Origin: a virus
Virus record (IMG/VR): IMGVR_UViG_3300022853_000060
Span: 1 to 30,339 of that record
Direction: 5' to 3' (one strand)
DNA: 30,339 nt
The translations under genes were made by a program, and so were the position numbers. This document shows positions 1 through 30,339 of the stretch, piece after piece. Numbering within the stretch: the stretch's first letter is position 1; each line of letters opens with the position of its first letter. The notes beneath the pieces were generated by a model, which saw only the letters and a list, made by a program, of their open reading frames with translations, did not search any database and had not been told where the DNA came from.

Positions 1-1
1 T

Positions 2-1021
2 GTCATTGAATTGGCGCATTTATCAAAGGCTCAAAAGCAGGCGCTAATTCTGGCCGACAACAAGCTGGCACTTAACGCGGGTTGGGATGATGACGCGCTC
101 AAGATTGAATTGGCTGAGTTGGGTGATCTGGATTTTGACCTGACGCTGACGGGTTTTGACGTGGATGAACTTGCAGGGCTGACGGCAACGGAAACCGAGG
201 GGCTGACGGACGAGGATGCGGTGCCTGATGCGCCGGAGGTGCCTGTCACTGTTGAGGGCGATGTGTGGCTGTTGGGCAAGCACAGATTGATGTGCGGTGA
301 CTCGACCAGCCTTGACCACATGGAGGTTCTCACGCAGAGACAACTTGTGGACATGTGGCTGACAGATCCTCCCTATAACGTGGCGTATGAGGGCGGGACC
401 AAAGAGAAACTGACCATTCAAAATGACAGCATGTCAAATGACGCATTCCGGCAGTTTCTTTGCGAAGCCTATTATGCAGCAGATGCTGTTATGAAAAGAG
501 GCGCGGTTTTCTATATCTGGCATGCGGATTTAGAGGGATACAATTTCAGGGGCGCATGCCATGATGTTGGATGGACGGTGCGCCAATGCTTGATCTGGAA
601 AAAATCAAGCCTTGTGATGGGTCGGCAAGACTATCACTGGATGCATGAGCCGTGCCTCTATGGATGGAAGGGTGGCGCAGGACACCTTTGGTCGACAGAC
701 AGAAAACAAACCACAATTCTTGAGTTTAACAAGCCTAGACGCAATGGCGAACACCCGACCATGAAGCCAGTGGAGTTGTTTGAGTACCAAATGCTGAACA
801 ACACGAAGGGCAGTGATCAGGTGCTGGATAGCTTTGCTGGATCTGGAACAACAGCCATTGCGTGCGAAAAGCACGGGCGCATGGCGAGGCTTATGGAACT
901 GGACCCGAAATATTGCGACGTTATCATCAAGCGCTGGCAGGAGTTCACAGGCCAATCCGCCACGCTGGAATCCACTGGCCAGCCCTACGCAGACCTTAAG
1001 GCCGAGCGCGTTCCAGCGTGA
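2..1021 (+). CDS. ParB-domain / DNA methyltransferase fusion (5' end outside window)
   Basis: The frame is open to the left edge, so the true start lies upstream. The first ~25 residues (HLSKAQKQALILADNKLA) look like the end of a ParB/sulfiredoxin-like N-terminal domain. The rest is an amino-methyltransferase acting on adenine N6 or cytosine N4. Motif IV, DPPY, lies at about residues 119-122 counted from the TTG at base 11. The AdoMet-binding FAGSGTT (motif I) follows at about 275-281. Motif IV before motif I is the order of the beta group, which puts the target-recognition region between them. ParB-methylase fusions are common in phages and probably protect phage DNA or mark it during packaging; that role is inferred. 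The gene sits directly upstream of the packaging region, and its 3' end overlaps a convergent HTH gene by 26 bases. Confidence 0.9.
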   Translation, partial: VIELAHLSKAQKQALILADNKLALNAGWDDDALKIELAELGDLDFDLTLTGFDVDELAGLTATETEGLTDEDAVPDAPEVPVTVEGDVWLLGKHRLMCGDSTSLDHMEVLTQRQLVDMWLTDPPYNVAYEGGTKEKLTIQNDSMSNDAFRQFLCEAYYAADAVMKRGAVFYIWHADLEGYNFRGACHDVGWTVRQCLIWKKSSLVMGRQDYHWMHEPCLYGWKGGAGHLWSTDRKQTTILEFNKPRRNGEHPTMKPVELFEYQMLNNTKGSDQVLDSFAGSGTTAIACEKHGRMARLMELDPKYCDVIIKRWQEFTGQSATLESTGQPYADLKAERVPA

Positions 1022-1187
1022 TACCTGCTTCAATAGCGGCGCAGGCAAGCGCAACGGTAAGGGGGATGGGCTTGCGTCCCAAGGCGTAGGCAGTTCCGCT
1101 GTTCGGCGCGATACCGATGCGGCGGCATAACTCGCCCCGGCTGATACCGAGGCGGGCTTGCAAGGCGGTGAAATCAGCGGAGGTCAT
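996..1187 (-). CDS. Small helix-turn-helix regulator (XRE/Cro-like)
   Basis: This is a 63-residue protein. The segment ALQARLGISRGELCRRIGI reads as a helix-turn-helix, followed by a GRKPIPLTVALACAAIE helix typical of short Cro/XRE-type regulators. The ATG at 1187 was chosen because AAGG lies 8 bases upstream on the minus strand. Longer starts lie inside the preceding gene and have no ribosome site. The start overlaps the end of the upstream minus-strand gene by 14 bases, which suggests translational coupling. The gene converges on the methyltransferase and overlaps its last 26 bases. It probably binds the paired operators at 1390-1437 and so controls its own promoter, the packaging operon, or both. 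That target is inferred from position only. Confidence 0.7.
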   Translation of the reverse strand: MTSADFTALQARLGISRGELCRRIGIAPNSGTAYALGRKPIPLTVALACAAIEAGITLERARP

Positions 1188-1338
1188 AAAGTTTACCTTG
1201 GCGAAGGGCGTCAAGTTGAGCCTCTACCGATTCCATCGCGGCGCGGATCGCGGGGTCCATGCTGGCAATGTCGAGGCGCTGTGTCTGCTTTTGAAATTCA
1301 AAGATCATGTCGTTGAGGGCTTTGTATTGGTCTTTCAT
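1174..1338 (-). CDS. Small hypothetical protein, 54 aa, first gene of HTH operon
   Basis: The product begins MKDQYKALNDMIFEFQKQ and is predicted largely helical and charged, with no recognised domain. The ATG at 1338 is well supported: AGGAGA lies 7 bases upstream on the minus strand. A longer in-frame form starting at 1383 lacks such a site. The stop overlaps the start of the HTH gene, so the two form a two-gene minus-strand operon read from the 1384-1459 control region. A partner or antirepressor role for the HTH protein is possible, but nothing in the sequence proves it. Confidence 0.65.
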   Translation of the reverse strand: MKDQYKALNDMIFEFQKQTQRLDIASMDPAIRAAMESVEAQLDALRQGKLYDLR

Positions 1339-1389
1339 ATTCTTGTCTCCTGTTGTGGGCTTGGCTGTTTGCCTTCCCTGCAATACTTA

Positions 1390-1403
1390 TCGCAAATATG
1401 CGA
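1390..1403. promoter_or_regulatory. Operator-like inverted repeat 1 (TCGCA-AATA-TGCGA)
   Basis: This is a perfect 5-bp inverted repeat with a 4-base spacer. It lies between the divergent HTH operon and the small-terminase gene. An identical-arm copy sits 34 bases away centre to centre. On the minus strand a possible promoter (TTGCAT, 17 bases, GATAAG) overlaps it, so a bound protein would block minus-strand transcription. Confidence 0.65.
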
Positions 1404-1423
1404 AGGTAATGCAACACCTAATA

Positions 1424-1437
1424 TCGCAAAGATGCGA
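1424..1437. promoter_or_regulatory. Operator-like inverted repeat 2 (TCGCA-AAGA-TGCGA)
   Basis: This is the second perfect TCGCA-N4-TGCGA site. It shares both arms with the first and differs only in one spacer base. It lies 23 bases before the small-terminase start, so a bound repressor could interfere with plus-strand initiation. Two sites about three helical turns apart suit cooperative binding by the neighbouring HTH protein. Confidence 0.65.
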
Positions 1438-1459
1438 AAATAATTGAGGCGGCTTGATT

Positions 1460-1864
1460 ATGCCAGATAAAAGCAAAGGCGGCAGGCCAGCCCACAAGCC
1501 GACAGACGCACAACGCAAAATGGTTGAAAGCATGAGCGCATACGGCGTTCCGCAGATGGACATTTCCAAGGTGATCGGCATCGAGCGCAGCACGCTGCAA
1601 AAGCACTACCGCGAGGAACTGGACACGGCCACGGCGAAGGCTAACAGCCGGGTTGCGCAGTCGCTCTATAACAAGGCGCTTGGCGATGGATCGTCGGCAG
1701 TTACAGCGGCGATATTCTGGCTCAAGACGCGGGGCGGATGGCGTGAGACAAGCAACGTCAATCACATCTCTGAGGATGGCACAATGTCACCGTCTGGCAA
1801 GCTGAGTGAGTTCCTAAATGACAGAAAGCCCGGCGGAGAGACTGAAGGCACTACCGAAAGCTGA
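1460..1864 (+). CDS. terS: Terminase small subunit-like DNA-recognition protein
   Basis: This 134-residue protein begins with a basic stretch (KGGRPAHKPTDAQR). An HTH-like segment follows (GVPQMDISKVIGIERSTLQ), then a helical middle and an acidic, disordered tail. That layout fits small terminases, which recognise the packaging site and recruit the large subunit. The position immediately before the large terminase is the strongest support. The ATG at 1460 is preferred over a TTG at 1454; GAGG lies about 10 bases upstream. The 3' end overlaps the large-terminase start by 47 bases in another frame. Confidence 0.8.
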   Translation: MPDKSKGGRPAHKPTDAQRKMVESMSAYGVPQMDISKVIGIERSTLQKHYREELDTATAKANSRVAQSLYNKALGDGSSAVTAAIFWLKTRGGWRETSNVNHISEDGTMSPSGKLSEFLNDRKPGGETEGTTES

Positions 1865-3128
1865 CCGCGACAGGTTCGTAGCCAGCCTGACAGACGCCGA
1901 GGCCGATGCGCTGATATACGATTGGCGCGGTTTTCTTGCCCGCCCTGAACAACTCGCACCGGAGGGAAACTGGTCAACCTGGCTGATCAACGCGGGGCGC
2001 GGCTTTGGTAAAACCGAGGCGGGCGCGCAATGGGTCAAGGAACGCGTTGAGGCGGGGTCGCGCAGCATCGCTTTAATCGCGGAGACGCAGAAAGACCTTG
2101 AGGAGGTCATGGTGGCGCGGCTGTTGTCGATCTACCCTGACGGGCAAAAGCCAACGGCGCGGTTTAAGCCCGTGCGGATCACATGGCCTAACGGAGCGGT
2201 GGCACTTGGCTATAACGGCACTGAGCCGGACCAGCTTCGAGGCCCAGAATTTGACGCAGCGTGGGTAGACGAATTAGCGAAGTACAAGCGCGCGCGGCAA
2301 ACATGGGACATGCTGCAATTTACAATGCGGGCGGGCAATGACCCCCGCGTGATTGTCACGACAACACCACGGCCTATTCCTGTTCTGCGCGAAATCATCG
2401 CCAGCGACAGATCGGTAGTGACGCGGGGCAGCACGTTTGACAACGCGGGCAACCTGCCAGCGCAGTTTCTTGAGGATCTGAAAAACCGATACGGCAACAC
2501 GCGGCTAGGCAGGCAAGAGCTAGAAGCCGAGATGCTGGACGATCTACCGGGCGCGCTATGGACCCGTGAGATGTTCGACGCGCACAGGCTCAAAGAAGCC
2601 CCCGAAATGCGGCGGGTTGTGGTTGCGGTGGACCCCAGCGGCACAGGCGGGGCGGACGATAACGGCGATGACATTGGCATCGTGGTCGCGGGGCTTGGTA
2701 TCGACGGGCGCGGCTATGTCCTGGCAGACCGGACTTGCAAGCTATCGCCAGACGGATGGGGCAGGCGGGCAGTCGCGGCCTACCACGAATTTAAGGCTGA
2801 CAGGATCGTGGCCGAGCGCAACTTTGGCGGGGCTATGGTCGAGCACGTCATACGCACCGTTGATCGAGGCATAAGCTACAAAGAGGTCACGGCCAGTCGC
2901 GGCAAGGTCGCAAGATCTGAGCCTATCGCGGCGCTATACGAACAGGGGCGGGTGTCTCACGTTGGCGGCTTGGCGGATCTTGAGGATCAAATGTGCCTGA
3001 TCGGGCAAGACGGATACATTGGTGAAGGCTCACCAGACAGGGCCGACGCCTTGGTTTGGGCGATCACCGAATTGATGACTAAATCACAACCGAAAACAAC
3101 AACAACAACGGTCAAAGGATTGTATTAG
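1818..3128 (+). CDS. terL: Terminase large subunit (packaging ATPase/nuclease)
   Basis: This 436-residue protein is of normal TerL length. The Walker A motif AGRGFGKT is at residues 59-66. The Walker B region DAAWVDE is at about 146-152. An RNase H-like nuclease domain begins around VVVAVDPSGTGG (acidic residue near 273). It cuts concatemeric DNA and pumps it into the prohead through the portal. The ATG at 1818 lies within the small-terminase gene and has only a weak ribosome site, so coupled translation is likely. The N-terminal sequence after this ATG (LKALPKADRDRFVASLTD) resembles other TerL N-termini, which supports the start. The stop abuts the portal ATG. Confidence 0.95.
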   Translation: MTESPAERLKALPKADRDRFVASLTDAEADALIYDWRGFLARPEQLAPEGNWSTWLINAGRGFGKTEAGAQWVKERVEAGSRSIALIAETQKDLEEVMVARLLSIYPDGQKPTARFKPVRITWPNGAVALGYNGTEPDQLRGPEFDAAWVDELAKYKRARQTWDMLQFTMRAGNDPRVIVTTTPRPIPVLREIIASDRSVVTRGSTFDNAGNLPAQFLEDLKNRYGNTRLGRQELEAEMLDDLPGALWTREMFDAHRLKEAPEMRRVVVAVDPSGTGGADDNGDDIGIVVAGLGIDGRGYVLADRTCKLSPDGWGRRAVAAYHEFKADRIVAERNFGGAMVEHVIRTVDRGISYKEVTASRGKVARSEPIAALYEQGRVSHVGGLADLEDQMCLIGQDGYIGEGSPDRADALVWAITELMTKSQPKTTTTTVKGLY

Positions 3129-4463
3129 ATGGCCGTTAATTCGCTGCATCCACAAATCACGCGCCGAGTCCTCGACGATTGGCGGCTGTGCTATGACGCC
3201 TATCAAGGCGAGGGCGACGTAAAGCAACGCGGCACCACATACCTGCCCATGCCGTCTGGCTACACGACGCACTCAGACAACGGCATCGCGGCATATGCGG
3301 CATACAAGATGCGCGCTCAGTTCCCCGAGGTTCTGGCAACTAGCGTTGGCGCTATGGTTGGTATCATTCACGGCGAGGAAATCGCGGTCGAATTGCCCAG
3401 CAACATGGAATATCTGTTCGAGGATGTTGACGGCGAGGGAATTACGCTCAACGACTTTCACAAGAACATCACGCGCAACTTGCTGGTGTCGGGGCGCTAC
3501 GGCGTTCTTGCAGATGCACCGGAGGGCGGCGGCGATCCATTCCTCGCAGGCTATCGCGGCGATACGATTATCAACTGGGACGTCGGGTTCTTCGTCCTGA
3601 ACGAAAGCGAGGCAGTGCGTGATGGCTTCGTTTGGGCGCAGCAAGAGAAATACCGCGTTTTGCAGCTTGTCGATGGCGTTTACACGGCGACATTGCACAA
3701 GCCTGACGGCGAAACGGACGTAACGCCAACGCGACTTGGCGGTGGTGCACTCAACGCGATCCCGTTTGCCGTGGCGTCTGCAAAGGATATGGGGTCGGAT
3801 CTTGAAAGCCCGCCAATGATCGGCATCGCAAGGGCCGCGCTGGCGATGTACCAGCTATCCGCAGACTACCGCTTGCAGCTTTACATGAGCGGACAGGAAA
3901 CGCTGGTCGCAATCAACGGGCCTGCACCCACTGCAGTTGGCGCTGGCGTGGTTCACGAAATGCTTGGCGATGACAATACAACGCCGGACCTGAAATACGT
4001 ATCGCCAACCTGCGCAGGTATTCAGGCGCACCTTAAGGCAATCCAAGATAATCGGACAATCGCCATTCAAGCAGGCGCGCGGCTGTTCGAGCAATCGGGG
4101 CAGGCCAATGAATCTGGCACTGCCCGCAAGATGCGGTTTCGGTCTGAGACGGCAAACCTCAAGACGGTAGCTCAATCGTCATGCTCACTGCTAGAGGCGT
4201 CATTGCGCAACATCGCGCGGATGCTAGTCCAGTCGGATGCGGTGATCGAGGCCATCACGGTCACGCCGCCCAAGGACTTGCTGGACGCCACGCTCACGCC
4301 GCAAGATGCCGTCGCGCTGTTCGGGTTAGTCGAAAGCGGCGGGCTTGCACAAGAGACATATTACGAGCGCATTCAGGCGGGCGGAATTGCCAGCCAAGAA
4401 CGCACGTTTGATGAAGAATACGCTCTCATTGAGGGCGGCGATATTCGGGCTGACAGCCTGTAA
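3129..4463 (+). CDS. Portal protein (DUF4055-like)
   Basis: This 444-residue protein sits between the terminase and scaffold genes, the usual portal position. Features of the DUF4055 portal group include an N-terminal region with LYDAYQGEG-type residues, a GRYGVLAD segment near residue 120 and a long helical RSETANLKTVAQSS region near 340. It should form the dodecameric ring at one capsid vertex through which DNA enters and to which the neck attaches. The ATG directly follows the large-terminase stop with no gap. A short GC-rich hairpin follows the stop codon (4469-4481). The family name is from memory of similar sequences; the portal role is firm from context. Confidence 0.85.
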   Translation: MAVNSLHPQITRRVLDDWRLCYDAYQGEGDVKQRGTTYLPMPSGYTTHSDNGIAAYAAYKMRAQFPEVLATSVGAMVGIIHGEEIAVELPSNMEYLFEDVDGEGITLNDFHKNITRNLLVSGRYGVLADAPEGGGDPFLAGYRGDTIINWDVGFFVLNESEAVRDGFVWAQQEKYRVLQLVDGVYTATLHKPDGETDVTPTRLGGGALNAIPFAVASAKDMGSDLESPPMIGIARAALAMYQLSADYRLQLYMSGQETLVAINGPAPTAVGAGVVHEMLGDDNTTPDLKYVSPTCAGIQAHLKAIQDNRTIAIQAGARLFEQSGQANESGTARKMRFRSETANLKTVAQSSCSLLEASLRNIARMLVQSDAVIEAITVTPPKDLLDATLTPQDAVALFGLVESGGLAQETYYERIQAGGIASQERTFDEEYALIEGGDIRADSL

Positions 4464-4468
4464 TCACC

Positions 4469-4481
4469 GTGGCGAGGCCAC
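4469..4481 (+). terminator. Gene-boundary hairpin after portal
   Basis: GTGGC-GAG-GCCAC forms a 5-bp stem with a 3-base loop in the portal-scaffold gap. No T-run follows, so it is more likely an mRNA-stabilising or pausing element than a full terminator. Confidence 0.35.
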
Positions 4482-4507
4482 ACCCATAACTTAAAGGAAT
4501 TAAGCCG

Positions 4508-5221
4508 ATGGCTTTGCATACCGTTCTCGACACTCTCGATGGCATTGATGATGCTGTTAAGCCCTTCTACACCGAAACAGACGGCAAGTTCATCTTGCAA
4601 GTGTCCGGCGTAGACAATCACCCCGATGTTGCCAATCTCAAATCAGCATATGAGCGCACGAAGGCCGACCGCGATGCGGCACGTTCCGAGCGCGATGCGG
4701 CCAAGGCACTCGCCAAGGACTTCCCCGAAGATTTTGACGCTGAAAAGTGGGCAAAACTCAAGGACGGGAAAGCCGACGAGGCCGCGCTTATCAAGCTACG
4801 CCAGACACTCGAAGCAGAGCGCGACGATTACAAAGGCAAATATGAAGCCGAGCAAGGCCGCGCGCTTAAAAACGCATTAGACCGTGATCTGACAGACGCG
4901 CTCAACGGCGCAGGCGTCACAAACACGTCATTTGCAAAAGCGGCGCGCACCATGCTGGCAGGCGATGTGAAGATTGGCGACGATGGCAAGCCCTTCGTGG
5001 ATACCGACATGGGGCCGCTGGCCTTGGTCGATCACGTTAAGCGATGGGCTGCTGGTGAAGGCAAGGACTTCGTGACCCCCGCTTCAGGCGGCGGAGCAAC
5101 GGGTGGCAAGAACGGCAACGCCCCAGCTAATGCGGAGACGTTCGCAAAGATGGGCGACAAAGAGCGCACGGCTCTATTCCACAGCGACCCCGAAACATTC
5201 CGGCAATTAGCCGGCTCATAA
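4508..5221 (+). CDS. Capsid scaffolding protein
   Basis: This 237-residue protein has a long charged coiled-coil (about residues 45-125, with repeats of KADRDAARSERDAAKAL type) and a glycine/alanine-rich, flexible C-terminal third. Composition and position immediately before the major capsid gene match the internal scaffolds that shape the prohead and then leave it. The start is supported by AAAGGA before the ATG at 4508. No protease motif (Ser/His catalytic set) was seen, so this appears to be a pure scaffold rather than a protease-scaffold fusion. Confidence 0.8.
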   Translation: MALHTVLDTLDGIDDAVKPFYTETDGKFILQVSGVDNHPDVANLKSAYERTKADRDAARSERDAAKALAKDFPEDFDAEKWAKLKDGKADEAALIKLRQTLEAERDDYKGKYEAEQGRALKNALDRDLTDALNGAGVTNTSFAKAARTMLAGDVKIGDDGKPFVDTDMGPLALVDHVKRWAAGEGKDFVTPASGGGATGGKNGNAPANAETFAKMGDKERTALFHSDPETFRQLAGS

Positions 5222-5239
5222 TCTCGAAAGGAAAGCCTC

Positions 5240-6268
5240 ATGGCTACCACACAAATCTCTGATGTATATGTCCCCGAGGTCTATTCCTCGTACACAGCCG
5301 TAAACGGCCCTGAAAAGACTGTTTTCTTTGACAGCGGCATCGCAGTTGCAAACCCCGCGCTTGCTGGCATGTTCTCAGACGGCGGGCGCATTGCTGAACT
5401 GCCGTTCTGGAAGGATCTGGACGCATCCGATGAGCCGAACTACGGCACCGACGATCCAACCGATATTGCCGTGCCTGCGAAGGTCACGACAGGAACGCAG
5501 GTTGCACGCATGGCCAGCCTGAACCAAGGCTATTCGTCTGCGGACATGACAGGCGAACTTGCCGGATCTGATCCCATGCAACAGGTTCGCAATCGCTTCG
5601 GAACCTACTGGATGCGTCAATGGCAGCGCCGCACCATCGCTTCGTTGCAAGGCGTCATTGCCGACAACGTGGCAAACGATGACGGAGATATGGTCAACAA
5701 CGTCGCAGGCGCTACCAATGCGGATGTTGCGACCGGAACCCTGTTCGGGCGCGAAGTTTTCACCGCAGCGGCGTTTACCTCTGGCGACCACTATGACGAT
5801 TACGCGGTGTTCGCCGTGCATTCCGTTGTCGCCAAGCGCATGGTCGATAACGACGATATTGATTTCCTTGCGGACAGCAACGGGCAGCTTACAATCCCGT
5901 CTTTCCTTGGCCGCCGTCTAGTTGTCGATGACAGCCTGCCCATGACAGCCGCAGCAGGCACGGGCGACACTGACGCCGCCGCGACCTACACCAGCTACCT
6001 GTTCGGCACTGGGCTCATCGGCTATGGCGAGCGCAGCACGAAGGTTCCGGTGGAACTGGAGCGTGAAGCGGCTCAGGGCAACGGCGCAGGCGTAGAGACG
6101 CTGTGGGAGCGCAAGTCGTGGGTGATCCATCCGTTCGGCACCGCGTTTACCAACACCACGCTGACGGACGGCAACGCCACTCTGGCGCAGCTTCGTTTGG
6201 CTGCAAACTGGGACCGCGTGATTGATCGTAAGCTGATCGGCCTCGCGGCAATCGTCACCAACGGCTGA
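5240..6268 (+). CDS. Major capsid protein
   Basis: This 342-residue protein follows the scaffold gene after an 18-base gap, with an AAAGGA ribosome site. It has residues typical of HK97-fold shell proteins: an N-terminal arm, a long spine-like helix region (PMQQVRNRFGTYWMRQWQRR, near 110-130), and beta-rich C-terminal sequence with VIHPFGTAFTNT. Absence of a protease gene nearby suggests no proteolytic maturation. The subfamily is not certain. A strong GC hairpin follows the gene (6277-6300). Confidence 0.85.
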   Translation: MATTQISDVYVPEVYSSYTAVNGPEKTVFFDSGIAVANPALAGMFSDGGRIAELPFWKDLDASDEPNYGTDDPTDIAVPAKVTTGTQVARMASLNQGYSSADMTGELAGSDPMQQVRNRFGTYWMRQWQRRTIASLQGVIADNVANDDGDMVNNVAGATNADVATGTLFGREVFTAAAFTSGDHYDDYAVFAVHSVVAKRMVDNDDIDFLADSNGQLTIPSFLGRRLVVDDSLPMTAAAGTGDTDAAATYTSYLFGTGLIGYGERSTKVPVELEREAAQGNGAGVETLWERKSWVIHPFGTAFTNTTLTDGNATLAQLRLAANWDRVIDRKLIGLAAIVTNG

Positions 6269-6276
6269 TTTTTGAA

Positions 6277-6300
6277 GCGGGGCGGCATTGTTCGCCCCGT
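6277..6300 (+). terminator. Gene-boundary hairpin after major capsid gene
   Basis: CGGGGCG (6278-6284) pairs with CGCCCCG (6293-6299) around an 8-base loop, with a G-T pair extending the base. No T-run follows. It is placed to protect the abundant capsid message from 3' decay or to trim readthrough downstream. Confidence 0.5.
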
Positions 6301-6324
6301 CACAAAGAACAGCGGAGAATGAAT

Positions 6325-6549
6325 ATGAACATCAAGCAACAGCTAGACATGCAGGCGCGGTACACAGCGCAGGCAATGGGCGCGACGGCACCAACGGAAC
6401 CAGAAGCGTTCACGCCAGAAACGATTGACGCCATGAGCAAGGGCGACTTGCGGGACATGGCCGAAGCCCACGGCGTTGAGATCCCCAAGGGAACCAATAT
6501 TCAGGACATGCGCGGGATGGTCAAAGCGGCCATTTTCACGGGCTTGTAA
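6325..6549 (+). CDS. Small head-associated protein with SAP/HeH-like helix pair
   Basis: This 74-residue protein ends in a segment (MSKGDLRDMAEAHGVEIPKG) with the look of a SAP/HeH/LEM-type two-helix motif, often found in short phage head genes next to the capsid gene. ATG 6325 is preferred to ATG 6319 because GGAGA ends directly before 6319 but lies 6 bases from 6325. The stop overlaps the next start as TAATG. Function is unknown; a DNA- or capsid-binding role is only a guess. Confidence 0.7.
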   Translation: MNIKQQLDMQARYTAQAMGATAPTEPEAFTPETIDAMSKGDLRDMAEAHGVEIPKGTNIQDMRGMVKAAIFTGL

Positions 6550-6944
6550 TGGCTGATATTGCATCATTCCGCGCATACGCCCTTGCAAGGGGCGACAGCG
6601 CGCCGACAGCAGCGACCGACGCAGACGCAGAGGCGGCACTTGTGCGGGCTGGTGACTACATCGCGGCGGAGTATGTGGCGCGGTTCCTGCCTGCGTTCGT
6701 GGACCCCTTGCCAGACGCCGTAGAGGCCGCAACGTATGAGGCGGCGCGTCTGGAGTTGGCAGAGCCTTACGTGTTCTCCAAAACCTACAGCGATGCGGGC
6801 GACAAGGTGCTGACAGGCATTGGCGATATTCGGTGGGAGTTTACCGGGCGCAAGGGCGGATCACAGGTGCCGAAAAGCACGCGGATCGACGGAATGATGA
6901 GGCCATTCATCGGCGGCAATACCAAGACGTTGTTGCGGTCATGA
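6549..6944 (+). CDS. Head-tail connector / adaptor protein
   Basis: This 131-residue protein is mostly alpha-helical, with FRAYALARGD near the start and AATYEAARLELAEPYVF in the middle. Pattern and position after the capsid gene match the gp6/HK97-type adaptors that sit under the portal (similar sequences are sometimes labelled DnaT-like). It overlaps the previous gene by one base and the next by four (ATGA), so the neck genes are translationally coupled. The exact family is not certain. Confidence 0.65.
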   Translation: MADIASFRAYALARGDSAPTAATDADAEAALVRAGDYIAAEYVARFLPAFVDPLPDAVEAATYEAARLELAEPYVFSKTYSDAGDKVLTGIGDIRWEFTGRKGGSQVPKSTRIDGMMRPFIGGNTKTLLRS

Positions 6945-7354
6945 GCGGTTCGCAAATCGCCGCTGATGTCGCATCTGCACTTATAGAAGCGGGCGAAGCT
7001 ACAGGCACAGGCGCTTACATCTGCACCATCCGCCGCGCATCTGCTGAACTGGATGAACCGACAAACCCGTGGGACCCGCCAGCCGACCCGGTGAACGAGC
7101 CGCAGCTTTTCCCCGTCACCGCGATTGAAAGAATGCAGGACGTGCGTGACATGACGGGAATGTTGGTGGGCATGAAAAAGCGCACCCTGACAATCAATGC
7201 CACGGGCGTTACGCCGCTGAAATCTGACACCATCGCCGTCGGCGTTGCGCCGGGTGATGTAGTTGAAGGCACCAAGTTTGAGGAAATTATCTCAGTTATG
7301 TATTTGTCGCCCGGTGAAACGGTGCTATTGTACCGGCTTGAACTTGCAGTTTGA
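6941..7354 (+). CDS. Neck / head-closure protein
   Basis: This 137-residue protein starts at ATG 6941, whose ATGA overlaps the stop of the adaptor gene. It is a beta-rich protein with a PWDPPADPVNEPQLFPV loop and a C-terminal VLLYRLELAV strand. Size, fold style and order (adaptor, then this) fit the stopper/head-closure class. I do not recognise a specific family. The next gene has its own GAGGAA ribosome site. Confidence 0.65.
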   Translation: MSGSQIAADVASALIEAGEATGTGAYICTIRRASAELDEPTNPWDPPADPVNEPQLFPVTAIERMQDVRDMTGMLVGMKKRTLTINATGVTPLKSDTIAVGVAPGDVVEGTKFEEIISVMYLSPGETVLLYRLELAV

Positions 7355-7364
7355 GGAACCACAG

Positions 7365-7556
7365 ATGACCGAACCCAAGATGACACCGGACGAGCTGGCG
7401 ATGCACCTAAGCGATATTGCAAAAACACATGGCGCGGCGCTGACTGAGATTGAATTTCAAACATACACAGGCGCGGCTGTTGGAACGCACAGCTACAGCG
7501 AAATAAAAGCATATCGGATGGATCACCCTTATACGATTCTTTCTGCAAGGCAGTAA
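7365..7556 (+). CDS. Small connector-region protein, 63 aa; reading frame probably interrupted
   Basis: The ATG at 7365 has GAGGAA about 7 bases upstream. The frame gives MTEPKMTPDELAMHLSDIAK and so on, and stops at 7554-7556 after HPYTILSARQ. The next ~150 bases contain no gene in this frame. In the -1 frame, however, they read as ordinary protein to a TAA at 7706-7708. The switch would come around base 7515, joining SYSEIKAYR to a SPLYDSFCKAVSQYQAF-type continuation. I infer that the full protein is about 114 residues and that either a natural frameshift or an indel splits it. Function is unknown. Confidence 0.6.
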   Translation: MTEPKMTPDELAMHLSDIAKTHGAALTEIEFQTYTGAAVGTHSYSEIKAYRMDHPYTILSARQ

Positions 7557-7708
7557 GCCAATACCAAGCCTTTTGCATTCCCTGGCACCTAAACAGGGGC
7601 GACACCGCGTCTGCGCAGATCGTGGCATCCTTGCCGCCTGAGTGCTTTGCAGAGTTTGACCGGATGATGGAAACGGCGTTTGCGTTGGGGATGGCTATGA
7701 AGCCCTAA
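7557..7708 (+). pseudogene. -1 frame continuation of the 7365 gene (frameshifted tail)
   Basis: The -1 frame is open from about 7453 to the TAA at 7706-7708. It encodes QAFCIPWHLNRGDTASAQIV and then PPECFAEFDRMMETAFALGM, which looks like real protein in composition and codon use. It has no start codon with a ribosome site of its own. An intergenic module (accac, acccacatca, hairpin, gcggggtc) begins at this TAA, just as another copy begins at the stop of the 8928-9293 gene. That supports TAA 7706 as the true gene end. Confidence 0.5.
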
Positions 7709-7760
7709 ACCACTACCCACATCACAAACCAAACCAAACAGCCCTGCATTATGCGGGGTC
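7706..7760 (+). repeat. Intergenic module copy A with hairpin
   Basis: Starting at a stop codon, it holds ACCAC, ACCCACATCA, a CCA-rich spacer, and a stem CCCTGCA-TTA-TGCGGGG (7742-7758) ending in GCGGGGTC and followed by ATTTT. A second, shorter version lies at 9291-9338. It may act as a weak terminator or processing site between structural genes. Confidence 0.5.
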
Positions 7761-7778
7761 ATTTTGCATGGGGGTGCA

Positions 7779-8819
7779 ATGGCCCGACCAACCCGACTAT
7801 CTCGCCAGCAACAGCGCATCATCCGCGACCTGATTGCCAAGCACGACCCGCTGATCCGGCAGGCGTTCGAGGCAGCGGTGCAGAACGCGCACGGGGCAGT
7901 AGACTTCCCCGCATTGGTGCAGGCTATCGAGGCAAACAACCTTGCCCGCGTTGTGGAGATGCTGCGGTTCAATCAGGCAATGCTTTGGCCGCTGGAAGAA
8001 GCTATACGCACGGCGGTTTATGCGGGCGGCGCAGCAGTCACCTTGCCCAAGGGCATCGCCGGTTCATTCAGCTTTAACGGCAGGCACCCACGGGCTGAAC
8101 AAATTATCGCAGAGGCAGGCGCAAGGCTGGTGGCTGAGATAGGATCACCCGGTGTTGAGCCTATCCGCGCATTGATCCTACAGGCGCAGAAAGAGAGCGT
8201 TGGGGCGCAAGTCACAGCAAGACGGCTTGCAGGCGTTCTAAACCCCCGCACAGGCGTTCGTGAGGGCGGTATATTGGGGCTGGACGGCCCAAGGGCGCAA
8301 AGATCAACGCGGGTGCGTGAAATTCTCAACGACCCTGAGCAGATTGCGGACTATTTCAAGACGGTGAAGGGCAAGCAGGTGCCGCGCTACACGTCAACAG
8401 ATCGGCGATTTGATAAGCAAGTGCGCACGGCGATTGCCGAGGGCAGGGCGCTGGACAAGTCAACGATTGAGCGGATTACCAAGGCCCACGATGCACGGCT
8501 GTTGAAGGCACGGGGCCAAACGATTGCCAAGAACGAAGCGTTTACAGCACAAGCCCAAGGACGCAATGAGGCGTATCAACAGCTTATGGACGGCGGCAAA
8601 GTCGAGAGTATCTCAAAGCGGTGGGATCATAACTCAGCGAAAGACCCGCGCCACGATCACCGCGCATTAGATGGCGTTGAGGTTGGTCTAAACGAGAGTT
8701 TTGACGTAGCGGGCGGCACAATGCTTTATCCCCACGACCCGGCGGCTGGCGCAGATCAAACGCTCGGTTGCCGCTGCACAGTGATATACGTCCCTCAGTA
8801 TCGGAGGCCGGGAAGTTGA
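7779..8819 (+). CDS. Minor head protein, MuF/SPP1 gp7-like
   Basis: This 346-residue protein has a helical N-terminal half and a C-terminal part typical of the MuF (phage Mu gpF / head morphogenesis) domain. It contains QTIAKNEAFTAQAQGRNEAY near 245-265, then KRWDHNSAKDPRHDHRALDG, and ends TLGCRCTVIYVPQ, where the CRC cysteine pair is characteristic. Proteins of this class bind the portal inside the prohead and can enter the host with the DNA. ATG 7779 is used; a TTG 15 bases upstream is in frame but less likely. The gene lies later in the order than usual, after the neck genes. Confidence 0.85.
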   Translation: MARPTRLSRQQQRIIRDLIAKHDPLIRQAFEAAVQNAHGAVDFPALVQAIEANNLARVVEMLRFNQAMLWPLEEAIRTAVYAGGAAVTLPKGIAGSFSFNGRHPRAEQIIAEAGARLVAEIGSPGVEPIRALILQAQKESVGAQVTARRLAGVLNPRTGVREGGILGLDGPRAQRSTRVREILNDPEQIADYFKTVKGKQVPRYTSTDRRFDKQVRTAIAEGRALDKSTIERITKAHDARLLKARGQTIAKNEAFTAQAQGRNEAYQQLMDGGKVESISKRWDHNSAKDPRHDHRALDGVEVGLNESFDVAGGTMLYPHDPAAGADQTLGCRCTVIYVPQYRRPGS

Positions 8820-8927
8820 CTATATCAATGGATGGAGTATCATTGCAGCGCGGATAGGGTAGCACCTGAAAAGCCGGAATATCCACCCGGCCTGCCGCGC
8901 ATTTAAGTGGATCCTCGGGAGACGGGA

Positions 8928-9293
8928 ATGAAGAAAACAAAGCTGCAAGTATCAGGTAGGATAAGTAATGCTATGTGGGTGAGGGGTTTTTGGCCGGACA
9001 ATCTGCCAGAAGACCTTGATATTGAAATGGAAGCTTGCCGCAAATTCTATGAATTTTGCATCCAAATGGTAGACGCAGAAACAGAAGGGCGAATGGCGAC
9101 CCTCAAGCCAAGACCCGCGCAGCAAAGGTGGCAACAGTTTGAAAATTTCGGCAAGTCATCATTAAAGGAACTGCAAAAAATCGTCGGCAAAAGTGACGCA
9201 TCCGAAGCTAAAGGATGTTTCGACGTAATGGTTCCTCGGACCTTGTATTACAGGCTAAAAAAGATGGCCGAAGACGGTCAGATAAAAGACTAA
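8928..9293 (+). CDS. Unknown protein, 121 aa, likely moron
   Basis: The ATG at 8928 follows GGGAGA. The product begins MKKTKLQVSGRISNAMWVRG and ends in a basic helical segment, LYYRLKKMAEDGQIKD. I do not recognise the family. The gene is visibly more AT-rich (many AAA, AAT and TAT codons) than its neighbours and interrupts the head-neck gene series. It is preceded by a 108-base gap and followed by a copy of the intergenic module also found at 7706. Together these suggest a late-acquired gene with its own expression signals. It could be a host-takeover or exclusion function, which is inference. Confidence 0.7.
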   Translation: MKKTKLQVSGRISNAMWVRGFWPDNLPEDLDIEMEACRKFYEFCIQMVDAETEGRMATLKPRPAQQRWQQFENFGKSSLKELQKIVGKSDASEAKGCFDVMVPRTLYYRLKKMAEDGQIKD

Positions 9294-9338
9294 CCACACC
9301 ACCCACATCATTGACCCAAAGGCCCCGTTAAGCGGGGT
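9291..9338 (+). repeat. Intergenic module copy B with hairpin
   Basis: It begins at the stop codon of the preceding gene with TAACCACACCACCCACATCA, then a hairpin CCCCG-TTAAG-CGGGG (9323-9337) ending in GCGGGGTC. It shares ACCCACATCA and GCGGGGTC with copy A at 7706-7760. Confidence 0.5.
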
Positions 9339-9359
9339 CTCTGGCGTTGGAGAATACGC

Positions 9360-9800
9360 ATGGCACCCAAGACGTTTACCGCTCAGTTGTCGGACATCGC
9401 CGATCTGACCATCGAGGGTATGGAATACGTGATGCGCCAGTCTATCAGCGATGTGCTTGTAGGCGCGCAGGAAACGCAGATCGGCATCACTCAGGGCGCG
9501 ACCACCTTTGTCGAGGGGAAGATCCCCGTGGGCACAACTGCGGAGTTAGTCAACAGCCTGTCCGTAGACGGTGGCGGCGAAAGCGCAGACGCCTTCGTTG
9601 TCGCAATCGCGGGCTTGGAAATCGGCGAAACCATGTCGTTTGCATGGAGTGCGCCACACGCCAGACGCATTAACAGCGGGTTTACGGGCACCGATAGCTT
9701 GGGCCGGACATATAACCAGCCGGGGCGGTTCTTTGTCGATGTGAATGCTGCGAAATTCCCCGCTCACGTCAAGAAACGTGCAAACGAGGTCCGTAGATGA
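9360..9800 (+). CDS. Tail completion / neck protein (HK97 gp10-like)
   Basis: This 146-residue protein (MAPKTFTAQLSDIADLTIEG) has a helical N-terminus, a beta middle and a C-terminal FVDVNAAKFPAHVKKRANEV. Order (just before the tail-terminator gene) and size match the HK97 gp10 type neck or tail-completion proteins. GGAGA lies 7 bases before the ATG. The stop overlaps the next start as ATGA. Assignment rests mainly on position. Confidence 0.6.
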   Translation: MAPKTFTAQLSDIADLTIEGMEYVMRQSISDVLVGAQETQIGITQGATTFVEGKIPVGTTAELVNSLSVDGGGESADAFVVAIAGLEIGETMSFAWSAPHARRINSGFTGTDSLGRTYNQPGRFFVDVNAAKFPAHVKKRANEVRR

Positions 9801-10198
9801 TTACTGACACCGCCATTTTAAACGCGCTTGGGCAGAGGCTTGCAACGCTTTCCCCGGCCCTGACAATCGGCTGGCCGAACAAGGACGTGCCAACCGGAAC
9901 CCCGCATCCGTATTTGATATTCGCCCACGTGCCAGTGAGCCGGACGGACAGCACACTGACAGGCGGCGGAACAATCGTTCGCGGGTTTGCGCAGATCACG
10001 ATCATGTCGGAGATCGGCGTATTCTCAACCGCTGCAACAACTATTGCGGACAGCATCGCAGCCTTGTTCCCGTACACGCTGCGCCTGCCCGTCACCGGCG
10101 GTTTCATCACCATCATGGGCCCGCCAGAGGTGCAGCAGGGCTATCCTGACGGCCCGCATTGGCGCGTCTCAGTGCGCATCCCTTACAGCGCGTCCTAA
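9797..10198 (+). CDS. Tail terminator-like protein (DUF4128-like)
   Basis: This 133-residue alpha/beta protein has GWPNKDVPTGTPHPYLIFAH in the first third and ends WRVSVRIPYSAS. This pattern is seen in tail terminators of the lambda gpU/DUF4128 style, which cap the growing tail tube and join it to the head. Its location between the neck gene and the tail-tube gene agrees. It starts in a 4-base overlap with the upstream gene. Confidence 0.7.
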   Translation: MITDTAILNALGQRLATLSPALTIGWPNKDVPTGTPHPYLIFAHVPVSRTDSTLTGGGTIVRGFAQITIMSEIGVFSTAATTIADSIAALFPYTLRLPVTGGFITIMGPPEVQQGYPDGPHWRVSVRIPYSAS

Positions 10199-10218
10199 TC
10201 ACAACATCGGAGGCCAAC

Positions 10219-10422
10219 ATGGCACGCAAGAAAACCGCTCCGGCGGATCAAGAAACCATAGAGCAAGACGCTGCGCCAGAGACACCAAAGGCGGTCGCCA
10301 AGCCCGCTCGTGTTCGGCTGAAAAACACCAAGGCCAGCAACGGCACAGTCGGCGCAATCGCCACACCACTGCAAAAAGACGCTGCCGCATGGCGCGCAAT
10401 CGGCTGGATCGACGCCGACTAA
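10219..10422 (+). CDS. Small unknown protein, 67 aa
   Basis: The ATG at 10219 follows CGGAGG. The N-terminal half is lysine-, proline- and alanine-rich and probably disordered (MARKKTAPADQETIEQDAAP). It ends in a short ordered tail, AAAWRAIGWIDAD. Small genes of this kind often sit before the tail-tube gene, but I do not know the function. Confidence 0.65.
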   Translation: MARKKTAPADQETIEQDAAPETPKAVAKPARVRLKNTKASNGTVGAIATPLQKDAAAWRAIGWIDAD

Positions 10423-10492
10423 TTGCCCCGCCTGCGGGCTGCGCCGGTAGCGCGAACGGTAGGCACTTCACTTCAACTTTGGACAGCAACAC

Positions 10493-10506
10493 CCCGATTA
10501 GTCGGG
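10493..10506 (+). terminator. Gene-boundary hairpin before tail-tube gene
   Basis: CCCGA-TTAG-TCGGG forms a 5-bp stem and 4-base loop, with no T-run. A second GC-rich short stem lies at 10427-10438. Both fall in the 118-base gap between 10422 and the tail-tube ATG and may shape that message's 5' end. Confidence 0.35.
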
Positions 10507-10540
10507 CCTGTCCGCTTTGCCAAATGAAAGGGCAAATATC

Positions 10541-11026
10541 ATGGCTACTCGGAATTCCATCGGAAAGACGATCTACTACTCAACAGCACTTCCAGCAACC
10601 AACGACAAGTCAGGCTTTGAGGCCCTGACGTGGGTTGAATTGGAGTTTCCACAAACACTTCCCCAATTCGGTGTGACCAACGCAAACATCGACGTATCCG
10701 ACCTTAAAACCGGCTTTACCAAAGGCACCAAGGGCGCGGCATCCGGTGTTGACAGCCAAGGCTCGTTCCGCATCGACGGCAGCGCACTGGCAACAGGCCA
10801 AGCTGCGTTTAAGACGCTGTGCGACGGGCCAAGCGGCGCTTGCGCTATCAAAATCGGCACAGGGACGGGGGCAGCGGGTGCTTTGGTTGCAACTGACCCT
10901 GTGGAATACGCTCAGGGCTATGTTCATAGCTACCAAGAGAACCAAGCGACCGACAGTTCTTTCGAGGGCGCGGTTTACAACTTTAAGCAAAACGCCTTGA
11001 CCGTCAAGGACGTTGAACCTGCCTAA
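10541..11026 (+). CDS. Major tail tube protein
   Basis: This 161-residue beta-rich protein begins MATRNSIGKTIYYSTALPAT, with a central FRIDGSALATGQAAFKTL and C-terminal YNFKQNALTVKDVEPA. It has the size and feel of siphovirus tail-tube proteins and lies just before the chaperone pair and tape measure, the standard order. ATG 10541 has AAAGGG 8 bases upstream; an in-frame TTG at 10517 is less likely. Two hairpins follow the gene. It should stack in rings around the tape-measure protein. Confidence 0.8.
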   Translation: MATRNSIGKTIYYSTALPATNDKSGFEALTWVELEFPQTLPQFGVTNANIDVSDLKTGFTKGTKGAASGVDSQGSFRIDGSALATGQAAFKTLCDGPSGACAIKIGTGTGAAGALVATDPVEYAQGYVHSYQENQATDSSFEGAVYNFKQNALTVKDVEPA

Positions 11027-11031
11027 CTAAT

Positions 11032-11074
11032 CCGCTTCGGCGGGTAATCGGGGGGCGGCGGAGTGGTTCGCCGC
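11032..11074 (+). terminator. Two gene-boundary hairpins after tail-tube gene
   Basis: CCGC-TTCG-GCGG (11032-11043) is a compact stem with a UUCG tetraloop in RNA. GCGGCG-GAGTGGTT-CGCCGC (11055-11074) follows immediately. Neither has a T-run. They probably protect or punctuate the highly expressed tail-tube message. Confidence 0.45.
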
Positions 11075-11111
11075 TGCCTCCCACATTGAACCGAACCCCA
11101 AGGATATCAAA

Positions 11112-11624
11112 ATGGATTTTAACGCCAACTACAACAGCCGTGAAGCCGCTGAAACCGGAACGCCTATGCAGATCGTTGACCCGTGGTCTGGTGAGCCTGT
11201 GATGGACGGCGACAAGCCTTGTCGGGTAATCGTGCGCGGTACGGCATCGCGTTCTATGCAGGCTAAGATGCGGGCAAAGCAAAAGGCGGCTATGGCATCC
11301 AAAAAGGCCAAGGGCGACAATACGGACGATGAGGCGCGCGTCATGGAGGATGTGCATAACCAGCTTTGCGAAGGCGCTGCACCTTTCATCTTCGGGTTTG
11401 AGAACGTCATGAACGGCGACAAGCCCGCGACTGCCGAGGATGCAATGTGGTTCCTCGATCTGACATTCCCAGAAATGGGCGTGAAGGAAAACGCAGACGG
11501 CGAGCAGGTTACAGACAAAGACGGCTCGCCAGTGTTCGAGATGAAGAATAACCCGTTTGCAAAACAGATCGGTGAATTTGCCGGAACGCAGGCAAACCGC
11601 ATGGGAAACGCGCAGAAGGGCTAA
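11112..11624 (+). CDS. Tail assembly chaperone, short form (gpG-like)
   Basis: This 170-residue protein sits between the tail-tube and tape-measure genes, the invariable site of the lambda gpG/gpGT chaperone pair. Near the 3' end, ATG GGA AAC contains the in-frame slippery heptamer G_GGA_AAC (11603-11609). A stem-loop follows 6 bases later (AAGGG-CTAA-CCCTT, 11616-11629, with outer pairing CGCGC/GCGCG). Most ribosomes would stop at the TAA at 11622-11624; some slip back one base and make the long form. Lambda uses GGGAAAG at the same place, so the mechanism is well precedented. Confidence 0.85.
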   Translation: MDFNANYNSREAAETGTPMQIVDPWSGEPVMDGDKPCRVIVRGTASRSMQAKMRAKQKAAMASKKAKGDNTDDEARVMEDVHNQLCEGAAPFIFGFENVMNGDKPATAEDAMWFLDLTFPEMGVKENADGEQVTDKDGSPVFEMKNNPFAKQIGEFAGTQANRMGNAQKG

Positions 11625-11637
11625 CCCTTTACGCGCG
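11603..11637 (+). promoter_or_regulatory. Programmed -1 frameshift signal (GGGAAAC plus stem-loop)
   Basis: The heptamer GGGAAAC is in the phase X_XXY_YYZ relative to the 11112 frame. An inner stem, AAGGG (11616-11620) with CCCTT (11625-11629), has a CTAA loop. Outer pairing of CGCGC (11609-11613) with GCGCG (11633-11637) could extend it. The zero-frame stop lies within the loop. Confidence 0.8.
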
Positions 11638-11974
11638 CCAGATCGGCTATCTCCACGCCTTCCCCAAGGATCAAAAGCGATGTCGCTTGGATCAATGGAA
11701 AGATGCAGGCGTGGAGGACTTCGGCTTGCCGGAACTGGACGCAGAGGAATACCTGATCGGGCTGTTCTTTGATCTAGGCCCGACGCGCAGCAACGGCATG
11801 GTGGAAGGCCCGACGGACTGGGATATTCTTGCGCCGTATGCATCCGCCAAGGGGCTGGACGCCGACGACACCGCGATCCTGTCCGATATGTGCAAGGGCT
11901 ACCATGCCGAGCGCGAAAACGGGACCAACGCGCTGGCAATCGCGCCGGTGGATAGGCCCAAGGCATCCCGTTAG
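11609..11974 (+). CDS. Tail assembly chaperone extension (T domain of gpGT-like fusion)
   Basis: Read in the -1 frame after the slip, this adds 121 residues to the first 166, for a fusion of about 287 residues. The added part reads QIGYLHAFPKDQKRCRLDQW and continues through DWDILAPYASAKG to the TAG at 11972-11974. No good start codon with a ribosome site precedes this frame; a TTG at 11687 would cut off obviously coding sequence upstream. That favours expression only as the fusion. In known systems the G part binds the tape measure and the T part recruits tail-tube subunits. Confidence 0.8.
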   Translation, partial: RAEGLTLYARQIGYLHAFPKDQKRCRLDQWKDAGVEDFGLPELDAEEYLIGLFFDLGPTRSNGMVEGPTDWDILAPYASAKGLDADDTAILSDMCKGYHAERENGTNALAIAPVDRPKASR

Positions 11975-12186
11975 CGGGGTGTCTGATCCGGCGCAGGCAG
12001 GCGGTCGCGGATTTGTTTAAGTGTCTTGATGACTTCGGAGGTGGCAAGCATCCCAAGCCCAGACGCCAGCAATGCGGCACCTTGATAGACGGTAATAAAA
12101 TCACCGCTTGCAAACCCGACAAGTGTGAACATCGCGCCCGCGACTAGGGCGGCAGCACCTAAAATTCCTAAAATTCCGTCCACCAT
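11971..12186 (-). CDS. Small two-helix membrane protein, antisense in the tail operon
   Basis: This 71-residue minus-strand protein has two hydrophobic helices (about ILGILGAAALVAGAMFTLVG at residues 4-23 and AALLASGLGMLATSEVI near 38-54) and a charged tail, KTLKQIRDRLPAPDQ. ATG 12186 has a GGAGA ribosome site 4-5 bases upstream on the minus strand. The gene fills an otherwise empty 273-base gap between the chaperone and tape-measure genes and converges with the chaperone stop by 4 bases. Hydrophobic pattern plus ribosome site argue it is real. The role is unknown; an antiholin, superinfection-exclusion or moron function is possible. Confidence 0.6.
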   Translation of the reverse strand: MVDGILGILGAAALVAGAMFTLVGFASGDFITVYQGAALLASGLGMLATSEVIKTLKQIRDRLPAPDQTPR

Positions 12187-12247
12187 AATTCTCCATTGGT
12201 TCCGCACCCAACTTAGGGTCGCGGCCTATTTCTCGCAAGGATCAAAC

Positions 12248-15200
12248 ATGAGCCAGAATTTCGCTGATCTGATTCTTGGGGCCGATACGACTGGCCTACT
12301 CAAAGGCAAGAAGGCGCTTGAGGATACGACCAAGGCGGGTACGGCTACTGAAAAATCTGTTGGTGGAACCGAAAAGGGTTTCAAGAAAGCTGGCGACAGT
12401 GCAGGACGGGCCGCGCCACAGGTTGAGAAGTTCAACAAGGCAACAGGCGCGGCACACGCGGCTGCACTGAAGGCGACAAAAGCGGTTATTGGCATGGCTG
12501 CGGGGTATGCAGCGTTCGCCGCATCGAGCGCATCTCTGGGCAAGTTTATTTCCGCAACGGTAGAATCTGACAAGGCTCAGGCACAGCTTGCAGCAGCTAT
12601 CACGTCAACCGGCGGCGCAGCCGGAAAGGCCGTGGGTGATCTGAACAATCACGCGGCGGCTTTGCAGGGCATCACGAATTACGGTGACGAAGTCACCAAT
12701 GCTATGCAGGGGGTACTGCTGACATTCACAGCAGTTAAAGGCGACACATTCAACGCGGCCACAACTGCTGTTCTGGACCTTGCTACAGCAATGGGGACTG
12801 ACCTTAATTCGGCGGCGCTGCAAGTCGGCAAAGCATTGAACGACCCTATACTTGGCATGACCGCGCTTTCCCGTTCTGGCATCCAGTTTACGGAAGCGCA
12901 AAAAGAAGCCGTCAAAGCGATGGTGGCTACAAGCGATGTTGCAGGCGCTCAAGCGGTTATCCTTGCCGAGCTTACAAAGCAATTTGGTGGGTCTGCCGAA
13001 GCCGCACGCGATACCCTTGGCGGCGCTCTGGCCGCTCTTGGCAATGCGTGGGGCGATCTATTCGAGATTGCAGGTCCAGCGTCTGAAAAGCTGCGGGCGT
13101 CAATTGAAAACCTCATTGGCACAGTGACCGACCCCAAGTTTGTGCAGGCGTTGCAAAACATTGGCGCGTTGCTGTTTAGCATCGCTGGCGTGGCGCTGGA
13201 TGTTGTGGCGGCGTTTGGCTACATTGTTGGATCAATTTCAGGCGCGGTATCGGCAGTTTCCGGCTTCGTCCGTGATGTTATGGGCCTTACCACAGCAAAC
13301 GAAATTGCGCAGAGGGTTATCGACAACGGAACGCTGGCAATGGGCGACCAGATTACTCAAATCCAAATCCTCACGCGGTCGACAAAAGAGGGTAGCATTA
13401 TTTCCGAAGAGGCCGCGCGTGTGCGGCGTGCAGAGGCTGAATCCCTATTGCAGGTTCTTGACGCAACGCGCCTGCTAAACCAGCAAGATTTCAACCAAAA
13501 AAGCGGCCTAAATGAGGCGCTAATTGATGTTCAGCGCCTAACAGAAGAATTGGAGACACTGCGCACAGTAAAGGCGCGTGCGGCAGAACAGGGGCTAAAC
13601 TTGCCGGGCATTACTGCTGATACAGCGAGCTGGAACGCGGAACTTGAAAATGCAGAAAACCTTTTAGCTCAGGCGCAAATCAAGGTTGAAGCCATCAAGC
13701 AGGTGCAGCGCGAACTGACATTCTTGACTGACGATGAAGTGGGGCGACGTCAAGAACTTGTGGACCTAGTTTCAATGCTTGATCGTGGAATCGTAAACGT
13801 GAAAGATGGTCAGGTATTTCTTAACGGCCAGTTAGTTGAGGGTGTTGATCTTTCTGGTCGCCTTTCGCGCACCATCGGCGGTATTGACTTCAGCGCCGCC
13901 CGGACGGGCGCTGCTCTTTTGGCCGCTGACCTAAATGTAAACATTGAAAAAGCAATGGCTTTGATGGGCTTTCTAAATACTACAGCGGGTATTCAGGCCA
14001 GTGTATTCAAGCCTAGGTTGGGGTTCGGGGGGCTTGGGCCAGCAGACCCAGATGCCGCTGACCGTGCGGCGGTTTCGTTCGGAAATTTGGGCAATAGCGC
14101 AGAAAGCGCCACTGCCAGAATCAATCAAATAAATGCCGCAAACGCGGCCCTTAGCAAAACGCTGACAGCAACTACTTCTGGCGCGGGCAAGGCTGCTGGG
14201 GAAGCCGCAAACGAGTTCGGCAACATGGCCGACGAAATCGAGCGGCTAGAGTTTGATGCGGACCCGCTCAAGAAATACAACGCCGAGATTGCCAATCTGG
14301 ACCAGCTAGTGGGAGCGGGCTTATCCGATGGTGCATACCAAAAAGCCGTCAAAGACCTGAACGAAGAGTTCGCCAACAGCAACCCGACCATATCAGCATT
14401 CGGTGACGCAATCGGCGACTTCGTGGCGAGCGGTATGCGCAACTTTGGCGATCTGCTGGACAGCTTCAAAAACATGATCAAGCAGATGATTGCCACGGCG
14501 ATTGCCAACCCGATCAAGCTGGCGTTGTCGGCTGCTTTGGGTGGGGGCGGCACAGCGGCAGCAGCGGGTCAACTCGGCGGCGCGCCCGGCGGCGGCGGTA
14601 TCCTTGGCGGTCTGACAGCGGGCGCGGGGAACTTCATCGGCACGCTTGGCGGCGCGGGTGGCTTGCTTGGCGGCGCGTCCAGCGTGTTCAGCGGGCTTAT
14701 GTCCGGCGGGCTTGGGGGCGCGGCTAGTGCGATCGGGTCTGCTGTGACCGGCATCGGGTCGGCAGCAACAATGCTTGGCGGCTTGGGTGCTGCAATCGGC
14801 GCGGTTGCTTTGCCTATCGCGGCTGTGGCAGCAGTGTTCTCATTCTTCAAGACCAAAACCAAGCAATTGGACGCTGGCATCCGCATTACTGTGGACGGAA
14901 TGGACGCGCTTATTCAGTCTTTCAACACGGTTGAAAAGAAGAAATTCTGGGGGCTTTCAAAGAAAGTCAGAACCAGTTTCAGCGATCTGGACGCAGCGAC
15001 AGCAGGGCCACTTGAGCGCATTCTTAGCCAAATGCAGATGGGGGTGATGGGCGCGTCGGAAGCGCTTGGCATCGGTGCATCAGCATTCAACGACTTCAGC
15101 GCGTCCATTCAGGTCAGCACCAAAGGCTTGAGTGATGAAGCTGCACAGAAGGCCGTCACCGAGGCGCTGCAAGGGTTTGGCGACGACTTCGCGGGTATGA

Positions 15201-17539
15201 TACCCGGCCTTGAAGCATTGCAGCGTGAAGGCGAAGGCGCTTATGCCGCTCTGACACGCCTATCCTCGTCCCTGAACGCCGCGAACACCATTATCGATAC
15301 CCTGGGCGGTACGCTGTTCGATCTCAGCTTGTGGGGGGCCGCTGCGGCCTCGGGGCTGGTCGATGCATTTGGTGGCCTTGAAAACTTTGCCAGTGCGACA
15401 ACAGCCTATTATCAGGCGTTTTATTCAGAGCAGGAACGCTTTGACACCTTGACCCGCCAGCTCACGCAAACCATGGGCGAATTGGGTCAGGCAATGCCAA
15501 AGAGCCGCGCGCAGTTTCGGGCGCTGGTCGAGGCGCAAAATCTCGCAACCGAGAGCGGCCGGCAGATGTTTGCGGCGCTGGTGTCGCTGTCGGGGCAGTT
15601 CAACTCTATTCTGCCGGCAATTGACAGCCTGGCAAGCAGGCTGGGCGCACTGGTGGCTGGCGCTGTCGACGCGGCCCTTGGCCCAATTAATAGCCAGATC
15701 GAGGCGTCAAACGCAGCGGCTGCACAAGCGCGTCAATCGGCGGATGGATTCTTTAGGTTGGCAGACAGCCTACGGACTGCGGCTGGCAACATCGGGGGCG
15801 TTCGCAATGCGGCGGATCTCGCCAGCGCTGGTCGTGACTTCGCGGCTAACTTTGCAAAGGCCGTTAGCGGCGATGTAACCGCGCTTGGAAGCCTTGGCGG
15901 TTCGGGGCAGTCTTTGGCCACCGATAGCGCCGGATTTGCGTCAACGGCTGCTGAGTTGCGCCGTATTGAGGCGGGTATCAGTCGGCAGCTTAATGAGGCC
16001 GCTGCGGTGTCTGAGGCTCTTGGTTTTGGTGCTAACTATCAGGCGTTGTTGTTTGATGTGCAGACCGCTGCGCTAGAACATCTGCGCGATCTTTTGATGT
16101 CTGGCAATGTCACCCAAGAATTGTTGCAAGAGCAAATATATGTTCTCGGCAACATCGGGAATATCATCCAAGACAGCGCCAATTTGCAGGTCGTTGCGGG
16201 CAGAACTGACGCAGGGGCTATTCGGGCAGGGTTGGTTGATAATTCGGGCCGTGTTGTTGCTGGTCTTTCTGCTGAGGGCGCTCGCTATATCGCTGGGCTT
16301 GAGGGTCAAACTGCGGGATTGGCAGCAGCTATTGACGCGAATGGCGATGGTTTAATTTCAGCGATGGAGGCTCAGACATCGGCCACCCTTTCCACCTATC
16401 AAAGCACTGTTTCGGCTTTGGCATCGGCGATTGACCGAAATGGGCAAATGACAACGGCACAGATCAGGGCGTCTTTGGCAGGCAAGGCATCTGACGCGGC
16501 GATTACAGCCGTAATAAATGCGGTTGACCGAAACAAGGACGGCATCATCACGGCTGAAGAAAGCCAAGCCGCAAAGATCATCGCAAACGCCACTCAGCGC
16601 ACCACCAGTGAATTACAGGCGATCTACGGTCAAGGTTTGACGTTCACCAACGCGATCACTGGCCAAACGGCCAGCATCACCGGCACCCAAGACCTGACAA
16701 ACGACGAGCTTAACACAGTTCAAAGCCTGCAAAACGACACTGTAAACATTACGGAATTGGTGCAAAGGGCCGTCGAGGGCAATGAAAGCCTGAGCGCAGC
16801 ACTTCTGATCCGCCTATCAAGCGGTATATCAGTTTCAGGCATTGGCCAATTGCTCACATCCAACACTGGAATAATGCGTCAACTTGAATTGATCAGGGCC
16901 GCTATAATCAGCCAGATCGAGGCCCAAAGCACCGCAGAGAACGCGGCTATTGCGGCGGCGCGTCAAAACCAGATCAACGCCCTCACCACCGAGGCGCAGC
17001 AGGTTCTCGCCTCTATTTCGCAGCTTGGAGACCTTGTTGCCGCTGCAGAGGCGCTGTTTGCCCAGACCCCTCAAAGCACGACCAGGGCGGAGCAACAGTG
17101 GAACAGTCAGGGCGAAAACGGCTTTTTGTACTTCTCCATTCCAAATGCCGAGTACCCCAAAGTCAGGGCGGAGCTTGAGGCGGCGCAGCTTGCCTATGAA
17201 AACACCAAAGACCAGCTCTCAGGCATCCGGCTTTCCCTGAATGATTTAGGCATCATCCCCTCGTTTGACGGCGGCGGATACACCGGCTTGGGGTCACGCT
17301 CAGGCGGCATGGATGGCAAGGGCGGTTTCTTGAGCATGCTGCACCCAAACGAGACTGTCATTGATCACTCACAGCGAAAAATGTCACGCGGCAACAGTGG
17401 GTCAATGGATGCCAAGGCGCTGCGTGAAGAAGTAGCCGAACTGCGTCGCGTGATGGTTGAGGTCGTGAAATACGTCAAACGCACCAGCGAGGTGAACCGC
17501 AAATGGGACATTGACGGCGCACCAGCAGTGAGGACTTAA
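12248..17539 (+). CDS. Tail tape-measure protein with EF-hand-like loops
   Basis: This 1763-residue protein is the largest here, placed after gpG/gpGT. The ATG at 12248 has AAGGA 7 bases upstream; the frame is open farther back but without a start signal. The N-terminal ~550 residues are helical, with a hydrophobic stretch near 310-340. A Gly/Ala-rich hydrophobic region (about 765-870) probably forms membrane-active helices. Near residues 1363, 1396 and 1427 three ~32-residue repeats carry loops DANGDGLISAME, DRNGQMTTAQIR (degenerate) and DRNKDGIITAEE; the first and third match the EF-hand calcium loop D-x-N-x-D-G-x-I. The C-terminus has LHPNETVIDHSQ, typical of tape measures. It sets tail length and helps DNA cross the envelope. 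Confidence 0.92.
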   Translation: MSQNFADLILGADTTGLLKGKKALEDTTKAGTATEKSVGGTEKGFKKAGDSAGRAAPQVEKFNKATGAAHAAALKATKAVIGMAAGYAAFAASSASLGKFISATVESDKAQAQLAAAITSTGGAAGKAVGDLNNHAAALQGITNYGDEVTNAMQGVLLTFTAVKGDTFNAATTAVLDLATAMGTDLNSAALQVGKALNDPILGMTALSRSGIQFTEAQKEAVKAMVATSDVAGAQAVILAELTKQFGGSAEAARDTLGGALAALGNAWGDLFEIAGPASEKLRASIENLIGTVTDPKFVQALQNIGALLFSIAGVALDVVAAFGYIVGSISGAVSAVSGFVRDVMGLTTANEIAQRVIDNGTLAMGDQITQIQILTRSTKEGSIISEEAARVRRAEAESLLQVLDATRLLNQQDFNQKSGLNEALIDVQRLTEELETLRTVKARAAEQGLNLPGITADTASWNAELENAENLLAQAQIKVEAIKQVQRELTFLTDDEVGRRQELVDLVSMLDRGIVNVKDGQVFLNGQLVEGVDLSGRLSRTIGGIDFSAARTGAALLAADLNVNIEKAMALMGFLNTTAGIQASVFKPRLGFGGLGPADPDAADRAAVSFGNLGNSAESATARINQINAANAALSKTLTATTSGAGKAAGEAANEFGNMADEIERLEFDADPLKKYNAEIANLDQLVGAGLSDGAYQKAVKDLNEEFANSNPTISAFGDAIGDFVASGMRNFGDLLDSFKNMIKQMIATAIANPIKLALSAALGGGGTAAAAGQLGGAPGGGGILGGLTAGAGNFIGTLGGAGGLLGGASSVFSGLMSGGLGGAASAIGSAVTGIGSAATMLGGLGAAIGAVALPIAAVAAVFSFFKTKTKQLDAGIRITVDGMDALIQSFNTVEKKKFWGLSKKVRTSFSDLDAATAGPLERILSQMQMGVMGASEALGIGASAFNDFSASIQVSTKGLSDEAAQKAVTEALQGFGDDFAGMIPGLEALQREGEGAYAALTRLSSSLNAANTIIDTLGGTLFDLSLWGAAAASGLVDAFGGLENFASATTAYYQAFYSEQERFDTLTRQLTQTMGELGQAMPKSRAQFRALVEAQNLATESGRQMFAALVSLSGQFNSILPAIDSLASRLGALVAGAVDAALGPINSQIEASNAAAAQARQSADGFFRLADSLRTAAGNIGGVRNAADLASAGRDFAANFAKAVSGDVTALGSLGGSGQSLATDSAGFASTAAELRRIEAGISRQLNEAAAVSEALGFGANYQALLFDVQTAALEHLRDLLMSGNVTQELLQEQIYVLGNIGNIIQDSANLQVVAGRTDAGAIRAGLVDNSGRVVAGLSAEGARYIAGLEGQTAGLAAAIDANGDGLISAMEAQTSATLSTYQSTVSALASAIDRNGQMTTAQIRASLAGKASDAAITAVINAVDRNKDGIITAEESQAAKIIANATQRTTSELQAIYGQGLTFTNAITGQTASITGTQDLTNDELNTVQSLQNDTVNITELVQRAVEGNESLSAALLIRLSSGISVSGIGQLLTSNTGIMRQLELIRAAIISQIEAQSTAENAAIAAARQNQINALTTEAQQVLASISQLGDLVAAAEALFAQTPQSTTRAEQQWNSQGENGFLYFSIPNAEYPKVRAELEAAQLAYENTKDQLSGIRLSLNDLGIIPSFDGGGYTGLGSRSGGMDGKGGFLSMLHPNETVIDHSQRKMSRGNSGSMDAKALREEVAELRRVMVEVVKYVKRTSEVNRKWDIDGAPAVRT

Positions 17540-17542
17540 AGA

Positions 17543-18439
17543 ATGAAAATCATCCCGCCAATTGAAGTTACCGACGCAAATCTAACGTCCTCGAATGTGC
17601 CGGAAACAGACGCGCCATTTTGGTTGGTCGGAACCACATATGTCATTAACGATCAGGTTATTTACGAACATAACATTTATGAGAGCCTCTCGGGCAGCAA
17701 CACTGGAAACCAACCAGATATTAGCCCGACTGAGTGGTTGTTTCTCGGTGCAACCAATCGCTACAAAGCATTCGACAAACGACTGAGCGATGTAGTTTCT
17801 CAGGCTGAATCAATCACATATACAATAAACCACAATGGGGAATTTGTTAGCGCAGTTGCATTCTTTGGCTTGAAAGGATCAACCCTGCTTGTCGAAGTTA
17901 ACGACCCTGACGATGGGTTGGTATTCTCTCAATCATACGTTCTGCTTGATGATACTGGCGTAATTGACTGGTCAACCTATTTCTTTTCGCCAATTGGTGT
18001 CCAGCGCCAAGAGGTGATTGAGGTGGCGCTACCGCCATTTCTCAACGCATCAACAACAGTGACTATAACAAATGCGGGCGGGATTGCGCAGGTCGGTCAA
18101 ATCGTTCTTGGGCGGTTGTTTGATCTTGGCGTTACAGTTTACGGCACAAGCATATCCATTGAAGATTATAGCCGGAAAGAGCGTGACGCTTTTGGCAATG
18201 CAATAATCGTTGAAAGAGCATTCGCGCAATTGGTTGATTACGACGTAAGAATTAGCACTGAGTTAGCGCGAAGAGCGCAAAACACTTTTGCCCAATATCG
18301 CACCACGCCAATCGTGTGGGTTGGTGACGAAAAAGAAGAACTTGGAACAATCGTTTACGGCTATTACCGACGTTTTGACATCACGCTTTCGTCGCCCCTG
18401 ATATCCGACGCAACAATCGAAGTAGAAGGACTAATCTAA
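17543..18439 (+). CDS. Distal tail protein with carbohydrate-binding-like module
   Basis: In this 298-residue protein, residues ~25-70 (WLVGTTYVINDQVIYEHNIY, then a W-L-F-L-G ending) resemble a chitin-binding type 3 (CBM5/12-like) module: an aromatic-rich short beta domain with a YxxGDxVxYxGxxYxS-like rhythm. The rest is beta-rich tail-tip sequence ending RRFDITLSSPLISDATIEVE. Composition is more AT-rich than the tape measure before it. The gene starts 3 bases after the tape-measure stop and overlaps the next by one base (TAATG). It probably forms part of the tail tip and contacts surface glycans; the binding role is inferred from pattern alone. Confidence 0.6.
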   Translation: MKIIPPIEVTDANLTSSNVPETDAPFWLVGTTYVINDQVIYEHNIYESLSGSNTGNQPDISPTEWLFLGATNRYKAFDKRLSDVVSQAESITYTINHNGEFVSAVAFFGLKGSTLLVEVNDPDDGLVFSQSYVLLDDTGVIDWSTYFFSPIGVQRQEVIEVALPPFLNASTTVTITNAGGIAQVGQIVLGRLFDLGVTVYGTSISIEDYSRKERDAFGNAIIVERAFAQLVDYDVRISTELARRAQNTFAQYRTTPIVWVGDEKEELGTIVYGYYRRFDITLSSPLISDATIEVEGLI

Positions 18440-19062
18440 TGGCCGCTCCCACCGTTTCTTTGCTACCACCTGCACCAAGTCGTGCAAGCCCTGTCGACTT
18501 TTCAGCCAAGGCGGATGCGCTGCTCGGATCGCTTGCGGGATGGGTTTCTCAATCTAATACACTTGGCGCATACCTAAACACCACGAGCGCAAGCATTGAA
18601 TTGCTGCGAAATCAAACGGTCGTCGCTCAAGCCGCAACGGAGGCGGCTAGAGATGCTGCTTTTGTAAACGCCAACGTGTATTCAAGCACATCTGCAGGCC
18701 TATCCAGCACAGCCATCGGGGTTCAGTTTCAGGTCGTTGCGGGTGATGAAGTTATCCGCTACCGGCATGATTCCGGCCCTGTTGCAACTGAGGTCGCCAG
18801 ATACCCTGCGGCGGTGGCATTTTTGGCGCTTAACGCGACCCTATCCCAAAGCCTGTCAATGATTGGCCAAGTTGCAGGGCAGGTGAACGGTGGCCGCGCC
18901 ACACTGGAAGGAGGGACGCTTGCCGACCCCGCTCTACGCATCGGAACGGCTGGCATCTACAGCGCGGCTGCTGACACATTATCAATTGTAATTGCCGGAT
19001 CGGAGGTCGCGCGGTTCACCGCATCCGGCCTTACCGTTTACGGCTTGGTCACGGAGGTATGA
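18439..19062 (+). CDS. Tail fibre / tip protein
   Basis: This 207-residue protein has an N-terminal proline-rich segment, then a helical coiled-coil region (ASIELLRNQTVVAQAATEAA) and a beta-rich C-terminal part (RIGTAGIYSAAADTLSIVIA, then VARFTASGLTVYG) of the kind seen in phage fibre shafts. It lies between the distal tail gene and the DGR target. It may hold or trimerise with the variable protein, by analogy with other fibre operons; no direct evidence here. Confidence 0.6.
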   Translation: MAAPTVSLLPPAPSRASPVDFSAKADALLGSLAGWVSQSNTLGAYLNTTSASIELLRNQTVVAQAATEAARDAAFVNANVYSSTSAGLSSTAIGVQFQVVAGDEVIRYRHDSGPVATEVARYPAAVAFLALNATLSQSLSMIGQVAGQVNGGRATLEGGTLADPALRIGTAGIYSAAADTLSIVIAGSEVARFTASGLTVYGLVTEV

Positions 19063-19066
19063 CCCA

Positions 19067-19390
19067 ATGAGCTATAAGCACAACCTGCAACCCATGACCG
19101 GAGAGAGCTTTGTCCGCTGCAATCAGATCGTCGTTGACAATCGGCTAAACAAAACTCCCGCCATCACTTTCTCGCAAGAAACCATCGTGGGCGGCCCGGA
19201 TGGGCCTGTTTTGCATATCCCGATGTCACCCGTGCCCATGGCCTTTGATCCCGTGGCCACAATCCCGATCATAAACCCTGAAACCGGCGAAGATACGGGC
19301 CAAACCGCAACCCAAGCCGAGGTCTATGCGCTCATCTATAGCGCCTACCTTGCAACCGTTACCGCGCCGCCGGACGGGGGGGCAGTCTAA
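19067..19390 (+). CDS. Small tail protein, 107 aa, upstream of variable protein
   Basis: The ATG at 19067 has GGAGGT 8 bases upstream, one of the best ribosome sites in the late region. The product begins MSYKHNLQPMTGESFVRCNQ and contains mixed beta sequence with PVPMAFDPVATIPIINPETG. No family was recognised. The stop overlaps the variable-protein start by one base, so the two are probably translationally coupled. A connector or chaperone for the variable adhesin is a reasonable guess. Confidence 0.65.
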   Translation: MSYKHNLQPMTGESFVRCNQIVVDNRLNKTPAITFSQETIVGGPDGPVLHIPMSPVPMAFDPVATIPIINPETGEDTGQTATQAEVYALIYSAYLATVTAPPDGGAV

Positions 19391-20424
19391 TGACCGCACT
19401 CCAGGACAACTTGCGAACGCAAGTCGAGGCAATGAGCAAGGGGCAGATGACGGTGCGCTTCACGACCAAAGGCCAGCCCAGCTATTTTCATCGGATCTCT
19501 AAATTCAACGTAGAGGACCTTGACGCAAGCCTTGGGGCTGGTGTGCATCCGGCGTTCATCGTGGGCGGCGTTGAAAAAGATGAAATACTGATCGGCACCC
19601 ACCAGGCCGCTGAGGTGAGTGGCGAAATGGTGTCACAGGCGGGTCTCATGCCCAGAGTCAGCATCAACCACGATCAGGCCGTCACGCTCGCGCGCGCCTC
19701 CGGTCTGGGGTTTTGCGTATGCACAAACGCCATGTATGCGGCAATCGCACTGAGCGCCCGCGCATCTGGCCGGTTCCCGCGTGGAAACAACAACAACGGT
19801 CGCGCCTATAATGCGCAGGGCGAATTTGGTGTGAATGCTGCGGGCAATCCAACGCCGGGAGGCAGCTTTGGCGCGCCGGTTCGGGCGGGATCAGGCCCCG
19901 TCGCCTGGAATTACCCGCCAACGCCATTCGGCATCCAGAACCTCAACGGCAACGTGTGGGAGTGGTCGCCGGGAATGCGGGTCGTTGACAGTGAAATTCA
20001 GGTGATCCCCAACAATGACGCTGTGCTTTTGGCTACCGACCTGAGCGGGTCGGGGCCGTGGCAGGCCATCCTTGCCTCTGATGGTACCCTAGTGGCACCG
20101 GGCACGGCCGGCACCGTCAAGTATGCTACGTCAGGCACCGCTGCGGATACGCTCACCTGCGGGAACGGAGCAGCCTTTTCGAGCATGACCGCAAACACGG
20201 TTTCCACGGCGGCACTCAAGCGGTTGAAGCAGCTCGGCCTTATGCAGCCAGGATCGCCGATCGAAAGCGATGGCTTTTACATTACCACAACCAGTGAGCG
20301 CCTGCCGTTCCGTGGCGGCGTTTGGAGCAGTAGCTCTCGGGCTGGGGCCTTCGCCCTGTACCTGAGCCTTTCCCGTTCGAGCGCGAACACGTACATCGGC
20401 TTTCGCCCCGCTTTCGTAATCTGA
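19390..20424 (+). CDS. DGR variable protein (FGE/C-type-lectin-fold adhesin)
   Basis: This 344-residue protein is probably the receptor-binding tip. The C-terminal half has the formylglycine-generating-enzyme-like C-type lectin fold: IQNLNGNVWEW near 180-190 and ending FRGGVWSSSSRAGAFAL through YIGFRPAFVI, the RGG-W ... GFRPA signature. The last ~40 codons are the variable repeat (20295-20413). Relative to the template, eight codons are changed, giving F307, V311, S314, Y324, S326, L327, S331 and Y335; seven come from template Asn codons (AAY) and one from Ile. N333 remains as in the template. The fold tolerates such surface changes in known DGR proteins. It overlaps the preceding gene by one base and is followed by a hairpin needed for retrohoming in related systems. 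Confidence 0.92.
   Translation: MTALQDNLRTQVEAMSKGQMTVRFTTKGQPSYFHRISKFNVEDLDASLGAGVHPAFIVGGVEKDEILIGTHQAAEVSGEMVSQAGLMPRVSINHDQAVTLARASGLGFCVCTNAMYAAIALSARASGRFPRGNNNNGRAYNAQGEFGVNAAGNPTPGGSFGAPVRAGSGPVAWNYPPTPFGIQNLNGNVWEWSPGMRVVDSEIQVIPNNDAVLLATDLSGSGPWQAILASDGTLVAPGTAGTVKYATSGTAADTLTCGNGAAFSSMTANTVSTAALKRLKQLGLMQPGSPIESDGFYITTTSERLPFRGGVWSSSSRAGAFALYLSLSRSSANTYIGFRPAFVI
20295..20413 (+). repeat. DGR variable repeat (VR)
   Basis: This 119-bp segment at the 3' end of the variable-protein gene aligns without gaps to 20841-20959. The ten mismatches are at 20308, 20320, 20321, 20330, 20359, 20366, 20368, 20369, 20381 and 20392, each opposite a template adenine. The last 21 bases (20393-20413), ending in CGCCCCGCTT, are identical and would be the initiation-of-mutagenic-homing end. 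The next base, T20414 against C20960, is the first non-adenine difference. Confidence 0.97.
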
Positions 20425-20447
20425 AATCTGCTGAGCTGAAATCTGAA

Positions 20448-20467
20448 GGCCGCGCGATAGCGCGGTC
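20448..20467 (+). promoter_or_regulatory. GC-rich hairpin with GATA loop downstream of VR
   Basis: GGCCGCGC (20448-20455) pairs with GCGCGGTC (20460-20467) around a GATA tetraloop; 8 bp with one G-T pair. Known DGR targets carry a GC-rich 7-10 bp hairpin/cruciform with a 4-base GRNA loop just past the VR that raises retrohoming efficiency, and GATA fits GRNA. It lies about 34 bases beyond the VR. No T-run follows, so a terminator role is unlikely. Confidence 0.7.
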
Positions 20468-20489
20468 CATTACCGCAAGGAGCGCCGGC

Positions 20490-20843
20490 TTGGACGATCT
20501 GAAAATCAGACAGAAATGCGAGGAGATGATTGCATATGGATATGTTGCACTGCGTCAATTTCCAAAATTTGAACGGCACGTCCTGGGTGCCGAGATAAGG
20601 GACGCTATGTGGGGCGTGCTGCGTCTGATTATTGTCACCAACAAGCGCTACCACAAAAAGACCACGATGCAGGATCTGGATGCAGAGCTTGACTTGTTGC
20701 GCTCACAAATCCGAACAGCCTTTGGCTTGCGGTATATCGACCTGAAAAAATACGAAACATGGTCTCGCCTCATGGATGAGGTGGGCCGCATGATCGGCGG
20801 CTGGTTTAAGTCGCTGAAAGGAGGGGTTGCGGGCCATGCATGA
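20490..20843 (+). CDS. avd: DGR accessory variability determinant (Avd)
   Basis: This 117-residue all-helical, basic protein is of the Avd/four-helix-bundle family. It begins MDDLKIRQKCEEMIAYGYVA and ends with the family-typical WSRLMDEVGRMIGGWFKSLK. Avd forms a pentamer that binds the reverse transcriptase and the template RNA and is needed for mutagenic cDNA synthesis. The start is TTG: AAGGAG (20477-20482) lies 7 bases upstream, and no ATG exists near. Its TGA stop (20841-20843) is the first three bases of the template repeat, so TR begins exactly where avd ends. Confidence 0.92.
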   Translation: MDDLKIRQKCEEMIAYGYVALRQFPKFERHVLGAEIRDAMWGVLRLIIVTNKRYHKKTTMQDLDAELDLLRSQIRTAFGLRYIDLKKYETWSRLMDEVGRMIGGWFKSLKGGVAGHA

Positions 20844-20959
20844 GCGCCTGCCGATCCGTGGCGGCAATTGGAGCAATAGCTCTCGGGCTGGGGCCTTCGC
20901 CCTGAACCTGAACAATTCCCGTTCGAACGCGAACACGAACATCGGCTTTCGCCCCGCTT
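20841..20959 (+). repeat. DGR template repeat (TR)
   Basis: This is the 119-bp master copy. It holds 22 adenines, and ten of them differ in the VR. Read in the VR frame, it contains eight AAY (Asn) codons: 20866, 20875, 20905, 20911, 20914, 20926, 20932 and 20938. AAY randomised at both adenines can encode 15 amino acids and never a stop, the classic DGR design. It lies between avd and the reverse transcriptase on the same strand as the target. Confidence 0.97.
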
Positions 20960-21055
20960 CCGGGGTTCGTCAGAAGGCAAAAGCTCAAGGGCTTTCGCAC
21001 AGAACACCCCCGAAAGGGCCTGTAATCCTCGGCCAAGTGCCGAAAAAAATAAACA

Positions 21056-21102
21056 GGCCGGAGTGTCGCAGTACCTGCTTGCGGAGACCCCTCATTCCGG
21101 CC
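21056..21102 (+). promoter_or_regulatory. Long stem-loop in TR-RT spacer, just before RT start
   Basis: GGCCGGAGTG pairs with CATTCCGGCC (9 of 10 Watson-Crick, one G-U), and an inner CGCA (21067-21070) pairs with TGCG (21080-21083). It ends 22 bases before the reverse-transcriptase ATG. It may be a binding element for the RT-Avd complex in the template RNA, or may limit RT translation. Confidence 0.55.
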
Positions 21103-21124
21103 GTCCCTATTTGCGAGAGTGTCA

Positions 21125-22234
21125 ATGGCCAAAACATTTAATAACCTATGGGAAGCCGTGACCTCGTGGCCCTCGCTCCTCGCGGCTTGGGAGAAAACCG
21201 CAAAAGGCCGGCACCGCCAGAGGGACGTCATTACCTTTCGCGCCAACCTCGAGCCAAACCTGATCGAGCTTCAAAACAGCCTGATTCACAAAACCTATCA
21301 GACAGGCCCATATCATCTCTTTTTCGTGTTTGAGCCCAAGCGCCGCGAGATATCTTCGCTACCCCTCAAGGATCGCATCGTACAGCATGCCCTGGTTGCC
21401 ACCCTAGAGCCTATTTTCGACGCCAGATTTATAGATCAGTCATATGCGTGCCGCCCGGGCAAGGGTGCTCACAGGGGCGCGGACGCTGTGCAGGCATACC
21501 TGCGCGAGGTCAATCGCAAACACGGGTCCGTTTGCGCGCTGAAAGCAGACATTTCCAAATATTTCCCCTCAATATCGCACGACGTATTAAAGCGTCAGAT
21601 ACGCAGGCGGATCGCCTGTTCGGAAACACTCACCTTGATCGACGGCATTATCGACAGCACCGCCGATCCATCCGACACATTGCCGCGCGGAATACCGATC
21701 GGAAACCTGACTTCGCAGCTTTTCGCGAATATCTATCTGAACGATCTGGATTACTTTGTGAAGCACACGCTGCGCGAGGGCCGATATTTGCGCTACATGG
21801 ATGACTTCGCAATCGTGCACCCTGACAAGTCTCACTTGCACCTGGTGCGCCGCGATATTGAAGATTTCCTATGGGCACACCTCGGCCTGCGCACGAATGC
21901 CAAAACACAGGTATTTCCAGTCGGAGACGGGGGCCGCGCGCTGGATTTTCTGGGGTACCGCATCTGGCCAACGCACCGCGCGCTGCGCAAGGACAGCATC
22001 AACCGAATGAAGCGCAAGATGAAACGGATGGCATCACTTTACCACCAAGGCCGGATCACTTGGGATGAGATCGACCCCGTGATTATGTCTTGGGTCGCGC
22101 ACGCCAGGCACGCTGACACATACAACTTGAGATCGAAGATATTGGGTGGCGTGGCGTTCACACCCCCGCCCCTGCTAAGTGATCGTCATATGATTGCGCA
22201 AAGAAACGCAAGAAAGAAGTTGCTCGACACATGA
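21125..22234 (+). CDS. DGR reverse transcriptase
   Basis: This 369-residue protein carries the core motifs of group-II-intron-related bacterial reverse transcriptases: ALKADISKYFPSISH (catalytic Asp, domain 3), LPRGIPIGNLTSQLFANIYL (domain 4) and RYMDDFAIV (domain 5, catalytic YMDD). The IGxxxSQ form in domain 4, instead of QGxxxSP, is diagnostic of DGR enzymes. It copies TR RNA with errors at adenines and feeds the cDNA into the VR. ATG 21125 is chosen, with GAGAG 5 bases upstream; a GTG at 21119 is in frame. The stop overlaps the next start (ATGA), tying the enzyme to the lysis-gene transcript. All catalytic residues are intact. Confidence 0.96.
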   Translation: MAKTFNNLWEAVTSWPSLLAAWEKTAKGRHRQRDVITFRANLEPNLIELQNSLIHKTYQTGPYHLFFVFEPKRREISSLPLKDRIVQHALVATLEPIFDARFIDQSYACRPGKGAHRGADAVQAYLREVNRKHGSVCALKADISKYFPSISHDVLKRQIRRRIACSETLTLIDGIIDSTADPSDTLPRGIPIGNLTSQLFANIYLNDLDYFVKHTLREGRYLRYMDDFAIVHPDKSHLHLVRRDIEDFLWAHLGLRTNAKTQVFPVGDGGRALDFLGYRIWPTHRALRKDSINRMKRKMKRMASLYHQGRITWDEIDPVIMSWVAHARHADTYNLRSKILGGVAFTPPPLLSDRHMIAQRNARKKLLDT

Positions 22235-22581
22235 GCCGCTACACCCGCGCCCGCGACTGGTACGAGCCGGCCGGGGGCATCCGCTACCGCATCACAGAGC
22301 CTCTGACCTGGTATGTGGGCTGCGTCGAGACAGGCGCGGCCTATACGGTGCCGGCGGGGTTTGTGTTCGACGTCTCGATCCCCTGGATCTGGCGCTGGCT
22401 ACTCGATCCGCACGATCGGCGGTTTTTAAAAGCGGCCGCGCTGCACGATCACTTTCTGTCCATCGGATGGGATCGGTTCACGGCAGGCGCACAGTTTCAC
22501 CAAGCGCTAATGGCCGACGGTGTGGGTAGGTTTCGAAGGGCAGTAATGGCGCTGGCTGTTCTGTTTTTCAAATACCGATAG
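22231..22581 (+). CDS. DUF1353-family phage protein
   Basis: In this 116-residue protein, VPAGFVFDVSIPWIW (about 46-60), then DRRFLKAAALHDHFLS (about 69-84), carries the conserved Asp/Ser/Pro and His-Asp pattern of DUF1353, found in many phages near tail or lysis genes. The conserved acidic and His residues suggest metal binding, but no activity is established. It overlaps the reverse-transcriptase stop by four bases (ATGA). Its hydrophobic aromatic surface might support a membrane or wall role at lysis. Confidence 0.75.
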   Translation: MSRYTRARDWYEPAGGIRYRITEPLTWYVGCVETGAAYTVPAGFVFDVSIPWIWRWLLDPHDRRFLKAAALHDHFLSIGWDRFTAGAQFHQALMADGVGRFRRAVMALAVLFFKYR

Positions 22582-22598
22582 GATAAGAGGGATAAGAA

Positions 22599-22904
22599 AT
22601 GCAACTCACCGAGATTGAAATTGCAACGGCGGTTGTTTTTCTCGCGCTGCAAATTGCGGACGTGTGGACAACGATTGTCGGCATGAAAACTGGCGCGACA
22701 GAGGCCAATGGAATCGTCGCGTGGCTAATGCGAAAACTTGGAAAAGGCTGGGTGCCGGTTAAGCTGGTTGTGTCTATTGGCGGTGCCTATCTCGCAGGGG
22801 CCGGCGGGGCTATTTGGGCGGTCTGGATTCTATGCGCTTTATTTGCCTATGTCGTTTTCCATAATTACCGCATCATTAAAGACCGCAAAGCCCGTGGGTT
22901 TTAA
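22599..22904 (+). CDS. Small multi-pass membrane protein (holin candidate)
   Basis: This 101-residue protein has about three hydrophobic segments: IEIATAVVFLALQIADVW near 5-22, VPVKLVVSIGGAYLAGAGGA near 52-71, and AIWAVWILCALFAYVVF near 71-87. A basic tail, IIKDRKARGF, follows. The DVWTT...GATEANGI pattern resembles DUF5658-type membrane proteins. It directly precedes the endolysin, a common holin position. GAGGGATAAGAA precedes the ATG. At least three other membrane genes follow, so the true holin cannot be settled from sequence. Confidence 0.6.
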   Translation: MQLTEIEIATAVVFLALQIADVWTTIVGMKTGATEANGIVAWLMRKLGKGWVPVKLVVSIGGAYLAGAGGAIWAVWILCALFAYVVFHNYRIIKDRKARGF

Positions 22905-22913
22905 GGAGTAGAT

Positions 22914-23543
22914 ATGAATAATTCTGAGCGGGCAATCCCCAAAATACTGAAGCACGAAGGCGGGTATGTAAACAATCCGGCTGACCCCGGCGGGGCAACG
23001 AACAAGGGAATTACGATTGCCACGTTTCGCCGCTACATCAAACCCGGCGGCACGATTGCAGACTTAAAGGCGCTGACCGAGTCTCAGGCCGTGGTTGTCT
23101 ATAAGCGTCAGTATTGGGACGCTGTGAGTGCGGATCTTCTGCCGTCAGGTGTTGACTACGCCGTTGCTGATTTTGCCGTGAATAGCGGGCCGTCACGGGC
23201 TGGCAAGTATCTGCAAAAGGTTGTCGGGACGGCACAAGATGGCGTTGTTGGTCCTGCTACCATTGCAGCAGCACGGGGGCTTTCCGCGCCTGACGTTATT
23301 AACGATATTTGCGATGAGCGGCTTGCATTCATGCGCCGTATCAGGGGCGGCAGGCTGTGGAAAACATTTGGCCGTGGCTGGCAGCGCCGTGTTGATGATG
23401 TGCGGGCTGTGTCATTGGCGTGGGCCACGCAGAAAGCACCAAAGCCCATTATCGACACAACCCCCGCGAAACCCCCGCAACGCAGCCTATGGGTCGTTCT
23501 GGCGTCCCTGCTGGCGTCTATCTTTGGAAAGGGCAAACCATGA
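22914..23543 (+). CDS. GH108 N-acetylmuramidase endolysin with C-terminal anchor
   Basis: This 209-residue protein has an N-terminal domain with KHEGGYVNNPADPGGATNKG, the GH108 signature: the Glu in HEGGY is catalytic. QYWDAV and the C-terminal peptidoglycan-binding-like half (VGTAQDGVVGPATIAAARG) follow. It cleaves the glycan strands of peptidoglycan. A hydrophobic tail, SLWVVLASLLASIFG (192-206), may tether it to the inner membrane. AAGGAG lies 6 bases before the ATG. The stop overlaps the next ATG (ATGA). Confidence 0.92.
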   Translation: MNNSERAIPKILKHEGGYVNNPADPGGATNKGITIATFRRYIKPGGTIADLKALTESQAVVVYKRQYWDAVSADLLPSGVDYAVADFAVNSGPSRAGKYLQKVVGTAQDGVVGPATIAAARGLSAPDVINDICDERLAFMRRIRGGRLWKTFGRGWQRRVDDVRAVSLAWATQKAPKPIIDTTPAKPPQRSLWVVLASLLASIFGKGKP

Positions 23544-23731
23544 TTGGACCCATATCGCGCATCATTTTGCGCTACGTTTCGGGAGCAATGGTTGCTTACG
23601 GCTTGGTCCCGCAAGATGTCGGTGCAGAAATTGCCGTCGACCCTGACTTGCTGGCATTGCTTGGCCTTGCTCTTGGCGCATCGACTGAGATTGCATACGC
23701 CTTTGCAGTAAAACGCGGGTGGGCGAAATGA
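23540..23731 (+). CDS. Small membrane protein, 63 aa
   Basis: The ATG at 23540 overlaps the endolysin stop. Two hydrophobic stretches (ISRIILRYVSGAMVAYGLV and LLALLGLALGASTEIAYAFA) flank an acidic loop, and the tail is basic (VKRGWAK). It fits a small class II holin-like topology. The stop overlaps the next start. Holin or antiholin are the obvious candidates; not proven. Confidence 0.6.
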   Translation: MIGPISRIILRYVSGAMVAYGLVPQDVGAEIAVDPDLLALLGLALGASTEIAYAFAVKRGWAK

Positions 23732-23952
23732 TGCGGGTTGTCATCACGGTTGGCCTGATCTGCGTCATGGGGCTGGGCGCGTTTTTCTACATCCGCAACG
23801 CCGAGCGGGCCAAGATCAACAACAGCAACACCACCAAGACAATCGAAGGAATACGCGATGCCCGATCTATTGAAAACGAAACACGCGGCGAAAGCGATGG
23901 CGGTTTGCTCGATTATCTCCTTGGCAGGGTGCGAGGCGAAACCGTCGAGTGA
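23728..23952 (+). CDS. Inner-membrane spanin subunit (Rz-like)
   Basis: This 74-residue protein has a single N-terminal hydrophobic helix (VVITVGLICVMGLGAFFYI) followed by a charged, helical periplasmic region (RNAERAKINNSNTTKTIEGI). That is the i-spanin plan, though shorter than lambda Rz. The ATG at 23728 overlaps the preceding stop. The following lipoprotein gene starts inside it in another frame, the hallmark Rz/Rz1 arrangement. Confidence 0.7.
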   Translation: MMRVVITVGLICVMGLGAFFYIRNAERAKINNSNTTKTIEGIRDARSIENETRGESDGGLLDYLLGRVRGETVE

Positions 23953-24103
23953 TCCAGCGTTTAAGGACGTGCAACGGGTACCGCCCATAACCAAGCGGGC
24001 GACTGTTGAATACCTAGTCGGTAATGATCGTCTGCTGGCCGAGTGGGTAGCAGAGACTTCGCGCAAGTGCGATAAATTCGGATGCGTGGGGCAGGATAAT
24101 TGA
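23858..24103 (+). CDS. Outer-membrane spanin lipoprotein (Rz1-like)
   Basis: In this 81-residue protein, a short hydrophobic signal ends in the lipobox ISLAGC, with the lipidated Cys at residue 25. The mature part is about 57 residues with two further Cys near the C-terminus. GAAGGA lies 7 bases before the ATG at 23858. It overlaps the Rz-like gene by 95 bases in a different frame. The pair would span the periplasm and fuse the membranes at the last step of lysis. Mature Rz1 proteins are usually proline-rich; this one is not strongly so. Confidence 0.7.
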   Translation: MPDLLKTKHAAKAMAVCSIISLAGCEAKPSSDPAFKDVQRVPPITKRATVEYLVGNDRLLAEWVAETSRKCDKFGCVGQDN

Positions 24104-24417
24104 CGTTTTTGGAGACTGTTGACAAGGTGTTCAGCGCTGCGCCTGAGCAAATCACCGCGCTCTGCCTGTCCGGTGCTGCGGGTGCCTATGTCCGGGCCGT
24201 CTTTGCCCCTGAAGCAAGCTGGAAACGGCGGCTAAGTGAAGGCTTTGCGGGCGCTTTATCAGCCATCTTTCTCGGCGGCATTGTCGGGCATTTGCTGGAT
24301 CAATTCACAGACGCTGGAACATGGGCGTACCTCGCTGCTGGTTTTGTCATGGGTGAGGGTGGAATTGCAGCCGTGCGGGGCGTCCGCAAGATCGTTTTGA
24401 AAGAAGAAAACAAATGA
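24100..24417 (+). CDS. Holin-like membrane protein (LydA/superfamily III style)
   Basis: This 105-residue protein starts at TTG (24100-24102), overlapping the Rz1-like stop TGA by two bases; AGGA lies just upstream. Hydrophobic regions (ITALCLSGAAGAYVRAVF, FAGALSAIFLGGIVGHLL, WAYLAAGFVMGEGGIAAV) with basic WKRRLSEG between them match holin superfamily III layout. The C-terminus is charged (RKIVLKEENK). Overlap with the next gene is ATGA. This is the strongest holin candidate by pattern. Confidence 0.65.
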   Translation: MTFLETVDKVFSAAPEQITALCLSGAAGAYVRAVFAPEASWKRRLSEGFAGALSAIFLGGIVGHLLDQFTDAGTWAYLAAGFVMGEGGIAAVRGVRKIVLKEENK

Positions 24418-24680
24418 CTTTCGCGCTCTTTGCCAACAACTTAACATCTACTTCGCTTGTGATTGCAACGTGGTGGCTGGCACACCAATACGCCCGAATT
24501 TACCCGGCGGGCCGCGTCATTGCCGCGTTTCTTGCTCTGCTTGGCTTTGCGACCCTATACACGATGTTTGCCCGCAATTTTGATGCGCCGATTGTGTGGC
24601 CGATCATTGCGCAAAAGGCCATTCTGACATTGGTTTTGGTTATGATTGCAATTCCCGGCAAAAAGCAAAGAGGCCCGTAG
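24414..24680 (+). CDS. Small membrane protein, 88 aa
   Basis: It has three hydrophobic stretches (STSLVIATWWLAHQYARIY, VIAAFLALLGFATLYTMFA, PIIAQKAILTLVLVMIAIPG) and a basic end (KKQRGP). It starts in a 4-base overlap with the holin-like gene. No family recognised; it may be a holin partner or antiholin in this crowded membrane-gene cluster. Confidence 0.65.
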   Translation: MTFALFANNLTSTSLVIATWWLAHQYARIYPAGRVIAAFLALLGFATLYTMFARNFDAPIVWPIIAQKAILTLVLVMIAIPGKKQRGP

Positions 24681-24681
24681 C

Positions 24682-24888
24682 ATGTGGATGCTGGTTGTCA
24701 CGATGTGCTTGCAGCTATCCCACACAGACGCAGAGTGCCGCGCCACGGTGCAAGGTGTCTACGGCAAGCCTCAGACATGCCGCAAGCGCATGGAAGGCCA
24801 GCACGAGGCGCTTTTGACGCTTGCGGACGATATCGGTGCACGGGTTCTGTTCCTGTCAGTCAAATGCAGCAAGGGCAACGACGCATGA
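24682..24888 (+). CDS. Small unknown protein, 68 aa, possible secretion signal
   Basis: The product starts MWMLVVTMCLQLSHTDAECR. The short hydrophobic N-terminus could be a signal or anchor, followed by a helical region with Cys residues (ECRATV, QTCRKR, VKCSKG). AAAGAGG lies about 9 bases before the ATG. The stop overlaps the next start (ATGA). Function unknown. Confidence 0.55.
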   Translation: MWMLVVTMCLQLSHTDAECRATVQGVYGKPQTCRKRMEGQHEALLTLADDIGARVLFLSVKCSKGNDA

Positions 24889-25064
24889 TGCGCTGGCTTG
24901 ATGATATGTCCTGGCGTACCTGCTACATCGCCACGGGGCTGCGAATGTCTTGGTGCGGGCTGGCCTATTGGGGCGGCTGGCGGCGCGTTGTGTGGTTTCT
25001 GGACAAGATCCTGCACAGGCGAGAGCCGGACCACTGCCGTAGGTCATACGACCGATATAAATAG
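24885..25064 (+). CDS. Small basic Trp-rich protein, 59 aa, last gene of the late block
   Basis: The product begins MMRWLDDMSWRTCYIATGLR and contains GLAYWGGWRRVVWFLDKILH. It is aromatic and arginine-rich and probably membrane-associated. It starts in a 4-base overlap and ends one base before a strong terminator. An opposing minus-strand gene overlaps its last 100 bases. Function unknown. Confidence 0.55.
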   Translation: MMRWLDDMSWRTCYIATGLRMSWCGLAYWGGWRRVVWFLDKILHRREPDHCRRSYDRYK

Positions 25065-25249
25065 CCCGCGTCCTGTAATGGGGCGCGGGTTTTTTGCGTT
25101 TGGGGAGGCGTCTCTTTTGTCTGAACCATATCGGGCAGGGCGGCGATGATCAGGTTTGCCGTAGCTTTTGGATCGTCATATGCGTCTGCGTACTGAATAA
25201 TTTCAGCCAATTTATCCCGCATCGGCGTGGTGTCTGGTTTAGCGGTCAT
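24965..25249 (-). CDS. Small hypothetical protein, 94 aa, end of early operon
   Basis: ATG 25249 has AGGAG 6 bases upstream on the minus strand. The N-terminal part (MRDKLAEIIQYADAYDDPKA, LIIAALPDMVQ) looks like a real helical protein. The C-terminal third runs through the late terminator and antisense to the last late gene, and is low-complexity and Arg-rich, so natural selection on the end may be weak. Overlaps the upstream gene's stop by 11 bases. Confidence 0.55.
   Translation of the reverse strand: MTAKPDTTPMRDKLAEIIQYADAYDDPKATANLIIAALPDMVQTKETPPQTQKTRAPLQDAGYLYRSYDLRQWSGSRLCRILSRNHTTRRQPPQ
25065..25095 (+). terminator. Strong rho-independent terminator of the late operon
   Basis: CCCGCGTCC (25065-25073) pairs with GGGCGCGGG (25081-25089), 9 bp with one T-G, loop TGTAATG, then six T residues (25090-25095). 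It lies immediately after the last plus-strand gene and closes the late transcript where the two arms of the genome converge. Confidence 0.9.
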
Positions 25250-25904
25250 CGGTGGCTCCTTTGGCGAGGGCGTGGATAGCGGCTTCCTCGCTGTCAAACC
25301 ACTGAAATTCCCAATCGTCTTCCTCGCCGTCGCCGTCCGTGTCGAGTGCGACTTCGACGCCCCATTTTGGCGCACCCTTGTGCAACGTCTCTACCTTCAA
25401 TGGCGTGCCGTACCAGCCGTCCATCATGTCGTTTCTTTCCGCCCACGGCTGGGTGTACTCCCATTCGCAGGGGTCATAGCAAAAATCAGGCTCAACAGCC
25501 GCAACGCTGGGCTGCATGGCGGCTATGGCGGCGCGGGCAAGCTGCGTTTCATCCTCGGTCAGTTCATCACGGGTAAACGTCCGGCTTGGATTGTTTCGCT
25601 GCATATGGATGCGGTTCTGATCGCGTATAGCCTTCGCCACGCGCTCTACGGCTTCATCTGTGGGGATGGTCATGGGTGTGGGTTCCTTGGTTAATTCGCG
25701 GCACATCGAGCGGGCTTCGTCCTGCGTTAAGTCTTGCCCGTGTAACTCTCCGCCTTCATCCCACACGCTCCACTTCCCAAGCAGGGCATCGTCAAGCTGC
25801 ATCCAAATTTCATCCTGTGCAAAGGCAAGTGGCTGCGGCCCTGCGCCCATGCTTTCAAGCATAGCAGCATCCATAGCCAAGGCTTCCTGCATTGTTTTAT
25901 CCAT
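25239..25904 (-). CDS. Hypothetical early protein, 221 aa, acidic C-terminus
   Basis: The product starts MDKTMQEALAMDAAMLESMG. ATG 25904 is favoured, with GAGG 8 bases upstream; an ATG two codons earlier sits too close to that site. A middle region, EAVERVAKAIRDQNRIHMQR, with ARAAIAAMQ shortly after, resembles helical motifs found in many small phage proteins. The end is strongly acidic (DTDGDGEEDDWEFQWFDSEE). No function recognised. Its leader contains a large GC hairpin (25930-25969). Confidence 0.7.
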   Translation of the reverse strand: MDKTMQEALAMDAAMLESMGAGPQPLAFAQDEIWMQLDDALLGKWSVWDEGGELHGQDLTQDEARSMCRELTKEPTPMTIPTDEAVERVAKAIRDQNRIHMQRNNPSRTFTRDELTEDETQLARAAIAAMQPSVAAVEPDFCYDPCEWEYTQPWAERNDMMDGWYGTPLKVETLHKGAPKWGVEVALDTDGDGEEDDWEFQWFDSEEAAIHALAKGATDDR

Positions 25905-25929
25905 CCTCATATCCTCTCTATTGTAGCGC

Positions 25930-25969
25930 GCCGCCCCCGCCCTCATGTAACGCACGCGGTGGGGGCGGC
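25930..25969 (-). promoter_or_regulatory. Large GC hairpin in leader of the 221-aa gene
   Basis: GCCGCCCCC (25930-25938) and GGGGGCGGC (25961-25969) form a perfect 9-bp stem with a 22-base loop. It lies about 25 bases before the start codon on the minus strand, so it may act on translation or as a pause site. Confidence 0.55.
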
Positions 25970-26009
25970 TCTGGGTAGACGGTCCACGACGTACCAAAAC
26001 GCCAGACCA

Positions 26010-26028
26010 TGCGGCTAACGCAGCCGCA
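26010..26028. repeat. Perfect 7-bp inverted repeat
   Basis: TGCGGCT-AACGC-AGCCGCA lies in the 135-base gap between the early genes. No T-run follows on either strand. It may be an mRNA hairpin at the end of the broken 26040-26355 gene, or a protein site. Confidence 0.5.
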
Positions 26029-26039
26029 GCGATGCCCTG

Positions 26040-26355
26040 TTAATCAGGGGATGGGGTGCGGAGGGCGAGGCACGCGCCATTAAGGGTCATGTTAAGGTGT
26101 GTATCTTTGAGCAAAACACCATCAGACGAAAACAATGCCAGCATGTCAGCCAGCGCATCCCGCGCCGTCTGTACCTGCGCCTGTGCCTCGGCAAGCTGGG
26201 CGCGGAGGGCGTCGCGATCATCTCGCAGGTATCGCAAGCAATACGCGGTGTCGTGCGTTTGATACGTGCCGTAGCTACGCAATCCGCTGCATCCATTCAG
26301 TGTGTGCCCGCAGTGTGTGCCCGCAGTTTGGGCATGGGCGGTCAACCTCACTCAT
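26040..26355 (-). pseudogene. Zinc-ribbon-like coiled-coil gene broken by a 13-bp duplication
   Basis: ATG 26355 has AGGAGG 7 bases upstream on the minus strand. From it the frame reads MSEVDRPCPNCGHTL, then shifts and stops at 26275 after 26 residues. A perfect tandem 13-bp repeat at 26298-26323 is the cause. Removing one copy gives a continuous frame of about 100 residues: CPNCGHTLNGCSG, then YCLRYLRDDRDALRAQLAEA, ending at 26040. The present downstream frame has only a GTG (26351) without a usable ribosome site. The intact protein would be a zinc-ribbon plus coiled-coil. Inactivation, phase variation or a sequencing error could each explain it. Confidence 0.7.
26298..26327. repeat. 13-bp tandem repeat (2.3 copies)
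   Basis: CAGTGTGTGCCCG occurs at 26298-26310 and 26311-26323, followed by a partial CAGT. Since 13 is not a multiple of 3, a change in copy number shifts the reading frame of the minus-strand gene across it. Confidence 0.95.
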
Positions 26356-26599
26356 TGTTCTGCCCTCCTGTGGCGCGTAGAATAGCTTGATGTTCCGCGT
26401 TCGTAAACAGCGAGGCGTCGAGGCGCTCTAGTGCCGCCATCACCCGCTTTTGCAGCGCCTCGATCTGTTCACGCTGGGCGAGGTAATCTTCATAGCTGAC
26501 AAATCCGCCAGCGGCGTCCGGCTCGATGCCGTTACTAAAGCCAAAGCCATTCTCGTTTCTGGTCACAGTGTACCGATCTACTGTTTGTCCCGGTGTCAT
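26348..26599 (-). CDS. Hypothetical early protein, 83 aa
   Basis: ATG 26599 has AAAGGA about 5 bases upstream and overlaps the upstream gene's stop (ATGA). It begins MTPGQTVDRYTVTRNENGFG and continues to a charged helix (YEDYLAQREQIEALQKRVMA), probably coiled-coil. It overlaps the start of the next gene by 8 bases. No family recognised. Confidence 0.7.
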   Translation of the reverse strand: MTPGQTVDRYTVTRNENGFGFSNGIEPDAAGGFVSYEDYLAQREQIEALQKRVMAALERLDASLFTNAEHQAILRATGGQNNE

Positions 26600-26790
26600 A
26601 TCAGTCCTTTTTCCGTCGCCAGCCATTCGGGCAGCGTGACAGTTACAATACCGCCTATTCCCGTTTCTTCTATTTCAATCTGGGACAAAGCCAACCATGC
26701 GGCTTCCTCTTTGTTGCCCGTGTGAAACAGCGCGGCCTTTTCGGTGCGAGCCTCAATGGCTCCGTCTATGTCAATTATGTTGCTTTTCAT
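26596..26790 (-). CDS. Hypothetical early protein, 64 aa
   Basis: ATG 26790 is preceded by GGAGA. The product starts MKSNIIDIDGAIEARTEKAA and is mixed alpha/beta and acidic. It is tightly coupled to the next gene (ATGA). Function unknown. Confidence 0.65.
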   Translation of the reverse strand: MKSNIIDIDGAIEARTEKAALFHTGNKEEAAWLALSQIEIEETGIGGIVTVTLPEWLATEKGLI

Positions 26791-26791
26791 T

Positions 26792-27055
26792 TCAGTCTCC
26801 AATCTCGCCGCAGATGTCGCAGGTAACGGGGTTATTCACGCAGGCACCGCATGGGGGCGATATGTGGCAGGTGCACCCCTCAACATCATCGTAGTGCATT
26901 ACGCCCTTGCACGGCTTCGGCTTATATCCGCGTGGCATGCCCTCGTCAGGCTCAGGGTACCGCCCGCAGATGTCGCAGTCCTCGGTCCCGATCTCGTCGG
27001 GCTGGTCGCAGTGTGCATCGGCGGCGATGGCGTTGCCGTCTGTTGGGTGTCTCAT
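26792..27055 (-). CDS. Cys-rich zinc-knuckle-like protein, 87 aa
   Basis: Two CDICG motifs (near residues 27-31 and 79-83), together with a GCTCHISPPCGAC cluster and a PCKG, indicate that several Cys/His residues bind zinc. The start at ATG 27055 overlaps the stop of the upstream membrane peptide (ATGA); an ATG 12 bases upstream has no ribosome site. Small multi-zinc phage proteins of this type are known but mostly uncharacterised. Nucleic-acid or protein binding is a guess. Confidence 0.7.
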   Translation of the reverse strand: MRHPTDGNAIAADAHCDQPDEIGTEDCDICGRYPEPDEGMPRGYKPKPCKGVMHYDDVEGCTCHISPPCGACVNNPVTCDICGEIGD

Positions 27056-27141
27056 GTCAGCCACCATTTAATCAGCGCCCAAAGCACCGCCCCGATCAAT
27101 GTGCTGGGGATGATCCACCAGCCGCTAATCATGTGTTCCAT
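27052..27141 (-). CDS. Tiny single-span membrane protein, 29 aa
   Basis: The product MEHMISGWWIIPSTLIGAVL, ending WALIKWWLT, is one hydrophobic helix. ATG 27141 has AAAGGA 7 bases upstream and its stop overlaps the zinc-knuckle gene start. A longer version in the same frame runs through sequence with no coding character. The small size lowers confidence, but the ribosome site and overlap favour a real gene. Confidence 0.55.
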   Translation of the reverse strand: MEHMISGWWIIPSTLIGAVLWALIKWWLT

Positions 27142-27301
27142 TGCTCTATCCTTTGTTGTTTGCCCTGCCGTCCATCCGCATGTGGCGGGGCGCGAACAGC
27201 AGGGCGTCTGGGGGGCCGACGTTAAAACAAACACCCATCGGGTTGCTTGTCGCCACTGATACGCCGTGGCCGCGTTATTCCCTTTTTGGGAATTTGAAAA
27301 A
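27142..27301. other. Short gap with inverted repeat
   Basis: No convincing gene is seen in these 160 bases. They contain TTCCC-TTTTT-GGGAA (27279-27293), a perfect 5-bp inverted repeat, just past the end of the truncated HNH-like gene. The rest looks like remnant or spacer DNA. Confidence 0.5.
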
Positions 27302-27490
27302 TCAATCTCGCCAAGCAGGGCGGCGACCCATGGTAATGACATGATGTACATCCGATGGCCCAGACTTGCGGCAGATGGCACAGGGCAGTTCCTTGACGCG
27401 GCGCATCCATTCCTTGCCCTCGCGTATCTCGGCAGAGGATAGCTTAGGCGCTTTCTGGCCAAGTGGCGGGCGGGGGCTGATCTGGTTCAC
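27302..27490 (-). CDS. Short HNH-nuclease-like protein, probably truncated
   Basis: This 62-residue protein contains CAICRKSGPSDVHHVITM, the first half of a beta-beta-alpha HNH zinc-nuclease motif (Cys pair then the HH). The second half, with its usual downstream His/Asn and second Cys or His pair, is absent: the frame stops soon after GRRPAWRD. Neither other frame downstream restores it. Start ATG 27490 overlaps the upstream stop. It may be a remnant nuclease, or a small protein that no longer cuts. Confidence 0.55.
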   Translation of the reverse strand: MNQISPRPPLGQKAPKLSSAEIREGKEWMRRVKELPCAICRKSGPSDVHHVITMGRRPAWRD

Positions 27491-27918
27491 GCTGCCCGCT
27501 CCTGTTCCGCTGGATCGGTTAACCGAATGCCTTGCCCAGCATATTTGCGATGCACCGCGTCACACATTTTTGACAGTTGCGGCTTTGTCATTACCGAAGT
27601 GACGGCGATGTAATCCATGGCGGCTATCTTTTCCTCTACTGTCAGGCGCGAAAGGTTGCCCACGAAAGCCACGAAGGCCGGATCGTCTGCCATTAGGATC
27701 GGGGAACCTTGGTAATACTTGCATTCGCGTTTCACCTGGTCGGCGGTTTCAAACGTCTGCGCTGCGATTTCGCAAAACCACAGATGCAGCAGGGCGTTTT
27801 GCGATAGGCTGCGCTTGGCCCCAGGGGTGACTGTCACCGTGAAAGGCATCTTTAAGCCTCTCAGGTATTCAGCCAGCGACCGGGCCTCTGCTTCATCCAT
27901 GATTGAGCGGGTCGGCAT
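27487..27918 (-). CDS. NinB-like recombination protein
   Basis: In this 143-residue protein, TPGAKRSLSQNALLHLWF (about 32-49) carries the RS-QN-LHLW core seen in NinB/Orf-type proteins, which bind ssDNA and help recombination. VEEKIAAMDYIAVTSVM and a basic C-terminal helix follow. It sits directly downstream of the SSB-like gene in the early operon, which suits that role. The start overlaps the SSB-like stop by one base; no strong ribosome site is present, so coupled translation is likely. NinB identity is by pattern, not alignment. Confidence 0.6.
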   Translation of the reverse strand: MPTRSIMDEAEARSLAEYLRGLKMPFTVTVTPGAKRSLSQNALLHLWFCEIAAQTFETADQVKRECKYYQGSPILMADDPAFVAFVGNLSRLTVEEKIAAMDYIAVTSVMTKPQLSKMCDAVHRKYAGQGIRLTDPAEQERAA

Positions 27919-28280
27919 TAGATAAGTGTCACAGGGGCAAATGGAATTTCATCCCCTAGATCACGGCCTGAGTTGGCATTGCCTCCTCCACCTGACTGCC
28001 CACCTTGAGGCGATTGATCGTAACCGTCACCAGATCCACCGCGCTGATTGCCGTCCTCAAAGATTGACACCATCACGCGGTCGCCAGATCGGCCACCGTT
28101 TGCATCGGCCAGAATCTTCTGTTGCAAAAGAATTCCAGCCAGATTCACCGTAGGGTCAAGCAAAGCGTATTCGCCTTTGTAGTTTGACATAATGACGCCA
28201 ATCTCGACGTATTTGGCTTTCGTCTCTCCGTCCTTTTGGTACTCGCCAGTTTTTGCTTTCAATTTTTTAACCATCTTCAT
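27918..28280 (-). CDS. ssb: Single-stranded DNA-binding protein-like
   Basis: This 120-residue protein has an N-terminal beta-rich OB-fold-like half (KYVEIGVIMSNYKGEYALLD, GDRVMVSIFEDG). A glycine/glutamine-rich linker leads to DLGDEIPFAPVTLI. The DDEIPF-like acidic end is characteristic of SSB proteins, although here extra residues follow it. It lies between a coiled-coil gene and the NinB-like gene, in a recombination block. AAGGA lies just upstream of ATG 28280 (an ATG two codons later is also possible). Confidence 0.7.
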   Translation of the reverse strand: MKMVKKLKAKTGEYQKDGETKAKYVEIGVIMSNYKGEYALLDPTVNLAGILLQQKILADANGGRSGDRVMVSIFEDGNQRGGSGDGYDQSPQGGQSGGGGNANSGRDLGDEIPFAPVTLI

Positions 28281-28324
28281 TTTTCCTTGATATTTGTTGT
28301 TGATTTTCGTCCGTGGTTGGCGTC

Positions 28325-29017
28325 CTAGAATGCCTCCTTTTCGGTCCAGACGCGGACGCCCTCGATGGCGCGGGACTTGTGATTGCGGCGAACGTATTCA
28401 TCCACGAAGGCGGCAATCGCGTCGGTGTCGCTTGTATAGATGTCCATCAGCGCCGCTTTATGGCTGTCTATCTTGTAGCGCGTAACGGTGCGCATCCCTT
28501 TGAGCGCATCCTTGGCAACGGCCTTAGCTGCGTTCTCTGCGTCGATCACGGATTGCTTGGCGGCGGCAACTTCCCGTTGCGCGTCGATATCAGATGCATT
28601 CGCAGCGGCGGCTTTGGCCTCGGCTTCACGGCGTAGGCGGTTGGTTTCTTCCCACGCCTTGCGCTCGGCTTCTGCCTTCTCAGCGGCCAGCTTTTGCTTG
28701 AACACGTTGACGGTTGAAACGAGGCACCCTTCGATACGCTTGGTGTCCTCAATGGTTGGATTCCAGCGGTCCTGTTCTGCCTTGTAGATGGCATGTAGTG
28801 GCTTTGTGGCGTCCTTCTGGCCTGCCTCAAGATCAAGGCGGCACTGGCGCATTGCTTTGCGCAGCGCATCCACCTCGTTCATCTGTGCCTCGTTCTCGAC
28901 GGGCTTACCGTCCGTCCAGTTCTCGGCCTCCTCGCGGTCGGTGTTATACGATCCGGTGATTGCGTCGATGGGATCAGGCGGCGAATTGTGGCCCATGCCG
29001 GGTGTCATATTGTTCAT
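28325..29017 (-). CDS. Coiled-coil recombination-associated protein, 230 aa
   Basis: Residues ~85-170 form a long coiled coil (QKLAAEKAEAERKAWEETNR and Ala-rich repeats), followed by a compact C-terminal domain (MRTVTRYKIDSHKAALMDIY ... YVRRNHKSRAIEGVRVW). Similar proteins lie next to annealing proteins in many phages and resemble DUF1351-type genes. AGGAGC is 7 bases before ATG 29017, which overlaps the annealing-protein stop. A partner role in single-strand annealing or end-protection is inferred. Confidence 0.65.
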   Translation of the reverse strand: MNNMTPGMGHNSPPDPIDAITGSYNTDREEAENWTDGKPVENEAQMNEVDALRKAMRQCRLDLEAGQKDATKPLHAIYKAEQDRWNPTIEDTKRIEGCLVSTVNVFKQKLAAEKAEAERKAWEETNRLRREAEAKAAAANASDIDAQREVAAAKQSVIDAENAAKAVAKDALKGMRTVTRYKIDSHKAALMDIYTSDTDAIAAFVDEYVRRNHKSRAIEGVRVWTEKEAF

Positions 29018-29778
29018 GCGTGTTGCTCCTGTTTGCTGCCGAAGTCTGGTATTTCATCGCCGCCAAGGTCGTTCTTGGCGTCCAGTTCGGCTTTCCTAGT
29101 GTTCTTGACTTGCTCAAGGGCTGAGTATGTGCCGCCACTGGATGCTCGGATTTCCGAAATGGTGCTGCTTTCGCTTGTCCAGCTTTCGCGCAGATCGTCG
29201 ATGCTTTCGGCACCCTTTAGTTTTCCGGTGATACGTTTGGCGGCTGCTTCATAATCAAATGCGGGCTTTGCCTCGTCCTCTACGTCTTGCGCCTCAATCG
29301 CGTGAAGGTCGCCCTTGTGCCAAAGGTCCAACGCAGCACCAAAGCGCATCGCAGCGTTGCGCAGCGCATCACCGATCCGCTCTTTCACCGCATTGCCGCC
29401 TTGCTTGCCGTCTGCATCGCCATAGCCAAGGCGCGTCACACCGCAAACTGTCAGCTTAATCCACATACCGCCTGTCTGGTCCAAGGCTGGTTGCCCACGT
29501 TCGTCTACGGCGACAGGTTCCCAATTCCATTCGAAGTCACAGTCAAGCAAGCGATCCGTCAACGCGGCGTGGCCGACATAATCCAGATGCACCACGTCCT
29601 TGTGATGCCATGCGCCGCATAGGTTGCAGCGAATGCCCAGCTTGAAGTTTGCCTTCACATCGTCGGTTTGCTTGCGTGTTGGCTTAGGCAGCTTCGATAT
29701 TGCGTTGGCCGGAAACGGCACTCTCAGAAGCGCAAGGCCAGATACCGGAGCGGGTTTTGTTTCGGTAACGGCGTTCAT
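29014..29778 (-). CDS. Rad52-like single-strand annealing protein
   Basis: In this 254-residue protein, HAALTDRLLDCDFEWNWEPV (about 72-91), the GMWIKLTVCGVTRLGYGDAD strand (about 103-122), and KERIGDALRNAAMRFGAALD (about 131-150) form the conserved core of Rad52/Rad22-type phage recombinases. A zinc-like CNLCGAWHH segment lies at about 51-59. The C-terminal ~90 residues are flexible. It would anneal ssDNA during replication and repair, with the SSB-like protein as partner. The stop and next start overlap (ATGA). Confidence 0.75.
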   Translation of the reverse strand: MNAVTETKPAPVSGLALLRVPFPANAISKLPKPTRKQTDDVKANFKLGIRCNLCGAWHHKDVVHLDYVGHAALTDRLLDCDFEWNWEPVAVDERGQPALDQTGGMWIKLTVCGVTRLGYGDADGKQGGNAVKERIGDALRNAAMRFGAALDLWHKGDLHAIEAQDVEDEAKPAFDYEAAAKRITGKLKGAESIDDLRESWTSESSTISEIRASSGGTYSALEQVKNTRKAELDAKNDLGGDEIPDFGSKQEQHA

Positions 29779-29975
29779 GCGACTACCTCCAGCTTTGCCA
29801 AAATTGCGGCATTAAATGCGTCTGCAATTGCGTGAGCAGCGGCGGGCGTGGTGTAGATCGGCATTTCCTCACAATCTGCGCTGTGAAAGCGAACCGAAGC
29901 GCGGCGCTTGCCCTCCAACTCAAACTCGAAAACGGTCGCGTGTGTCGGATTGTGAAACTGGACTGTTAGTCCCAT
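29775..29975 (-). CDS. Small hypothetical early protein, 66 aa
   Basis: ATG 29975 has GGAG about 9 bases upstream. The product starts MGLTVQFHNPTHATVFEFEL: two beta strands, then a helical end (AAAHAIADAFNAAILAKLE). It overlaps the annealing-protein start by 4 bases. Function unknown. Confidence 0.65.
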   Translation of the reverse strand: MGLTVQFHNPTHATVFEFELEGKRRASVRFHSADCEEMPIYTTPAAAHAIADAFNAAILAKLEVVA

Positions 29976-30112
29976 TATATTATCTCCCAAATATGGTTGG
30001 CGAAGGTCCAGCAGGCGACAGAAACAACTAAGAAAACGATTGCAGACATGGCGCGGTATTCGCGTTTTTTTGCGGGTGTCGGGTATGCCCAAGGGCCGTG
30101 GCTCTGTTTCAT
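29975..30112 (-). CDS. Small single-span membrane protein, 45 aa
   Basis: ATG 30112 has GGAGG 7 bases upstream. A basic N-terminal region (YPTPAKKREYRAM) precedes one hydrophobic helix (SAIVFLVVSVACWTFANHIW). The stop overlaps the next start (TAATG). Unknown function. Confidence 0.6.
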   Translation of the reverse strand: MKQSHGPWAYPTPAKKREYRAMSAIVFLVVSVACWTFANHIWEII

Positions 30113-30339
30113 ATCTCTGCCTCCGGTCTGACGTATACAGTCGGTTTTGCCGGACACATTTCAATCGTTTGGAAAATCCAAGCCTTATACTTGCGCCAGA
30201 ATTTCAGAGCACCTTTGCCGTCCATTTCCGCAATCCGATGATCGTCAAAGTCGGCCCATTCGCTGATCAGGTGGCGTTTGCAACCGATTTGCAAAATGTC
30301 GGCGGTGTATGTGATTGAGTACCGCTCAATCTGGATACA
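30109..30339 (-). CDS. Hypothetical protein, 5' end outside window
   Basis: The minus-strand frame is open to the right edge for 77 codons and ends at 30109-30111, overlapping the next ATG. The visible part includes RHLISEWADFDDHRIAEMDG and KFWRKYKAWIFQTIEM. The true start lies beyond the window. No family recognised. Confidence 0.65.
   Translation of the reverse strand, partial: CIQIERYSITYTADILQIGCKRHLISEWADFDDHRIAEMDGKGALKFWRKYKAWIFQTIEMCPAKPTVYVRPEAEI

Follow-up and report, generated by a model that had tools for sequence, protein, structure and literature searches.

A complete diversity-generating retroelement with adenine-specific natural variation in a phage contig

Positions 19390-22234 of the window, by which we mean the whole 30,339-base record of a viral-contig collection that was analyzed (and that may be a fragment), hold a full BPP-1-type diversity-generating retroelement (DGR). 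A target protein gene with the VR at its 3′ end is followed by Avd, TR and a reverse transcriptase (RT), in this order and all on the + strand. These are the four parts from which the original prediction, made from the letters alone, had read a complete DGR, and each was found where that reading placed it. The element is very probably a functional phage DGR that varies a protein of the tail module through mutagenic retrohoming. Its parts, the fold of its target, the clade of its RT, adenine-specific VR variation with an invariant TR, and the conservation of a spacer RNA and of a hairpin are established here.

The VR/TR pair is a direct repeat of 122 nt (20295-20416 and 20841-20962, offset 546) with 91% identity. 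Ten of its 11 mismatches (11/122) fall at adenines of the second copy, which has 22 adenines per 122 bases (hypergeometric p = 5e-8). The second copy was therefore assigned as TR (20841..20959, + strand; the match extends to 20962) and the first as VR (20295..20413, + strand), which codes for residues 303-342 of the 344-aa target. The eleventh mismatch is a C/T difference at 20414. No second VR or TR was found in the whole 30,339-base record. Read in the frame of the target, TR contains eight AAC/AAT codons, each of a kind that adenine change can turn into codons for 15 amino acids but never into a stop. In total, 21 TR adenines lie in 13 codons, giving a computed upper bound of ~3e12 protein variants. 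Note that the stop codon of Avd (TGA, 20841-20843) forms the first three bases of TR, so that avd and TR overlap. A Twister-sister match in TR (16.6 bits versus a cut-off of 34) was taken as chance.

Natural VR alleles were compared between the window and four public viral contigs from other metagenomes (L003, L004, L005 and L118). All are assembled consensus sequences, and therefore no rate can be derived from them. TR is identical in all five, which carry five different VR alleles. Over these alleles, polymorphism is seen at 18 of 22 adenine sites versus 2 of 100 other sites (Fisher p = 9e-16), the two being 20309 and 20356. The contig closest to the window, L003, differs from it at 15/122 positions in VR and at 6/12,985 elsewhere, and the corresponding values for L004 are 13/122 and 12/12,985. 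L005 and L118 are more distant, differing by about 1% where they align outside VR, and TR is still unchanged in both. Among the DGR relatives compared, an identical TR was found only in these four contigs, which belong to the window's own population. The original prediction had proposed counting VR diversity against TR as a check; run on public contigs, this count places the variation almost wholly at template adenines, with TR invariant. Variation that targets template adenines while the template stays fixed is what marks mutagenic homing, and we therefore conclude that the element has been active in nature. The natural evidence of activity is unusually clean, and it raises this DGR from a prediction to an element whose activity is directly attested at the population level.

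The target protein (19390..20424, + strand, 344 aa) has an FGE-type C-type-lectin fold resembling that of TaqVP, a solved DGR variable protein from a Thermus prophage (PMC6328139). It matched TaqVP (PDB 5VF4) with E 4.6e-74. An AlphaFold2 model built from 42 relatives (mean pLDDT 95) was used for a Foldseek search, which returned TaqVP at the top (TM 0.90, ~40% identity in the structural alignment), followed by a Treponema denticola variable protein (4.3e-4); BPP-1 Mtd and FGE matched more weakly. Among phage protein families, the target matched phrog_2889, a family of unknown function, and weakly phrog_5302, a tail-protein family. VR lies within this protein-coding gene, at its 3′ end, on a C-type-lectin scaffold with the TaqVP fold. 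The FGE/C-type-lectin fold originally predicted is thus borne out, but the contrast with BPP-1 that had been drawn from it falls away, because Mtd of BPP-1 has the same FGE subtype of the C-type-lectin fold (PMC6328139). Judging from gene position and fold, with mtd as the precedent, the target is presumably a receptor-binding protein, and it would be placed on the phage tail.

Avd (20490..20843, + strand, 117 aa, TTG start) was recognized by NF033474 (NCBIfam; 127 bits, cut-off 80), PF22296 and phrog_3206, and is homologous to Avd of the solved BPP-1 RT-Avd complex. The RT (21125..22234, + strand, 369 aa; GTG at 21119 is an alternative start) matched phrog_1423, carries the motifs GIPIGNLTSQ and YMDD, which fit the DGR patterns [ILV]GxxxSQ and YxDD, and aligns full-length to the BPP-1 bRT of the same complex (8ub7, E 3.8e-68). 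A tree was built from 25 RTs, including those of BPP-1, VHML and FP_Lagaffe, 16 from the search for relatives, and five group II RTs. The window RT clusters with those of BPP-1, VHML and FP_Lagaffe and with the 16 RTs from the relative search, while the five group II RTs stand apart, with support of 100/100. This placement, inside the DGR clade rather than outside it, upholds the earlier reading of a DGR-type RT.

A structured spacer RNA lies 3′ of TR (20957..21101, + strand) and matches Rfam RT-14 (RF02921) with 48.5 bits, narrowly over the cut-off of 48.1; the scores in L006, L007 and L012 are 49.1, 52.4 and 50.6, respectively. Its slot is exactly between TR and RT, which in BPP-1 is the slot of Rfam Phage_DGR. 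The other RT-14 matches (L006, L007, L010, L012, L013 and L015) all lie directly 5′ of an RT. A spacer alignment of 16 relatives folds with a layout as in the RT-14 consensus and has compensatory changes in 17 of 32 pairs; 0 of 500 shuffles scored as high, a figure that is not a probability, as the sequences are related. When R1, a covariance model built here, was run on 81 further DGR loci, it located the RNA just 5′ of the RT in most of them, phage VHML among these. It gave no match to BPP-1, and the two spacer RNAs are therefore tied by place alone, not by homology.

RT-14 is a candidate structured RNA named solely for its nearness to reverse transcriptases, and the RT-associated motifs reportedly stem from Weinberg 2017, on new candidate structured RNAs. 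Because RT-14 and R1 matches fall directly 5′ of DGR RTs, RT-14 is very probably the spacer RNA of DGRs in this RT lineage, and there is good reason to regard it as the spacer domain of DGR template RNAs, a counterpart of Phage_DGR, in one RNA class of most phage DGRs of the lineage. The spacer RNA of the window DGR would then have this role. A text search of the literature for RT-14, whose original description lay outside the search, gave no match. The position of RT-14 in the spacer slot of the DGR template RNA is a modest new point that may have been stated earlier. The tie would provide a sequence-structure signature for finding DGRs and would hint at how this lineage sets up cDNA synthesis.

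Two tandem DGRs are present in L025, L088 and L089, which come from genomes of Pigmentiphaga and Pseudothauera and from a viral contig. Their order is Avd1-TR1-RT1-Avd2-TR2-RT2 (5355-8787 in L088 coordinates), and each TR is followed by its own spacer RNA. No VR for TR2 was seen in the locus; it lies elsewhere in the genome (L217 and L218), at the end of another gene, with 10/14 and 13/16 core mismatches, respectively, at TR2 adenines.

The last part of VR is an IMH-like 3′ end (TCGGCTTTCGCCCCGCTT, 20396..20413, + strand). This GC-rich segment is invariant, being the same in TR and in all aligned alleles, and the first fixed VR/TR difference lies just 3′ of it. By analogy with BPP-1 (PMC3240598), it may act as an IMH. 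A GC-rich hairpin/cruciform of the DGR type follows 34 nt 3′ of the VR core (20448..20467, + strand; GGCCGCGC-GATA-GCGCGGTC), with an 8-bp stem that includes one G-T wobble and with the loop GATA (GRNA). Guo et al. found that BPP-1 homing requires a hairpin/cruciform 3′ of VR, and described the hairpins of phage DGRs as lying 4-34 bp after VR and having GC-rich stems of 7-10 bp and a GRNA loop (PMC3240598). Using as criterion a GRNA-loop stem of at least six Watson-Crick pairs within 80 nt after VR, we found such a hairpin in 38 of 40 loci, including BPP-1, and in 0.55% of 2,000 random stretches. Its distance from VR is 27-37 nt in all hairpin-bearing loci except BPP-1 (4 nt, as published). 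In the window DGR, the hairpin probably has the role known from BPP-1. Note that the hairpin and the spacer RNA are parts absent from the list in the original prediction.

The element would work as follows. Transcription would yield an RNA containing TR and the structured spacer, and RT and Avd would copy TR into cDNA, misinserting opposite template adenines. Guided by the GC-rich IMH-like end and by the GRNA-loop hairpin shortly after it, the cDNA would then take the place of VR in the 3′ end of the target gene. In this way, as many as 13 residues (21 adenines) within the last ~40 residues of the FGE/C-type-lectin protein would be varied, with TR left fixed. The likely benefit would be a change of the host surface molecule that the phage binds. 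For the cDNA mechanism and RT-dependent retrohoming, BPP-1 is the model by analogy.

The window begins at its left end with a cut-off DNA methyltransferase/ParB-like gene, and its left part continues with terminase, portal, scaffold, major head protein, head-morphogenesis and connector genes. Tail terminator, major tail protein and tape-measure protein (1,804 aa) genes come next, and a tail-tip-like gene (17543-18439) and two small genes precede the DGR. To the right of the DGR are a DUF1353 gene and a GH108 endolysin gene; the DGR is thus located 3′ of the tape-measure and tail-tip genes and 5′ of the endolysin gene. Because no tail sheath was seen among the window genes, siphovirus-like is a fair reading of this phage from its genes, and the portal, major head, tail terminator, major tail and tape-measure genes agree with the siphovirus-like setting that had been proposed. 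A megablast search of named phages with 18 kb of the window gave no match, and we therefore find no near relative in that collection. An Rfam int-alpA RNA (39.1 bits, cut-off 35.8) was detected at 8847-8919, between the head-morphogenesis gene and a small ORF, and no integrase was seen near it. At the right end, NinB-like, exonuclease and single-strand annealing genes (27487-29778, - strand) point to a phage recombination module.

Among bacterial genomes, the best RT matches (64-73%) are all from Rhodobacterales (Sediminimonas, Rhodobacter, Antarcticimicrobium and Antarctobacter), and a Rhodobacterales or “Roseobacter-type” host is therefore plausible. When the window capsid protein was searched in four Rhodobacterales genomes, no related prophage was found. 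Two sister phages (L141 and L147) have a major head protein 96-97% identical to that of the window, and no DGR RT was found in either, so that the cassette is dispensable. In L141, the tail-tip gene is followed by another gene and by an endolysin unlike that of the window. Comparison of the contigs of L141 and L147 (L212 and L213, respectively) with window positions 17543-23543 showed other genes at the place of the target, DGR and endolysin. Since near relatives carry other genes at that place, the variable protein and the DGR look like an exchangeable module. The sister phages would allow targeted hypermutation to be weighed for its cost and benefit on nearly one and the same capsid backbone.

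General RT models match the window RT, as would be expected were it a group II intron, retron or DRT defense system RT that adjoins a repeat by chance. However, all of its curated group II, retron and DRT matches are far below their cut-offs; identity as a group II intron RT/maturase was rejected at 145 bits versus a cut-off of 300 for TIGR04416, and retron and DRT identities were likewise rejected. The tree, which places the RT with DGR RTs and away from group II RTs, also speaks against all three, and Avd and an adenine-biased TR/VR pair flank the gene. Chance adjacency of this kind is exceedingly improbable. A DGR that was once active and is now a relic, with VR alleles made earlier and merely sorted by recombination and selection, would be compatible with sister phages lacking the cassette, and a comparison of assembled contigs leaves the timing loose. 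Against such a relic, all genes and motifs are intact, and no decay of TR is seen in five contigs. Moreover, contigs that are only ~0.05-0.1% different elsewhere differ by 11-12% in VR, with all but one base at template adenines. We judge a relic very unlikely.

A further question concerns the product that is varied. As the target derives no tested function from any family, that of phrog_2889 being unknown, it could be a different phage protein that is displayed or secreted (one that acts on the lysogen surface, for instance) rather than a receptor-binding tail protein. However, the gene has tail genes on one side and lysis genes on the other, its place corresponds to that of mtd in BPP-1, and the weak match to phrog_5302 is to a tail-protein family. 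We consider a non-adhesin target unlikely and prefer a receptor-binding protein varied by a functional DGR.

In gene order and strand, the window element equals the BPP-1 DGR (mtd-avd-TR-brt), with which it also shares homologous RT and Avd, a GRNA-loop hairpin after VR, an FGE-type C-type-lectin target fold (found in Mtd too; PMC6328139) and a similar TR-to-RT spacing (about 165 nt in the window, 144 nt in BPP-1). In contrast to BPP-1, its target is TaqVP-like and without close similarity to Mtd (TM about 0.3), its hairpin lies 34 nt rather than 4 nt after VR, its spacer RNA is RT-14 rather than Phage_DGR, and its phage backbone is unlike that of BPP-1. TaqVP, of a Thermus aquaticus prophage DGR (PDB 5VF4), is the closest solved relative of the target and likewise has a C-terminal VR of about 40 residues, although its phage comes from another bacterial phylum and identity is about 40%. 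Rhodobacterales DGRs and related viral contigs (L006-L017 and L083-L086) have the same four-part order and kind of spacer RNA, with RTs 64-77% identical to that of the window and the hairpin 31-33 nt after VR, but their TRs are not identical to the window TR. More than 30,000 DGRs have been catalogued and are broadly active (PMC8144416), and with the viral lineages among them (Roux et al. 2021, PMC8144416) the window DGR shares being phage-encoded, having a tail-type target and being active in nature. It adds a further good example to a well-known kind of system.
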